This document shows, one piece after another, positions 1 to 60,652 of a stretch of DNA of 60,652 bases. Under the pieces are notes generated by a model that did no database searches, had not been told where the DNA came from, and saw nothing but the letters and a program-made list of their open reading frames with translations. Within the stretch, counting starts at the first letter, position 1. Every line of letters begins with the position of its first letter. The translations under genes were made by a program, and so were the position numbers. Source of the DNA: Candidatus Saelkia tenebricola. Its GTDB lineage: Bacteria > Omnitrophota > Gorgyraeia > Kaelpiales > Kaelpiaceae. The DNA is taken from assembly GCA_030765145.1 (NCBI GenBank), contig JAVCDA010000021.1, forward strand, positions 1 through 60,652, read 5' to 3'.

Positions 1-1
1 A

Positions 2-1606
2 ATTTATAAATTAGATGTTTTGGTGATTCCCCCTAACAAACCTCTCAACAGAATTCCACATGCAGATGTAATATATAAAAGTCAGAGGGAAAAGTTTGAA
101 GCGGTTGTTAAAGAGATAGAGGAATTGCATAGTGCGGGGCGGCCTATGCTTGTGGGTACTACATCTATCGAGAAATCAGAGCTTTTAAGCGAGCTGCTTA
201 AAAAGCGTGGAATTCCTCACAATGTATTAAATGCCAAGTACCATGAAAGGGAAGCTGAAATCGTTGCTCAGGCAGGAAGATTTAAAGCGGTTACTATTGC
301 AACCAATATGGCTGGACGTGGAACCGATATTCTTTTGGGAGGGAACCCTGAGTTTTTGACAAAAACGAGTTTTAAGCAGGAGAGCCGTGATTTAAGAGAA
401 ATAACTGATCAAGAATTTCAAGAAGTTTTTAAAAATGTTACGATGGTGGTTAATAAAGAACATGATAAAGTTGTTGAATCAGGGGGACTGTATGTTATCG
501 GAACTGAACGGCATGAATCCAGACGTATTGACAACCAGCTCAGAGGTCGTGCTGGACGGCAAGGGGATCCGGGGTCTTCTAAATTCTATCTTTCCATGGA
601 AGATGATTTAATGCGTCTTTTTGGAAGCGAGAGAATTGCATTGATAATGGATAAACTGGGTATTGCTGATGGGGAAAAGATCGAACATTCTTTAATCAGC
701 CGCGCAATAGCTACTGCACAGAAGAGAGTTGAAACGTTTAATTTTGAGATTAGAAAGCACTTGCTTGATTACGATGATGTTATGAATAAACAGCGCCAGG
801 CTATATACTCAGAAAGGAGAACTGTTTTATTAAGCGAAGGTTTAAGAGAGCATATTTATGAAATTATAGAGGAAACTTTAGAATATGAAATAGAGCGTTT
901 TATTCCGGAAAGCATTTTACCTGAAGATTATGACTGGGATGGATTGAGCAGATGGATTCTGGATAAGTTTAGAGTGTCTATTGCTGTATCAATTCTTAAA
1001 GACGTTTCTTTTGAGAATTTGAAGGAACTTAAAAGCAACTGGAATGACATTGTTCTTAATTGTTTTGAGTTTCTGGTTAAGAAGTTAAAAGAAATTTACA
1101 ATGCACGCGAAAAGGAGATTGGGGAAGAGGAGTTAAGAAGGCTGGAGAAAATGATATTTCTACATGTTATAGATATGCGCTGGAAACAGCATCTTTATGC
1201 TCTGGATTATTTAAGAGAAGGTATTGGTTTAAGAGCTTATGGCCAGAGAGATCCTTTAGTAGAATACAGGAATGAGTCTTATAATATGTTTCAGGAGATG
1301 GTATCTCGGATTAAATTAGATGTTTTAGAATATTTATACAAATTCCATTCTAGATTTAAAACAGCTCCTGTCGGATTGATGGAAAAAGCAGCTTCTGATT
1401 ATAAGCATGAAGAGGTAAAGCAGTTCCAGGCGGTTAAGAGAATGACTAAGGAAAAAGAGCCACAGGCTCCTCGTGTAAGGCCAGGGCAGTTTGCGGGTGG
1501 AGGGCAAGCGGAGCCGTATAAAAGAACAAGTCAAAAAATTGGCAGAAATGATCCTTGTCCTTGCGGTAGCGGCAAGAAATATAAGAAATGCTGTTATCCA
1601 AAATAG
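2..1606 (+). CDS. secA: Protein translocase ATPase SecA, 3' part
   Basis: SecA is the cytoplasmic motor that drives unfolded preproteins through SecYEG. The window opens inside the gene; the reading frame is open from base 2, giving the last 534 residues. Visible are the second helicase half ([14 protein letters not shown] and [17 protein letters not shown]), the helical scaffold and wing region, and a C-terminal Cys-rich SEC-C zinc motif ([13 protein letters not shown]), which in the family binds SecB and ribosomes. The N-terminal nucleotide-binding part with Walker A lies upstream of the window. The stop is one base before the lnt start. Family identity is beyond doubt. Confidence 0.98.
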
Positions 1607-1607
1607 G

Positions 1608-3050
1608 ATGACATACTTCATTCTTGTATTGATTTCTGCATTCCTGAGTGCAGGGGCGTTTTATTACAATGAGTTTTTTATCTTTTTTAGCCTAACTCCT
1701 TTTTTGTATGTGTTGTTTAAGACAGAATATATAAAAAAGAGATTTCTTCTGGGCTATATCTGGGGACTTGTTTATTTTGCCTGCCTTTGTTATTGGTTGA
1801 TTCATGTCTCATGGTTGGGGTTAGTTCTTCTCACGTTATATCTGGGGTGTTATCCAGCTTTATTTGCTGTTTTATGTAAGCCCAAAAATAAGTTTATCAA
1901 TATATATTATGTTTCAGGATTATGGGTTATTTTAGATTTTTTAAGGTCATTTTTGTCTTTTAAATTTGCTTGGGGTTATTTTGGGTATGCGTTAAGTGAG
2001 AATAAGGTTTTAATTCAAATAGCAGATCTTACAGGGGTACATGGTGTTTCTTTTATTGTGGTATTGGTTAATTGTTTGTTTCTCTATTTTATTACAAAAG
2101 TAATCTTGAGAAAGAAAATATTGCATTCTTTCGTTTTGCTTGCAATATTTGTCTGTTCATTTGTTTATGGTAATAACCGGTTGAAAAATCTTGTTTCTAC
2201 AGGTGTAGCTAAAGATGTTGCTTTGATTCAAACAAATGTCAATTCGAATTTTAAATGGGATTTGTCTTTTTATCAGGATAATTTAGAGCGGTTTGAACTT
2301 TTAGTTCATATTGCAAAACATAAAGGTGCGAAATTGATAATTTCACCGGAATCGATACTGCCTTTCCCCTGGGGTAAAAAACCGAGTATGATGCAGCGTA
2401 TTCAATCGGTTGCAAAAGAGACTAAAACCCCGCTGCTTTTAGGAATCCCGTTTTATAAGAATAATCAAATTTATAATTCCTCATTATTTTTAACTCACAC
2501 AGGAGAAGTTAAGGATGTGTATTTTAAAGTACACCTTGTGCCATTTGGGGAATACATGCCTTTAAGAAGAATATTTTTATTTTTAGAAAATATTTACCCG
2601 ATAGGTTCTTATTCTCGTGGGGATAGCTTAAAACTATTTGATTATATGAAACATCGGTTTTCGATTTTAATCTGTTACGAGGATATTCCTGCGGACATTA
2701 TCAGACGGGCCACTGTTTTAGGTGCCCATTTTTTTGTCAATCAGTCTGATGAGGGATGGTTTAAGGAAACAAAAGAAATGTATTTACATAACCAGATTGC
2801 AGTATTCAGAGCAATTGAAAACAGACGCTCCATAGTGCGCTCAACAAATACAGGGTTGAGTTGTTTTATTGATTATAAGGGTAATGTTATAGAGCAGCTG
2901 GAGCCGTTTAAAGCAGATGTTTTAGTCGCAGATGTACCAATATATACAAAATTTTCTTTTTATAGTAAATACAGTTGGTTGTTCATTTGGATATTGTTGA
3001 TAGGTGTAGTGATTTATTTATTTAGTTCTGGAATTCGGCGTAATTTTTAG
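1608..3050 (+). CDS. lnt: Apolipoprotein N-acyltransferase
   Basis: Lnt transfers the third acyl chain to the N-terminal cysteine of lipoproteins at the periplasmic face of the inner membrane. I chose the ATG at 1608, one base after the secA stop, giving 480 residues; the frame is open further upstream but only inside secA. About six hydrophobic segments fill roughly the first 190 residues, followed by a nitrilase-fold domain and a C-terminal membrane helix. The catalytic triad is present as Glu248 (SPES), Lys307 (FKVHLVPFGEYMP) and Cys356 (ICYED). With LolC/LolD later in the window it indicates a complete lipoprotein maturation and export route. No clear Shine-Dalgarno is seen, so coupling to secA translation is likely. 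Confidence 0.95.
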   Translation: MTYFILVLISAFLSAGAFYYNEFFIFFSLTPFLYVLFKTEYIKKRFLLGYIWGLVYFACLCYWLIHVSWLGLVLLTLYLGCYPALFAVLCKPKNKFINIYYVSGLWVILDFLRSFLSFKFAWGYFGYALSENKVLIQIADLTGVHGVSFIVVLVNCLFLYFITKVILRKKILHSFVLLAIFVCSFVYGNNRLKNLVSTGVAKDVALIQTNVNSNFKWDLSFYQDNLERFELLVHIAKHKGAKLIISPESILPFPWGKKPSMMQRIQSVAKETKTPLLLGIPFYKNNQIYNSSLFLTHTGEVKDVYFKVHLVPFGEYMPLRRIFLFLENIYPIGSYSRGDSLKLFDYMKHRFSILICYEDIPADIIRRATVLGAHFFVNQSDEGWFKETKEMYLHNQIAVFRAIENRRSIVRSTNTGLSCFIDYKGNVIEQLEPFKADVLVADVPIYTKFSFYSKYSWLFIWILLIGVVIYLFSSGIRRNF

Positions 3051-3125
3051 ACTATAATTAATGTGTTATTAACATTAGTATGTGTGTGTATTATTTAGAG
3101 GATTAAAATGGTAGATTGAATTGTA

Positions 3126-3246
3126 AATGGAAATGTATCCCCACTGATTTGTAAAACAAATCAAACATGTGGGGATAATTCGCCCAGGTAATTTACATTC
3201 ATCCTGGAAATCAGGATTCTGTAAATCAGGGGGCTCATTAGGAGGT
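3126..3246 (+). promoter_or_regulatory. Structured 5' leader of the DUF74 operon (copy 1 of a twice-seen element)
   Basis: Between lnt and the first DUF74 gene lies about 120 bases that fold well on paper. Arm 1 pairs TATCCCCAC (3136-3144) with GTGGGGATA (3169-3177), and inside it TGATTTG (3145-3151) with CAAATCA (3157-3163). Arm 2 pairs ATTTACA (3191-3197) with TGTAAAT (3220-3226), enclosing ATCCTG/CAGGAT. It ends in GCTCATTAGGAGGT (3233-3246), which holds the ribosome-binding site. ATGTATCC, TGATTTG, AATCAA, GGGATAATT and that last 14-mer recur in the same order before aspS. It resembles no riboswitch class I recognise. Confidence 0.55.
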
Positions 3247-3252
3247 GAGAGA

Positions 3253-3570
3253 ATGATTGTTACTAATATCGATTCAGTTCCTGGTAAAAGAATTGTTGAA
3301 CATTTTGGTATTGTTCAAGGCAGTACTGTTCGAGCTCGGCATGTAGGCGCTGATTTAGCTGCTAGTCTTAAGAACTTGGTTGGCGGAGAATTAAAAGGCT
3401 ATACAAAATTATTGGAAGATGCCCGAGCAGAATCTTTAGGAAGGCTTATTCAGCAGGCTCAGCAATTGGGAGCTAATGCGATTATTAATATCCGATTTGC
3501 AACAGCTGCAGTGGCTCAAGGAGCTGCAGAGTTGATGGCTTACGGAACTGCTGTGCGGGTAGAAGAATAA
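3253..3570 (+). CDS. YbjQ/UPF0145 (DUF74) family protein
   Basis: A 105-residue soluble protein of the YbjQ (UPF0145, PF01906) family, whose members form small oligomers and are loosely called heavy-metal-binding; the real function is unknown. The ATG at 3253 is preceded by a strong AGGAGGT six bases upstream; an upstream in-frame extension covers the leader and is not credible. Family hallmarks are the central LKNLVGGELKGYTKLLEDAR stretch, the GANAIINIRF strand and the terminal AYGTAV. It is followed by a membrane-anchored paralogue and an M48 protease, which suggests one operon. Confidence 0.9.
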   Translation: MIVTNIDSVPGKRIVEHFGIVQGSTVRARHVGADLAASLKNLVGGELKGYTKLLEDARAESLGRLIQQAQQLGANAIINIRFATAAVAQGAAELMAYGTAVRVEE

Positions 3571-3580
3571 AGGAGGGTCT

Positions 3581-4042
3581 ATGGATGCTCTGATTTATTT
3601 TATATTATTTATTTTTGTAGGATATATTTCAGGAACAATAATTGAAAAGAAACATTATCTTGATATTGAAGTAAGAGAAAAAAAATATTTAAATTTGCCC
3701 GCAATCAGTTCTAAAAATATAGAAGATGAAAGCCGGATTTTATCTGCCAATTTAGTTAGCGGTAGTGTTGTTATTTCACTTGATTATTTCAAGCGTTTTC
3801 TTGCCGGCCTGCGTAATGTCGTTGGTGGTAGAATTCATAGCTATGAAACTCTCTTGGACAGGTCTCGTCGGGAAGCTGTTCTAAGAATGAAGGAAAATGC
3901 CAGCAGTATGAATGCCGATATGATTTTAAATATCAGATTCCAAACCTTGGGAGTTGGACAAAAAGCAAATAAAAAAGGTAATATCGGTTGCTTTGAAGTC
4001 GTAGCATATGGAACAGCAGTGAAACTAAAACCCGGAACATGA
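3581..4042 (+). CDS. Membrane-anchored YbjQ/DUF74 paralogue
   Basis: A 153-residue protein with an N-terminal transmembrane helix (about residues 4-20), a polar linker, and a DUF74 domain from about residue 50 (GLRNVVGGRIHSYETLLDR, NADMILNIRF, AYGTAV). It is clearly a paralogue of the preceding soluble protein, so the pair may form a mixed oligomer tethered to the inner membrane. AGGAGGG sits just before the ATG at 3581. Its stop overlaps the start of the protease gene by 4 bases (ATGA), indicating translational coupling. The domain call is firm; the function is not known. Confidence 0.85.
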   Translation: MDALIYFILFIFVGYISGTIIEKKHYLDIEVREKKYLNLPAISSKNIEDESRILSANLVSGSVVISLDYFKRFLAGLRNVVGGRIHSYETLLDRSRREAVLRMKENASSMNADMILNIRFQTLGVGQKANKKGNIGCFEVVAYGTAVKLKPGT

Positions 4043-4881
4043 GGTTTACTCCTCGCTTACCACAAGATAACGTAAACGTTTCTAAAACATCAGATTTAAG
4101 AGAATTTTTTTGGCTTTTGGGAATTATCTTGGCTGTTCTGGTGTTAGTTTATCTATTCTTAGGATTTGCGCTGGATGTTGTAGTGGATAGAATTTCACCC
4201 AAGATGGAAAGAGAAATAGGGGTTGTCTTTAATAAGATGTATAAAATTAAAGATAACGAAATTTCACCCCTTGAGGAAAGCATACAAAAATTACTCGATA
4301 GCTTAGTTGAAAAGGCACCTGCTTTAAATATGGATTATGAGTTTAAGGTGCGGGTAGTTGAAAATAATGATTTTAATGCTCTGGCTTTACCGGGAGGAAA
4401 TATTGTGATTTTTTCCGGCTTGATTAAAGAAATTAATTCCCAGAATGAATTAGCTATGGTTCTATCACATGAACTGGGCCATTTTGCACATAAAGATCAC
4501 TTGAGAAGGTTAGGGCGGAGATTAGTATTGGTTGTTATTTCTAGTGTTTTATTCGGGGAGAGGAGTTCAGTTGCACAGTTTATGGAACGAACATTAATAA
4601 CCGCAGATCTTAAATCTTCACGCCAGCAGGAGGTAGTAGCTGACAAGTTTGCTTTAGATTTGTTAGATAAAAAGTATGGACATGTTGCAGGAGGTAGGGA
4701 ATTGTTTCAGCTAATGAAAAAGAAGGGAAATTTACCTATGTTTTTTCAATATTTTTCTACACATCCAGCTCCTGAAGATAGGTTGAATATAATGATGGAG
4801 GAGATAATAATAAATGGCTATTTGGTGAAAGAAACAATTCCTCTTGATCCGATTTATAGAGATCAAACAGTAGTAGATTGA
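4039..4881 (+). CDS. Membrane M48-family zinc metalloprotease
   Basis: A 280-residue peptidase with one N-terminal transmembrane segment (about residues 25-47) and an M48 catalytic domain. The zinc site is His144-Glu145-Leu-Gly-His148, with Glu198 (QEVVAD) as the likely third ligand, and the late STHPAPEDR motif is typical of the family. It is shorter than HtpX, which has four membrane helices, and closer to YcaL/BepA-like single-domain M48 proteins, though no lipobox is present. The start overlaps the DUF74 gene by 4 bases. Membrane or envelope protein quality control is the likely role, inferred from family and context. Confidence 0.88.
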   Translation: MRFTPRLPQDNVNVSKTSDLREFFWLLGIILAVLVLVYLFLGFALDVVVDRISPKMEREIGVVFNKMYKIKDNEISPLEESIQKLLDSLVEKAPALNMDYEFKVRVVENNDFNALALPGGNIVIFSGLIKEINSQNELAMVLSHELGHFAHKDHLRRLGRRLVLVVISSVLFGERSSVAQFMERTLITADLKSSRQQEVVADKFALDLLDKKYGHVAGGRELFQLMKKKGNLPMFFQYFSTHPAPEDRLNIMMEEIIINGYLVKETIPLDPIYRDQTVVD

Positions 4882-4904
4882 TACTTGGATAATTACAATC
4901 TGCA

Positions 4905-4933
4905 TTGACATATTAAATCTCAACGTTTACAAT
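4905..4933 (+). promoter_or_regulatory. Sigma-70-type promoter of lysS
   Basis: A consensus -35 TTGACA (4905-4910), a 17-base spacer and a -10 TACAAT (4928-4933). The expected transcription start is near 4940, only about six bases before the lysS ATG at 4946, and no Shine-Dalgarno lies between. This predicts a near-leaderless mRNA. Confidence 0.65.
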
Positions 4934-4945
4934 TCAAAGAACAAA

Positions 4946-6370
4946 ATGAAAGACGAATTCAGAGAACATAAGTTGGAGAAACTTAATAAGTTAAGGGAGA
5001 AAGGTGTAAATCCCTATCCTTATCGCTATTTACCACATGAGGCTATTTCTTCCTGTATCGATAACTGGAAAGATAGAAGGGGAGTTAAGATTGCAGGGCG
5101 GGTTATGGCGTTTCGGGAGCACGGTAAGAGCATATTTTTTGATATTAAGGATTCAAGTGGGCGGATCCAAGTATATATTAAGCAGGATATAATCGGTGAG
5201 GATGAGTTTTTGATGTTCAAAGAATGTATTGATATCGGAGATATTTTGGGTGTTGAAGGCGAGACTTTTAAAACCAGAACCGAAGAACCTACTGTTTTGG
5301 CCAAAACATATAAAGTGCTTTCTAAATCTTTACTGCCTTTGCCTGAGAAATGGCATGGTTTAAAAGATGTGGAAACAAGACACAGGAAACGTTATCTGGA
5401 TTTAATAATGAATGAAAATGTTAAAGAAATTTTTGTTTTGAGAAGTAAAATTACTAATTTAATTCGCAAGTTTTTAGGTGATAAAGGTTTTATAGAAGTT
5501 GAAACTCCGATGCTTCATAATGTGGCAGGCGGGGCAGCTGGGGCGCCTTTTGCAACACATTTGGAAGCATATGATTTGGACCTTTACTTAAGAATTGCAC
5601 CTGAGTTGTATCTTAAGAGACTCTTAGTAGGCGGATTTGAAAAAGTGTATGAAATAAACAGGAGTTTTAGAAACGAAGGAGTTTCAACTCGGCATAATCC
5701 TGAATTTACAATGCTGGAGCTTTACTGGGCATATGCTGATTATGAAGATATTATGAAATTAACTGAAGAGTTGTTTACATATTTAGCTTATGAGATAAAA
5801 GGTTCCACTGAATTAGAATACCAAGGCAAGAAAATAAATCTTGCTTCTCCCTGGGAAAGATTGAGTTTTACTGATATTTTAGGCAAAAAGAATCTAACAA
5901 TAGATGTGCTTCGTGAAATCATGGAGTCAAAGCTTGGTAAAAAACTTGATAAACTTTCCAGGTCTCAGACTCTTAAATTGTGTGAAGACTATATTGAGAA
6001 TCAACTGGGGAATGAGCCGATTTTTGTAACCGATCATTTAAAAGATATTTCACCCCTTGCAAAATCTAAGAAAGAAAACTCTGATCTTGTTGAGAGGTTT
6101 GAGCTTTTTATATCGGGAATGGAAATAGCTAATGCATACAGCGAGCTTAATGATCCGATTGAGCAGAAAAAGAGATTTCAAGCTCAAACTGGTGAGGAAA
6201 AAGAGCATGTAGATCTCGATTTCGTAGAAGCTTTGGAATACGGTATGCCGCCGGCAGGGGGGTTGGGCATAGGGATAGACAGGTTGGTTATGCTTTTTGC
6301 TGATGCTTCTTCAATCAGGGAAGTTCTTCTATTCCCTCTCCTAAAACCTGAAGTTTGTGATGAGATTTGA
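4946..6370 (+). CDS. lysS: Lysyl-tRNA synthetase, class II
   Basis: Charges tRNA-Lys in the cytoplasm. The 474-residue length is normal for the bacterial class II enzyme. An OB-fold anticodon-binding domain occupies about residues 45-145 (GRVMAFREHGKSIFFDIKD), followed by the catalytic core with motif 2 (RNEGVSTRHNPEFTMLE) and motif 3 (GLGIGIDRLVML). The 3' end overlaps lolC by about 11 bases, so lysS heads a run that reaches clpC. The ATG at 4946 has no ribosome-binding site but follows a strong promoter at leaderless distance. Confidence 0.97.
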   Translation: MKDEFREHKLEKLNKLREKGVNPYPYRYLPHEAISSCIDNWKDRRGVKIAGRVMAFREHGKSIFFDIKDSSGRIQVYIKQDIIGEDEFLMFKECIDIGDILGVEGETFKTRTEEPTVLAKTYKVLSKSLLPLPEKWHGLKDVETRHRKRYLDLIMNENVKEIFVLRSKITNLIRKFLGDKGFIEVETPMLHNVAGGAAGAPFATHLEAYDLDLYLRIAPELYLKRLLVGGFEKVYEINRSFRNEGVSTRHNPEFTMLELYWAYADYEDIMKLTEELFTYLAYEIKGSTELEYQGKKINLASPWERLSFTDILGKKNLTIDVLREIMESKLGKKLDKLSRSQTLKLCEDYIENQLGNEPIFVTDHLKDISPLAKSKKENSDLVERFELFISGMEIANAYSELNDPIEQKKRFQAQTGEEKEHVDLDFVEALEYGMPPAGGLGIGIDRLVMLFADASSIREVLLFPLLKPEVCDEI

Positions 6371-7535
6371 GTTTTGGTTAGCTAAAAAATACCTCAGTAG
6401 GAAAGAAGCAAAATTCTTAAAATTAATCTCTGTAATTACAGTTCTAGGAGTAGCTATTGGGGTTATGACTCTCTTAGTTGTGATAGCTGTAATGAATGGG
6501 TTTGATAAAGAATTGGAAGAGAAAATTTTAGGCATTAATTCGGATCTTTTAATAAAATCTGAACCTGTTTTATACAATTATGAAGAAGTAGTAACTAAGC
6601 TTGATTCATTGGATGAAATTATGTTTTTCTCACCTGTTGTTGTCGGGAATGGTAGCTTAGTTAAAAATGGTTTTCTGGAAAATATTTATATTAAAGGTAT
6701 AGATTTAAAACAAGAGGTAAAAACTACAAATTTAGAGAAGTACTTAATACATAAATTGGATAATATCAACTCAAATGGTATAGTCATTGGTAAAGTTATG
6801 GCAGAGAAATTTGATTTAATATTAGGTTCAACAGTTGAAGTTTTAATGCCGTTTCAATTCGAGAGTTTCCCGTTTGTAGTGGAAGGGATATTTGAGTCAG
6901 GTATGTATGAATATGATGCCTCCTTGGTATATATAAATTTAAATAGTGCTAAAGATATTTTCTCAATATCCGGGGTAACGTCGCTGGAAATCAAAATTAA
7001 GAATCCTTATAAAGCAGATGTTCTAAAAAAGGAAATTCAGGATATTCTGGGAGTGCCTTTTTATGTTTTAAGCTGGATAGATATGAACAAAAATCTTTTT
7101 CAAGCTTTGAAGTTAGAGAAAACTGCAATGTTCATTATTTTATGTTTAATAGTGCTTGTCGCGTCTTTTAATATTGCAAGTGTCCTTATTATGTCGGTAT
7201 TGGGAAAAATAAAGGATATTGGGATTATGAGAGCAATAGGTGCCCGGGCAAAAGATATAAGGCGTGTTTTTATTATCCAAGGGATGTTAATAGGATTTAC
7301 CGGGATTCTGTTGGGAACTGCTTTAGGAGGAGCGTTAATATATATTATAGACAACTATAAAATAATAAAGCTCCCTTCTGATATTTATTACATTGATGCA
7401 TTACCTGTTGCCCCATCTATGATTGATTTTGTCTTAATTGTTTCATCGGCACTTCTGATAACATTTATCTCAACTTTATATCCTGCAATAAAGGCAGCGA
7501 AGTTTGATCCTGTCGTAGCCTTGAGGTACGAATGA
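6360..7535 (+). CDS. lolC: LolC/LolE-type lipoprotein-releasing ABC permease
   Basis: Inner-membrane subunit of the Lol system, which extracts mature lipoproteins for transfer to the outer membrane. About 391 residues: N-terminal helix (residues 20-45) beginning with the typical WLAKKYLSRKE, a periplasmic MacB/LolC domain (about 50-245), and three C-terminal FtsX-type helices (about 255-385). Starts are possible at GTG 6357 or ATG 6360; ATG is preferred. There is one permease gene and one ATPase gene (lolD), as in lineages with a single LolF-like homodimeric permease, rather than separate lolC and lolE. It overlaps lolD by 4 bases. Confidence 0.92.
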   Translation: MRFEFWLAKKYLSRKEAKFLKLISVITVLGVAIGVMTLLVVIAVMNGFDKELEEKILGINSDLLIKSEPVLYNYEEVVTKLDSLDEIMFFSPVVVGNGSLVKNGFLENIYIKGIDLKQEVKTTNLEKYLIHKLDNINSNGIVIGKVMAEKFDLILGSTVEVLMPFQFESFPFVVEGIFESGMYEYDASLVYINLNSAKDIFSISGVTSLEIKIKNPYKADVLKKEIQDILGVPFYVLSWIDMNKNLFQALKLEKTAMFIILCLIVLVASFNIASVLIMSVLGKIKDIGIMRAIGARAKDIRRVFIIQGMLIGFTGILLGTALGGALIYIIDNYKIIKLPSDIYYIDALPVAPSMIDFVLIVSSALLITFISTLYPAIKAAKFDPVVALRYE

Positions 7536-8221
7536 TAGTAAAACTAGATAGCATTAATAAATATTATCGAGTTGGAAACAGTACTCTCCATGTGTTAAAA
7601 GATATTTTTTTAGATATTGAACAAGGAGAATTATTAGCTATAGAAGGTCCTTCTGGAGCGGGTAAATCTACTTTACTACACTTAATAGGCGGTTTGGATA
7701 GACCTAGCGAGGGGAAGGTTTATTTGGAAGAAGAGGATATTTATAGCTTTAATGACAGTAGTATTTCTCGGATTAGAAATGAAAAGGTTGGTTTTGTATT
7801 TCAGTTCTATTATTTGATATCCGAGTTAACTGTATTAGAAAATGTTGCCTTGCCTCTGCTTATTAGAGGCGAATCTAAGAAAAAAGCTCTGGATTTGGCG
7901 AAAGGGGTGCTTGATTTTTTAAAGCTTACCGAAAGAGTATCTCATTATCCTAATCAGGTATCCGGAGGTGAACAGCAGAGAACTTCTTTGGCTAGGGCAA
8001 TTGTTACAGAGCCTAAAATTTTACTTTGTGATGAGCCAACAGGAAATTTAGATTCTCAAATGGGAAAAGAAGTGTTAAAATTACTCCAGGATATTAATAA
8101 AGAACGAGGTACTACAATTGTGGTTGTTACCCATGATAGAGATATAGCATCATGGATGCAGCGAAGAGCTTACATGAAAGACGGAATGTTGGTGAATATA
8201 AAATGTAACAAAGGAGGATAA
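7532..8221 (+). CDS. lolD: Lipoprotein-releasing ABC ATPase LolD
   Basis: ATPase partner of the preceding permease. The 229 residues contain Walker A GPSGAGKST, a Q-loop (FVFQFYYL), the signature VSGGEQQRTSLA, Walker B ILLCDEPTGNLD and the switch His (VVVTHD). The pattern PTGNLD and the length match the MacB/LolD/FtsE group, and context points to LolD. The ATG at 7532 overlaps the lolC stop (ATGA), implying coupled translation. Confidence 0.94.
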   Translation: MIVKLDSINKYYRVGNSTLHVLKDIFLDIEQGELLAIEGPSGAGKSTLLHLIGGLDRPSEGKVYLEEEDIYSFNDSSISRIRNEKVGFVFQFYYLISELTVLENVALPLLIRGESKKKALDLAKGVLDFLKLTERVSHYPNQVSGGEQQRTSLARAIVTEPKILLCDEPTGNLDSQMGKEVLKLLQDINKERGTTIVVVTHDRDIASWMQRRAYMKDGMLVNIKCNKGG

Positions 8222-8222
8222 T

Positions 8223-9092
8223 ATGAAAGTTTACCTCAATGGTGAACTTGTAGATGAAAAAGATGCAAAGGTATCTGTTTTTGACCATGGGTATCTTTAT
8301 GGAGATGGTGTTTTTGAAGGAATAAGGGTCTATAACGGTCTGGTTTTTCGCCTTCAGCAGCACCTGGATCGTCTTTATCGTTCTGCTCATACGATTATGC
8401 TTAATGTCTCTATGAGTAAAGATGAAATGAAAGAAGCTGTAATAAAAACTCTGAAAGCAAATAGCTTAAAAGACGCTTATATTAGATTAATTATTTCCCG
8501 TGGTGAAGGGGATTTGGGATTAGACCCTAGAAAGTGTAAGCATCCAAATATTGTTATTATAACGGATAAGATTGCACTTTACCCTAAAGAGATTTATGAA
8601 AAGGGTCTTGAGATAATTACTGTGCCTACCAGGCGTAATATTCCGGAAGGGGTGAATCCTCAGATTAAATCCTTGAATTACCTCAATAATATTATGGCTA
8701 AAATGGATGCCTTGAGCTGCGGTTATGAAGAAGCTATTATGCTTAATAATGAGGGGTATGTAGTTGAATGCACAGGTGATAATATCTTTATTTACGATGA
8801 GGGTAAACTTTATACTCCATCTGTTCATTTGGGGATTTTAGACGGTATCACGAGAGATGTGGTAATGAAATTAGCAAAAGAACGGGGTATTGAAGTTTCT
8901 GAAGAGATAATATCCCGTCATGATGTTTATAATGCTGGAGAGTGTTTTCTTACAGGAACTGCTGCTGAAATAGTACCTGTAGTTAAAGTTGATGGTAGAA
9001 ATGTCGGGAGTGGTGTTCCTGGAGAAGTTACTCTTCAGCTGATAGAAGATTTTAAAGATTTAACAGATACAGATGGTGTGCCTGTCTCTTAG
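8223..9092 (+). CDS. ilvE: Branched-chain amino acid aminotransferase (class IV)
   Basis: PLP-dependent transaminase for the last step of valine, leucine and isoleucine synthesis. At 289 residues it is the size of the IlvE/D-amino-acid aminotransferase fold. It shows the N-terminal YLNGELV and DHGYLYGDGVFEGIRVYNG, the PLP lysine Lys149 (QIKSLNYLNN), and ECTGDNIFIY and CFLTGTAAEIVPV. These favour IlvE over 4-amino-4-deoxychorismate lyase or Dat, although class IV members are easily confused. GGAGG just before the ATG is a good ribosome-binding site. Confidence 0.9.
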   Translation: MKVYLNGELVDEKDAKVSVFDHGYLYGDGVFEGIRVYNGLVFRLQQHLDRLYRSAHTIMLNVSMSKDEMKEAVIKTLKANSLKDAYIRLIISRGEGDLGLDPRKCKHPNIVIITDKIALYPKEIYEKGLEIITVPTRRNIPEGVNPQIKSLNYLNNIMAKMDALSCGYEEAIMLNNEGYVVECTGDNIFIYDEGKLYTPSVHLGILDGITRDVVMKLAKERGIEVSEEIISRHDVYNAGECFLTGTAAEIVPVVKVDGRNVGSGVPGEVTLQLIEDFKDLTDTDGVPVS

Positions 9093-9106
9093 GCGGAGGT
9101 AATAAT

Positions 9107-9613
9107 ATGGTTTGTGATATTTGCGGGCAGACGGAAGCTACCGTACATTTGACAGAAATAATAAACGGTAAGGTTACAGAATTGCATTTATGTGAAGAAT
9201 GCGCTCGGGAAAAAGGTACTCAGATGGAACAGCATTTTGGTATATCCGATCTTCTGGCGGGCTTAGCAGATTTAAGTCCCGATGTGGAAATGAAACAGGA
9301 TGTTGTTTTAAAATGTAATAATTGCGGGATGAGTTACAAAGATTTTAAAAAAATAGGCAAATTTGGCTGCAGTCAATGTTATGAATCTTTCAGACAGCAT
9401 GTACCGGCTTTATTAAAAAGAGTGCATGGTTCTACTAAATACGTAGGAAAGGAACCTAATGCTGGAGAATATAAAGTAGTTAGGGATGAACTGCAGGAGT
9501 TAAGAAGTAAATTGCAAATTGCTATCGAAAAAGAAGAATACGAAAAAGCAGCTCAAATAAGAGATGAAATTCGTGAAATAGAAAGAGAGCGTGCTAAAGA
9601 TGAAGAAAAGTAA
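9107..9613 (+). CDS. mcsA: McsA, zinc-finger activator of the arginine kinase McsB
   Basis: A 168-residue protein with four CxxC pairs (CDIC, CEEC, CNNC, CSQC) making two zinc fingers in the N-terminal two thirds, and a C-terminal UVR helical hairpin (about residues 130-165, EEYEKAAQIRDEI). In Bacillus McsA activates McsB and delivers it to ClpC. A good GGAGG site precedes the ATG. It is followed directly by mcsB and clpC. The repressor gene ctsR, usually first in the Firmicute operon, is replaced here by ilvE. Confidence 0.93.
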   Translation: MVCDICGQTEATVHLTEIINGKVTELHLCEECAREKGTQMEQHFGISDLLAGLADLSPDVEMKQDVVLKCNNCGMSYKDFKKIGKFGCSQCYESFRQHVPALLKRVHGSTKYVGKEPNAGEYKVVRDELQELRSKLQIAIEKEEYEKAAQIRDEIREIERERAKDEEK

Positions 9614-10652
9614 TGTTGATATTTTATTAAATCAGCTGGGAGCATGGCTTCAGGGAACAGGTGAATATTCGGATATTGTTATTTCAAGCCGGATTAGATT
9701 TGCCAGAAATTTAAAGGGTTTTCCTTTCTATCACTGGGCAAGTGATAAAAAGAGAGAAGAAGTTTATTTTAAAGTCAAGGAAGCCATTGGAAACATTCCG
9801 GATTTCCAAAATGGAATTTGGATGGATATGGTAGAGTTAAATGAATTAGACAGGTATTTTTTACTTGAGAGGCATTTGATAAGCAAAGAGTTAACTGAAA
9901 AAGGTGCCCATAAGGCGTCTCTTATCGGGGACCGTGAAATTGTTTCTGTTATGGTGAACGAAGAGGACCATATCAGACTTCAGGTTTTAGAATCCGGGCT
10001 TTCTTTGCTTCAGGCAATAGATATAGCAAGAAGAATTGATAATGAACTAGCTCAAAAGTTAGATTATGCATTTTCTTATGAATGGGGGTATCTTACTGCT
10101 TGTCCCACTAATACAGGAACAGGCTTAAGGGCATCTGTAATGTTGCATTTGCCATTACTTGTTTTAACGAAACAAATAACAAATGTTATCAATACAATTG
10201 CAAAACTAAGTTTTACAACCCGTGGGTTTTATGGTGAAGGAACCGAGGCCAGCGGGAATTTCTTTCAAATTTCAAATCAAGTGACTTTAGGTAGGTCTGA
10301 GGAAGAAATTGTGGAAAATCTGCTTAAAGTTATATCTCAGGTAATAAATTATGAAAGGTCTGCTCGGGAGAAATTTTATAAACAGGAAAAACTGTCTTTG
10401 GAAGATCAAGTTTTCAGATCATATGGAATGTTGAAAAATTCCCGTGTTGTAACCAGCAAGGAGGCGATTGAACTTCTTTCGAATTTAAGAATGGGTATAG
10501 ATCTAGGTATTATTGATATTGATATAAAGCAGATGAATGAATTATTTCTTTTGATACAACCTGCTCATCTCCAGAAACTGGAGGGGAGGAAGTTGAATTC
10601 TAAGGAAAGGGATATAAAACGAGCAGAACTTATACGCAATAGAATAAAGTAG
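9600..10652 (+). CDS. mcsB: Protein arginine kinase McsB
   Basis: Phosphorylates arginines on damaged proteins, marking them for ClpC-ClpP. It is related to phosphagen kinases: SDIVISSRIRFARNL at the N terminus, the central ACPTNTGTGLRASVMLHLP, and FTTRGFYGEGTEASGNFFQ. About 350 residues, the normal McsB length. I prefer the ATG at 9600 (GAGAG about 11 bases upstream) to the GTG at 9591; either way it overlaps mcsA and is translationally coupled. Confidence 0.94.
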   Translation: MKKSNVDILLNQLGAWLQGTGEYSDIVISSRIRFARNLKGFPFYHWASDKKREEVYFKVKEAIGNIPDFQNGIWMDMVELNELDRYFLLERHLISKELTEKGAHKASLIGDREIVSVMVNEEDHIRLQVLESGLSLLQAIDIARRIDNELAQKLDYAFSYEWGYLTACPTNTGTGLRASVMLHLPLLVLTKQITNVINTIAKLSFTTRGFYGEGTEASGNFFQISNQVTLGRSEEEIVENLLKVISQVINYERSAREKFYKQEKLSLEDQVFRSYGMLKNSRVVTSKEAIELLSNLRMGIDLGIIDIDIKQMNELFLLIQPAHLQKLEGRKLNSKERDIKRAELIRNRIK

Positions 10653-10661
10653 GAGGGTGTT

Positions 10662-13109
10662 ATGAATATGTTTAATCGATTTACCGAACGAGCAAGAAAA
10701 GTGATTATTTTAGCAAAAGAGGAGGCTAAACGTTTTAATCATGATTATATTGGGACTGAGCATATACTCTTAGGATTGATAAGAGAAGGCGAAGGCGTGG
10801 CTGCGATTGTTTTAAAGAGTATAGAGTTGGATTTGAATCAGATTAGATTAGAAGTGGAAAAGATTGTTCAGCCTGGAGCTAAAACAGTTGTTTCAGGGGA
10901 TATTCCTTTTACTCCTCAGGCAAAAAAAGCAATAGAACTGGCAATGGATGAAGCAAATTCCTTGGGGCATAATTATATTGGAACAGAACACTTGCTTTTG
11001 GGGTTGATAAGAGAAGGCGAAGGTGTTGCAGCCCAAGTATTATTTAATCTGGGATTGGATGTTAATAAAGTTAGAGATGGTATTATGGATCTTTTAGGTT
11101 CTCCTTCCGGTAATGTCGGGGCGGGGAGTGTTTCGAGCGGTAAGAGTAAAACTCCAGCACTTGATGCTTTTGGAAGAGATTTAACTGCTTTAGCACGAGA
11201 AGGAAAACTTGACCCAGTAGTGGGCAGAAATAATGAACGGGAAAGGGTGATGCAAATATTATGCAGGAGAACTAAAAACAGTCCTGTGCTTTTGGGTGAA
11301 GCCGGTGTGGGTAAAACTGCAATTGTAGAAGGCTTGGCTCAGAAAATAATTATAGCAGATATTCCTGAGATTTTGAGAAACAAGAGAATTATTGCTTTGG
11401 ATTTAGCGCTTATGGTTGCAGGTACCAAATATAGGGGGCAGTTCGAAGAAAGAATAAAAGCAGTTATGAATGAAATAAAAAAATCTGAAAATATAATTTT
11501 GTTTGTAGACGAGCTTCATACTCTCGTTGGGGCTGGAGGTGCTGAGGGTGCAATAGATGCTTCCAATATTTTAAAACCGGCTTTAGCGCGGGGTGAAGTG
11601 CAGTGTATTGGTGCGACAACTTTGGATGAATATAGGAAGCATATTGAAAAGGATGCGGCATTAGAGAGAAGATTTCAGACAATTATGGTAGATCCTCCTA
11701 CGGTTGAAGAAACAATAGAAATTCTTAAAGGATTGAGGGATAGATATGAAGCACATCATAGGGTGAAATTTCCTGATGAAACTATAATTGCAGCTACAAA
11801 ACTTTCTGATAGATATATTACAGGTAGGTTCTTGCCTGATAAAGCAATAGATGTAATAGACGAAGCTGGAGCTAGAGCTCGGCTTTCGGTATTAACTATG
11901 CCGCCGGAGCTAAAAGATTTAGAAGAGCAGGTTGAGAATATAAAAAAGGAAAAAGATGCGGCGATAAAAGATCAGGATTTTGAACGAGCGGCTAAATTAA
12001 GAGACCAGGAGAAAGATACTAAAAATCAATTGGAAAGCGGTAAAAAGGAGTGGGAAAAAACAAAATGTGAAGAGTCTCCCATGATTGTTCCCGAAGATAT
12101 TGCGGTTATTGTTTCAAAATGGACTGGTATTCCGTTAATGAAGTTGGAAGAAACAGAGAGTGATAAACTTCTTAAAATTGAAGAAAAATTATCTAAGAGT
12201 GTTGTTGGCCAAGTAGAGGCAATTCATGCCATAGCACGTGCAATAAGAAGGTCGCGTGCCGGATTGAAAAATCCAAAACGTCCGATAGGAGCGTTTGTCT
12301 TTTTAGGACCAACTGGTGTAGGTAAGACGCTTTTAGCTCAAGTGTTAGCCGGGTTTTTATTTGGAGATGAAGATGCATTGGTACAGCTTGATATGTCAGA
12401 ATATATGGAAAAATTCAATGTTTCCCGTCTTGTAGGTGCACCACCAGGATATGTTGGATATGAAGAAGGCGGCCAATTAACAGAAAAAGTAAGGCGTAGA
12501 CCTTATTCGGTTGTGCTTTTAGATGAAATAGAAAAGGCCCATCCGGATGTTTTTAATATTCTGCTTCAGGTAATGGAAGAAGGTAGGCTTACTGACAGTT
12601 TTGGCAGGCGTGTTGATTTTAGAAATTCTGTTTTGATAATGACTTCTAATGTAGGCGCTTCTCTTTTAAAACAACAGGGTGCTATAGGTTTTGATACGAA
12701 GAGTACTAATAATGTAATGAATTATGATGTTATGAAAGAGAAATTGTTAGATGAGGTGAAAAAAACTTTTAAACCGGAATTCTTAAACCGTGTAGATGAT
12801 ATTATAGTTTTTCGTTCTCTGATGAAAGAGCACCTTGCTGATATTGTAAATATAGAGGTTGAAGAAGTTAATGATCGGGTTGAGGAACAGGGACTAACTT
12901 TGGATTTAACCCCAGAAGCAAAAGAGTTCTTAATTAATAAAGGATTTGATCCTGTTTTTGGAGCACGGCCTTTAAAAAGAACAATTCAAAGATATATTGA
13001 AGATCCATTAGCAGAGGATGTAATTGCTGGTAAATTTAAATCTGGGGATATTATAGTAATTAAAAAAGCAGCTCAAAAAGAAGAGCTGAGTTTTGAGAAG
13101 AAGGCATAA
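10662..13109 (+). CDS. clpC: ATP-dependent Clp protease ATP-binding subunit ClpC
   Basis: AAA+ unfoldase that feeds substrates to ClpP. The 815 residues hold two N-terminal Clp repeats (about 1-150; each ends [18 protein letters not shown] or close), AAA domain 1 with Walker A GEAGVGKT at about 212-219, a middle domain with a UVR-type motif (about 425-455, [12 protein letters not shown]), and AAA domain 2 with Walker A GPTGVGKT at about 549-556. The middle domain and the McsAB neighbours make it ClpC rather than ClpA or ClpB. AGGAGGG precedes the ATG. A terminator follows. Confidence 0.97.
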
Positions 13110-13162
13110 TTCTGCAGATTTAAATAGCTATATGAGTAGAGTTAATTTGTTGTAAAAAGCAT

Positions 13163-13199
13163 GCTTCTGATTATAAGTAAATCAGAAGCCAAATTTTTT
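13163..13199 (+). terminator. Rho-independent terminator after clpC
   Basis: A perfect 10-base stem, GCTTCTGATT (13163-13172) with AATCAGAAGC (13180-13189), a 7-base loop, then a run of six T at 13194-13199. It ends the lysS-to-clpC transcript just before the next ATG at 13204. Confidence 0.85.
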
Positions 13200-13203
13200 C
13201 TCA

Positions 13204-14877
13204 ATGCGTATATCAAAATTAAGAAAGAGGCGTTGGGAGTTATATTTAATTATTGCAACTATATTGCTTGTTTTTGCAGTGTTGTGTTTTTTTTCTTCTT
13301 TTTATTGTTCTGATTTTTTGGCGAATAAAATTTTAAATAGTTATTTAAAATCAGAAGATGTGCACTTGTCTGCTAAAAGATGCGGGTTTTCTTTTAAAAA
13401 TGGTATTATATTTAGAAGGATTTCTTTGACTAATAAAGAAAGTAGTATTTCTGCTCAAAGTTTTTCTTTAAATAAAGACGGAGAATCAACAGTTGTAATG
13501 ATAGAAGGTGCGGCTATTGATATTGCTTTACTTGGAGGCAAAATGTTTTATGAAGAAGATAAAATATCTAAAGCAGGTTCTGTAAAAATCGGTTTGAAAA
13601 ATGTTGAATTAAAATCTAGAGACAGTAGTTTGTTTAAAATAGAGAAAGGATTTATTCTCTTAGGTAAAAACGAGGTGAATTGGGATATGCGGATGAATTA
13701 CAAATTTATTAGCATAGATTCTAAAGGATTTGTATCCTTATCCAATAAAACTTGTTTGTTTTTCTTTGATGCTGATTCTTTGAGTGTTTCTTTGATGGGA
13801 GAGTATGATTTTAATACACAAGTTATAAATAGCAAGTTGTTTTTTAAAGGTAAGCCCTATGTTCTTAGCACTGATTTGTTGTTTGATCGGGGAAGTATTG
13901 CTTTGAAAGATATTATATTTGAGAAATTTCTAATACCAGGTCCGATAAATGCAACAGTTTTAGGTGGCATAGCATCTAACTGGTCAATTCAAGGAACGGA
14001 GAATGTATCCCGAGGTGATTTTGGATTTGAGGATAAAGAGAATCATCTAAAATTTTATCTTAGGGTGTTAAAAGCACATTTGGGTAATTATGAATTAATT
14101 ACGAATCTTTATCTAGATTATGTAAAAACTGAGAGAGCATTAAGCTTCCATTCTCGGGGTACGGTATTAAATAATCAACCTTTTCCGGAGTTGGATTTTG
14201 CGATAAAATTTTTAGACGAAGGTGTTTTATTGGAAAATTTTAATTATCAAGGTGGGTTAAGTCTTAGTGGTTATTGGGATTATGGAGTAGTTTTAACTGG
14301 GAAATGCAAATTTGAAAATTTCGATATTTATAAACTTATTAAACTCATTACGCCTCTTTATTCTCGTTATTTTAATGTAGCAAGCATAAATGGTGAAGCA
14401 AGTTATTTTTCTTATAATGCTACAAAGTTAGCTAAATTATCGTTAGAGCTTTCTGAGGGAAGAATTTGGGATGTTGTTTTTGATAGTGGTAGAATCGAGT
14501 TAATAGGTAATTCCAAAATATTGGAATTTGTTGATTCTGAACTGGTGATTGACGGGGAGTCTTTGATGTTCGAAGGGTATATGGATATTTCTAAGTTTCC
14601 TGATGCGGATATGTGGAAGGATGTTTTCTTGGTCCCTGGTTCATCTTCTTTGTTGTGGAATAAGGCGGATTTTGAGGATAGTTTTGGAGGAAGGAAGCTG
14701 TCATTAGGAGCAAATTTAAAAGAGAATGTTAAATTGGATTATAATGTAGAATTTTCTGATCAAGAAAATTACAATAAAAACGAGATTTCTTTGAAAATAA
14801 TAGGTAAACAGAATTTGAAATTGCGCTTAAGAGAAGATGAAGAGATAATGGGTATAGAAAAAACAATCGAATTTTAA
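13204..14877 (+). CDS. Putative AsmA/TamB-like envelope protein next to mla
   Basis: A 557-residue protein with an N-terminal membrane anchor (about residues 12-35) and a long, probably beta-rich body of short alternating polar and hydrophobic strands with no catalytic motif. This is the look of AsmA/TamB/DUF3971-type proteins, which bridge the periplasm and carry lipids; I see no diagnostic motif, so the call is by architecture. It stands seven bases before mlaE, so a role in lipid transport with MlaEFD is a fair inference. The ATG at 13204 follows the clpC terminator almost directly and has no clear ribosome-binding site. Confidence 0.5.
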   Translation: MRISKLRKRRWELYLIIATILLVFAVLCFFSSFYCSDFLANKILNSYLKSEDVHLSAKRCGFSFKNGIIFRRISLTNKESSISAQSFSLNKDGESTVVMIEGAAIDIALLGGKMFYEEDKISKAGSVKIGLKNVELKSRDSSLFKIEKGFILLGKNEVNWDMRMNYKFISIDSKGFVSLSNKTCLFFFDADSLSVSLMGEYDFNTQVINSKLFFKGKPYVLSTDLLFDRGSIALKDIIFEKFLIPGPINATVLGGIASNWSIQGTENVSRGDFGFEDKENHLKFYLRVLKAHLGNYELITNLYLDYVKTERALSFHSRGTVLNNQPFPELDFAIKFLDEGVLLENFNYQGGLSLSGYWDYGVVLTGKCKFENFDIYKLIKLITPLYSRYFNVASINGEASYFSYNATKLAKLSLELSEGRIWDVVFDSGRIELIGNSKILEFVDSELVIDGESLMFEGYMDISKFPDADMWKDVFLVPGSSSLLWNKADFEDSFGGRKLSLGANLKENVKLDYNVEFSDQENYNKNEISLKIIGKQNLKLRLREDEEIMGIEKTIEF

Positions 14878-14884
14878 TGCTGTT

Positions 14885-15643
14885 ATGAAAAAAAGTATAG
14901 ATAATTTTTTATATTATATCGGAAGAATTACAATGCTCCTGGGGCATATAATTTATCTTCTGTTTACAAAAAAACCAAGATTTGCTCTTTTATATAGACA
15001 GCTTGTAAAAATTGGGTTGGAAAGTTTTCCGATAGTATTTTTAACTTCTATTTTTATCGGGATAGTAATTGCTTTACAAAGTGCTTATCAGATGCAGAAA
15101 CTTTCAGCAGAGATTTATATTGCTTCCCTAGTTGCGCTTTCTGTTGTAAGAGAGTTAGGACCTGTAATTACAGGTCTTGTAGTTGCTGGACGAGTTGGCG
15201 CTTCAGTTTCGGCGGAATTAGGGACTATGAAAGTAACAGAGCAGATAGATGCAATGGAAGTAATGGCTACAGATTCTGTGCAATACTTGGTAATTCCACG
15301 TTTTTTAGCACTTCTTATAATGCTGCCTCTATTAACTGTTTATGCTGATATTATTGGTATTTTTGGAGGGTTTTTAATTGGTGTTACCAAGCTTGGTATA
15401 GGTGCTACGCAGTATTTAAGACTGACTTTTGAAGCTTTATCCATGAAGGATATTTATAGTGGGTTTACAAAACCGATTATTTTTGCAATTATTATAGCTT
15501 TGATTTCATCCCAGGAAGGATTTATGGCCCGAGGGGGTGCAGAAGGTGTCGGTAAGGCTACGACACGAACAGTTGTAAATACATTTATTTTAATTATTAC
15601 AGCAGATTGTCTTATAACTGCATTGTATTACTTTGTATTATGA
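14885..15643 (+). CDS. mlaE: Mla-type lipid ABC transporter permease MlaE
   Basis: Permease of the MCE lipid transporter of the inner membrane, which moves phospholipids between membranes. The 252 residues show the MlaE family core: SIFIGIVIALQSAYQM, VRELGPVITGLVVAGRVG and AELGTMKVTEQIDAMEVM, with five to six hydrophobic segments. It is followed by mlaF with a 4-base overlap and by mlaD. Genes for MlaA, MlaB and MlaC are not in this window. Confidence 0.95.
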   Translation: MKKSIDNFLYYIGRITMLLGHIIYLLFTKKPRFALLYRQLVKIGLESFPIVFLTSIFIGIVIALQSAYQMQKLSAEIYIASLVALSVVRELGPVITGLVVAGRVGASVSAELGTMKVTEQIDAMEVMATDSVQYLVIPRFLALLIMLPLLTVYADIIGIFGGFLIGVTKLGIGATQYLRLTFEALSMKDIYSGFTKPIIFAIIIALISSQEGFMARGGAEGVGKATTRTVVNTFILIITADCLITALYYFVL

Positions 15644-16386
15644 TGATAAGGGTACTTAATCTCTGGAAAAAATTTGATGATTTAGAAGTTTTGCGTGGAT
15701 GTAATCTTGAAATAAAAGAAAACGAAACTTTTGTCATTATTGGCCGAAGTGGTTCTGGTAAGAGTGTTTTTTTAAAGCTTTTGGTTGATCTCTTGAGGCT
15801 GGATGAAGGCGGGATTTATATTGAAGGTGAGGAGATAACAAAGTTGAATAAAGATGGCCTGCATGATATGAGAATGAAGTTTGGATTGGTTTTTCAGGGG
15901 TCTGCTCTTTTCGATTCTTTAAATATTTATGAAAATGTTAGTTTTGGATTGATCGAGCATACTGATTTAAATGCGGATTTAATTCAAGAAAGAGTAACTC
16001 AATGTCTTGAATTGGTTGGCTTAAGAGGTGTTGAATCTAAAATGCCTGCTGAATTGAGCGGTGGGATGAGAAAACGTGTTGCTATTGCTCGCGCCATTGT
16101 TTTAAATCCCAGGATAATTTTGTATGATGAACCTACTGCGGGATTAGATCCTGTTGGGGCGACATCAATAAACAACTTGATTAAAAGGTTGAAAAATGAA
16201 ATCAATGCAACATCTATTGTTGTGACTCATGATATGAACAGTGCTTACTTTATTGCTGATAGAATTGGAATGTTATATGATGGAAAAATTATTCAGATTG
16301 GGACTCCCCAAGAGATTAAAAGCTCTATTAACCCGATAGTAAAACAGTTTGTTTCCGGGGATTTTGCTGGTCCGATAAAAGTATAG
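15640..16386 (+). CDS. mlaF: Mla-type lipid ABC transporter ATPase MlaF
   Basis: ATPase of the MCE transporter. About 248 residues from the ATG at 15640, which overlaps the mlaE stop (ATGA); the frame extends further upstream but only within mlaE. It carries Walker A GRSGSGKS, Q-loop VFQGSALFDSL, signature LSGGMRKRVAIARA, Walker B ILYDEPTAGLDP and switch VVTHDM. The SGGMRKR variant is characteristic of MlaF/Ttg2A. Confidence 0.95.
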   Translation: MMIRVLNLWKKFDDLEVLRGCNLEIKENETFVIIGRSGSGKSVFLKLLVDLLRLDEGGIYIEGEEITKLNKDGLHDMRMKFGLVFQGSALFDSLNIYENVSFGLIEHTDLNADLIQERVTQCLELVGLRGVESKMPAELSGGMRKRVAIARAIVLNPRIILYDEPTAGLDPVGATSINNLIKRLKNEINATSIVVTHDMNSAYFIADRIGMLYDGKIIQIGTPQEIKSSINPIVKQFVSGDFAGPIKV

Positions 16387-16398
16387 GAGGATTGAGAG

Positions 16399-17181
16399 AT
16401 GGAGTATTGGAGAAATAGTGAGTGGAGATTAGGACTTTTCATTGCTTGCGGCCTGGTTCTTTTCGGAGCTTTAGTTTTTACAATAAGTAATTTGACATTT
16501 TTCGATAGAGGCTATGAGGTGAGAGTTCTTTTTAGATTTGCCAGTGGTGTTGAGGAAGGAGCGCCGGTAAGGCTTGCTGGGGTAAAAGTTGGAGAAGTTA
16601 AAAATGTAAAAATAGTTTATGATTTTGAAGATGAATATCCACTTGTTGAAGTACATTTAAATATTCAAGAAAATGTCCGTATCAGGCAAGACGCCAGTAT
16701 TTTAATAAGCACTTTGGGTCTTCTGGGTGAAAAATATGTTGAAATTTTACCGGGGACTAAAGAAAAGCCTTTAATTGAGAGTAGAGATATTGTAATAGGA
16801 TATGATACTGTTCCTCTTGCGAAATTGTCTGATTTAGGATATCAAATTGCTTTAAAATTAGATCAAACGATAGATGTTTTAAGGGAAATATTTGTCGAAG
16901 AAGAACAGAAGAAAGATATCAAAATTACTTTGAATAATATTAAAGATTTAAGCGCCAATTTAAATAATTTGGTTCTTGAAACAGATGTGGTTATGAAAAG
17001 AATCAATAGAGGCGAGGGTACGCTTGGACAGTTGATTAGTGAGGAAGAATTATATGATGATTTTCTGGCGTTTGTAAAAGATATTAAGAGAAATCCCTGG
17101 AAACTACTACGCAAAACCAAAAGTTCTAATCAAGATGATGTAGATGAAAATGGGAACAAAGGATATCTTTATTCTCAATAG
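16399..17181 (+). CDS. mlaD: MCE-domain protein MlaD
   Basis: Substrate-binding subunit of the Mla transporter, anchored in the inner membrane and exposed to the periplasm. The 260 residues have an N-terminal helix (about 12-34), one MCE domain (about 40-120: GVEEGAPVRLAGVKVGEVKNV, STLGLLGEKYVEI), and a C-terminal helical tail with heptad-like spacing ending in GEGTLGQLI. AGGAGG lies upstream of the ATG. A single MCE domain fits MlaD rather than the multi-MCE PqiB or YebT. Confidence 0.94.
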   Translation: MEYWRNSEWRLGLFIACGLVLFGALVFTISNLTFFDRGYEVRVLFRFASGVEEGAPVRLAGVKVGEVKNVKIVYDFEDEYPLVEVHLNIQENVRIRQDASILISTLGLLGEKYVEILPGTKEKPLIESRDIVIGYDTVPLAKLSDLGYQIALKLDQTIDVLREIFVEEEQKKDIKITLNNIKDLSANLNNLVLETDVVMKRINRGEGTLGQLISEEELYDDFLAFVKDIKRNPWKLLRKTKSSNQDDVDENGNKGYLYSQ

Positions 17182-17184
17182 AAT

Positions 17185-18528
17185 ATGAAAAGACAATCGA
17201 TATTTGTATGTCAGAATTGTGGTTATCAGTCAATGGGGTTTTTAGGCCGTTGCCCTGAATGTGATACGTGGGATTCTATGTTGGAAGAAGTTAAAGAGGA
17301 TCAATCTCGGGGTTGTGGAGTTTCTAGTCCTGCTCAACCTATAGGTGCAATTGAAATTAAAGATCAAGAGCGGGTTACAACAGAGTGTGGTGAATTTGAT
17401 TTGGTGTTAGGAGGAGGTGTTGTTGCGGGTTCTGTTGTTCTTTTAGGAGGAAAACCCGGAATCGGAAAATCTACAGTGATGCTTCAGGTGGCTTTTGATC
17501 TTGCAAAAAAGGGGCATGTTATACTGTATGTTTCCGGAGAGGAGTCTTTAGCTCAGATAAAAATGCGGGCTAATAGGCTAGGTGTAAATGATGAGCCTAA
17601 TTTATACCTTCTTTCGGAAACTAATTTTGAAGTTATAAAGTCGGCAATAGAATCTATAAGGCCCAAGTATTTGATTATAGATTCTATCCAGGTGGTTTAT
17701 GATCCCGTGCTTTCTTCTTCTCCCGGGACCATAAGTCAGGTGAAAGAATGTGCTCGTAAATTATCCAGGATTGCTAAAGAAAATACTATCTCAACGTTTT
17801 TAATCGGACATGTGACTAAAGAAGGTTCCCTGGCAGGGCCTATGGTTTTAGAGCATATCGTGGATACTGTATTGTATTTTGAAGGGGAAAGCTTCCTGTC
17901 TCATAGGATATTGAGGGCTGTAAAAAACAGGTTTGGTTCGACTAATGAAATAGGATTATTTGAAATGTCTGAAGGCGGTCTCAAGGAAGTTAAAAATCCA
18001 TCTTCTCTATTCCTTCTTGATGAAGGGGAGCAAGTAGCCGGGAATGTTATAGTTTCGACATTGGAGGGGACAAGACCGCTTTTAGTCCAAATTCAGGCGT
18101 TAGTTGCAAAATCTTATTTAGGTATACCTTTGAGGCGTACGATTGGTCTTGACCATAACAGGGTGTCTCTTTTAACCGCTGTCTTAGAAAGGAGGGGAAA
18201 ATTCGGACTTTATAATCAGGATATTTATGTAAATGTAGTTGGAGGTTTAAAGATTAATGAACCTGCGGTAGATTTAGGTGTTGTGCTTACACTGGCGTCT
18301 TCTTTAAAAAATTCATCTCTAGATCATGATTTGGTTGTTTTTGGAGAAGTCGGATTAGCAGGAGAAGTTCGCAAGGTAAATTTTGCTGAAAAAAGAATTA
18401 GAGAAGCCATTAAGCTAGGGTTTAAAACCTGTATGGTGCCTTGTGGAAATTTATTGGAAAAAAGTAAGTTAAGTATTAAAATAATCGAGGTTTCTAATAT
18501 AAGAGAAGCTTTACAAATATTGGAGTGA
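17185..18528 (+). CDS. radA: DNA repair protein RadA
   Basis: RecA-like ATPase that promotes branch migration during recombination repair. The 447 residues contain the N-terminal zinc finger (CQNC...CPEC, about 9-26), Walker A GGKPGIGKST, the RadA-specific KNRFGS, and a C-terminal Lon-protease-like domain (about 300-440) that lacks protease activity in the family. It begins four bases after mlaD. In Bacillus radA follows clpC directly; here four envelope genes lie between them. Confidence 0.96.
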   Translation: MKRQSIFVCQNCGYQSMGFLGRCPECDTWDSMLEEVKEDQSRGCGVSSPAQPIGAIEIKDQERVTTECGEFDLVLGGGVVAGSVVLLGGKPGIGKSTVMLQVAFDLAKKGHVILYVSGEESLAQIKMRANRLGVNDEPNLYLLSETNFEVIKSAIESIRPKYLIIDSIQVVYDPVLSSSPGTISQVKECARKLSRIAKENTISTFLIGHVTKEGSLAGPMVLEHIVDTVLYFEGESFLSHRILRAVKNRFGSTNEIGLFEMSEGGLKEVKNPSSLFLLDEGEQVAGNVIVSTLEGTRPLLVQIQALVAKSYLGIPLRRTIGLDHNRVSLLTAVLERRGKFGLYNQDIYVNVVGGLKINEPAVDLGVVLTLASSLKNSSLDHDLVVFGEVGLAGEVRKVNFAEKRIREAIKLGFKTCMVPCGNLLEKSKLSIKIIEVSNIREALQILE

Positions 18529-18531
18529 AAT

Positions 18532-19488
18532 ATGAAAATAATACGTGTTTTATTTTTAGTAAGTGTTTTTCTGGCCAGTTATTTAATGTTTAATCAACGT
18601 TGGGCTGATAGCCCGCATATGGTGCTTGTGATATTTGCTGCATTAGGAGGTGGATTTTTACTTTTGGAATATTTAACATCAAAATTTAATATTGCGTATC
18701 TGATTTCCCTTATAACAGCGCTTTTGTTTGCAATTTTGTTGTCTTTACTGGTTGTTTATATAGTGTCATTTTTAAAATTAAACATATCTCCCCGTGTTGT
18801 TTTGTTGTTTTCTTTTCTGGGATTTTTTTATCTATTTTTTGCAGCAGCATTTAGATTGACGGAAGCAAAGTATATTGCTTCTCCAAAAGGAAAAAATGAA
18901 CTGATTGTTGTTGATACATCATCCATTATAGATGGAAGGATAGCAGACCTTTGTGCCACTCGTTTTGTATCAGCTCGTTTGGTAATTCCCAAATTTGTTC
19001 TTAAAGAGTTGCAGCAGATAGCCGATTCTCATGACCCGTTAAAGAGAACCCGTGGCAGGCGTGGTCTGGATATCTTAAACAAAATGAGAAAGACGAAGAT
19101 TGAGATTGTGATAGATGAGCATGATTTCCCGGAAATAAAAGAGGTTGATACCAAGATTGTTCAGTTAGCCAAGTTTTATAACGCTGCTATTCTAACTACT
19201 GATTATAATCTTAATAAAGTTGCGGAATTACAGGGTGTGGTGGTTTTGAATGTAAACGATCTTGCCAACGCTTTAAAGCCAGTGGTGTTGCCTGGTGAAA
19301 ACATGAAAATAAAAGTTGTTAAGGAAGGTAAGGAGCAGAAGCAGGGTATTGGATATTTGGATGATGGGACTATGGTTGTTGTAGAAGAAGCGAAGCATTT
19401 GATGGGCAATGTTTTGAATGTTGTGGTTACCAGCGTTCTTCAAACTTCAGCGGGCAGAATTATATTTACCAAAAAGGCAAAGCGTTAA
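18532..19488 (+). CDS. PIN-TRAM domain membrane protein (YacL family)
   Basis: A 318-residue protein with four N-terminal transmembrane helices (about residues 5-112), a PIN nuclease-fold domain (about 125-240, starting [15 protein letters not shown] with acidic residues DTS and TTDYN) and a C-terminal TRAM domain (about 255-315, [14 protein letters not shown]). The architecture equals Bacillus YacL, also found between radA and ispD. PIN acidic residues suggest RNase activity and TRAM suggests RNA binding, but the cellular role is not established. Confidence 0.92.
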
Positions 19489-19489
19489 A

Positions 19490-20176
19490 ATGGGGGTAAC
19501 TTTTGTTCTTTTGGCAGCAGGAAGTGGTGAGAGGTTAGGTGCAAAAAAGCCTAAAGCACTTCTTGGTGTTGGAGGGGTGCCTATGTTTGTTTATTCTTTG
19601 CTTCAGTGTAACAAGGTTAAGTTCCTCAGTCAGATATTACTTGTAGTTCCTGTAGGGTATGAAGAAGAATTCAGGAAGGTTCTTATCAAATACCGCATTA
19701 AAAATGTAGATAAAATCGTTGCAGGAGGATTGAGGCGAGTGGATTCTGTTTATAATGCAATTTCTGCCATCGAGAAAAGTGAAGTTGTTTTTATCCATGA
19801 TGCTGCGCGTCCTTTTGTGAGTAGTAAACTCTTAAAATCTCTTTTTAACGATGTTAAAAAATATTCAGCTGTTACTCCGGGTGTTCCCGTGCGGTCAACA
19901 TTGAAATCTTGTAGACGTGGCTTTGTGGAGAAAACGTTAAAACGGGATGGTGTTTATGAGATTCAAACTCCTCAAGTGTTTAAAATAAAGCTTATAAAAT
20001 CTGCATTACTGAATTTCAAAAGCAAGAAGGTGGATTTTGATATTTTAGACGATTCTAATCTGGTAGAATTAATGGGTAAAAAGGTAAAAATATCTCTTGG
20101 CGATAGTTTGAATTTCAAGATTACTTATCCTGATGATTTAAAACTTGCTAGATTAATTGTGAAATCATGGAAATGA
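19490..20176 (+). CDS. ispD: 2-C-methyl-D-erythritol 4-phosphate cytidylyltransferase
   Basis: Third enzyme of the MEP isoprenoid pathway; makes CDP-methylerythritol from MEP and CTP. From the ATG at 19490 it is 228 residues, one base after the preceding stop; an in-frame upstream extension lies inside the PIN-TRAM gene. It shows the nucleotidyltransferase start LLAAGSGERLGAKKPKALL, FIHDAARPF, and TPQVFK. It overlaps ispF by 4 bases, so the two MEP steps are coupled though separate proteins. Confidence 0.94.
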   Translation: MGVTFVLLAAGSGERLGAKKPKALLGVGGVPMFVYSLLQCNKVKFLSQILLVVPVGYEEEFRKVLIKYRIKNVDKIVAGGLRRVDSVYNAISAIEKSEVVFIHDAARPFVSSKLLKSLFNDVKKYSAVTPGVPVRSTLKSCRRGFVEKTLKRDGVYEIQTPQVFKIKLIKSALLNFKSKKVDFDILDDSNLVELMGKKVKISLGDSLNFKITYPDDLKLARLIVKSWK

Positions 20177-20643
20177 GAATTGGTTTTGGATTCGATTCAC
20201 ATAAGATTAAAAAAGGGGGTAAACTTATCCTAGGAGGCGTTAATATAAAGTGTGATTTTGGCTTGTCTGGTTTTTCAGACGCGGATGTTGTAATCCATGC
20301 TTTAAGCGATGCTATTTTAGGTGCAATGTCCAAAAAGGATATCGGGGAATATTTCCCTGATACAGACGAGGTTAATAGGGATCGCGATAGTTCTGATTTT
20401 ATAAAATATGTTAAACAGATAATGGATGCTGAGAGTTATCAGATTAACAATATTGATATTACGATAATTTTGGAAAAACCCAAGCTCATTCCTTACAAAC
20501 AGGAAATAAAGAATAATTTAGCCCGGATTTTAGAAACAGAAGAAAAAAATGTTTCAGTTAAAGCGAAAAGTACAGAAGGAGCTTTTCCTGTAGATACTGC
20601 GGTATGTTTTTCTTTAGTTACTTTGGTCAAAAGTAAATTTTAA
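20173..20643 (+). CDS. ispF: 2-C-methyl-D-erythritol 2,4-cyclodiphosphate synthase
   Basis: Cyclises CDP-ME 2-phosphate in the MEP pathway. About 156 residues. It shows the metal-binding RIGFGFDSHK (Asp and His), FSDADVVIHALSDAILGA, DIGEYFPDTD, and the C-terminal KSTEGAF. The ATG at 20173 overlaps the ispD stop (ATGA); an ATG six bases earlier is also in frame but less typical. Confidence 0.95.
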   Translation: MRIGFGFDSHKIKKGGKLILGGVNIKCDFGLSGFSDADVVIHALSDAILGAMSKKDIGEYFPDTDEVNRDRDSSDFIKYVKQIMDAESYQINNIDITIILEKPKLIPYKQEIKNNLARILETEEKNVSVKAKSTEGAFPVDTAVCFSLVTLVKSKF

Positions 20644-20644
20644 A

Positions 20645-22048
20645 ATGGGTAAGAAGAATTATGTTCTAATTCGGCATATTGTATATATTATTTTCGTGTT
20701 TAGTTCCTGGTTTTTAAGCCTTAGATCAGGTTTGTCAAACATTCAGGCACTTTCTATTGGAGTGTTTTCTGCTTCAATTTCAGGAACGATATTTTTCTGG
20801 GAATATCGTTTAAGTTTTGCTCTCTGGGGGTCAGTTGTATTGATATTAATGAAAGTTGTTAATTTAATTGAATTTGTAAGTTTTGCTTCTTTAGAAATCA
20901 TACTTTTCCTTATCGGAATGATGATTATTACCGGCAACTTGAAGGAACTGGGGTTTTTTGATTGGATTTTAAGCAAACTCCTTAAGATTAGAAGGCTTAC
21001 GGCAGAAAAATTTCTATTGCTTCTAATATTTATGTCAGCAATATCTGCATGTTGTGTAGATGAGGTTTCGTCAATTATCTTTATGGTAGTTTTGGTTTTT
21101 ACAGTTTGTGATTATTTCGAGATAAATCCCGTTCCCTTTATGATCATCTCAATACTGGCGACGAATGTGGGGTCCACCGGAACTGTTTTAGGTAATCCGA
21201 TAGGTATTCTAATTGCTTCTAAAGCCGGGCTTAATTTTGAATCTTTTCTCGTGCATTCTTTTCCTGTAATGATAGTTTTATCAACCATTTTATATTTTAT
21301 CGTAAGAGTTGTTTTTTCAAAGCCATTAAAAGAATTGCGTAAAAAAATAGAGCTTTATGGTCCTAATGATACATTATCATATTTGATCAAAGTACCTGCT
21401 GATCGAGATTTACGTATCGGGATTACTGTTGCAATAATTACTTTGCTTATCATTGCTTTACATCATAGATTGGAGATGCTACTTCAGTTAGAATCAAACA
21501 CAATTCTTTTAATTGCTCCGCTGTTATCTTCAGGTGTTCTTATGGCCTGGAGAAAAAAACAAGCCAGGATTTATGTCGAACAAGAAGTTGAATGGTGGAC
21601 AATTATTTTTTTCCTCTTTTTGTTTGCACAAGCCGGTGTATTGGAGCATACAGGTGTTACGAAGTTTCTTGCCGAAAAATTAGCTACATATCTTGCCTAT
21701 AGTAGACCAATATTTATTGCTTCGACGTTAGGATTAAGTGCAATAGCATCAAGTGTGCTTGATAATGTGATTTTAGTTGCAGCATTCATTCCTATTTTAA
21801 AAGAAATCTTGACAATACGGCCCGAATTCTCTCAAGTTGCCTGGTGGGTGCTTCTATACGGTGCATGTATAGGAGGAAATCTTACATTTATCGGTTCTAC
21901 AGCAAATATAGTTGCTTTAGGGATGCTAGAGAAGAGGAAGCGTATTTATATAGAATTTATTTACTGGTTTATTCCCGGAGTTATATCTACGGTGATATTG
22001 TTAACTGTAGCGTATTTTATATTTATGTTTGTTCCCTTGTATCGATAG
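20645..22048 (+). CDS. ArsB/NhaD/CitT-superfamily ion transporter
   Basis: A 467-residue integral membrane protein with about 11-12 hydrophobic segments. The repeated re-entrant motifs typical of the ion-transporter superfamily are visible: ATNVGSTGTVLGNPIGIL in the first half and GGNLTFIGSTANIVALGM in the second, with LIGMMIITGNL near residue 95 and SSVLDNVILVAAFIPI. Substrate cannot be told from sequence: arsenite, Na+/H+ exchange, dicarboxylate or sulfate-like anions are all possible. It begins one base after the ispF stop. Confidence 0.82.
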   Translation: MGKKNYVLIRHIVYIIFVFSSWFLSLRSGLSNIQALSIGVFSASISGTIFFWEYRLSFALWGSVVLILMKVVNLIEFVSFASLEIILFLIGMMIITGNLKELGFFDWILSKLLKIRRLTAEKFLLLLIFMSAISACCVDEVSSIIFMVVLVFTVCDYFEINPVPFMIISILATNVGSTGTVLGNPIGILIASKAGLNFESFLVHSFPVMIVLSTILYFIVRVVFSKPLKELRKKIELYGPNDTLSYLIKVPADRDLRIGITVAIITLLIIALHHRLEMLLQLESNTILLIAPLLSSGVLMAWRKKQARIYVEQEVEWWTIIFFLFLFAQAGVLEHTGVTKFLAEKLATYLAYSRPIFIASTLGLSAIASSVLDNVILVAAFIPILKEILTIRPEFSQVAWWVLLYGACIGGNLTFIGSTANIVALGMLEKRKRIYIEFIYWFIPGVISTVILLTVAYFIFMFVPLYR

Positions 22049-22066
22049 AAATTTTGGGTGTATAAT
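22037..22066 (+). promoter_or_regulatory. Candidate promoter of the phosphatase pair
   Basis: TTGTAT (22037-22042), an 18-base spacer and a consensus TATAAT (22061-22066), lying across the end of the transporter gene. Start expected near 22073, giving a leader of about 50 bases without an obvious ribosome-binding site. Confidence 0.45.
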
Positions 22067-22121
22067 TTTTTGATTTGTATAGTATGAGTAATTTTATTTA
22101 AAAATTAACTTAGATTGTTAG

Positions 22122-23456
22122 ATGAAAAAGATAATTATTATAATTAGTGTATTTTTTGCTTGTCTGGTTTTTATTTCAGGCATTTTTCTTGTTCGACATC
22201 ATCACAGACTTAATGTTGTGTTGATTACAATAGATGCTCTTAGATGGGATCATCTTGGTTTTATGGGTTACGGAAAAGATACATCTCCTGCATTAGATAA
22301 TATATCTAAAAATAGCTTTTTATTTACCCATGTTATTACACAGGCTAATTTTACTCCCCCTTCTATTTGTTCGCTATTGACTTCTACTTATCCTGGTAAA
22401 CATAAAGTTTTTGATTTTGGTTATGAAATATCAAAAGATGTAGTCAGTATAGCCGAAATATTGAAAAAAAAAGGATACTTTACAGCATTGATATCAGAAC
22501 ATGCAGCTTTTGACATCATAAAAGGTTTAGATAAAAGGTTTGATTTATTTGAAATTTCCGGCGTGGAGAAAAGTGAGTTTAAAGAAAAAATCAAAGGTTT
22601 TTTAAATATAAATAAAAAGCCCTTTTTTTTATACCTACACCTAATGAGTCCGCATGCTGACTTTAAGTTTCTCCCAGTTGGTTATCAGAGATTATTTTCG
22701 CCCGAAGATTATTTCAGTCAGACAATAAATACATTAAAATCCCAAGGAAATAAAATATTGCCTAATGTACTAGAGCCGGGAATTAATGATATTTCTTATT
22801 ATCTTGCTAGATATGATTCAGCTATTAAATATGCAGATTCTCAAATAGCATATCTTTTAAATATGTTAGATGGTAAAAAATTAACTGATAAAACGTTAAT
22901 AATTATTTCTTCCGATCATGGGGAACTTCTTGGTGAGCATGGATATTATTTTCATCACAGAACACCAGGAATGTACGAACAAGAGATAAAAGTAGGGTGT
23001 CTTATTTATCATCGGAATCATATCGAAGGTTTTAATACAATAGGTCAGCAAGTGGAGTCAATAGATATTATGCCTACTATTTTAGATTATCTTAAGATAC
23101 CAAAAAATAGAGATATGCAAGGTGTGAGTTTATATCCTCTTATAAAAGGTGATAATAATTATGAGAAGAAATATGCTTTTTCATTTTCGTTTTCACGAGG
23201 AAGTGTAAATCATGTGGTGAGAACTGATAAGCATAAATTACTCTTGCAACATGGAGGTGTTTTATCTCTTTTTGACTTATCTTTAGAAGAAAGCGCACAA
23301 AATGATATCTATACAACGGAATCTGTTATCGGTAAAGAGTTGAATCTTGTTTTAGATGATTATATTAAAGAGAATTTTTCATTTCGATTAGAAGAACACA
23401 TACAATTATCTGAAAAAGAAAAGATGAGATTGAGAAGTTTAGGGTATACTTATTAA
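22122..23456 (+). CDS. Sulfatase-like alkaline phosphatase superfamily protein with Thr at the nucleophile position
   Basis: A 444-residue protein with an N-terminal signal anchor (about residues 3-23) and a sulfatase-fold domain outside the membrane. Metal-site motifs are visible: LITIDALRWDH with Asp38, and SSDHGELLGEHG with Asp265-His266. Where sulfatases have Cys-x-Pro-x-Arg (formylglycine site), this one reads TPPSI, placing Thr78 at the nucleophile and losing the Arg. That suits a phosphotransferase or phosphodiesterase, as in LTA synthase or EptA-type enzymes, better than a sulfatase. The downstream gene is also of this superfamily. Confidence 0.8.
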   Translation: MKKIIIIISVFFACLVFISGIFLVRHHHRLNVVLITIDALRWDHLGFMGYGKDTSPALDNISKNSFLFTHVITQANFTPPSICSLLTSTYPGKHKVFDFGYEISKDVVSIAEILKKKGYFTALISEHAAFDIIKGLDKRFDLFEISGVEKSEFKEKIKGFLNINKKPFFLYLHLMSPHADFKFLPVGYQRLFSPEDYFSQTINTLKSQGNKILPNVLEPGINDISYYLARYDSAIKYADSQIAYLLNMLDGKKLTDKTLIIISSDHGELLGEHGYYFHHRTPGMYEQEIKVGCLIYHRNHIEGFNTIGQQVESIDIMPTILDYLKIPKNRDMQGVSLYPLIKGDNNYEKKYAFSFSFSRGSVNHVVRTDKHKLLLQHGGVLSLFDLSLEESAQNDIYTTESVIGKELNLVLDDYIKENFSFRLEEHIQLSEKEKMRLRSLGYTY

Positions 23457-23482
23457 CTTATGATAAATATGTTGTCTATAAA

Positions 23483-25486
23483 ATGATAGCCTATTTAGAT
23501 CCTGGAGCAGGTTTTACTTTTTTCAAAGAACCATTATTTTTGCTGCCGATTTTAGGTGGGATAATTTATTTTTTTTTATTACTTTTTAAAATAACCTGGA
23601 GATTTATTTTAAAATTTAGATTGATTTTTATTTTAGCTGTAATACTTTTAGTAATAGGAGGAATTATTGTGTTAAAAGGAGAAAAACAACCTCAAAAAAA
23701 AGTATTGATTTTAGGAATAGATGCAATGGACCCAGAGATCACAAAGTATTTATTAGATTCGGGGAAATTGCCTAATTTTATGGCGTTAAAGGAAAAAGGG
23801 TATTATTCCAAACTTAAGACTGTAATCCCCGCAGAGTCATGCGTTGTCTGGACATGTTTTGCAACGGGTGCTCAACCTGCAGATTGCGGTATATTTGATT
23901 TTATAATGCGGGATCCTCAGACATATGTACCTTACTTGGGTTTAAATGAAGTAGTTCCAGATGTTAAGTTTATCAAAATAGGAAAATTTAAAATTCCGAT
24001 TTCAAAAAAACTTAAAGCAAGAAATTTAGTTAAAAAAGAATCTTTTTGGAATAGTTTATCTAATAGTGATATTCCTGTCTCAGTATATTTTCATCCCAAC
24101 ACTTTTCCTGCGGAAAAGATTTACGGAAATATGATATCCGGGATGGGAGTTCCTGACCTTTACGGTACTATGGGCAGGTTTCTTTTTTACAGTGAGAATG
24201 AAATGGGAGATAAAAAAGATAGCCGGGGAAAAATTATACGGGTAAATAAGAAAGGAAATATTATAAAAACTTTTATATACGGTCCTAAGATAGAAACAAA
24301 AGGTAGGGCAGAGGAAAGCAAAATTCCTCTGGATATTACGGTTGATACTGTGCGGAATAATATCGAGCTAAAATTAGCAAAAGACAATTTTATACTTCAA
24401 AAAGGGGAATGGAGTTCTTTCCATAGGGTAGCGTTTAAGATTAATGCTTTTAGATATATTAAAGGAATAGTTAAATTTTATTTAAAAAGTGTAGAACCGT
24501 TGGAATTGTACTGTAGCCCGGTCAATATTGATCCTTTAAATCCAATCTTTCCAATTTCTCATCCCAAAAAATATAGTGCTAAACTTGCGAAAGATGTTGG
24601 TTTTTATCATACCCAAGGCATGCCGCATGATACGTGGGCATTTGTAGAGGGTAAGTTGGATGAAAAAGCATTCCTGCAGCATGTGGATGATATTTTAGGT
24701 GAGAAAGTAAAAATATTCAACAAAGCTTTTGAAAAATTTCATTCCGGAGTTATGTTTTTCTACATAGATACTCTGGATATTGTGCAACATCTATTCTGGA
24801 GACAGATGAAAGAAAATAATTCTCAAAGGATATATGATTATTATGTTAAAATGGACCAAATTCTGGCGAATATTCTGGCTAAAATAGATAAGAATACAAC
24901 CCTTATTGTTCTATCAGACCATGGTTTTAAATCTTTTGATTATACTGTAGATTTGAACCATTGGTTATATGAACATGGTTATCTGGTTATGAAAGAGGGT
25001 ATTAATACAAGCGATGGATTTTTTGAAGGAGTAGATTGGAATAAAACTCAAGCTTATGCTTTGGGCTTTGGATCGATATATATAAACAAGTTTGGTAGGG
25101 AAAAATTTGGTATTGTTATGAATGAAGATTATAAAAAGATAAAGATGGAAATTAAGGATAAACTGCTTGAAATGGTTAATCCAGATAGTAAAGAGAGTGC
25201 TATTTCTAAAGTATATACCAATGATGAAGTTTTTTCTGGTACTTATGAATATTTAGCTCCGGATTTATATGTGGGTTTCTATCCCGGATATAGAGTGAGT
25301 TGGCAGACAGCCTTAGGCGGTCTTTCGGATGATTTGATAAAGCCTAATACCAAACTCTGGAGCGGAACTCATTTAATAGACCCGGAATTTGTTCCAGGAG
25401 TTATATTCTCAAATCAAAAATTGCATCTTAATAATCCGGAGATTGTTGATATTGCTCCTTTAATAACGAATATGTATCAATTTTGA
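23483..25486 (+). CDS. Membrane-anchored type I phosphodiesterase/nucleotide pyrophosphatase family protein
   Basis: A 667-residue protein opening with YLDPGAG, then two hydrophobic segments (about 15-35 and 42-62) and a large alkaline phosphatase-fold domain. Metal-site motifs include LGIDAMDPEI, the nucleophile region AESCVVWTCFATG, FYIDTLDIVQHLFW and LSDHGFKSF. This is the PF01663 group (phosphodiesterases, pyrophosphatases, phosphotransferases); substrate unknown. Which Ser/Thr is the nucleophile is uncertain. With the preceding gene it forms a two-gene set that may modify glycans or lipids of the envelope. Confidence 0.82.
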   Translation: MIAYLDPGAGFTFFKEPLFLLPILGGIIYFFLLLFKITWRFILKFRLIFILAVILLVIGGIIVLKGEKQPQKKVLILGIDAMDPEITKYLLDSGKLPNFMALKEKGYYSKLKTVIPAESCVVWTCFATGAQPADCGIFDFIMRDPQTYVPYLGLNEVVPDVKFIKIGKFKIPISKKLKARNLVKKESFWNSLSNSDIPVSVYFHPNTFPAEKIYGNMISGMGVPDLYGTMGRFLFYSENEMGDKKDSRGKIIRVNKKGNIIKTFIYGPKIETKGRAEESKIPLDITVDTVRNNIELKLAKDNFILQKGEWSSFHRVAFKINAFRYIKGIVKFYLKSVEPLELYCSPVNIDPLNPIFPISHPKKYSAKLAKDVGFYHTQGMPHDTWAFVEGKLDEKAFLQHVDDILGEKVKIFNKAFEKFHSGVMFFYIDTLDIVQHLFWRQMKENNSQRIYDYYVKMDQILANILAKIDKNTTLIVLSDHGFKSFDYTVDLNHWLYEHGYLVMKEGINTSDGFFEGVDWNKTQAYALGFGSIYINKFGREKFGIVMNEDYKKIKMEIKDKLLEMVNPDSKESAISKVYTNDEVFSGTYEYLAPDLYVGFYPGYRVSWQTALGGLSDDLIKPNTKLWSGTHLIDPEFVPGVIFSNQKLHLNNPEIVDIAPLITNMYQF

Positions 25487-25519
25487 GTGTTGCATAACTG
25501 TTTCATAAGTTTTAAGAGT

Positions 25520-26746
25520 TTATTCCCATATTGAGGTTGTTATGATTCCTACAGCATAAGTATTGCCGTTTTTAACCAGAATAAACCTGCCTAGTTCCCG
25601 GATATTATTGAAATTAGCTATTACAATTGGTTTTTTTGTTTTAATAACTACTTCTGCCATATCAAGGTTTTCTAAAACATTTACATTTTCTTTAATTGTT
25701 TTGAGAGTAGAAGAATTGATTCTTTTGTTTATTTTTTCTATCCTGCAAGTCACCTCTTGTGTTGAATAGCGCATAATCATTTCTTTATTTTTATCAAACC
25801 TTTTATCTTCCATCCAGAAAACAGTAGCAGAGAATTTATCTCTTAGTAAAGGAGTTTTATCCGGTGAACAGATTACATCTCCTCTTTTTACAGGTAGCTG
25901 CTTAAGTAAAGTGATGCCAATGCTTTCGCAGGAATAAGCTTTTACTACCTTCCAGGGATATTTTTCAATAGACTTAATTTTTGTTGTTTTCTCAGCCGGT
26001 AAAATCTTTATGGTTTGAGACCTTCTAAGAGAACCTGAAATTATTCTTCCCGCAATAACAGTTTCACCATTTATATTGTAAACATCTTGGACAGGGAAGA
26101 TTAATGTTTTATTGTTAAGCGTTTCGCGTTTAAAACTCGTTAGACTTTTTAAAAAAGGAGCCCCTTTATACCAACTCATTTTTTTAGAACGACGAATGAT
26201 ATTTTCACCATTAAGGGCGGAAATGGGGATACAATGAATTATTGCCATATTAATAGATTCAAGAAATTTATTAATCTCATTTTTAACATTTAAAAATTGC
26301 TCTTGCTTATAATTCACTAGGTCCATCTTGTTTAAAACAACAATGACTTCTTTAAACCCCAATAAAGATAAAAGATGAGCATGCCTCTTGGTTTGCTCTT
26401 TAAGTGATTCGATTACATCAACAATTAAAACAGCAGAATCTGCCTGAGAGGCTCCGGTAATCATATTCTTAACAAATTCAACATGTCCCGGAGCATCTAT
26501 AATTACGTAATTTGTTCTTCCAGATTTTAAAAATACCTGGGTTGTATCGATTGTAATGTCTCCTTCACGTTCTTCTTTTAAATGATCCAGAAAATAGGCA
26601 AATTTTCTATCAGAAGATACTTTTTCTACCTCTCTGATTTTGTCATAAGCTAAAGAACCGGTGTCATAAAGTAACCTGCCGATAAGAGTAGATTTACCAT
26701 GGTCAACGTGTCCGGTAATGACAAGCTTAATATCCTGTTTTTTCAT
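25520..26746 (-). CDS. cysN: Sulfate adenylyltransferase GTPase subunit CysN
   Basis: GTPase subunit of ATP sulfurylase; drives APS formation from sulfate and ATP together with CysD. The 408 residues contain G1 GHVDHGKST, switch II DAPGH, NKMD and then EF-Tu-like beta-barrel domains. It is shorter than the E. coli protein (about 475) and has no APS kinase fusion. It overlaps the TauE-like permease gene by 4 bases and is the last gene of a minus-strand operon cysD-tauE-cysN. The 33 bases between its end and the convergent phosphodiesterase gene hold no clear terminator. Confidence 0.9.
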
Positions 26747-27531
26747 ATCAGGTTGCTTAAGGTCTTAACTATTGTAATTATGCCCAAAAATATTGTAAGA
26801 GTTGCAATTGCTAATTTTAAATTTCGGATGCTTATTCTTTTTATACTTTTAGCGGAAAAAGGAGTTGCAATAACGGCCCCAATGATAATATATGGCGCCA
26901 GAGTCCAATCGATGCCATTTTTAACTATCAACAAATAAGTCATGACACCTACAAAACAAGTTAAACTTTCAGATAGAGAGGTGATCCCTATAGCATTTTT
27001 ACTTTCAATGCCGGATAAGATCTGTCCTCCTGTTACTATTGGACCGTATCCTCCTCCGCTTATTCCTTTGTTGAAAGAAGCGGTTAGACCTAACAATGTA
27101 ATTTTAGGCCAGGAAAAAATATATTTTTTATCCAGAGTTATAAGAATAATTATTCCCATTACAAAAACCAGGCATCCAATATAAAGTTGCAGCCAAAATT
27201 TAGGGATATGAACAGCTATAAAAACTGCAGTGATAGTGCCTATAATACTGCAGGTGGTCAGAATTAAAGCAATTTTTAAATGATGAGACATTCCATTTTT
27301 AAAAAATTTGAGATTAACATTACCTTCTCGATGATGTAGTGAAGCCGCTAGCAGCCCTGTTATGAACTCGGATAATAAAATAACAGGTATAATTTGAAGC
27401 GGTTTAAAACCAAAGAGGAAAAGTATAGGTGCTAAAGCAGTTCCATAGCCCATGCCAAGAGTTGAATCTATATACTCACAGATAAAAGCTAATAAAATCA
27501 GGAGTATTATTATGCCCAAATTAAGCGTCAT
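26743..27531 (-). CDS. TauE/SafE-family sulfite/sulfonate-type permease
   Basis: A 262-residue membrane protein with about eight helices. It shows the family motifs at the end of helix 1 ([14 protein letters not shown]) and its repeat in the second half ([19 protein letters not shown]). The family includes TauE, SafE and other anion transporters. Its position between cysD and cysN, with a 3-base gap and a 4-base overlap, strongly suggests it moves sulfate or sulfite for the assimilation pathway. Direction of transport cannot be read from sequence. Confidence 0.85.
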
Positions 27532-27534
27532 TAT

Positions 27535-28335
27535 TTACATATATCCCAGAGAACGTAATTTTTGCATAGTATAATCATCTTCTTTATCCTGGGCCCGCCC
27601 GGAGCGTTCGGATATTTTAGATGTTTTAAGCTCTCTAATAATTTTACTTATGGTATTAGCATCTGAGGCTATAGAATCACAGCAGCATTCACAGCCTATA
27701 CTTCTGTAGCGCTGTCCATTTTTAGCGAAATATAGAGAAACTACAGAGATTCTTTCTTTTTTGATATATTCCCAGACATCAATTTCTCGCCATCCCAGTA
27801 GAGGATGAATTCTTAAATGCTCATTGTTGTTTGCCCAAGTTTTATACTGATTCCATACCTCAAGAGGCTGGTTTTTATAATTCCATTTAAAATTTTTATC
27901 TCTGGGGGAAAAGTTTCTTTCTTTGGCGCGGATTCCGTGCTCATCACGTCGGATAGCGAGGTATAAAGCGGAAAATCCGTATTCTGAAATTATCTTTTTT
28001 AAAGCGTTAGTCTTAAGCTCATTGCAGCATTCAAATTTTCCTTTATCAGGGGTAATTCCCTGATAAAGGGCTTCTTTATTCTCAGCAACAATTAAATTAA
28101 GATTCCATTCTTTTACATATTTATCGCGAAATTCATAAATCTCCTTAAATTTAAAAGAAGTATCAATATGAATGACGGGGAAAGGAATCTTGCCAAAAAA
28201 TGCTTTTCTGATTAGCCAAAGAAGAACTGTCGAATCTTTGCCTATGCTCCAGAGCATTGCAACTTTTTTAAACTGTGCGTATGCTTCGCGTATAATGTAG
28301 ATACTTTGATTTTCTAATTTTTCTAAATAACTCAT
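27535..28335 (-). CDS. cysD: Sulfate adenylyltransferase subunit CysD
   Basis: Catalytic subunit that adenylates sulfate to APS. The 266 residues have the PP-loop WSIGKDSTVLLWL (near residue 30), PFPVIHIDTSFKF, the family block RRDEHGIRAKERNFSPRD, and the conserved C-terminal RYRSIGC...SERSGRAQDKE. After RYRSIG the sequence is CECCC, a four-cysteine cluster where most CysD have a single Cys; this may bind metal or just be lineage-specific. It is the first gene of the minus-strand sulfate activation operon; cysC and cysH are not in the window. Confidence 0.9.
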   Translation of the reverse strand: MSYLEKLENQSIYIIREAYAQFKKVAMLWSIGKDSTVLLWLIRKAFFGKIPFPVIHIDTSFKFKEIYEFRDKYVKEWNLNLIVAENKEALYQGITPDKGKFECCNELKTNALKKIISEYGFSALYLAIRRDEHGIRAKERNFSPRDKNFKWNYKNQPLEVWNQYKTWANNNEHLRIHPLLGWREIDVWEYIKKERISVVSLYFAKNGQRYRSIGCECCCDSIASDANTISKIIRELKTSKISERSGRAQDKEDDYTMQKLRSLGYM

Positions 28336-28461
28336 ATCATTATGGTTTAATAATATCAGAAATTCAGTTTAGCGCCTAATTTTAAAATAAAATCCCCGTT
28401 TTTTTGATTGAAGAAAATGTTTGAAATTACGGTTTTTAAAATCTCCTCTGATATGCTAAAA

Positions 28462-28489
28462 TTGGTCAAAATTTAATAAAAGATATATT
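28462..28489 (+). promoter_or_regulatory. Candidate promoter of cysE-cysS
   Basis: TTGGTC (28462-28467), 16-base spacer, TATATT (28484-28489). Start expected near 28496, which gives a leader of about 187 bases before cysE, long for this genome. Confidence 0.5.
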
Positions 28490-28502
28490 GCAAAACAAGC
28501 AA

Positions 28503-28548
28503 GGTTCCTTGTAAAATAAAGCGTTAATCAACAAAAAAAGAAGGAACC
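28503..28548 (+). promoter_or_regulatory. Inverted repeat covering the ribosome-binding site of a small leader ORF
   Basis: GGTTCCTT (28503-28510) and AAGGAACC (28541-28548) are perfect complements 30 bases apart. The right arm contains AAGGAA, the only plausible ribosome-binding site for the small ORF starting at 28550, so pairing would hide it. The left arm can alternatively pair with the adjacent CAAGG. Confidence 0.4.
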
Positions 28549-28549
28549 A

Positions 28550-28660
28550 ATGTCTGTAATGACAAGTATACTAAAAGCGAGAGTCAAGGCAAGGGGAAGA
28601 TTGGTAGATGTGGTATATGTTTTTTATGTAATTCGATACTTTGAAATTGACATTACATGA
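28550..28660 (+). CDS. Possible 36-residue leader peptide upstream of cysE
   Basis: An ATG at 28550, preceded by AAGGAA at 6-7 bases, opens a 36-codon frame ending at TGA 28660, 22 bases before cysE. The peptide begins basic (ILKARVKARGRLV) and ends hydrophobic and aromatic (VVYVFYVIRYFEIDIT); it contains no cysteine or serine run that would mark a classical attenuator. Its first 11 bases around the start (CAATGTCTGTA) are repeated at the cysE start. It may be a real small protein, a leader peptide or chance. Confidence 0.25.
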   Translation: MSVMTSILKARVKARGRLVDVVYVFYVIRYFEIDIT

Positions 28661-28682
28661 AGTTCAAGGATAATAAGTAACA

Positions 28683-29384
28683 ATGTCTGTATTATTGATA
28701 ACATTGGGTGTCGGGTTAGTAGTAGCATCAATTTTTATTATTTTTCGTTCTGAGATTGATGCTACTGTGGAAAGAGATCCTGCAGCAAGAAGCAGATTGG
28801 AGATAATTTTTCTCTATTCAGGATTTCATGCAATTGTTGCTTATAGGGTAGCTAACTTATTGCGGAGATTAAAAATCCCAGTAATACCTCGGCTAATTTC
28901 TCAAATCTCACGGTTATTTACCGGTATAGAAATTCATCCTGGTGCGATGGTGAAAAGAGGATTATTTATAGATCATGGTATGGGTGTTGTAATAGGTGAG
29001 ACATCTGTAATAGGTAATAATGTTACTATTTTTCAAGGTGTTACTTTAGGAGGAACGGGTAAAGAGCGTGGCAAACGCCATCCGACTATAGGGGATAATG
29101 TTGTTATTGGAGCCGGCGCTAAAGTTTTAGGAAATATTAATATTGGAAATAATGTTCAAATCGGTTCTAATGCAGTGGTAATAAAAGATGTTCCGAATAA
29201 TTCCACAGTTGTAGGTGTTCCGGGTAGAATTGTTAAAAGAGAGGGGGTAAAGGTTACTGCTATTACTCTTGACCACACTAATTTACCTGATCCTCTTGCA
29301 CAATCGATAAACAAGCTTCAGGACGAAATAAACGTAATTGAAAATGTTATCAAAGATTGGAAACAAAGAAAACGGATGAATTGA
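28683..29384 (+). CDS. cysE: Serine O-acetyltransferase with N-terminal membrane segment
   Basis: Makes O-acetylserine for cysteine synthesis. The 233 residues show the ERDPAARS motif (about 30-37), a short helical domain and a left-handed beta-helix of hexapeptide repeats (GIEIHPGAMVKRGLFIDHG, IGETSVIGNNVTIFQGVTLGG, IGAGAKVLGN), then a polar helical tail. This is the short EpsC/CysE form. Unusually the first 21 residues are a hydrophobic helix, suggesting membrane attachment; no later ATG would remove it. AAGGAT lies 11 bases before the ATG. cysS follows three bases after the stop. Confidence 0.9.
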   Translation: MSVLLITLGVGLVVASIFIIFRSEIDATVERDPAARSRLEIIFLYSGFHAIVAYRVANLLRRLKIPVIPRLISQISRLFTGIEIHPGAMVKRGLFIDHGMGVVIGETSVIGNNVTIFQGVTLGGTGKERGKRHPTIGDNVVIGAGAKVLGNINIGNNVQIGSNAVVIKDVPNNSTVVGVPGRIVKREGVKVTAITLDHTNLPDPLAQSINKLQDEINVIENVIKDWKQRKRMN

Positions 29385-29387
29385 AAA

Positions 29388-30836
29388 ATGGGGATTAGAG
29401 TTAAAAATACGTTGACTGGGAAAAAAGAAGAATTCAAGCCTATAAAAGAGGGCGAAGTCAAAATATATCTTTGTGGTCCTACGGTATATGATGATCCGCA
29501 TATAGGACATTTACGAAGTGCTTATGATTTTGATGTTATAAGAAAATATTTTATTTTTCGTGATTATGAGGTTTTATTTTTGCGTAATGTAACAGATGTT
29601 GACGATAAAATTATTCAAAAAGCAAAACAGTTAAATAGTGACAATCTCCTTAAAGCTACCAGGGAAATCTCTGAAAAATATTATAATTCGTATTTTTTGT
29701 GGATGAGTAAATTTGGGATTGCTTCTCCTGATATAGAGCCTTGGGCAACCGATCATATATTTCAGATGCAAAATTTAATCGTGAGGTTGATTGAAAAAGG
29801 TTATGCTTATGAATCCGGCGGAGATGTGTATTTTAGTGTAAGAAAATTTAAAAGTTATGGCAAACTGTCTGGTAGGTCAGTCGATGATATGATTGTGGGT
29901 TCACGTGTTGAACCTCTTGAGACAAAAAATGATCTGCTTGATTTTGCGGTTTGGAAAAAATCAAAACAGGATGAACCTTCCTGGAGTAGTCCCTGGGGAG
30001 AGGGTAGGCCTGGTTGGCATATAGAGTGTTCTGCAATGAGTATGTTCTATTTTGGTGAAAGTTTTGATATCCATTGCGGTGGACGTGATTTAATTTTTCC
30101 TCATCATGAAAATGAGATTGCACAAGCGGAAGCGGTGACAGGTAAAGTCTTTGCGAAATACTGGCTGCATAATGGTATGCTTACAATTAATGGGGAGAAA
30201 ATGTCTAAATCTCTGGGGAATTTTGTTACTGTTGAAGATGTATTAAAAAAATATCATCCGGATGTTGTAAAATTATTTTTTCTTTCAGCTAATTACGATA
30301 GTCCTATAGATTTTACATGGGAAAGGTTAGAGGAGTCAAAAGTAGCTAAGGAGCGTTTCGATTCTTTTTTTTCCAAAGTCAGGAATTTGAAGAAAAGCAG
30401 ACATCGAGAGCAAGAAAATGTATTTTTTGAAGATTTTTTAAAATATGAATTACAGGTTAAGAATTTAAATATTAAATTTATTCAAGCTATGGATGATGAT
30501 TTTAATACGGCTTTGGCAGTTGGAGTTTTATATGAATTGCTTAATTTAGGCAATAAGATTTATCAAGATGAAAAACTATCTTTTCCTCAAAAAGTAATTT
30601 TATTGAGGAAAATAGAGTATTTTCTTTTAAAATCTGGTACAATATTTTCTCTATTTACGTGTGATGAGATTCAAAGTCATGATTATAGCTTTATGATTCA
30701 AAATATTATAAAAATAAGAGAAGAAATTAGAGATTCTAAACAATTTGAACTGGCGGATAGAATTAGAGATATTTTGCAGGATGTAGGCATTGTAATTGAA
30801 GATGGCAAAGAAAATTCCAGCTGGAGAAAGATTTAA
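29388..30836 (+). CDS. cysS: Cysteinyl-tRNA synthetase
   Basis: Class I synthetase charging tRNA-Cys. The 482 residues have the zinc-site YLCGPTVYD near residue 28, HIGH box PHIGHL, GRPGWHIECSAMS, the FPHHENEIAQ zinc ligands and the KMSKS loop (EKMSKSLGN). Length is normal. It follows cysE with only three bases between, the same cysE-cysS pairing as in Bacillus, which links cysteine supply to its use in translation. Confidence 0.97.
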   Translation: MGIRVKNTLTGKKEEFKPIKEGEVKIYLCGPTVYDDPHIGHLRSAYDFDVIRKYFIFRDYEVLFLRNVTDVDDKIIQKAKQLNSDNLLKATREISEKYYNSYFLWMSKFGIASPDIEPWATDHIFQMQNLIVRLIEKGYAYESGGDVYFSVRKFKSYGKLSGRSVDDMIVGSRVEPLETKNDLLDFAVWKKSKQDEPSWSSPWGEGRPGWHIECSAMSMFYFGESFDIHCGGRDLIFPHHENEIAQAEAVTGKVFAKYWLHNGMLTINGEKMSKSLGNFVTVEDVLKKYHPDVVKLFFLSANYDSPIDFTWERLEESKVAKERFDSFFSKVRNLKKSRHREQENVFFEDFLKYELQVKNLNIKFIQAMDDDFNTALAVGVLYELLNLGNKIYQDEKLSFPQKVILLRKIEYFLLKSGTIFSLFTCDEIQSHDYSFMIQNIIKIREEIRDSKQFELADRIRDILQDVGIVIEDGKENSSWRKI

Positions 30837-30839
30837 AAG

Positions 30840-31787
30840 ATGAAGGCAAAACATAAAGAGGCATTAGCGGCTTATTTGTTTTTAACCCCCAATTTTATTG
30901 GGTTTTTAATTTTTACATGTTTGCCGGTTATTTTTTCTCTGTTTTTGAGTTTTTTTCGGTGGGAACTTATAACAGGAGATGGCGGTTTATTTTCCGGCCT
31001 TAAATTTGTAGGTTTTGCGAATTTCATCAAGTTGTTAGGATTTCATTTTGAAACAGGACATTTAGTTGCTAATGATCCCCATTTTTGGTACTACCTTTAT
31101 AATACTGTTTTTATGATGTTGATAATCCCAGTAGGGATATTGGGGTCATTAATTCTGGCATTGGCTGTAAATCAAAAATTGAAAGGTATAGCTGCATATC
31201 GTTTGATTTTCTTTTTGCCTGTAATTTGTCCTATCGCTGCAATTGCAGTATTGTGGAAAGTATTATTGAATCCTGATTTTGGATTGATAAATAATTTAAT
31301 ATCCAAATTTGGAATTTTTATGGGTTTGGACATAATAGGTCCTAATTGGCTTTCAGATGCTATGTGGGCAAAACCAGCTGTTATGCTTGTAAGTTTATGG
31401 ATGACAGTAGGGGGGTATAATATGATTTTATATCTTGCTGCTTTACAGGGTATTCCCAGGGATCTATATGAAGCGGCAGATATTGATGGTGCTAGTGGTT
31501 GGCATAAATTTCGCTATATTACTTTTCCCATGATTTCTCCTACGACTTTTTTTATAACAATTATGAGTATTATTGGTGGGTTGCAGGGTGGTTTTGCTAT
31601 TATATATATACTCACTGGTGGAGGTCCTGCAAATTCTAGCACCACCATTATGTACTATATATTTACCAATCTCTATGAATTCCAGAAAGCTGGTTATGCA
31701 GCTGCTGTGGCATGGGTATTATTTATAATTATTTTTGTTTTTTCGCGTCTTTATTGGAAAAGAGGTGGAAAACTTGTGCACTATTGA
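30840..31787 (+). CDS. Sugar-type ABC transporter permease (MalF/UgpA family)
   Basis: A 315-residue inner-membrane permease with about six helices. It begins AYLFLTPNFIGFLIF as in MalF/UgpA proteins and carries the EAA coupling loop YEAADIDGASGWHKFRYITFP. The ligand is probably a carbohydrate or glycerol-phosphate-type solute, by family only. It starts three bases after cysS. The partner permease follows, but there is no binding protein or ATPase gene nearby. Confidence 0.88.
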   Translation: MKAKHKEALAAYLFLTPNFIGFLIFTCLPVIFSLFLSFFRWELITGDGGLFSGLKFVGFANFIKLLGFHFETGHLVANDPHFWYYLYNTVFMMLIIPVGILGSLILALAVNQKLKGIAAYRLIFFLPVICPIAAIAVLWKVLLNPDFGLINNLISKFGIFMGLDIIGPNWLSDAMWAKPAVMLVSLWMTVGGYNMILYLAALQGIPRDLYEAADIDGASGWHKFRYITFPMISPTTFFITIMSIIGGLQGGFAIIYILTGGGPANSSTTIMYYIFTNLYEFQKAGYAAAVAWVLFIIIFVFSRLYWKRGGKLVHY

Positions 31788-31796
31788 GGGTTTAAC

Positions 31797-32678
31797 ATGA
31801 TAAAGCAATTGAATAAAAGAAATATCAAAAAGAAAATGTCCAAAAGCAAGATTTTAAAGAAGGTTTTCTCCTATCTTTTACTTTCCATTTTTGGGTTTAC
31901 CATGATTTTACCGCTTGTGTGGATGGTTTCTACCTCTTTTAAAGAAGCTATTGAGGTTTTTACTGAAGATCCCTTAGATTGGAAAACATGGATACCAGAG
32001 AACTTTCTCTGGAGAAATTATTTAGAAGTTTTTAATGTTTTACCGTTTTTAAAATTTTATTTTAATTCTATAATTGTTGCCATGTTTGTTACTTTAGGAG
32101 TTGTGGTAAGTAGTTCGCTGGCTGGATATGCTTTTTCACGCCTCAATTTTATAGGACGGGATAAAATATTTTTTGCCTACCTTTCTACCATGATGATTCC
32201 GGGAGCGGTGGTTATAATACCTGTTTTTATTTTAATGAGATATCTGGGATGGATAGATTCGTATAAAGCACTTATTATCCCTGCGATGTTTACAGCATAT
32301 GGAACATTTATGTTGCGGCAGTTTTTTATGTCTCTACCTAAGGATTTAGAAGATGCGGCAAAGATAGATGGCTGCGGATTTTTCGGTATTTATTGGAGAA
32401 TAATCCTTCCGCTTTCAAAACCTGCTCTAGCAACTCTTACGGTATTTACATTTATCGGTAATTGGCAGAGTGTGCTTTGGCCGTTATTGGTAACTAATTC
32501 TATAAAGATGTTTACTGTTCCTATTGGTCTGGCTTATTTTGAATCCCAGTATTATTTGGTTAACTGGACTCTTCTTATGGCTGCTTCTGCTATGGCTATT
32601 ATGCCTATCGTAATTATCTTCCTCTTTGCCCAAAAGTTCTTTATAGCAGGCATTAAGCTGGAAGGAATCAAAGGATGA
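31797..32678 (+). CDS. Sugar-type ABC transporter permease (MalG/UgpE family)
   Basis: A 293-residue permease with about six helices, the second of the pair. It has the MalG features SLAGYAFSRLNFIGRD, the EAA loop LEDAAKIDGCGFFGIYWRIILPLSKPALATL and a C-terminal AGIKLEGIKG. It overlaps tmk by 4 bases. The cognate ATPase (MsmX-like) and binding protein must be elsewhere if the transporter works. Confidence 0.88.
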   Translation: MIKQLNKRNIKKKMSKSKILKKVFSYLLLSIFGFTMILPLVWMVSTSFKEAIEVFTEDPLDWKTWIPENFLWRNYLEVFNVLPFLKFYFNSIIVAMFVTLGVVVSSSLAGYAFSRLNFIGRDKIFFAYLSTMMIPGAVVIIPVFILMRYLGWIDSYKALIIPAMFTAYGTFMLRQFFMSLPKDLEDAAKIDGCGFFGIYWRIILPLSKPALATLTVFTFIGNWQSVLWPLLVTNSIKMFTVPIGLAYFESQYYLVNWTLLMAASAMAIMPIVIIFLFAQKFFIAGIKLEGIKG

Positions 32679-33286
32679 GAGGTGTTTTTGTAACATTTGA
32701 GGGTATAGAAGGATCAGGAAAATCTACTCAAGCAGAGCTTTTTATTCAATGGTTAAAAAAAAGGAAGCGAGAGATTCTGTTTCTGAGAGAACCTGGATCA
32801 ACTTCTATAGGTGAGGAAATTCGGGGAATATTGTTATCGCTTGAGCATAAAAATTTTTGCCCTACTGCTGAGTTTTTACTTTTTTTATCTGCCAGAGCGC
32901 AGTTGGTTAGGGAAAAAATCATACCTGCCTTAGAAAAAGGAATAATTGTTATCTTAGATAGATATTCGGATTCAACATTGGCATATCAGGGATATGGAGA
33001 AGGTATATCTCTTGAGTTAATTAAAAAGCTGAATTATTTTGCCACTTCGGGGTTAAATCCGGATATTACATTTCTTTTAGATATAGAGATAGAGGATGGT
33101 TTAAAAAAAGCAGGGCTAAAGGATCGGATTGAAAAAAAAGGTTTAGAATTTCATAAAAAAGTTCAAAATGGTTATTATCAATTAGCCGCGAGTTTTAATG
33201 AAAGGATGTATGTTATTAAAGTGCAGGAAGATATTTTAGAAACTCAGAAAGAAATTCAATGTGTTTTTCAGGAAAAATTCCTCTGA
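32675..33286 (+). CDS. tmk: Thymidylate kinase
   Basis: Phosphorylates dTMP to dTDP. The 203 residues show the P-loop FEGIEGSGKSTQAELF, the dTMP-binding REPGSTSIGEEIR, the DRYSDSTLAYQGYG motif and a short LID region near residue 145 (KKAGLKDRIEKKG). The length is normal. The ATG overlaps the preceding permease stop by 4 bases. Confidence 0.95.
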   Translation: MRGVFVTFEGIEGSGKSTQAELFIQWLKKRKREILFLREPGSTSIGEEIRGILLSLEHKNFCPTAEFLLFLSARAQLVREKIIPALEKGIIVILDRYSDSTLAYQGYGEGISLELIKKLNYFATSGLNPDITFLLDIEIEDGLKKAGLKDRIEKKGLEFHKKVQNGYYQLAASFNERMYVIKVQEDILETQKEIQCVFQEKFL

Positions 33287-33353
33287 TATAAGTCTTTTTT
33301 TCCTCATACTCTCTATGTTCTGATAAAATAATAGACAAGAAACAAGTATTGTT

Positions 33354-34844
33354 ATGTTGAGAAAATTAATTTTCATCTTCACAGCTATTCTCTGGGTTTT
33401 TACTTTATTTTTATTTTATAAAAAAGAGATTCTTCCCGGGAAAAGAGTAGATTATCCTTATAGAGAATTTTTGACTTCAGATTTATTTTTAAAAGAGGAA
33501 TGGTTTGGAATTTATTTCAACCAAAATAAAATAGGTTATGCTAATTTTACTGTTGGTTTAGACAGTGTAGATGCTGATACGGAATATAAGATAAATGGAG
33601 AAGCTTTTGTGGTTCTTCCAGTTTTAGGGGTTAATAAAAAAAGCTGGGTACAGATTAAATCCCATGTCGATTTGGAGTATAGGCTAAAAGATTTCTATTT
33701 TTTATTTTTGGCAGAGGGATTAAGGACAGAAATAAAAGCAAAAAGAATAGGAGATTATGAGTTTGAATTAGAAATTAAAGAAGGTGTTAAGATTTCAAAA
33801 AGTGTTATTGAACTTCCCAAGGGTGTTGTTTTAAGTGGCATATTTGGTCCCTTAAAAGAGTTTAAGAACCCTGTTTTAGGAAGAAAAATAAAGTTTTACA
33901 CCTTCAACCCTCTAACATTAAAATCCGAGGAGGTTTATGCAGAGGTTGTTGCTCGAGAAGAAGTGCGCTTTGATGATGAATTGCGTGAGGTGTATATAGT
34001 GAAAACAAAATTTTCAGGATTAGAGTCTGAGTCTTGGCTTGACGAAGATGGCAGGCTATTAAGAGAAGAAAGTCCGTTGGGTATAAATATTGTTAGAGAA
34101 CCCCAGATGAAGGCATTAGGTTTTCTTGGGGAAGTGAAAGATATTTCTTGGGATTTGGCAAAAGTTTTTTCCCTTTCATCAAATGTTCAACTAGAATCTT
34201 TGAGAATTAATAGTCTCACTGTTTTATTAAGAGGTAAAAATTTAGATTCTCAAAAAATATTAAATGGGAGACAGAAGATTCTGGGAACAAGAGTTTTAAA
34301 AAATGGTGTAAAGGAGATATGTCTTAAAATCACAAAAGATGCAGATGAAATATCTTTAGAAAATAGAGAAAAATATCTTAAATCAGATAATTTTATTCAA
34401 ACCCAAGACCCTGAAATTAAGGCTCTGGCGAAACATCTTACAGAGAACAGTGCGACTGAGATTTCTAAAGCCAAAGATATCGCAATTTGGGTTTACAATT
34501 ATCTTGAGAAGAAAATCACATTAAGTATTCCTTCGGCTTTAAATGCACTTAATCTTGGGCAGGGAGATTGCAATGAACATACATTTTTGTTTACAGCTAT
34601 ATCCAGGAGTGCTGGAATTCCTACCAAAATTAAAAACGGTTTAGTATATATCGAAGAAAGATTTTACTATCATTCTTGGCCGTCGGTCTATGTAGATAAC
34701 AGATGGATAGACATAGATCCAACATTGAACCAGTTTCCTGCAGATCCTACTCATATTATGCTTGTGGAAGGAGAATTGTCGGAGCAGTTTGATATTTTAA
34801 AAATTTTAGGAAAAATAGAAATCGAGGTGAAAGATTATGAATAA
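33354..34844 (+). CDS. Transglutaminase-like protein, exported and membrane-anchored
   Basis: A 496-residue protein with an N-terminal signal anchor (about 3-22) and a C-terminal transglutaminase-like cysteine protease fold. The catalytic triad is visible as Cys406 (GDCNEHT), His440 (YYHSWPSVYV) and Asp455 (IDIDPT). The N-terminal 350 residues look like an extracytoplasmic beta-rich domain without recognised motifs. It overlaps an ABC ATPase gene by 8 bases, and an ABC-2 permease follows. Family members are peptidases or cross-linking enzymes; the substrate is unknown. Confidence 0.82.
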   Translation: MLRKLIFIFTAILWVFTLFLFYKKEILPGKRVDYPYREFLTSDLFLKEEWFGIYFNQNKIGYANFTVGLDSVDADTEYKINGEAFVVLPVLGVNKKSWVQIKSHVDLEYRLKDFYFLFLAEGLRTEIKAKRIGDYEFELEIKEGVKISKSVIELPKGVVLSGIFGPLKEFKNPVLGRKIKFYTFNPLTLKSEEVYAEVVAREEVRFDDELREVYIVKTKFSGLESESWLDEDGRLLREESPLGINIVREPQMKALGFLGEVKDISWDLAKVFSLSSNVQLESLRINSLTVLLRGKNLDSQKILNGRQKILGTRVLKNGVKEICLKITKDADEISLENREKYLKSDNFIQTQDPEIKALAKHLTENSATEISKAKDIAIWVYNYLEKKITLSIPSALNALNLGQGDCNEHTFLFTAISRSAGIPTKIKNGLVYIEERFYYHSWPSVYVDNRWIDIDPTLNQFPADPTHIMLVEGELSEQFDILKILGKIEIEVKDYE

Positions 34845-35574
34845 AACAGTAATTAGAACTCAAAATTTAAGCAAGCAATTTAATTCTACCTGGGTGGTGA
34901 AAAATTTAAATATCGAGGTCTATGAAGGAGAAATTTTTGCTTTTCTGGGTCTTAATGGTGCAGGAAAAACAACGACAATAAAACTCCTTACAGGACTCTT
35001 AAAGCCTACGAGAGGAATGGTTGAAATTTGCGGTTATGATATTCAAAAGGATTCTCTTAATGCTAAGCGGTCGATTGGATATATTCCGGATGAGCCTTAT
35101 CTTTATGAAAAGCTTACAGGTAGAGAGTTTTTAGAGTTTATAGCCGAACTGTATAGTATTTCTAGGAAAGATATGCTTCAGGCAATTGAATATTTTATTG
35201 ATTGTTTCCAAATGAAAGAATATATAGATAATTTAACTCAGGATTATTCCCATGGCATGAAACAGAAGTTGATCTTTGCTGCAGCGTTTATCCATAATCC
35301 CCGTGTTGTTATTATAGATGAACCTCTTGTAGGTTTAGATTCAGCAAGCGGTAAAAAAATTAAGCAATTGTTAAAAAAGAATGCATCAGAAGGTATTAGC
35401 TTTTTTATTTCCACTCATACGCTTTCTTTTGCAGAAGAGATAGCTTCCAAAATAGCGATTATTGACAAAGGACAGCTTGTTGCTATTGGAACTCAAGAAG
35501 AGTTGAAAACAAGAAGCGGGATTGAAGGTAATTTAGAGGAAGTATTTCTAAAAATTACAGAAGAAGAAAGGTAA
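34837..35574 (+). CDS. ABC-2-type transporter ATP-binding protein
   Basis: A 245-residue ATPase with Walker A GLNGAGKTTTIKLL, Q-loop near IPDEPYLYEKLT, signature YSHGMKQKL, Walker B VVIIDEPLVGLD and switch FISTHTLSF. The IPDEPYLYEKLTGREF stretch and overall form match exporter ATPases of the CcmA/DrrA group. It overlaps the transglutaminase gene and is followed one base later by its permease. Confidence 0.93.
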   Translation: MNKTVIRTQNLSKQFNSTWVVKNLNIEVYEGEIFAFLGLNGAGKTTTIKLLTGLLKPTRGMVEICGYDIQKDSLNAKRSIGYIPDEPYLYEKLTGREFLEFIAELYSISRKDMLQAIEYFIDCFQMKEYIDNLTQDYSHGMKQKLIFAAAFIHNPRVVIIDEPLVGLDSASGKKIKQLLKKNASEGISFFISTHTLSFAEEIASKIAIIDKGQLVAIGTQEELKTRSGIEGNLEEVFLKITEEER

Positions 35575-35575
35575 A

Positions 35576-37252
35576 ATGTTAAAACCGGTTTTTAAAGCTA
35601 AATGCAGAATTTTAATTCACACGATCAAAGAGATTATTCGAGCTCCGTTGCTTAAGATATTGGTTATAATTGTTTTCATGTTTGGAATGATTTATGCCTG
35701 TTACAGTTTTACTCATTATATATTTAAGCTACTTAATAGCATTGAAGGTGCAGGTTCTTTTTTATGCGATAAACTACTGAATGTGTTTTTTATGAGCTTA
35801 TTTTTCCTGCTTATATTTAGTAATGCGGTTACAAGTTATTCTACCGTTTTTTGTGCTAAAGAAATAAGAATGCTCTTAACACAGCCTTTAGAGTTTAAAG
35901 AAATATTTCTATCTCGGTTTTTAGAATCGATGGTTTTGACTTCTTGGGCTTTTTTGGTTTTAATTGGGCCTTTTATATATGCTTATTCTGTGGTTAGAAA
36001 AACATCGTTATTTTACATAAGTCTAAAGTTCCTATCTGTTGTACCCTTCATTTTTATAGCAGCAGTTCTAGGAACGTTATTAACATTGTTTCTCATTCGC
36101 TTGATGCCAAAGAGAGATTTAAGGCCTTATCTGATTACATTTTCGGTAATTTTAATTGTGGTATCCATATTTTATTTTAGAAATATATATTTGAAGAAAG
36201 AATTAATGGGTAAAGGTGGTATGGTGTTTTTTATATCTCAACTTATACCTTTTTCAAACTTTGCTGAGAAACCCTATCTTCCTTCCTATTGGCTGAGCAA
36301 ATCAATAGTAATGGCATCTAAGGCTTCAGTTAGCCAATTTTTGTTCTATTTTTGGTTATTGTTCATAAATGCTGTTTTATTTTTTCAGATAATGGTTCAT
36401 CTTGTTCCATATAGCTACTACACATCTTTGGTTGCTATTAGTTCTCAATCAGGTATGGGTGTAAAAGTAAGAACAAAGTTTTGGAAATTATTGAAGGGAA
36501 TGTTGGTGTTTTTGCGTTTACGAGAAAGAGAAATTGTGATTAAAGACATAAAAACAATTTTTAGGGATCCAATTCAATATTCTCAAATTTTGATATTTTT
36601 TGGAATTTTAGCAATTTATTTTACTCATTTGCAAGGTGAGTATTATCAGTCATTTCCAACGAAATGGAAGATTTTTATTGCGTTTTTAAATCTTGCTGCC
36701 ACAAATCTAGTTTTAGCTTCTCTGGCATTAAGGTTTATTTATCCTTTGATAAGCTTGGAAGGTAAGAGGATGTGGGTATTGAACTTAGCTCCGATTTCAC
36801 AATGGAACTTGATATTTACAAAGTATTTGACGATTTCATCATTAGCTTTAATTATAACAGTCAGTTTAATTGTGATTTCCAATACCATGCTTAGGATAGA
36901 GCAGGAGTTTATAAAGGTGAGCATAGTAAGCAGTATTGTTTCTTCTTTTACTATAACAGGTATAATAATTGGGCTTGGGAGTTGTTTTGCTAATTTTAAA
37001 GAAGAAAACCCTGCGCGAATAGTAGCTGGATTTGGAGGGACATTAGCGCTTGTGGTTTCTCTTGTCTATGTGGGGAGTATGGTTTTTATATCTGCTTTTC
37101 CTTTTTGGTTGCATATGCTAGGTAAAATCTCTAATTCAGAACTTAAAACATATGTTGATTTATCCTGTTTTGTTCTAGTAGTGATAAGTGCGATTTTGAT
37201 TTTTATACATCTTTATCTGGGCAAAAAACATCTTGAAGTCGCAGAGTTTTAA
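35576..37252 (+). CDS. ABC-2-type transporter permease, large
   Basis: A 558-residue membrane protein with about 12 hydrophobic segments in two halves joined by a polar stretch (about 295-330). It has no sharp sequence motif, but size, topology and position after the ATPase make it the permease of the exporter. The polar loop RLREREIVIKDIKTIFRDP resembles that of large ABC-2 permeases. Cargo is unknown; the linked transglutaminase-like protein may act on it outside the membrane. Confidence 0.8.
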   Translation: MLKPVFKAKCRILIHTIKEIIRAPLLKILVIIVFMFGMIYACYSFTHYIFKLLNSIEGAGSFLCDKLLNVFFMSLFFLLIFSNAVTSYSTVFCAKEIRMLLTQPLEFKEIFLSRFLESMVLTSWAFLVLIGPFIYAYSVVRKTSLFYISLKFLSVVPFIFIAAVLGTLLTLFLIRLMPKRDLRPYLITFSVILIVVSIFYFRNIYLKKELMGKGGMVFFISQLIPFSNFAEKPYLPSYWLSKSIVMASKASVSQFLFYFWLLFINAVLFFQIMVHLVPYSYYTSLVAISSQSGMGVKVRTKFWKLLKGMLVFLRLREREIVIKDIKTIFRDPIQYSQILIFFGILAIYFTHLQGEYYQSFPTKWKIFIAFLNLAATNLVLASLALRFIYPLISLEGKRMWVLNLAPISQWNLIFTKYLTISSLALIITVSLIVISNTMLRIEQEFIKVSIVSSIVSSFTITGIIIGLGSCFANFKEENPARIVAGFGGTLALVVSLVYVGSMVFISAFPFWLHMLGKISNSELKTYVDLSCFVLVVISAILIFIHLYLGKKHLEVAEF

Positions 37253-37272
37253 TAATAGGCAGTTGTTTAGAG

Positions 37273-37320
37273 AAAATTTTCCCCTAGAATGAAAATTTAT
37301 TTTTAGGGGAACAAAGTTAT
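37273..37320. terminator. Bidirectional terminator between convergent operons
   Basis: TTCCCCTA (37279-37286) pairs with TAGGGGAA (37304-37311), flanked by an A/T run on each side (AAAATTTT before, ATTTTT inside). It lies between the plus-strand ABC permease and the minus-strand RND gene, whose stops face each other. Confidence 0.65.
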
Positions 37321-37346
37321 TAAATAAAGGTAATTAGTATGTCTGT

Positions 37347-40300
37347 TTAGTTCGTTGATGTGTTATTATCTGTTGCATTCTTTTTTACGGTTGTATGCCC
37401 TGCAAGCTTAAGTGTAATATCGTCAATGATTGCATAGATGCAGGGAATTACAATTAGTGTTAAAGCTGTAGCGCAGATAATACCCCAAACAATTGTAAGA
37501 GCCATAGGACGTAAGAACGGGTCACCTCCCCAGATTCCATAGGCTGTTGGGGTAAGGCCTAAAGCTGTTGTAATTGTTGTCAGCAATACTGGTCTTAAGC
37601 GTAATTGGCCTCCCTGAATAATTGATTCTCGTCTATCTACACCTTGACGCCTTAGATTATTGATAAACTCAACCAATACAATTGAATCATTTACAACAAT
37701 ACCGGTAAGTCCTACGATACCAATAAGTGTAAAAAAACTTATCGGAAGTCCGTGAAAGAAAAATGCCCAGATAACGCCTATTAGTCCAAATGGAATAGCC
37801 ATCATAACGACAAAAGGCTGAATTAAAGAATTAAAATTAGCCGCTAGGATCATGAATATTAAAAAGAATGCCATAGCGAAAGCTTGCATAAAATCTCTTG
37901 TTGAGCGGATGTTTTCTTCTTGTTCTCCCCCGAATGTGATGTTATATCCGGGGTATTTAACAGGTATATTTTTTAATTGTTTAGCCAGAATGTTATTTGC
38001 TTTAGCTGATGTAATATTTTTGTTATCTACTTCAGCTCGTATCGTGACTATTCTTTTACCATCTAAGTGTCGGATTGTATTAAGAGTTGTGTGTTCTTCC
38101 AACCGGGATACTTTTTCTAAAGGGATAAGATTGTTGAATTTATTGGGGATTAGTATTTTATTAAAAGTGTCTTTTTTATTACGGTAATCCTGGGGAAATA
38201 TTACTAAAACATCAATTTCTTCTGTTGCTTTTGTGGGTTTGATAGATGTTGCTATACCGCCTCTAAATACATTTCTGATGCTTGAGGCAATTTCAGCGGT
38301 TGAAAGATACGATTGTGCTGCTTTTTCTTCATCAATTATAACTTTGATTTCATTTTGCCCCATTTCATAATCAGATGTAATGTCTGTTACACCTTTCATT
38401 TTATTTAATAAAATGTTTATTTCATTGGCTATTTCTTCCAGAATATTAAATTCTTCTCCTCTGATTTGAACCGCTATGGCTTTTCCTATCGGTGGGCCTT
38501 CTTTTTCTTTTTCAAAATATGTTTTTTTAAAACCCTTAATGTCTTTCAACTCTTCCCGTAATGTTTCAATAATCTGATTAACCTTTCTTTTACGATTGGA
38601 ATTGGGTGTAAGATATACTGTTACTTGTGTAGTATGACTACCTGATTTCCCGTAAGGGTCAAGACTTCTATAGGATTGTCCTGATGAGCCAATTTGGGTT
38701 GTAAAGGCATCAAGTTCATTTTTAGGCAATAATTTTACTTTTTCTTCAATCTGTTTTGTTAATTTTTCGGTTTTATAAAGGTTTGTTCCTATCGGAGCTT
38801 CAGCCCGGATATAAAATTGCTCAGTTCCCTGAGAACCGAAAAGAATAAAAGGCATTATTTTAAAAAGAACAAATGTTAATAGAAGCACTATAAAAAGTAT
38901 TAAAAGTACTAAATAACGCTTGTTAAGAGCTTTTATAACGGTATTCGTATAGAAGTTGAGTAGTTTTTTAAACCAGGGAGTTTCTTTTTTCGATTTAATT
39001 TTTTCTCCCACTTTTACTTTTACAAAATCAGCAATATGGGAGGGCAAAATTATTAATGCTTCAAATAGTGAAGCTACTAAAGCAATAATGACTGTAATCG
39101 GAATGCCTCTTATAAATTTTCCAATCATACCTCCCATAAATAAGAGAGGACTAAAAGCTGCAATTGTAGTTATGATAGTGGTAGTAACTGGCTTAATAAC
39201 TTCTTCAGTTCCTATAACAGCTGCTTTTCTGGGGCTCATCCCGGATTCTATATGGCGGGAGCAGTTTTCAGCTATAATTATTCCATCATCAACAATCATT
39301 CCCAGGACTACAATTAGTCCGAACATAGAAATAAGGTTAATGCTTAATCCTGAAAATCCCATAATTGCAAGTGTAATACTGAAAGCTATTGGTAGTCCGA
39401 GTGCAGTTAAAAAAGCAGTTTTATGGTCTAAGAAGAATAAAAGTACTCCTAGCACCAGCAATATTCCAATAATTCCATTTTGCCTTAGTACCCCCAGTCG
39501 TCTTCTAACGTAAAAGGACATATCGTCTATGTATGAAATATGCAAATTGGGGTTAGAATAGTTTTTGAATTTAGAAATTTCTTTTTTAATCTGATCAACA
39601 ATTCTTATGGCATCTCCTGAAGAACGTTTTATTACTGTTAGAGTAATTGAGCGCGTTGCGAAACTTTTGCTGATTTCGTTTTCTTCCTCAAATGTGAATC
39701 GCACAGTTCCAACATCTTTAACACGCAGCCAGTTTCCAATGTCATTTGCCCGGATTATAACATTTTCAATCTCCTCTTTTTTGTAGAATTCACCGGTTGT
39801 TCGAATATTGAATTCTTTCTCAGCTCGTATTTTCCCTCCGGGAATACCGATATTTCTTTGAGCCAAAGCCTGCATTATCTCTTCTATGCTGAGGTGAAAG
39901 TTTTTGAGTTTTTCAGGGTCAACTTCAATCCAGACTTCCTCATCGCGCCAACCTTCCCGAGCAATAGAGGAGACGCCTTCTATATCTTCAAGGATATCTT
40001 CCAGTTTTTCAGCATGTTCTTGCAGATCTCTTTCGGATATTTCTCCGCTTAGAGCAATTTTGACAATAGGAATTTCACCAGATGTGACTTCAATAACTAA
40101 AGGATCGTCTTTAACATCATCAGGAAGGTCTCCAATACGGTCAACCGCTTGCTGAATGTCGTCAATAACTTTAGTCTTGTCTTTTACATCTTCGTTGATT
40201 TCAACTGATATCGTGGATAGATTATCAGTTGATGTAGAATCAAATTCCTCAATTCCGTCTACTCCTTTGAGTTCCTTTTCAATAGGTGTGGTAACTAATT

Positions 40301-40487
40301 TTTCTACTTCTTCAGGAGTAGCTCCTGGATACATAGTGGTGATAATAACTTTATCGAATGAAATCTCGGGAAATGCTTCTTTTCTGATTCGGGAAATAAA
40401 GACAGTATAGAATCCTGCGATTAAAATAAAAACAGAAATAAGGTTTATCAAAAGAGAGTGTTTTACTGAAAATTCACTTATTTTCAT
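37347..40487 (-). CDS. RND-family efflux transporter (AcrB-like)
   Basis: A 1046-residue proton-driven pump, full length for the HAE-RND family, with an N-terminal helix, two large periplasmic domains and two blocks of membrane helices. The TM4 acid pair is present (GMIVDDGIII), as are PEISFDKVIITTMYPGATPEEVE near the start and the late GIVVNDSIVLVEFIN. It overlaps the TolC-like gene by 4 bases in an operon headed by marR. No membrane fusion protein is encoded with it. Confidence 0.93.
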   Translation of the reverse strand: MKISEFSVKHSLLINLISVFILIAGFYTVFISRIRKEAFPEISFDKVIITTMYPGATPEEVEKLVTTPIEKELKGVDGIEEFDSTSTDNLSTISVEINEDVKDKTKVIDDIQQAVDRIGDLPDDVKDDPLVIEVTSGEIPIVKIALSGEISERDLQEHAEKLEDILEDIEGVSSIAREGWRDEEVWIEVDPEKLKNFHLSIEEIMQALAQRNIGIPGGKIRAEKEFNIRTTGEFYKKEEIENVIIRANDIGNWLRVKDVGTVRFTFEEENEISKSFATRSITLTVIKRSSGDAIRIVDQIKKEISKFKNYSNPNLHISYIDDMSFYVRRRLGVLRQNGIIGILLVLGVLLFFLDHKTAFLTALGLPIAFSITLAIMGFSGLSINLISMFGLIVVLGMIVDDGIIIAENCSRHIESGMSPRKAAVIGTEEVIKPVTTTIITTIAAFSPLLFMGGMIGKFIRGIPITVIIALVASLFEALIILPSHIADFVKVKVGEKIKSKKETPWFKKLLNFYTNTVIKALNKRYLVLLILFIVLLLTFVLFKIMPFILFGSQGTEQFYIRAEAPIGTNLYKTEKLTKQIEEKVKLLPKNELDAFTTQIGSSGQSYRSLDPYGKSGSHTTQVTVYLTPNSNRKRKVNQIIETLREELKDIKGFKKTYFEKEKEGPPIGKAIAVQIRGEEFNILEEIANEINILLNKMKGVTDITSDYEMGQNEIKVIIDEEKAAQSYLSTAEIASSIRNVFRGGIATSIKPTKATEEIDVLVIFPQDYRNKKDTFNKILIPNKFNNLIPLEKVSRLEEHTTLNTIRHLDGKRIVTIRAEVDNKNITSAKANNILAKQLKNIPVKYPGYNITFGGEQEENIRSTRDFMQAFAMAFFLIFMILAANFNSLIQPFVVMMAIPFGLIGVIWAFFFHGLPISFFTLIGIVGLTGIVVNDSIVLVEFINNLRRQGVDRRESIIQGGQLRLRPVLLTTITTALGLTPTAYGIWGGDPFLRPMALTIVWGIICATALTLIVIPCIYAIIDDITLKLAGHTTVKKNATDNNTSTN

Positions 40488-42028
40488 AGTTTGTCATTCC
40501 AATATTTATTTAGTAATGTGTTTTTTATGACATTAAGTTCAATAATGTTAATACGGTAATCGAATAATGTTTTGGCCAAATTTAAGCTTGCCTGCAGGAG
40601 ATCATCTTCATAGCGTATTACTGTATCTGAGTTTGAGCGTCCGTAGTTAAGACGTTTCATTTCCTCAGCAAGTTTATTTTTTTGCAACTCTTTAATAGCG
40701 TTGAGAAGAGATACACGTTCTTTTAAATTGTTTATTTCCTGAGTCTTATTATGAATTTCTTTTAATATTAGTCGTTCAGTGCGTTTAAAAGATATTAAGA
40801 GCTGTTCTTTGTGTAGCTCTGTTTCTTTTAATTCTGATTTAGATAGTCGGTTTTCAATAGGTATTTTAAATGAAATTCCCAGGTATAATTCAGAGTTGTT
40901 TTCGTTGGATATGTTTTTCCAGGAATTTTGGAGTTCTGACCTGATTCCGTTTTTTGCAAAACTTGCTTTCATATCAATTTCAGGCCAGAGGGCATTTTTT
41001 TTAACCGCTATATCTATATTGAGCGATTTAAGCTGGTTTTCTATGATTTTATAATCTCTGCGGTAAAGCAATGCCTCCTTTAATTCTTTATATGTATCGA
41101 CATTATGAGGAGTAATGGTTAAAGAGTCATGGGGAATTATATCAACAGATGTATCTATTTCGTTGAGCAAAAAAAGAAGATTGTTTTTTGCTATTTCTTT
41201 CTCAAGTTCAGATAAAAGCAGATCATTTTTTCGTGAGCCTACATTAGCTTGCGCTGCCAGTAAATCTACGGATTCTACAACCCCTCGTTCATAATGTTCT
41301 TTATAAATATTCAATAGTTTTTGGGATTCTTTTAGCATTTTTAATTTTATTTTTAAAGTTTCATTTTTTAGCACAAGATTCCAATAGGCTTTTTGAGTGT
41401 TGTAGAGTATATTTTCTATTGTATTTAATGAGGTGTATTCCGAATTTATAATATCTATCTGAGTTATTTTAACTTCTCCCCGGTCGGCTAATCCAAAGAA
41501 GTTTTTACCCAAGGATTGGGTGATAGATATCCCGGCTGTTGCTTCATGATAAGGTTTCAATGCAGCAGTTGATAAGTTAGATGAAACTCTGGTGTCTTCC
41601 AGTTCAATTTCTAAGGTTGAACCGGTAGGAAATTTCTTCTCAAGTCCGATAGAGTAAAGATTTGTAATTGTATGGGTATCTAGGAATGTAGTGGAAGTTT
41701 TTTTGCCATTGTTCTTATAGCTTGCCTCGGTATTTAAAAAAGTATCGAAGATAGATTCTGTCTCGCTTAAAGAAGTTCTTTTCCTATAAAGATCGAATTT
41801 AGCGATCTGAATATCTAGAGAGTTTTTAAGAGCCAGCTTACTTGCTTCATCAAGGGAAATGGATCGAATTGTATTGTCATTTTCCTCAAAATGTGTTTTT
41901 TTCTCATCGAGGATATTGGTAATCTGGTTCATGGAAAAAGCATTATTATGTTTAGATAATGTGAATATTGTGCCTATTAATATAAGAGGTAAAATGATTG
42001 CTGCAATGGTTTTATTATTTATTTTCAT
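40484..42028 (-). CDS. TolC-family outer-membrane channel protein
   Basis: A 514-residue outer-membrane efflux protein with an N-terminal export signal (about residues 8-25), an N-terminal linker and two repeats of long amphipathic helices with heptad-like spacing (about 190-270 and 400-490), the OEP pattern. A typical repeat start, SLDEASKLALKNSLDIQIAK, lies near residue 57. No lipobox Cys is visible. It follows marR by 7 bases and overlaps the pump gene by 4. Confidence 0.88.
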   Translation of the reverse strand: MKINNKTIAAIILPLILIGTIFTLSKHNNAFSMNQITNILDEKKTHFEENDNTIRSISLDEASKLALKNSLDIQIAKFDLYRKRTSLSETESIFDTFLNTEASYKNNGKKTSTTFLDTHTITNLYSIGLEKKFPTGSTLEIELEDTRVSSNLSTAALKPYHEATAGISITQSLGKNFFGLADRGEVKITQIDIINSEYTSLNTIENILYNTQKAYWNLVLKNETLKIKLKMLKESQKLLNIYKEHYERGVVESVDLLAAQANVGSRKNDLLLSELEKEIAKNNLLFLLNEIDTSVDIIPHDSLTITPHNVDTYKELKEALLYRRDYKIIENQLKSLNIDIAVKKNALWPEIDMKASFAKNGIRSELQNSWKNISNENNSELYLGISFKIPIENRLSKSELKETELHKEQLLISFKRTERLILKEIHNKTQEINNLKERVSLLNAIKELQKNKLAEEMKRLNYGRSNSDTVIRYEDDLLQASLNLAKTLFDYRINIIELNVIKNTLLNKYWNDKL

Positions 42029-42035
42029 TGTATTT

Positions 42036-42476
42036 TTAAGTATATAAAATTTTTTTAAGTTTTTTCAAGATTTGTAAATAATTCTTTCTTTCCTGCTCTG
42101 TTAATTTTCCGAAAATTTCTGCTATTGTTTGTTGTCGTTGAGAGTGTATTTCCTTAGCCGTATTTTTCCCCTTAAGAGTATTTTTAATATGTATCACTCG
42201 GCGGTCATTTTCATCATAGATACGCTTGACCATTTTCATGCGAGCGAGCCTATCTATTAATCCTGTTGCAGCAGGTAGGGAGATGTTCAATTCACAAGCT
42301 ATGTCTTTCATTTTTAGCAATTTATCAGTGCTTAAGAGATCTAAGGCTAAATATTGAGGCATAGTTATCTCGCCTCGCTTTAGAGCATCAGTCTGTTTTT
42401 TCAGCACGCCTCTTATTATGTACGGCAATATATTTGTTATTTCCCCAGAGAAAGATGCAATAGATTGTTTTGTCAT
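42036..42476 (-). CDS. MarR-family transcriptional regulator
   Basis: A 146-residue winged-helix repressor. The recognition region MKDIACELNISLPAATGLIDRLARMKMVKRIYDENDRRV is the typical MarR core (about 56-94). A GAGG ribosome-binding site precedes the ATG. It is the first gene of marR-tolC-RND on the minus strand, behind a consensus promoter with a palindrome at the predicted start site, so it probably represses its own operon and is released by a pump substrate. Confidence 0.92.
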   Translation of the reverse strand: MTKQSIASFSGEITNILPYIIRGVLKKQTDALKRGEITMPQYLALDLLSTDKLLKMKDIACELNISLPAATGLIDRLARMKMVKRIYDENDRRVIHIKNTLKGKNTAKEIHSQRQQTIAEIFGKLTEQERKNYLQILKKLKKILYT

Positions 42477-42506
42477 GGTTATCCTCGTTAATAATTAATA
42501 TTATTA

Positions 42507-42518
42507 ATAGTTAACTAT
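42507..42518. promoter_or_regulatory. Candidate MarR operator
   Basis: A perfect 12-base palindrome ATAGTTAACTAT, flanked on both sides by ATTAAT. It covers the predicted transcription start (about 42516) of the minus-strand marR operon, an ideal place for autorepression. Confidence 0.55.
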
Positions 42519-42522
42519 ATTA

Positions 42523-42551
42523 ATTATATCGTAGATATTGATGTTTGTCAA
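42523..42551 (-). promoter_or_regulatory. Consensus sigma-70 promoter of marR-tolC-RND
   Basis: Read on the minus strand: TTGACA (42551-42546), a 17-base spacer, TATAAT (42528-42523). Both hexamers match the consensus exactly. The predicted start falls in the MarR palindrome. Confidence 0.75.
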
Positions 42552-42636
42552 GGTCTGTCATGTGGAATTAATCGATGTTTCTTATGTTATAAGTGAGAAT
42601 AGGATGATAAATTCCAGGTTTGTTTTTGCCATTCTG

Positions 42637-42645
42637 TGTTATAAT
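42637..42645 (+). promoter_or_regulatory. Extended -10 promoter for the 42684-45456 gene run
   Basis: TGTTATAAT: a consensus -10 (42640-42645) with the TG of an extended -10 one base upstream. No good -35 is seen, which is tolerated by extended -10 promoters. Start near 42652, about 30 bases before the first gene. Confidence 0.5.
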
Positions 42646-42683
42646 AATGCCCAGTAATAATTATAAAAATAAGGAGATGACGG

Positions 42684-43247
42684 TTGCAGGGATATATTTT
42701 TTTAAGGTTTTTATTTTTGGGAGTGCCTGTTTTATGTTATTACGATAAAGGGATTGCTCTTTTAGCATTAGTTGTTTTATTTGTTTTGTTTTCAGTATTT
42801 GAATTCTCAAGGTTCCTAGGTAAATCATTGGATGAAAAAATTAGGAAAAAATATTTCTTTTTTTTGGTTCCTATTGGCGAAAAAAGAATAGCCAAATTAT
42901 TATACCTAACAGCTGCTCTTTTTATCGTTGTTAATTTTTTTGAAAAGGATGTTGCGATTTTTTCAATCAGCGTTGCTTTAATCTATGGAGTGGTGTCTTT
43001 AATATTTAATTCATTTGCAAAAGTAAAAATTAAAAACAATACTTTGGAAGGAATAATAGCTGGTATTGGTTTTGCTTATATTACGGGTATCTATCTGGGG
43101 AATGATTTAAATTTGGGGCAGAATGTAATAATTTCATCTGTCATAGCTGCTCCTCTAACCGAGCTTATTATTAGTTGTTTGGATGAAAATTTTAGCGTAC
43201 CTTTTTTTGTTGCTGTGGCAGCACAGTTTGTTAAAAACTCATTTTAA
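42684..43247 (+). CDS. Diacylglycerol/polyprenol kinase-like membrane protein
   Basis: A 187-residue protein with about six hydrophobic segments. The cytoplasmic loop FLVPIGEKRIAKLLY and, near residue 120, NTLEGIIAGIGFAYITG resemble the CTP-dependent dolichol/phytol kinase group (KTLEGS motif), which phosphorylates isoprenoid alcohols or diacylglycerol. The match is partial, so the substrate is open. It starts with TTG at 42684 behind a good AAGGAG. Confidence 0.65.
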   Translation: MQGYIFLRFLFLGVPVLCYYDKGIALLALVVLFVLFSVFEFSRFLGKSLDEKIRKKYFFFLVPIGEKRIAKLLYLTAALFIVVNFFEKDVAIFSISVALIYGVVSLIFNSFAKVKIKNNTLEGIIAGIGFAYITGIYLGNDLNLGQNVIISSVIAAPLTELIISCLDENFSVPFFVAVAAQFVKNSF

Positions 43248-43277
43248 ATTTTATATTGAGAGGTATAAAATCTTTTT

Positions 43278-43730
43278 ATGGCAAAATTTAAACAAGAAAT
43301 ATCCAGTGGCGGTGTAATTTATAAATTAAATAGCTCATCTGTTGAAATCATCCTAATTAGACGGGTTACTAAAAGAGGTATGCATGCATGGTGTCTTCCT
43401 AAAGGTAAAGTCGAGCAAGGAGAGAGTTTGGAGGTTACTGCGTTACGAGAGGTCAAAGAGGAAACAGGTGTGAGTGGAAAAATAGAAAAAGAACTGGGGA
43501 GTATTAACTATTGGTTTTACGGTGCCGAAGATAAGTTAAAAATAAATAAAACAGTTCATTTTTATTTGATGAAATATATGTCCGGGAATCTGGAATTGTA
43601 CGATGATGAAGTTGAAGAGGTTAGATGGTTTGTAATAGATGAAGCAAGATCTATAGCAAGTTATAAATCAGAAAAAGAAATGATTACGAAGGCAATGGAG
43701 GTTTTGATCCCGGTTCCAGAAGATAAATAG
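43278..43730 (+). CDS. Nudix hydrolase
   Basis: A 150-residue protein with a complete Nudix box GX5EX7REUXEEXGU starting GKVEQGESLEVTALREVKE (about residues 47-69) that binds Mg2+. The start SSGGVIYKLNSSSVEIILI and the MHAWCLPKG lead-in are typical of diadenosine polyphosphate-type hydrolases, but the exact nucleotide substrate cannot be told. It is followed three bases later by the DJ-1-like gene. Confidence 0.9.
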   Translation: MAKFKQEISSGGVIYKLNSSSVEIILIRRVTKRGMHAWCLPKGKVEQGESLEVTALREVKEETGVSGKIEKELGSINYWFYGAEDKLKINKTVHFYLMKYMSGNLELYDDEVEEVRWFVIDEARSIASYKSEKEMITKAMEVLIPVPEDK

Positions 43731-43733
43731 AAA

Positions 43734-44306
43734 ATGAAGATATTTTGGTCAATTTTAGTATTTTTAGCAGTTGTTTTAAGAATATCCGATGCGACAAGTG
43801 AAGTTTTAATGATAGTTGCAAAAAACGGGTTTCGTGATGAAGAGGTTTTTATTACCAAAGAGATTTTAGAAAACAATGGCTATATGATTGATGTAGCATC
43901 AAGTTCTCGGGGTATCTGTTTAGGGATGCTTGGCAAAAGTATAAATGCAGAAATTTCAATAGAGGAGATCAATGTTTCTGATTATAGTGTTGTTGTATTT
44001 ATAGGCGGAATTGGTGCTCGAGAATTCTTTGATAGCACATTAGCTCATGGGATTGTGAAAAAGGCATATCAAGAGAACAAGATCATAGCAGCGATATGTA
44101 TTGCGCCTGTAATTTTGGCGCAAGCTGGCATTTTAGAAGATAAACACGCTACTGTTTTAAATAGCTTTAAGGCTCAGATTCAACAGTATGGAGCAGTTTA
44201 TACCGGTAACGGAGTGGAAGTAGATGGTAACATTATTACAGCAGATGGACCGGGCGCTACTGAAGGATTTGCTTATAGGATATTGGATGTTTTAAAAAAG
44301 AAATAG
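43734..44306 (+). CDS. Exported DJ-1/PfpI-family protein
   Basis: A 190-residue protein of the DJ-1/PfpI/ThiJ fold. It begins with a hydrophobic signal segment (about residues 4-19, ending SDA), unusual for a family that is mostly cytoplasmic. The nucleophile elbow is AAICIAPVILAQAGIL with Cys122, preceded by VVVFIGGIGAREFF and followed by TADGPGATEGFAYRIL. Function in the family ranges from deglycase/glyoxalase to chaperone, so only fold and location are called here. Confidence 0.85.
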   Translation: MKIFWSILVFLAVVLRISDATSEVLMIVAKNGFRDEEVFITKEILENNGYMIDVASSSRGICLGMLGKSINAEISIEEINVSDYSVVVFIGGIGAREFFDSTLAHGIVKKAYQENKIIAAICIAPVILAQAGILEDKHATVLNSFKAQIQQYGAVYTGNGVEVDGNIITADGPGATEGFAYRILDVLKKK

Positions 44307-44329
44307 CTTGCAAATATCGGAAGCGAACT

Positions 44330-44737
44330 ATGGAATCCAAAAAGATTGTGTTACATTTTCCCCGGAGCTTGGTGGATAAGCCGATTATTTGCAAACTAAT
44401 TAGAGAATTTGATTTAGATTTTAATATTTTGAAAGCTTCTGTTACCCCCAATGAAGAAGGGCTTTTAGTTTTAGAGCTCATAGGCGAGGATAAAGATTTA
44501 AAAAAAGCAGTAGAATATTTAAAGAGTAATGGAGTAACGGTCCAGTCTTTGAGTAAAGATATTATTCGTAATGATAAAAAATGTACTCATTGTGGGGTTT
44601 GTGTCGTATATTGTCCAACCGGAGCTCTTTTTGTAGATAATGAAACTCAGGAAGTTCTTTTTCAGGAAGATAAGTGTATAGGTTGTGAAATATGTGTCAA
44701 TATCTGCCCTCTTAGGGCTATGGAAGTTCATTTTTAA
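44330..44737 (+). CDS. NIL domain-ferredoxin fusion
   Basis: A 135-residue protein with an N-terminal NIL domain (about 1-72; the ligand-binding fold also found in methionine ABC ATPases) and a C-terminal pair of 4Fe-4S motifs (CTHCGVCVVYCPTGAL and CIGCEICVNICPLRAM). In Methanosarcina a protein of this design works with the DUF39 protein in making homocysteine from aspartate semialdehyde and sulfide. It meets the UPF0280 gene with a one-base overlap (TAATG), supporting joint function. Confidence 0.9.
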   Translation: MESKKIVLHFPRSLVDKPIICKLIREFDLDFNILKASVTPNEEGLLVLELIGEDKDLKKAVEYLKSNGVTVQSLSKDIIRNDKKCTHCGVCVVYCPTGALFVDNETQEVLFQEDKCIGCEICVNICPLRAMEVHF

Positions 44738-45456
44738 TGCAAGAGAGGTTTTATAGAAAGTGGGTTCAAGAGAATAATTTAATAGGTTTTGAGGTCAAAG
44801 TTAAAGAAACGGATTTATTTATCAGGGCAGATAAGAATTTAGCAAATGAAGCACGTGTTTTAGTAGTAAAATATAGAAATATTTTAAAAGAGTATCTTCG
44901 TGATAATCCCGTGTTTCTTAAATCCTTAGTTCCTGTTGAGATAAAATCTACAGCGCCTATTTTTGTGCAGGAAATGGTTAATGCTTCTTGTAAAGCAGGT
45001 GTGGGGCCTATGGCATCGGTTGCAGGAGTGATAGCAGAGTTTGTGGGTAAGGAATTACTGACTTTCAGTAAAGAGATATTGGTTGAAAATGGAGGAGATA
45101 TATTCTTAAAAACATTGCAAAAAAGAACAGTGGCCATTTATGCAGGAAAATCTCCTTTATCAGGTAAAATAGGTATTGAAATTACTCCGGAAATGGGAGT
45201 GGTTGGAGTTTGCACATCATCTGGAAAAGTAGGCCATTCTTTGAGTTTTGGTTGTGCAGATTCAGTTACTGTTATATCAAAATCAGCTATTTTAGCAGAT
45301 GCTTGGGCGACAAGCCTTGCTAATCGAGTTAAGAGTTCAAGTGAAATTGAAGAAGTGCTTAAATATGCTTCCGAAATAAAAGGGATCAGAGGGGTAGTCA
45401 TAATTGTAGATGAAAAAATAGGTTTTACCGGAAAAATAAGAATATTAAAAGTCTAA
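44737..45456 (+). CDS. UPF0280 (COG2122, ApbE-like) family protein
   Basis: A 239-residue protein of the UPF0280 family, related in fold to the FMN transferase ApbE. Visible family blocks are APIFVQEMVNASCKAGVGPM, SVAGVIAEFVG, ENGGDIFLK and VGVCTSSGKVGHSLSFG. COG2122 genes sit with NIL-ferredoxin and DUF39 genes in methanogens and sulfate reducers and are linked to homocysteine/sulfide metabolism. The exact reaction is not established. Confidence 0.88.
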   Translation: MQERFYRKWVQENNLIGFEVKVKETDLFIRADKNLANEARVLVVKYRNILKEYLRDNPVFLKSLVPVEIKSTAPIFVQEMVNASCKAGVGPMASVAGVIAEFVGKELLTFSKEILVENGGDIFLKTLQKRTVAIYAGKSPLSGKIGIEITPEMGVVGVCTSSGKVGHSLSFGCADSVTVISKSAILADAWATSLANRVKSSSEIEEVLKYASEIKGIRGVVIIVDEKIGFTGKIRILKV

Positions 45457-45458
45457 AT

Positions 45459-45470
45459 TAAGATATCTTA
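45459..45470. repeat. 12-base palindrome upstream of the HU gene
   Basis: TAAGATATCTTA, perfectly self-complementary, 30 bases before the HU promoter and 3 bases after the UPF0280 stop. It could be a regulator site; no T-run follows to make it a terminator. Confidence 0.35.
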
Positions 45471-45499
45471 TTGATGGTTATTTGGTTATGGTAATTCGC

Positions 45500-45528
45500 T
45501 TGACAGTATTTTTGGTATATGGTATTTT
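45500..45528 (+). promoter_or_regulatory. Sigma-70 promoter of the HU gene
   Basis: Consensus TTGACA (45500-45505), 17-base spacer, TATTTT (45523-45528). Start near 45535, followed by AAGGAGG and the ATG at 45564. Confidence 0.7.
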
Positions 45529-45563
45529 GACTTTAGATCGTTTAATAGATAAGGAGGTTGATA

Positions 45564-45836
45564 ATGACTAAAAAAGAAATTGTTAATGTTGTGGTGTCTA
45601 AGACGGGATATAAGCAGACAGAAGTTAAGAAAATAGTTCAACTCACATTAAATGCGATTTCAGATACATTGGTTAATGGCAAAAATATTGAATTGAGAAA
45701 TTTTGGTGTTTTTAAAGTAAAAACCAGAAAACCTAGACAGGGCCGAAATCCGAAAACAGGAGAAGCGGTTCCGGTTCCCCAAAGAAGAGTTGTGGTTTTT
45801 AAGCCAGGGTTGGAATTGAAGTTAAAGTTAAGGTAA
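45564..45836 (+). CDS. HU-family DNA-binding protein
   Basis: A 90-residue histone-like protein that bends DNA. It shows the HU/IHF pattern: TKKEIVNVVVSKTGYKQTEV, ELRNFGVFKVKTRKPRQGRN and the beta-arm RNPKTGEAVPVPQRRVV with the intercalating proline region. AAGGAGG and the ATG at 45564 decide the start; a TTG six bases earlier is in frame but overlaps the ribosome-binding site. HU or IHF cannot be separated by eye; it is most like HU. Confidence 0.94.
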   Translation: MTKKEIVNVVVSKTGYKQTEVKKIVQLTLNAISDTLVNGKNIELRNFGVFKVKTRKPRQGRNPKTGEAVPVPQRRVVVFKPGLELKLKLR

Positions 45837-45922
45837 GTCTCTATTTTAACTAGGGATAAAAATATTTTCTTCTTCTTTCGTGCCCCTGGTCATGTGTGGA
45901 GAAGAAAGAGGGAAGGTGAGGC

Positions 45923-46129
45923 ATGAGTAGTAAAGGTAAAGTAAAGTGGTTTTCCAACCAGAAAGGTTTTGGATTTATTACCCCAGAGGAAGGTGCTGAT
46001 GTTTTTGTGCATTTTTCTGCTGTCCAAACTGATGGTTATCGTAGCCTTGGAGAAGGTGATGATGTTGAATTTGACATTGTAGAAACTCCTAAAGGTCCAC
46101 AAGCTGCAAACGTGAAAAAAATTAGCTAA
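45923..46129 (+). CDS. Cold-shock protein
   Basis: A 68-residue CspA-family protein, one OB-fold that binds single-stranded nucleic acid. Both RNA-binding motifs are present: [11 protein letters not shown] (RNP1) and DVFVHFSAV (RNP2). The 86-base leader has a CT-rich run (45867-45879) that can pair with the GA-rich run near the ribosome-binding site (45900-45915), a possible temperature-sensitive fold. A strong terminator follows. Confidence 0.95.
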
Positions 46130-46149
46130 AATTGTCTGGAAAACCAAAA

Positions 46150-46186
46150 GCCCGTCTTTTTACATGTTTAAGAAGGCGGGCATTTT
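46150..46186 (+). terminator. Rho-independent terminator after the cold-shock gene
   Basis: GCCCGTCTTTTT (46150-46161) pairs with AAGAAGGCGGGC (46170-46181), with two G-U pairs and an 8-base loop, then ATTTT. Ends the HU/Csp transcripts. Confidence 0.85.
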
Positions 46187-46256
46187 AAATAGTAAAGATA
46201 GAGGTTCCTAACGTATAATAATCGTTGTAAGCTGATAATTTAAGGTCAGATTATTT

Positions 46257-47510
46257 ATGAAATATCAAAAATTGAGAGGAACTGAGGATATAATTTCTCC
46301 TCAAATTGAATTATGGCAGGAAATAGAAAGTATATCCCGTGATTTATTTGAAGTATCAGGTTATAAGGAAATAAAAACTCCGATAGTTGAGTTTTTGCAG
46401 CTTTTTCAGCGTAGTATCGGAAAAAATACTGATATTGTAGAGAAAGAAATTTTTCAATTTCAGGATAGATCCGAAAGAAAAATTGCGCTTCGTCCTGAAG
46501 CCACTGCTTCTATAGTTCGTGCTTATTTAGAATGCGGGCTATATCAAAATCCAGGATTGACAAAATTATATTATATAGGTCCTATGTTTCGCGCAGAAAG
46601 GCCTCAAAAGGGGCGGAAGAGACAATTTTATCAAGTTGGCATTGAAGCTATAGGGTCTTTGAATCCTGAGATAGATGCTGAAGTTATATGGTTAGTTAAA
46701 AAGCTACTTGATAATTTGGGTGTTGATGATTTTAGAATTGAAATAAACAGTTTGGGTTGTGATGATGATAAAATCAAAATTGTGGATTATTTAAAAGGTG
46801 AAATTAGTAAAAATTTAGATCACTTTTGCCAGAATTGCCAGAATAGATTTGAAAGAAATGTTTTAAGAGTTTTGGATTGTAAAAATCCGGATTGTAAAAG
46901 TTGTTTGAAAAATCTCAAAATAGATATTAAAACGGTGATTTGTAAAAATTGCATGCAACATTATAACGAAGTCAAATCGTTATTAACTGTATTAGGAGTT
47001 CAATATGAAGAAAATAAATATTTAGTTCGGGGGCTTGATTATTACACCAGAACAGTGTTTGAAGTCTTAAATTATAATTTGGGGGCTCAAAATGTGATTT
47101 GTGCAGGTGGAAGATATGATAATCTCGTTGAAGAAATGGGTGGTAAACCTACAGGAGCTGTGGGGTTTGCTTTAGGAATGGAAAGAATTGCCATGCTTCT
47201 TGAGGATAGAAGTAAAAAAAAGATAGAATTGGATATTTTTTTAATTCTTCAGGACAGAATGTTTTTGAAAGAAGCATTAAAAGAGTTAATAAATTTAAGA
47301 GAAAATGGAATTTATGCTGAGATGGATTATCAGAGTAGGTCTTTAAAATCTCAGATGAGATTGGCTAATGAAAAAAAAGCGAGATATGTTTTAATTTTAG
47401 GACAAAAAGAGTGGGAAAAAGGTGAATTCTGTTTAAAAGATATGAAAACAGGGAGTCAAATCAATATAAAAAAAGAAAAATTGTTAGAAGTAATTAATCG
47501 AATTATATAG
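46257..47510 (+). CDS. hisS: Histidyl-tRNA synthetase
   Basis: Class II synthetase charging tRNA-His. The 417 residues start YQKLRGTEDI and show motif 2 (GPMFRAERPQKGRKRQFYQ), the HisRS-specific LVRGLDYYTRTVFE and AGGRYDNL, motif 3 (AVGFALGMERI) and a C-terminal anticodon domain. A TATAAT at 46214-46219 may be its -10; AAGG 11 bases upstream is a weak ribosome-binding site. aspS follows after a 107-base leader. Confidence 0.97.
   Translation: MKYQKLRGTEDIISPQIELWQEIESISRDLFEVSGYKEIKTPIVEFLQLFQRSIGKNTDIVEKEIFQFQDRSERKIALRPEATASIVRAYLECGLYQNPGLTKLYYIGPMFRAERPQKGRKRQFYQVGIEAIGSLNPEIDAEVIWLVKKLLDNLGVDDFRIEINSLGCDDDKIKIVDYLKGEISKNLDHFCQNCQNRFERNVLRVLDCKNPDCKSCLKNLKIDIKTVICKNCMQHYNEVKSLLTVLGVQYEENKYLVRGLDYYTRTVFEVLNYNLGAQNVICAGGRYDNLVEEMGGKPTGAVGFALGMERIAMLLEDRSKKKIELDIFLILQDRMFLKEALKELINLRENGIYAEMDYQSRSLKSQMRLANEKKARYVLILGQKEWEKGEFCLKDMKTGSQINIKKEKLLEVINRII
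47481..47509 (+). promoter_or_regulatory. Candidate promoter of aspS
   Basis: TTGTTA (47481-47486), 17-base spacer, TATATA (47504-47509), inside the end of hisS. A start near 47516 would make a transcript that opens with the leader element at 47526-47613. Confidence 0.4.
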
Positions 47511-47525
47511 TTTTTTATGGGGATA

Positions 47526-47613
47526 ATGGGATGTATCCTTATATGTTTGATTTGATTTGGGAATCAACAGGGATAATTTGTAGACGGCTGATGCCTTATG
47601 CTCATTAGGAGGT
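47526..47613 (+). promoter_or_regulatory. Structured 5' leader of aspS (copy 2 of a twice-seen element)
   Basis: Shares an ordered set of blocks with the leader at 3126-3246: ATGTATCC, TGATTTG, AATCAA, GGGATAATT and GCTCATTAGGAGGT (47600-47613). TATCC (47534-47538) can pair with the GGATA of GGGATAATT (47570-47578), and inside it TTGATT pairs with AATCAA. The distance from GTATCC to GGGATAATT is 37 bases in both copies. The second arm is shorter here (GGC-TGAT-GCC). The ribosome-binding site again lies in the shared 14-mer, before a TTG start. Confidence 0.55.
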
Positions 47614-47617
47614 TAAA

Positions 47618-49024
47618 TTGTTACGTACTCATTATTGTGGCCAGATTCGTAAGAAAGATGTAGAAAAAGAAGTTTCTCTTTGTGGATGGATTTACAGAAT
47701 AAGAGAACATGGAAAAATAGTTTTTTTGGATTTAAGAGATAGAGAAGGTTCTATTCAAGTTGTTTGTGTTCCAAGCGTTTTGAAAGATAATTTTGATGTT
47801 ATGCGCAATTTAGGCAAGGAGGATGTTATTCTTCTTAAGGGTATAGTTCAGGCGCGGCCGAAAGGTACTATTAATGATAAAATACCTACCGGTGAAGTTG
47901 AAATTTTGATTAATGATATCGAAATTTTAAATAAATGTAAGAATCATCCGTTTGATATGGAAATAGAAACTGAAGTTGCTGAGGAATTACGTTTGAAGCA
48001 CAGGTACTTGGATTTAAGAAGCCCCAAGCTGCAATCAAATTTTATTTTCAGACATAAAGTTGTGAAAAAAATCAGGGATTTATTTGATCAGTCAGGGTTT
48101 ATCGAAATTGAAACTCCGATTCTTACTAAATCTACTCCGGAAGGAGCTCGTGATTTTCTGGTACCTTCCCGATTGCGTTCTGGTGCATTTTATGCTTTGC
48201 CCCAATCTCCCCAGCTGTTCAAACAGATATTGATGGTCGCGGGGTTTGATAAATATTTTCAAATCGCAAGGTGTTTTAGAGATGAAGATTTGCGGGCCGA
48301 TAGGCAACCAGAATTTACTCAATTAGATTTAGAAATGAGTTTTATTGAAGAAGAGGATATTTTTACTTTGATAGAAATGGTGTTAAAAGATGTGTTTAAG
48401 TATGTTTTAAACTTAGATATCAAAATACCATTTCCGCGTCTTAATCATAAGGATGTGATAGCAAAATACGGGAGTGACAAGCCGGATTTAAGGCAAGATT
48501 TGAATGGAGAGTTTTGTTTCCTGTGGATTAAGGAATTTCCTCTATTTCATTTTAATCAAGATTCCAATAGCTGGGATATGGAGCATCATCCTTTTACAGC
48601 GCCGCATGCTGATGATATAAATTTGCTTGGAAAAAATATGGATAAAATACGTGCCCGCTCCTATGATTTAGTGCTTAACGGAGTTGAATTGGGAAGCGGA
48701 AGCATTAGAATACATAATAGAGAGTTACAGAAGAAGATTTTTGAAACTATAGGTATAAGCGAGGAAGATGCAGAGAGAAAATTTGGTTTTCTGCTCCGTG
48801 CTCTTGAATGCGGAGCTCCTCCTCATGGAGGTTTTGCATTGGGGTTAGACAGATTAATAACCATTATGCTTGGTAAAGAAAGCATAAGAGATGTAATTGC
48901 TTTTCCTAAGACTCAACGTGGAGTTTGCCCTTTAGCTGATGCCCCTTCTTTTGTAGATTTAAGCCAGTTATTAGAGTTGAAAATTAAAATATTGAAGGAG
49001 GAAAAAAATGAAGATAAAAAATAG
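47618..49024 (+). CDS. aspS: Aspartyl-tRNA synthetase lacking the GAD insertion domain
   Basis: Class II synthetase charging tRNA-Asp. The 468 residues have the OB-fold (about 1-105), the bacterial-type catalytic core (LRLKHRYLDLR, motif 2 FRDEDLRADRQPEFTQLD, motif 3 GGFALGLDRLI) and the bacterial C-terminal extension. Bacterial AspRS is normally near 590 residues because a GAD domain of roughly 110-130 residues follows YGSDKPDLR. Here only about eight residues lie between Arg292 and FLWIKEFPLF (from 301), so that domain is cleanly absent. TTG start with a strong AGGAGGT. Confidence 0.95.
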   Translation: MLRTHYCGQIRKKDVEKEVSLCGWIYRIREHGKIVFLDLRDREGSIQVVCVPSVLKDNFDVMRNLGKEDVILLKGIVQARPKGTINDKIPTGEVEILINDIEILNKCKNHPFDMEIETEVAEELRLKHRYLDLRSPKLQSNFIFRHKVVKKIRDLFDQSGFIEIETPILTKSTPEGARDFLVPSRLRSGAFYALPQSPQLFKQILMVAGFDKYFQIARCFRDEDLRADRQPEFTQLDLEMSFIEEEDIFTLIEMVLKDVFKYVLNLDIKIPFPRLNHKDVIAKYGSDKPDLRQDLNGEFCFLWIKEFPLFHFNQDSNSWDMEHHPFTAPHADDINLLGKNMDKIRARSYDLVLNGVELGSGSIRIHNRELQKKIFETIGISEEDAERKFGFLLRALECGAPPHGGFALGLDRLITIMLGKESIRDVIAFPKTQRGVCPLADAPSFVDLSQLLELKIKILKEEKNEDKK

Positions 49025-49631
49025 GGTTTATTTAGTTTGTCTGGTTCTATCAGTAGTTTTCACGGGATGTATTAAAACGGGAACTAAGGAAATTATAGTT
49101 CCGGATCAACAGATTCAAGGTAATCAGGGATATTTACAAGGATGTTCGCCCAGAACAGAAAAGTTCCGAGAAATTAAGAAGAAGAAGATCTATGATATAG
49201 AGATAGAAATCCCGAATGTTTTTGGTAAAGAGTATGTAGTTTTAGAAGATAAAGATATTTGGGGTAATCAGGGCTATATGTATAAAGAAGAAGGTAGAAT
49301 GAAATATATGTATGTTGCTCCTGGCACAGTAAAAAGCAAGGATAAAGATATGACTAAAAAGATTCTCAAAGAAAGTCCTGTGATAATAGAGGATGAATTT
49401 GAATCTTTTGAATCAAGAGATGTTCAGTCTGAAGAAACATATATGGATTATAAGGTTGGTAAAGGAGAGAGTCTCTGGACTATAGCTAAAAAAGTTTACG
49501 GTGATGCTACGAAATGGCAGCTGATTTACGAGCATAATAAAGAGCTGTTGCGTGATCCTAAAATGATAAAACCAGGCATGATGTTGCGGTTACCTTTATC
49601 TTCTGATGATGTCAGAGAATTTATTAAATGA
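49008..49631 (+). CDS. LysM-domain lipoprotein
   Basis: A 207-residue lipoprotein: signal peptide ending in the lipobox VFTGC (Cys near residue 21), a polar low-complexity middle with two GNQGY repeats, and a C-terminal LysM domain (about 150-200: YKVGKGESLWTIAKKVYG, KPGMMLRLP) that binds peptidoglycan. The start overlaps aspS by 17 bases, with GGAGGA upstream. It overlaps phoH by 4 bases. A link between outer membrane or inner membrane and cell wall is likely; no enzyme domain is present. Confidence 0.85.
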   Translation: MKIKNRVYLVCLVLSVVFTGCIKTGTKEIIVPDQQIQGNQGYLQGCSPRTEKFREIKKKKIYDIEIEIPNVFGKEYVVLEDKDIWGNQGYMYKEEGRMKYMYVAPGTVKSKDKDMTKKILKESPVIIEDEFESFESRDVQSEETYMDYKVGKGESLWTIAKKVYGDATKWQLIYEHNKELLRDPKMIKPGMMLRLPLSSDDVREFIK

Positions 49632-50596
49632 ATGATAAGGTTTTAGAATTTAAGGATGTTAGAATCGCCCAAACACTTGCAGGTCGTTTTGATGAGAATA
49701 TTAAGTTAGTCGAAAACGAGCTTCGTTTAGATATTATTCCTCGAGGAAATAGCTTTATATTGAAAGGAAGCGAGAAGGTAGTAATCCAAGCTGAGCAGTT
49801 GTTGAATGAACTGGCTTTTGTTGTTGATAAAGGTGTGCTATTGCGTAAGCAGGATGTTCTTTATGCGCTGAAGTTATTGAAAAAAAAGTCAAAGTCTATT
49901 CATGATGTGTATCTGGACAAAATTGAGGTTTTTTCTAAACGTCGATATATAACTCCTAAAACTCAAGGGCAAAAGGAGTATGTAGATGCTATTAGAAGTT
50001 CTGATATTACCTTCAGCATTGGTCCTGCAGGTACAGGTAAAACCTATCTTGCAATGGGTATGGCGGTAAATGCTCTTAAAATTAAGAAAGTTTCCCGTAT
50101 TATATTGACTAGGCCTGCCATAGAAGCCGGGGAGAAGCTTGGGTTTTTACCGGGAGATATGCATGATAAAGTTTCTCCTTACTTAAGACCTTTATATGAT
50201 GCTCTATACGATATGATGGAACCTAATATGATTGAGGATTATATCGATATGGGTATTATTGAAGTTGCACCCCTTGCATATATGAGGGGTAGAACTCTAA
50301 ATGATGCTTTTATTATCTTGGATGAAGCTCAGAACTCAACTCCTGAGCAGATGAAGATGTTTTTAACTCGTATGGGCTTTGATTCCAAAGCTGTGATAAC
50401 AGGTGATATCACGCAAAGTGATTTACCTAATGGAGCCCAATCTGGGTTAATTCAGATTGGAGAAATCCTTAAAGAGGTAAAGGATATAAAGTTTATTTAT
50501 TTGACCAGAGATGATATTGTAAGGCATGAACTGGTTCAGCAAATTTTAAAAGCATACGAAGGCTATGAAAGTAAGAGAAACAAGAAAAATACTTAA
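49628..50596 (+). CDS. phoH: PhoH family ATPase (YbeZ-like)
   Basis: A 322-residue cytoplasmic ATPase. An N-terminal KH-like segment (about 1-70) precedes the PhoH domain with Walker A GPAGTGKTYLA near residue 138, RPAIEAGEKLGFLPGD, Walker B FIILDEAQN and TGDITQSDLP. The family is tied to RNA metabolism and ribosome maturation with YbeY, which lies two genes downstream. It overlaps the LysM gene by 4 bases and the HD-domain gene by 32. Confidence 0.94.
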   Translation: MNDKVLEFKDVRIAQTLAGRFDENIKLVENELRLDIIPRGNSFILKGSEKVVIQAEQLLNELAFVVDKGVLLRKQDVLYALKLLKKKSKSIHDVYLDKIEVFSKRRYITPKTQGQKEYVDAIRSSDITFSIGPAGTGKTYLAMGMAVNALKIKKVSRIILTRPAIEAGEKLGFLPGDMHDKVSPYLRPLYDALYDMMEPNMIEDYIDMGIIEVAPLAYMRGRTLNDAFIILDEAQNSTPEQMKMFLTRMGFDSKAVITGDITQSDLPNGAQSGLIQIGEILKEVKDIKFIYLTRDDIVRHELVQQILKAYEGYESKRNKKNT

Positions 50597-52778
50597 ACTG
50601 CGTAAAAGGAAGTTGCCTCGAGATTCTTTTCGGCTTAGTTTTCTAATTCGTCCTCTTGTGATAATTCTTACTTCGTTAATTATTGCTGGGATATATTCTA
50701 TAGGAGAAGAGACGTTTAATTTTAGCCTCAGGGAAGGCGATATTGCTATGCGAGATGTTTTTGCTCCCTTCGATTTCCAGTATAGAGTAGGGGTGGATAA
50801 AGAAAAGACTCAAAAAGCAAAAGAACATGCTAAAAAAGAAGCGGGCGAGATTTATCATATTAATGAGAGTGTTGCAGATGTAATTTTAGAAAAACTAAAT
50901 AAAATTTTTAGTTATTCTTTGAGCGCAATAGAGGAGACCCCTGCTTTACCCGAGGAGTTGTTATTGCTTATACCGCAGAAGATTAATTTCAAGAATCTTT
51001 TACTGTTGCGGCAATATGATTTAAGCAAAAGTATAGAAGATGTTTCAATATTTTTGGAAGAGTTCTATAAAAGTAGTTATGTGATTCAAGATTCGGATTT
51101 TGAAAGATTTTCTTATTCTGACGCTAAGTACCTTATTATTAAAAAGAATGACATTGAGGATAACAGTGGGTATGTTCAACTATCGTTTAATAATTCGCGG
51201 ATAAGACCATTAAGCAGAGCTCGTGAGATAGTCGGTACAGAATTAAGGAGAAAAATAAAATCAAGAGTAAAAGATGTTATTATAGATTTAATCATCTGGA
51301 ATATGGAGCCCAATCTAGTATTCTCTCTGGAGGAGACAGAAATACGGCAAGATAAAGCTGCTGAAAACATTGAAAACGTATATTTATATAATGATGTTAG
51401 AAAACATGAAGGAATAATTTCTAAAGGCAATAGGGTTACAGAGGAAGACTTAGTAAGACTGAAGCAAATAAGCCAAAGATATGGTAATGAAAAACTTCCT
51501 GCAATAATTGGTATTTTCCTTTTTTCACTAATATTCCTATTTTTAATCACACTTTCGTACAAACATTTCAATCCCAAATTTTATAAAGATGTTTCCAAAT
51601 TGATATTGGTTTCTTTAGTTGTTATTATTACGGTTGCTTTAACAAAAGCTGTTATTTTATCTCCTGTGCCTAGTTATTTAATTCCGGTTGCATTGGGACC
51701 GATGTTAATAAGTGTGCTTATATCTTTCCCTGTTGCAGTTAAAGTAACCATTTTTGTAGCGATTATAAATGGAATTATAATCGGAAATAATATTGTTCCC
51801 GCGGCATGTTTTCTTATCGGTGGCTTAGCAGGTACAATGGCTATGAAGGATATAAGGAAGCGTTCTCAGTTGCTTAAAGCAGGTATAATTGTAGGAGAAG
51901 CGCAGTTTTTTGCGGTAGTAGGATTGGGACTTGTTTTCGGAATTGGTGTAGATGTTTTTTTAAGAGAAGGTTTCTTAAGTTTGTTCAGTGGTATAATAGC
52001 GGCGTTTTTTACATTAGGGTTACTTCCGATTCTGGAGCATTCATTCAAGATAACTACAAACATTCATCTTTTAGAACTTTCTGATTTAAACCATCCATTG
52101 CTCAAAGAGGTTTTAATTAAGGCTCCGGGAACATATCACCATTCTCTTATTATGAGTAGCTTGGCAGAACAAGCTGCTGAGGCAATTGGAGCCAATCCGC
52201 TTTTGGCACGTGTCGGGGCATATTTCCATGATATCGGTAAGCTTGAAAAGCCGGAATATTTTTCTGAGAATCAAAGCAAAGAAAGAAGAGAACGCTCTAA
52301 GCATGATAAGCTTTCACCTTCTATGAGTAGTCTTATAATTACGAATCACGTTAAAAAGGGATTGGAACTTGCTCATAAACATAAACTTCCTCCGGCTATA
52401 ATCGATTTTATCGAACAGCATCATGGAATGAGCTTGGTATATTATTTCTATCATAAAGCCTTAGAAGTAAAATCGGAGGAAGAGATAAAGGAAGAACAGT
52501 TTCGTTATCCTGGTCCGAAACCTCAGACTAAAGAAGTAGCGCTTGTGTCTTTAGCAGATGCAGTAGAGGCGGCTACAAGGAGTTTACAGGAACCAACATC
52601 TGCCAGAATTAAAGGATTGATAAAGGAGATAATACATAATAAGTTTGAGATGGGTGAACTTGATGAGTGTGAATTAACTTTAAAAGATTTAAATAAAATT
52701 GCAGATGTTTTTACCAGATTAAGTGTAAGTATTCATCATACTCGAGTGGAGTATCCCAGTGAGAAAAAAGAAGATTGA
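50565..52778 (+). CDS. pgpH: 7TM-HD phosphodiesterase (PgpH-like)
   Basis: A 737-residue membrane protein: N-terminal helix (about 25-45), an extracytoplasmic 7TMR-HDED domain (about 50-310), seven helices (about 315-500), and a cytoplasmic HD domain with PGTYHHSLIMSSLAEQAA, ARVGAYFHDIGKL (His-Asp pair) and EQHHG. In Listeria the same architecture (PgpH) hydrolyses c-di-AMP. The position between phoH and ybeY is the same as in Bacillus (yqfF). No diadenylate cyclase lies in this window. Confidence 0.92.
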   Translation: MKVRETRKILKLRKRKLPRDSFRLSFLIRPLVIILTSLIIAGIYSIGEETFNFSLREGDIAMRDVFAPFDFQYRVGVDKEKTQKAKEHAKKEAGEIYHINESVADVILEKLNKIFSYSLSAIEETPALPEELLLLIPQKINFKNLLLLRQYDLSKSIEDVSIFLEEFYKSSYVIQDSDFERFSYSDAKYLIIKKNDIEDNSGYVQLSFNNSRIRPLSRAREIVGTELRRKIKSRVKDVIIDLIIWNMEPNLVFSLEETEIRQDKAAENIENVYLYNDVRKHEGIISKGNRVTEEDLVRLKQISQRYGNEKLPAIIGIFLFSLIFLFLITLSYKHFNPKFYKDVSKLILVSLVVIITVALTKAVILSPVPSYLIPVALGPMLISVLISFPVAVKVTIFVAIINGIIIGNNIVPAACFLIGGLAGTMAMKDIRKRSQLLKAGIIVGEAQFFAVVGLGLVFGIGVDVFLREGFLSLFSGIIAAFFTLGLLPILEHSFKITTNIHLLELSDLNHPLLKEVLIKAPGTYHHSLIMSSLAEQAAEAIGANPLLARVGAYFHDIGKLEKPEYFSENQSKERRERSKHDKLSPSMSSLIITNHVKKGLELAHKHKLPPAIIDFIEQHHGMSLVYYFYHKALEVKSEEEIKEEQFRYPGPKPQTKEVALVSLADAVEAATRSLQEPTSARIKGLIKEIIHNKFEMGELDECELTLKDLNKIADVFTRLSVSIHHTRVEYPSEKKED

Positions 52779-53187
52779 AATTGTAATTCACACCAGTAAA
52801 TCTCCGTTGGGTTTAAAAATGATTAGGAAATATTTTAATAAAATATTGGAGATTTTTCCTGAATTAAAATGCTTATATTGGAGTATTTCTATTATATCAG
52901 ATCAACAAATGAAGAAGTTGAATTTTCAATTTACCGGGAGAAATAATTCTACAGATGTTCTTTCTTTCCTTTATCAGGATAATAGTTTCCCGTTAGCAGA
53001 AGTTATTATCTCTGCATCTCAAGCTTATAAGAATTCCACTATATTCAAAACTACTCCGTCTGAAGAACTTATTTTGTATTTAATACATGGAATTTTGCAT
53101 ATTATGGGATATAATGATTCTGGGAGTAAGGAAAAAAATAAAATGTCAAGAGAGCAGGGCAGATTATTTAAGGAGATTCTTAAATGA
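52759..53187 (+). CDS. ybeY: Endoribonuclease/rRNA maturation factor YbeY
   Basis: A 142-residue zinc-dependent protein needed for 16S rRNA 3'-end maturation and ribosome quality control. The family block NNSTDVLSFLY is present. The zinc motif reads His110-GIL-His114-IMGYN-Asp120: the third ligand, a His in most YbeY, is Asp here. GTG start at 52759 with GGAG seven bases upstream, overlapping pgpH by 20 bases. Confidence 0.9.
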   Translation: MRKKKIEIVIHTSKSPLGLKMIRKYFNKILEIFPELKCLYWSISIISDQQMKKLNFQFTGRNNSTDVLSFLYQDNSFPLAEVIISASQAYKNSTIFKTTPSEELILYLIHGILHIMGYNDSGSKEKNKMSREQGRLFKEILK

Positions 53188-53885
53188 AAAAGCGAAGTTT
53201 TACTGCACGACTTAATAATGCAACGGAAGGTTTAATTTCTATTTTTAAAGACCATAGAAATATGAAATTACATCTTTTAATGGGGGTTTTAGTTTTTGGG
53301 ACAGGAGTATTTTTAGGATTAGATAGAATTGAACTTGTTATTTTGATAGCAGTTATTGGATTGATTCTTTTTGCAGAGATGATTAATTCGTCTATGGAAA
53401 TGATGATTGATTTTTACCATCCGGATTTTCATCCTGTTTTAAAACGGATTAAAGATGCTCTAGCAGGAACAGTGCTTTTTATGGGAATTGTTTCATTTGC
53501 GATTATTTATTTTTTATTTAGCCCTTATTTAGATCCTTCTCTTCAAAATGGATTTCAGCGATTGAAAGGAGCTCATTGGCCTATAACATTTTTAACTTTT
53601 TCAGTTATAAGTGCGGTAGTAATTATTACCAAAACTTTTTTTAAAAAAGGAACTCCATTTAGAGGTGGAATTCCCTCAGGACATGCTGCAATGGCATTTT
53701 CTATCTGGACCATGGTTACTTTAATGGAGGCAAATCCATTGCTGTCGATTTTGATCTTTATTTTAGCTGTAATGATTGCAGGAAGCAGGTTGAAAGAAGG
53801 CATACATAATATTTGGGAAATAATTTTAGGAGGTTTCGTAGGGTTTCTAATTACTTTGACAATATTTCAAATTTTTGGTTTCTAA
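53184..53885 (+). CDS. DgkA-PAP2 fusion: undecaprenol/diacylglycerol kinase with lipid phosphatase
   Basis: A 233-residue membrane protein joining two opposing activities. Residues about 1-120 form a DgkA-type kinase (RLNNATEGLISIFKDHRNMKLH and the active-site FAEMINSSMEMMID). Residues about 130-230 form a PAP2 phosphatase (IPSGHAAMAF and SRLKEGIHNIWEIILGG, where the usual HxxxD is HxxxE). It could interconvert undecaprenol, its phosphate and diphosphate, or diacylglycerol and phosphatidate. It overlaps ybeY by 4 bases. Bacillus has dgkA alone in this slot. Confidence 0.88.
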   Translation: MKKRSFTARLNNATEGLISIFKDHRNMKLHLLMGVLVFGTGVFLGLDRIELVILIAVIGLILFAEMINSSMEMMIDFYHPDFHPVLKRIKDALAGTVLFMGIVSFAIIYFLFSPYLDPSLQNGFQRLKGAHWPITFLTFSVISAVVIITKTFFKKGTPFRGGIPSGHAAMAFSIWTMVTLMEANPLLSILIFILAVMIAGSRLKEGIHNIWEIILGGFVGFLITLTIFQIFGF

Positions 53886-54508
53886 TGGTATTTAAAAACT
53901 TGAGAAAATATTTTTTAACTGGGATTGCTACAATACTTCCTCTTGTGATTACGGTTTGGATTTTGAGATGGTTATTTACCGTAGTAGACAATGTTTTACT
54001 TAAACCTTTTATTGCTTTTGTCAAAATATATCTGGAATATCCCGGTATTGAGTGGTTAGCACGAGTTTTTCTGCTTGTTTTGTTTATATTTATAGTCTCT
54101 TTTTTGGGTTTTTTAATCAGTTTTTTATTTTTCCGAAAGATGTTAGCTGGTTTAGAAAATTTATTTTTAAAGTTTCCTTTTATCGGTAAAATATATAAAT
54201 CAATAAAACAGGTTAGCAGTGCTATCGTAGGCGAGGGAAAGAATGTTTTTAAAGAAGTTGTTTTAGTAGAATATCCTGCCAATGGAAGATTTTGTATTGG
54301 ATTTTTGACTGCCGAAGCTGAACATATTATTAACCAGGCATCGTCGAATGATTTAGTTGCTATATTCATACCCACCACTCCTAATCCTACAAGCGGAATG
54401 CTTGTGTATTATCCTAAGGAAGCAGTTAAGCATTTGGATATAAGCGTAGAAGAAGGCATGCGGATTGTAATTTCCGCAGGCACTGCTACAGTTGCTTCCT
54501 ATGATTGA
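53885..54508 (+). CDS. DUF502 family membrane protein
   Basis: A 207-residue protein with two N-terminal membrane helices (about 12-37 and 62-90) and a soluble domain with PFIGKIYKSIKQV, VVLVEYPANGRFCIGFLT and FIPTTPNPTSGML, the signature of DUF502. The function is unknown. The ATG at 53885 shares one base with the preceding stop; an upstream in-frame extension lies inside the DgkA-PAP2 gene and lacks family similarity. Confidence 0.9.
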   Translation: MVFKNLRKYFLTGIATILPLVITVWILRWLFTVVDNVLLKPFIAFVKIYLEYPGIEWLARVFLLVLFIFIVSFLGFLISFLFFRKMLAGLENLFLKFPFIGKIYKSIKQVSSAIVGEGKNVFKEVVLVEYPANGRFCIGFLTAEAEHIINQASSNDLVAIFIPTTPNPTSGMLVYYPKEAVKHLDISVEEGMRIVISAGTATVASYD

Positions 54509-55247
54509 GAAAACTAAAGGCTTCATAATCAAAAGAAAAGTTTATCGTGATACCAGTTTGTTGCTTACAGTTTATAGTTATGATTTCGGTAAAATAGAAG
54601 GTATAGTTAAGGGTGTCAGAAAGATAGAAGATTATGGTAGGTATGATGGGATAATAGACCTTTTTTCTAATTATGAGGTTGTTTTCTATCCTAGAAAATC
54701 TAAGTTTGCTCTTTTTGTTCAATTTTATCTCATAGAGTCTTATTGGAATATTATTAAAAAGTATGATAATTTTTCTACGGTTTGTTCGGGGATAGAGCTG
54801 CTGAATTATATGACGCAGCCTTATGAAAATAATACTGATATTTATAATCTTTTAATGTTTTTCTTGAATGAATCTTCTTCTCGGGAGAGGGATGTTATTT
54901 TTTATGCTTTCATAGTTAAACTGCTTAAGTTTACGGGGTTTAGCCCTCAAATTAACAAGTGTTTCAAATGCCAAAATAAAATTCAATATCGAGGGTATTT
55001 TTCTGTACGGGAAGGGGTGTTGGTCTGCCCAAAATGTAGTTTTAAAGAAAATGATTTAGTTCCGATTAGCTCCGGTATGATAAAATCTATAAATTTTTTA
55101 GAAAGAGAATCTTATGATAATATAAAAAGACTTGTTTTAACTCGACAAGTTAAGGAAGAGCTTGGAAAAGTTATTTCCGAGTTTGTTTCATATCATATTT
55201 CTTTTGTTCCACGAAGTTGGCAGGCAAATAAAATTGGGGTTGGATGA
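54501..55247 (+). CDS. recO: DNA repair protein RecO
   Basis: Loads RecA on SSB-coated DNA with RecR and RecF. About 248 residues from the ATG at 54501, which overlaps the DUF502 gene by 8 bases. An N-terminal OB-fold (KTKGFIIKRKVYRDTSLLLTVYS) is followed by a helical domain with a zinc finger (CFKC...CPKC, about 155-180) and the late SSGMIKSINFLE. RecO also ends the phoH-era-recO cluster in Bacillus. Confidence 0.92.
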   Translation: MIEKTKGFIIKRKVYRDTSLLLTVYSYDFGKIEGIVKGVRKIEDYGRYDGIIDLFSNYEVVFYPRKSKFALFVQFYLIESYWNIIKKYDNFSTVCSGIELLNYMTQPYENNTDIYNLLMFFLNESSSRERDVIFYAFIVKLLKFTGFSPQINKCFKCQNKIQYRGYFSVREGVLVCPKCSFKENDLVPISSGMIKSINFLERESYDNIKRLVLTRQVKEELGKVISEFVSYHISFVPRSWQANKIGVG

Positions 55248-55250
55248 TTT

Positions 55251-55925
55251 ATGATTAAAGATAATTTACTTAAAAAGTCACTTTATATATCTATTTTTTT
55301 TCATTTCGCTGTTCTTATTCCTTGGCCTGGTTTTTCTAATTTGAGAACAAAATTCAAAGAAGATACAGCTGAATCACCGGCTATATTTGCTTATAAAATA
55401 AAAGATGAGAATATTTTTGAACAAAATTCTCCTAATGAACTTCAACAGGACGTCAAAGAAGATGAACTGGAAGATAAGATTAAAGATGCTCCAACAGAAG
55501 ATGATATTATGGTTGATTCCGAAAAGTTCCCGGATTTTAAAGTTATAGAGTCTCAAGAGAATGTATTCAGAATAGAAGAAGATCAAGTTGTAAGCCTTTC
55601 TGAGAATATTAATGCCGAAATTATTCCAGAGTCTATGTTGAATTATTATAATGCGATTAGAGAAGAGATAAAAAAGAAAGCTTTTTATTATAAACCACGT
55701 TTTCAAGGCAAGGGAGCCGTAAGGGTTCTATTTGGCATTGATTCTGACGGAATTTTACAAGGTATCATGGTCGATGATAATAAATCTACCCGATATAATA
55801 TTTTACGTAATGCTGCTTTAAAAAGCGTCAAACATGCTGCGCCTTTCCCCCCATTTCCTATAGAATTGAAAAATGATTTTATCACATGTAGTATTACCAT
55901 AGAATTTGAGTTGGGAGGTAGATGA
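55251..55925 (+). CDS. TonB-like periplasmic protein
   Basis: A 224-residue protein with an N-terminal membrane helix (about 9-25), an acidic linker (about 40-120; no Pro-rich spacer) and a C-terminal TonB-type domain (about 135-222: GAVRVLFGIDSDGILQGIMV, RNAALKSVKHAAPFPPFP). It could energise an outer-membrane receptor, or belong to the TonB-C proteins of unknown role; no exbB/exbD or receptor gene is nearby. It begins three bases after recO. Confidence 0.8.
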   Translation: MIKDNLLKKSLYISIFFHFAVLIPWPGFSNLRTKFKEDTAESPAIFAYKIKDENIFEQNSPNELQQDVKEDELEDKIKDAPTEDDIMVDSEKFPDFKVIESQENVFRIEEDQVVSLSENINAEIIPESMLNYYNAIREEIKKKAFYYKPRFQGKGAVRVLFGIDSDGILQGIMVDDNKSTRYNILRNAALKSVKHAAPFPPFPIELKNDFITCSITIEFELGGR

Positions 55926-55953
55926 TTAGAATAGTAATTATCGAGAGTTGTAA

Positions 55954-56006
55954 TTCTATAAGGTTTTCTATAAATAGGTTTTTATTATTGAGCGATTCTT
56001 ATAGAA
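55954..56006 (+). repeat. Inverted repeat ahead of larE
   Basis: TTCTATAAG (55954-55962) and CTTATAGAA (55998-56006) are perfect complements 35 bases apart, just before the larE start. AT-rich with no T-run, so more likely a regulatory site or RNA fold than a terminator. Confidence 0.4.
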
Positions 56007-56015
56007 CTTTATTTA

Positions 56016-56849
56016 GTGGTTGTAAAAGTGAAGAATATTTCTCAGAAATTAAAATCTAAGTATCAGAAGTTACAAGATGATCTTGTAAAATTGGATTCTG
56101 TTGTAGTTGCATTTTCAGGTGGGGTGGATTCTACTTTTCTTCTTAAAGTAGCTAAAGATGTATTAGATGACAATGTTTTGGCGGTTACTGTGCATTCCAA
56201 GGTTTATTTAGACAGAGATTTTAAGGCAACTTTGCAATTGGCTACCAAGATTGGAGTGGAACATTTAATAATTACCTCCTCAATTTTGGAAAACATGCGA
56301 TTCAGAAATAATACTTATAGAAGGTGCTATTATTGTAAAAAACAGATGTTCTCTGAAATTTTAAGTGTAGCTAGAAAAAGAAAATTTAAATTTGTCATTG
56401 AAGCCAGCAACAAAGATGATGAAAAAGATTTTCGCCCTGGATTGAAAGCTTTAGATGAACTGGGGATATTAAGTCCTTTGAGAAAAGGTTGTTTTAGTAA
56501 AGATGAGATAAGGATTGTTTCTCAAGGCCTTTCATTAGAAACGCATTCTCATCTTTCTTCATCTTGTTTAGCAACGAGGATTCCTTACGGAATTAAGTTA
56601 AGTGAAGAAATATTATCTCAGGTAGATAAAGCTGAAAACTATCTATTTAAATTGGGTTTTACCCGTATAAGAGTGAGATATCACAAAGAAGTAGCGCGGA
56701 TTGAAATTGAGCCTTGTGAATTTCAGAAAATGATAAAACTAAGCAATAAAATAGTACAATTTTTAAAAAAATTAGGATTCACGTACATAGCTGTTGATTT
56801 GGAAGGTTATCGAAGCGGTAGCTTGAATTTATTGATTAACGAAAAATAA
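56016..56849 (+). CDS. larE: LarE-type ATP-dependent sulfur transferase
   Basis: PP-loop enzyme that in lactobacilli adds sulfur to the nickel-pincer cofactor of lactate racemase. The 277 residues contain the PP-loop AFSGGVDSTFLLKVA (about 32-46), a CYYC pair (Cys104, Cys107) and SSCLATRIPYG with Cys184, the position of the sacrificial cysteine. Three cysteines suggest the variant that holds a 4Fe-4S cluster and need not sacrifice its own sulfur. larB and larC are not in the window. GTG starts at 56016 or 56028; neither has a strong ribosome-binding site. Confidence 0.85.
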   Translation: MVVKVKNISQKLKSKYQKLQDDLVKLDSVVVAFSGGVDSTFLLKVAKDVLDDNVLAVTVHSKVYLDRDFKATLQLATKIGVEHLIITSSILENMRFRNNTYRRCYYCKKQMFSEILSVARKRKFKFVIEASNKDDEKDFRPGLKALDELGILSPLRKGCFSKDEIRIVSQGLSLETHSHLSSSCLATRIPYGIKLSEEILSQVDKAENYLFKLGFTRIRVRYHKEVARIEIEPCEFQKMIKLSNKIVQFLKKLGFTYIAVDLEGYRSGSLNLLINEK

Positions 56850-56856
56850 GGCTTCG

Positions 56857-56885
56857 TTGACTTAATTTTTTAGATGTGTTAAATT
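56857..56885 (+). promoter_or_regulatory. Candidate promoter of apgM-cstA-lysC
   Basis: TTGACT (56857-56862), 17-base spacer, TAAATT (56880-56885). Start near 56892, giving a leader of about 176 bases that contains the hairpins at 56925-56965. Confidence 0.5.
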
Positions 56886-56924
56886 TAGCAATGAGACTTG
56901 GTCTTTTTCCCCGTGAAATTCAGA

Positions 56925-56965
56925 GAATTTCCGGGACAGAGTCCCTGGAATTATGGGATAATTCC
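56925..56965 (+). promoter_or_regulatory. Mutually exclusive hairpins in the apgM leader
   Basis: Hairpin A: AATT, CC and GGGAC (56926-56937) pair with GTCCC, GG and AATT (56941-56952) around an AGA loop. Hairpin B: GGAATTAT (56947-56954) pairs perfectly with ATAATTCC (56958-56965). Both need GGAATT, so only one can form. No U-run follows B, and no known lysine or threonine control element is recognised. Confidence 0.45.
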
Positions 56966-57067
56966 TAGGGGGTTGACGAAGGAGAAAGAAAAGTCCGTAG
57001 TCGAATTGTCTTAAGTTATGTGGTATAGGTATTATTGATTTTAATTTATCTATTGAGGAATGATGAT

Positions 57068-58258
57068 ATGAAATATGTGCTTTTCATCGTAGATGGAATG
57101 AATGATCGTCCAATCAAAGAACTGAATGGTCTTACTCCTATGGAAGCTGCGCATAAGCCGTTTATGGATGCATTGGCGCCTGATGCGTTGGTAGGCCTGG
57201 TTAAAAATATTCCCCGCGGTTTTAAGCCCGGGAGCGATGTAGCAATTATGTCTATGTTGGGATTTTCTCCAAAAACTTACTATACTGGTCGTGGTCCGCT
57301 TGAAGCAGCAAATCTTGGGATAGAACTTAATGACAATCAGGTAGTTTTTAGATGTAATTTGGTTACTACCTCAGGTGATAGAATGGTTGATTATTCTGCC
57401 GGTCATATTAAGAGAGAAGAGGCGAAAGTCTTGATGCAGTATTTGAATGAAAAGTTAACAAATGAAAAATTAAGGTTTTATTCTGGTATTAGTTATCGCA
57501 ATCTCTTGCTTACAGATGGGATAGGAGATGAGCTTAATACCACACCGCCTCATGATATTATGGGAGAGTCTTTGGTCAAGCATCTGCCTAAAGGAAAAGA
57601 TGAGGATGTAATATGTGATTTAATGTATCAATCTCAAGAGATACTTGCTTCCCACGATATTAATAGAGTACGCCTTGATTTAGGAGAAAATCCTGCCAAT
57701 ATGATTTGGCTTTGGGGGCAAGGTAGGAGGCCTAATTTTCCGACATTTCAAGAAAAATATAGCTTAGATGGATTTGTTATCTCTGCAGTAGATTTGGTTA
57801 ATGGGTTGGGAAGACTTTTGGGGTTAAAAGTCGTCGATGTGCCTGGAGCTACTGGTTATTATGACACTAACTACGAGGGGAAAGGGAAATATGCGGTTAA
57901 TAACTTGAAAAAACATGATTTTTGCTTCTTACACTTAGAGGCTACGGATGAAGCCGGGCATAACGGAGATTTAAGGGAGAAAATAAAAGCTATTGAATCT
58001 TTTGATAATTACATTTTAGGTCCGGTATATGACTATATCAGTAAAAGCAATGAGGATTTTCGAATTTTGATTTCATCAGATCATGCGACACCAGTTTCTA
58101 TTCGAACACATACTGATGAAGCAGTAGCATTCTTGTGTTATGGAACAGGTATTGCTCCACGTTTTAAAGTAGACTCTTTCAATGAAAAGAATGCCAAAGC
58201 TACATTGGTTGAATATGCAGGGCCAGAATTGATTGAGGAGGTTTTTTTAGGTGAGTAG
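57068..58258 (+). CDS. apgM: ApgM-family protein, proposed alternative homoserine kinase
   Basis: An alkaline-phosphatase-superfamily protein of the archaeal-type phosphoglycerate mutase group (COG3635), 396 residues from the ATG at 57068 (GAGGA upstream). It shows VDGMNDRPIKELNG, GSDVAIMSMLG, TGRGPLEAANLGI, LEATDEAGHNGD and SSDHATP. One branch of this family has been proposed to be a homoserine kinase because it lies in threonine operons; the lysC gene two genes downstream supports that here. Phosphoglycerate mutase remains the alternative. Confidence 0.85.
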   Translation: MKYVLFIVDGMNDRPIKELNGLTPMEAAHKPFMDALAPDALVGLVKNIPRGFKPGSDVAIMSMLGFSPKTYYTGRGPLEAANLGIELNDNQVVFRCNLVTTSGDRMVDYSAGHIKREEAKVLMQYLNEKLTNEKLRFYSGISYRNLLLTDGIGDELNTTPPHDIMGESLVKHLPKGKDEDVICDLMYQSQEILASHDINRVRLDLGENPANMIWLWGQGRRPNFPTFQEKYSLDGFVISAVDLVNGLGRLLGLKVVDVPGATGYYDTNYEGKGKYAVNNLKKHDFCFLHLEATDEAGHNGDLREKIKAIESFDNYILGPVYDYISKSNEDFRILISSDHATPVSIRTHTDEAVAFLCYGTGIAPRFKVDSFNEKNAKATLVEYAGPELIEEVFLGE

Positions 58259-59861
58259 CGTTTGGCTATTTTCAATAGCCGTTGTTTGTTTCTATTTAGG
58301 ATACCGTTTTTATTTAAGGTTTCTAATAAAGAAAATTTTTCCTCTTGATGTAACGAAGATCACGCCTGCTTTAGAGATAAATGATGGGGTTGATTATGTT
58401 CCGGCCAAGAATTGGATTATGCTTTTTGGACATCATTTTGCTTCCATTGCAGGAGCTGCTCCTATTATAGGGCCTGTTATTGCATTTTCGGCTTGGGGGT
58501 GGGGAGTTTCGCTAGTATGGATTGTTTTGGGCAGTATTTTTATAGGCGGGGTGCATGATTTTTCTTCACTCTATGTATCTATGAGAAGCAGAGGCTGTTC
58601 AATTTCTGAAGTTGGTAAATTTGCGGTTTCTAAAAAAACAAAATATTTATTTTCAATTTTCATTTTATTAGCGTTAATTCTTATAATTGCGGTTTTTTTA
58701 TATTTTTGTGCTAATACATTTGTGCATAAGCCAGAAATTGTTCTTCCTTCTTTAGGTTTAATCCCAGTAGCTATTTTAGTAGGATGTATGTTGTATATAC
58801 TGAATTTCAATGTTTTTTTTGCCACTGGATTTGGTCTTTTGTCAATGGTTCTTTTGATTTATTTCGGTGATATATTTCCGATAGGATTTATTGGAGAAAA
58901 GGCTCAAAACTACTGGATAATTATTTTAATGTTTTACTGTTTTTTTGCTTCTATTATGCCTGTTAATATTTTACTTCAGCCTAGGGATTATCTCTCTTCA
59001 TTCATTCTTTTTGCTGGGATAGTATGTGCTGTTCTGGGTATATTTATAACTCGGCCTAAAATTATAGCACCGGTATTTTTAACGTTTAAAGGAGAAATTG
59101 GTTTAATATGGCCAATGCTTTTTGTAACAATCGCTTGTGGTGCAATATCAGGATTTCATTCATTGGTGGCAAGCGGAACTACTTCGAAGCAGATATCTTC
59201 TGAGGCATATGCTCCGCGCATTGGCTATGGTAGTATGCTTTTAGAGGGAGTTTTAGCGGTCATTGCTTTAATCTCAGTTTCAGTTTTGGCAATGGATGTT
59301 TTTAAAGAAAGATTGGCTTCAAGTGGTCCTGTAGGATGTTTTGAAAAAGGATATGGTTTTATAACATTACCTTTATTAGGGGGATATGGTGAATCATTTG
59401 CGGTATTGATTCTAAATGCTTTTATATTGACCACTTTAGATACAGCAACCAGAATTTCTCGGTATATAATGAGTGAAATATTTCACTTTAAAGGAAGGAT
59501 TTTTCCCGCTGTTTTTCCGGTTATATTGGCTTCTCTTTTGGCTTTATCAGGTAAATGGCGAGATATATGGGTTATATTCGGAGCCAGCAATCAATTGATT
59601 GCTGCCTTATCCTTAATAGTAGTATCAGGTTGGCTGCTAAAAAAGAAAAGGCAGATTAGGTTTACTTTTATACCTGCAATTTTTATGTTGTTAACAACAA
59701 TATCTGCTATAATATACAAATTAAATCATTTTTTAAAAGCAGGTAATATTATTTTGTCAATTGTATCAATTGTGTTAATATTGCTAGGAGTTTCAATCAT
59801 ATGGGAAGCAAGGTTTATTTTTGGGAATAAGAAAAGTTTAATAGGAGAAAAATTTGGTTAA
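58251..59861 (+). CDS. cstA: CstA-family transporter
   Basis: A 536-residue membrane protein with about 14-16 helices. The CstA family pattern is clear: DYVPAKNWIMLFGHHFASIAG, GAAPIIGPVIA, GGVHDFSSLYVSMRSRG, SGFHSLVASGTTSKQI, LDTATRISRYIM and FGASNQLIAALSL. It is shorter than E. coli CstA (about 700). Members take up pyruvate or peptides. GTG start at 58251 with GAGGAGG upstream; it overlaps apgM by 8 bases and lysC by 8. Confidence 0.93.
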   Translation: MSSVWLFSIAVVCFYLGYRFYLRFLIKKIFPLDVTKITPALEINDGVDYVPAKNWIMLFGHHFASIAGAAPIIGPVIAFSAWGWGVSLVWIVLGSIFIGGVHDFSSLYVSMRSRGCSISEVGKFAVSKKTKYLFSIFILLALILIIAVFLYFCANTFVHKPEIVLPSLGLIPVAILVGCMLYILNFNVFFATGFGLLSMVLLIYFGDIFPIGFIGEKAQNYWIIILMFYCFFASIMPVNILLQPRDYLSSFILFAGIVCAVLGIFITRPKIIAPVFLTFKGEIGLIWPMLFVTIACGAISGFHSLVASGTTSKQISSEAYAPRIGYGSMLLEGVLAVIALISVSVLAMDVFKERLASSGPVGCFEKGYGFITLPLLGGYGESFAVLILNAFILTTLDTATRISRYIMSEIFHFKGRIFPAVFPVILASLLALSGKWRDIWVIFGASNQLIAALSLIVVSGWLLKKKRQIRFTFIPAIFMLLTTISAIIYKLNHFLKAGNIILSIVSIVLILLGVSIIWEARFIFGNKKSLIGEKFG

Positions 59862-60652
59862 GGTAATTGTTCAGAAATATGGAGGGAGTTCTGTTGCTAC
59901 GGTTGGGAGAATAAAAAAAGTAGCACAGAATATAGTAAGCTATAGGAGAAAAGGATATAGAGTTATGGCTGTAGTTTCTGCTTTAGGAGATACGACAGAT
60001 GAACTTATTGATTTGGCTAGAAAGATTACGAAACATCCTAAAGAAAGGGAATTAGATGTATTAATTTCAACAGGTGAGCAAGTGTCGTCAGCACTACTTG
60101 CGATGGCAATTCATGAATTAGGAGTCGAAGCAATTTCATTTACGGGTTTCCAAGGCGGGATTATAACAGATGGTGTTTTTACAAAAGCCAGGATTGTTAA
60201 AATCAATGCTGATAAAATAAAGAGTGAGTTAGGAAAAGGTAAAATTGTAGTTGTAGCTGGATTCCAGGGTGTAAATTTGGATATGGAGGTTACAACTTTA
60301 GGTAGAGGTGGGAGTGATTTAACTGCTGTGGCACTGGCAAATAGCGTAAATGCAGATGTTTGTGAGATATATACGGATGTAGCAGGTGTTTATACTGCTG
60401 ATCCGAGGATTGCAGGAAGTGCGAAAAAAATTTCCAGGATTTGTTATAATGAGATGTTAGAACTTGCTTCATCAGGTGCGCAAGTAATGCAGGCGCGGTC
60501 TATTGAATTTGCGAAGAAGAATAATGTTAAGATTCATGTTAGATCCAGTTTTACCAAGAAAGAAGGTACAATTATTATGGAGGAGGTAAAATCTATGGAA
60601 GATATATATGTTACAGGAGTAGCTGTGGATAAAAGCGAGGCTAAAGTTACAA
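59854..60652 (+). CDS. lysC: Aspartate kinase, 5' part
   Basis: First enzyme of the aspartate pathway to lysine, threonine and methionine. The TTG at 59854, with AGGAG seven bases upstream, opens a frame that runs past the window end (266 codons seen). The kinase domain shows VQKYGGSSVATVGRIKKVA, VVSALGDTTDEL, STGEQVSSALLAMAI, TTLGRGGSDLTAVALA and TDVAGVYTADPRI. The last visible residues (VTGVAVDKSEAKVT) begin the ACT regulatory domain, so it is a feedback-sensitive type. Not truncated by mutation, only by the window. Confidence 0.95.
   Translation, partial: MVKVIVQKYGGSSVATVGRIKKVAQNIVSYRRKGYRVMAVVSALGDTTDELIDLARKITKHPKERELDVLISTGEQVSSALLAMAIHELGVEAISFTGFQGGIITDGVFTKARIVKINADKIKSELGKGKIVVVAGFQGVNLDMEVTTLGRGGSDLTAVALANSVNADVCEIYTDVAGVYTADPRIAGSAKKISRICYNEMLELASSGAQVMQARSIEFAKKNNVKIHVRSSFTKKEGTIIMEEVKSMEDIYVTGVAVDKSEAKVT

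Follow-up and report, generated by a model that had tools for sequence, protein, structure and literature searches.

Two leaders within a 60,652-nucleotide stretch of Candidatus Saelkia tenebricola DNA (analysed as a whole and called the window), one upstream of a DUF74/YbjQ gene (copy 1) and one upstream of aspS (copy 2), carry similar sequence blocks and end at a ribosome-binding site. The question raised by this locus is whether they represent a regulatory RNA common to both genes, as the original prediction of a riboswitch-like or protein-bound leader proposed, or an element of another kind. Both leaders were found to carry the listed blocks in the same order, with GCTCATTAGGAGGT exact in both (Table 1). 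The distance from GTATCC to GGGATAATT was 37 nt in both copies. When up to two mismatches were allowed, GTATCC-N31-GGGATAATT matched exactly twice in the window compared to 0.09 ± 0.29 expected matches, and 0 of 100 shuffles contained two such matches, showing that the spacing of the outer pair is not due to chance. Other matches of GGGATAATT in the window were at chance level, and an exact one at 56955 was judged by inspection not to be an element. The outer TATCC/GGATA pairing was present in the minimum-energy folds of both copies. When the whole leaders were folded as RNA, the energy of copy 1 was clearly below that of shuffled sequences (z -3.0) and that of copy 2 only weakly so (z -0.8). 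The long second hairpin predicted for copy 1 proved to be real (3176-3240), and the placement of the last block at the ribosome-binding site was borne out, the end of the element directly abutting that site.

Table 1. Positions of the two leader copies and their neighbouring genes in the window.
Feature	Position	Strand	Evidence or remark
Copy 1 block ATGTATCC	3133-3140		
Copy 1 block GGGATAATT	3172-3180		
Copy 1 block GCTCATTAGGAGGT	3233-3246		
Copy 1 hairpin A, TATCCCCAC..GTGGGGATA, inner TGATTTGT/ACAAATCA, AACAT bulge	3136..3177	+	DNA fold z -5.9
Copy 1 element B, TAATTC-hairpin-GCTCATTA	3176..3240	+	R1 58 bits, E 9.1e-14, in training set
Shine-Dalgarno AGGAGG, directly 3' of copy 1 B	3240..3245	+	sequence; 7 nt before ATG at 3253
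DUF74/YbjQ gene (PF01906), downstream of copy 1	3253..3570	+	Pfam E 1.9e-36
hisS, upstream of copy 2	46257..47510	+	Pfam PF13393 E 7.1e-48
Copy 2 block ATGTATCC	47531-47538		
Copy 2 block GGGATAATT	47570-47578		
Copy 2 block GCTCATTAGGAGGT	47600-47613		
Copy 2 hairpin A, degenerate, TATCCT..GGGATA	47534..47575	+	fold weak, z -1.8
Copy 2 short element B, TAATTTG-TAGACGGCTGATGCCTTAT-GCTCATTA	47574..47607	+	R1 E 0.016, outside training set
Shine-Dalgarno AGGAGG of aspS	47607..47612	+	sequence
aspS (AspRS, 468 aa), downstream of copy 2	47618..49024	+	Pfam PF00152 E 1.6e-122

The likeness of the two leaders was thus real, but it was not peculiar to these two genes, as more copies were found across the genome. 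Copy counts in this genome, a draft of 88 contigs with an estimated contamination of 3.4%, rest on sequence searches: CTCATTAGGAGG occurred 8 times exactly and 12 times with one mismatch, before unrelated genes and mostly with tandem or mosaic related repeats upstream, and the pattern TAATTYGC-(20 to 80)-CTCATTA had 13 matches compared to 1 for a reversed-pattern control. In both leaders the blocks belong to a dispersed palindromic repeat, here called element B, and constitute its conserved ends. Element B has the form AATTC-[covarying hairpin]-TCATT. In most cases a second hairpin, A, is attached to it, and the two are often arranged as B(inverted)-A-B. In the main type of B (nine copies), the hairpin sequence varies by locus and the pairing is kept, as in GCGC-AG-ATGATTTATG..CATAAATCAT-GCGC before aroC, GCCC-AT-GCACTTTACG..CGTAAATTGC-GGGC just upstream of the aroC-leader hairpin, and GCAC-A-GTGACTTATG..CATAAGTCAC-GTGC before a second aspS. 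A second form, GCAGAC-GGCTNATGCC-..-CTGC, has a small hairpin in place of the bulge. Longer members of this form adopt a three-way-junction fold, and one copy carries the compensated change of GCAG/CTGC to GTAG/CTAC. Copy 1 contains a standard B, which folded as DNA with z -3.8 and covaried across relatives, and hairpins A of the same type were found next to further copies (L006 and L146). Copy 2 is a shortened member of the second form, in which the inner stem is missing and a GGC/GCC mini-hairpin is kept; this short form was also found in tandem at L003 and within the longer three-way-junction copies.

A covariance model (R1) was trained on nine main-type B elements, namely copy 1 and eight others, with copy 2 excluded. 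Copy 2 was the second-best R1 match in the window. There were 16 R1 matches in this genome, 10 directly before a Shine-Dalgarno sequence and 4 as tandem partners in such leaders, the remaining ones being a reverse-strand self-match and a match by a terminator-like T run. The genes downstream included aspS, the DUF74 gene, aroC, fusA, eno, ribH, rpsE, rpsL, gcvH, atpE and others, with no common function.

Three observations concern the neighbouring genes. A second DUF74/YbjQ gene (PF01906) lies in tandem at 3581-4042, and the element is present only before the first one. Typical bacterial AspRS contains a GAD domain; Pfam reported none in the 468-aa AspRS of the window, and its best match, in the Omnitrophota genome UBA10183 (L024), was similarly short. 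A further aspS start, which shares the upstream flank but has a different A-B element, lies on contig C48 (L008 / L134) and may reflect a strain mixture in the metagenome-assembled genome (MAG) or a duplication; because the genome is a draft with estimated contamination, this contig may stem from another strain.

The original prediction anticipated further copies with covarying pairs in related genomes, and both were found. The search of relatives, which included this genome, gave R1 matches in 41 of 59 genomes and as many as 82 in a single one; across the phylum, 186 of 285 genomes had matches. Among 26 named control genomes from many phyla, reached via AspRS matches, R1 matched once each in three (the Omnitrophota genome UBA10183, an Elusimicrobia MAG and a Firestonebacteria MAG) and in none of the other 23. 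The repeat is scattered through most genomes of what is probably, judging by the best AspRS match, the phylum Omnitrophota. The single copies in the Elusimicrobia and Firestonebacteria MAGs (L333, L334) may reflect horizontal transfer or mis-binned contigs. Hairpin A could be sorted into a small number of recurring types (CCCAGCACTAATTTT, CCCCCACACCAATTT and others) common to genomes of different families (L222, L225, L228, L235, L164, L219, L251).

Pairing was strongly covaried. In 105 distinct R1 matches, 98.2% of cells paired compared to 77.7 ± 0.5 in shuffled controls, and 394 cells were doubly changed compared to 102 ± 11. The covariation score was 0.55, compared to 0.03-0.07 for slid controls. 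G-U pairs made up 0.8% of B pairs compared to 6.2% in 48 tRNAs from the loci examined, hinting that Watson-Crick palindromes are kept at the DNA level, although the model itself favours Watson-Crick pairs, which may explain some of the shortage of G-U pairs. In the suggested check for known families, with gathering and relaxed thresholds, Rfam gave only chance matches apart from tRNAs, and no family for the element. A 26-base consensus of stem and loop had no exact match in viral contigs, and nothing describing this repeat was found, as judged by title and abstract, in the open literature searched on Omnitrophota or Omnitrophica repeats, palindromes and mobile elements.

The junctions at which the element sits in this genome were mostly empty in same-family genomes (G001-G004) with the same neighbours, as found for rpsL, atpE, ribH, rpsE, eno, gcvH and hisS-aspS. 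The stop-to-start distances in relatives were 1-2 nt for rpsL, 12-14 nt for atpE and 12 nt for rpsE, and in G001 and G003 they were 14 nt for ribH, -17 to -5 nt for eno and -14 nt for gcvH. In this genome, 72-187 nt separated the upstream stop from the terminal motif at these junctions. The hisS and aspS genes overlapped by 7 nt or lay 1 nt apart in four relatives, with the element absent. Where relatives lack the element, aspS has its Shine-Dalgarno sequence within or at the end of hisS, which implies that the insertion point follows the Shine-Dalgarno sequence and not the stop codon. In G004, elements or other insertions were present before ribH, eno, gcvH and aroC and not before rpsL, rpsE and aspS. 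The B before gcvH in G004 was 86% identical to copy 1 of the window over 70 nt, and within this assembly the fusA leader and the second aspS leader were 89% identical over 110 nt. Gain rather than loss would be the simpler reading at these junctions. A search for empty sites among the loci examined gave three spanning matches; the two that were aligned were not clean, and these matches were not used as evidence. The mscS-like gene on contig C20 is preceded by three tandem 45-bp units (L003). One degenerate unit is kept in G001 and G003, so this leader is partly inherited vertically.

When neighbouring B elements not more than 450 nt apart were compared, the arrangement B(inverted)..B was found 31 times, compared to 8, 5 and 2 times for the other arrangements (15 together). 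These composites are short (about 150-420 nt) and non-coding, with inverted B arms as terminal inverted repeats. The ends of B were conserved as AATTC in 140 of 169 cases and as TCATT in 138 of 169, and in this genome the TCATT end lies mostly directly 5' of a Shine-Dalgarno sequence. In 6 of the 31 two-armed composites the Shine-Dalgarno sequence was duplicated on both sides as direct repeats of 7-10 bp, and in 25 this duplication was absent. The duplicated sequence was the Shine-Dalgarno-like CCTCCTT in L164 and L238 (reverse strand), AAGGAGG in L274 and L250 (the latter read by eye from the flanks), AAGGGGGGTA in L230 and AAGGAAGT in L251. The mean shared run of the composite flanks was 4.97, compared to 4.07 ± 0.19 when permuted (0/300).

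By a heuristic open-reading-frame test, 76 of 169 ends faced a start codon within about 32 nt, 54 faced the stop codon of a gene on the opposite strand (12 faced both) and 51 faced neither. The preference for these targets thus has exceptions, and it could arise in part from selection against insertions within genes. Other genomes also have the element at the ends of genes, behind a tRNA gene or behind terminators, and they contain tandem and inverted composites of it. Where a gene ends at the element, the stop is often a TAA or TGA within the TAATGAG end, and in many relatives this end gives the neighbouring gene its TAA stop codon (L155, L171, L176, L218, L226), suggesting that insertions may trim the 3' ends of genes.

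Because of the empty sites, the scattered positions at gene ends, a tRNA gene and terminators, and the tandem and inverted composites, both leaders are very probably copies of a non-autonomous, hairpin-forming mobile DNA repeat, made of B and usually A, with a length of about 150-300 bp and B(inverted)-A-B as its fullest form. The same evidence bears on the original prediction, of which the shared, structured and covarying element ending at the ribosome-binding site stood and the riboswitch-like or protein-bound role did not. A cis-acting regulatory RNA common to the DUF74 gene, aspS and the other genes would account for the strong covariation, for the position between stop and start codons in this genome and for the end fixed at the Shine-Dalgarno sequence. 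However, a regulon of this kind was rejected on the diversity of the downstream genes and the mostly empty orthologous leaders. Other genomes moreover have copies at gene ends and behind a tRNA gene, composites are inverted or tandem and G-U pairs are nearly absent, so that such an RNA is very improbable. A repeat of mobile DNA origin that has been domesticated, and is now kept in some leaders for an RNA effect on translation or mRNA stability, is rather unlikely, though clearly less so: domestication fits the way it immediately precedes the Shine-Dalgarno sequence of core genes in this genome, and also the partly vertical mscS-like leader (degenerate unit in G001 and G003), but even genomes of one family do not share most of the leaders.

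The mobile repeat was also compared with known families. It works like REPIN, BIME and MITE repeats while lying outside the definition of REP, whose repeats form GTAG and CGTC superfamilies (PMC3733652). As described in PMC3733652 and PMC3116915, those repeats are likewise short intergenic palindromes, often in inverted pairs around a spacer that may fold, clustered and patchy between species. Movement as a REP/REPIN family by a Y1 (RAYT-like) transposase agrees with the inverted hairpin pairs and with Y1 genes in 48 of 59 relatives, which were weakly associated with B (Fisher p 0.07; Spearman 0.31, p 0.018), but both the tag test and the Y1 linkage test failed. GTAG was found in 2 and 4 of 169 at the two ends and CGTC in 2 and 10 (random control, 4 and 11), no B was present within the 30 Y1 loci searched, and there was no Y1 match in this genome (G000) or in G055, which has 58 copies. 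Target duplications are moreover not expected of Y1 transposition, and membership of this family is unlikely. Unlike these repeats, the element is a longer bulged hairpin with AATTC/TCATT ends that tends to sit at Shine-Dalgarno sequences, lacks a GTAG or CGTC tag and had no linked Y1 transposase. Integron attC sites have RYYYAAC/GTTRRRY boxes. The element resembles them in outline, in that it folds, has conserved outer boxes and extrahelical bases, and combines a variable stem with an unpaired spacer, but its ends are AATTC/TCATT and its copies are scattered singly at core genes and not in cassette arrays; attC identity was rejected on the wrong boxes and missing arrays and is scarcely credible. 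The pneumococcal BOX, RUP and SPRITE repeats, thought to be parasitic rather than regulatory, are similarly modular, tandem and mosaic and predicted to fold when transcribed (PMC3049150), but differ in sequence and phylum, and the repeat described here has the inverted B-A-B form and a fixed end at the ribosome-binding site. Bacterial MITEs are also small, non-autonomous and intergenic, with inverted terminal repeats (PMC10969869), and the direct repeats flanking some composites may correspond to the target duplications of MITEs. In contrast to MITEs, both arms here are hairpins in their own right that covariation maintains, no parent insertion sequence was seen in the loci examined, and duplications occur in only 6 of 31 composites.

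In the mobile repeat proposed here, an enzyme would recognise the folded ends (AATTC/TCATT, the TC/TC internal mismatch and the asymmetric bulge) and would insert the repeat beside purine-rich, Shine-Dalgarno-like sequences. The Shine-Dalgarno sequence would stay 3' of the insertion or be duplicated around it; the downstream gene would then retain its ribosome-binding site, and the leaders of core genes would therefore tolerate insertion. The transcribed hairpin in front of the ribosome-binding site may alter translation or mRNA stability as a by-product, making an RNA-level effect on the downstream gene possible. No mobilising enzyme for B was found in the genomes and loci examined, and an 840-bp B..B interval (L214) contained no open reading frame other than one of 90 aa, in which no transposase was recognised on visual inspection. 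We tentatively suggest, at somewhat less than even odds, that these are phylum-wide mobile palindromes apart from REP/RAYT that land on Shine-Dalgarno sequences, keep or duplicate the landing site, colonise core-operon leaders without silencing them, and are moved by an enzyme that reads folded DNA.

These findings indicate that mobile DNA palindromes can be the source of very strong base-pair covariation upstream of genes, a trap for riboswitch discovery in uncultured phyla. They also provide a test case of how a repeat could enter the ribosome-binding region of core genes such as rpsL, fusA, aspS, eno and atpE without destroying their expression, and for asking which enzyme moves it.
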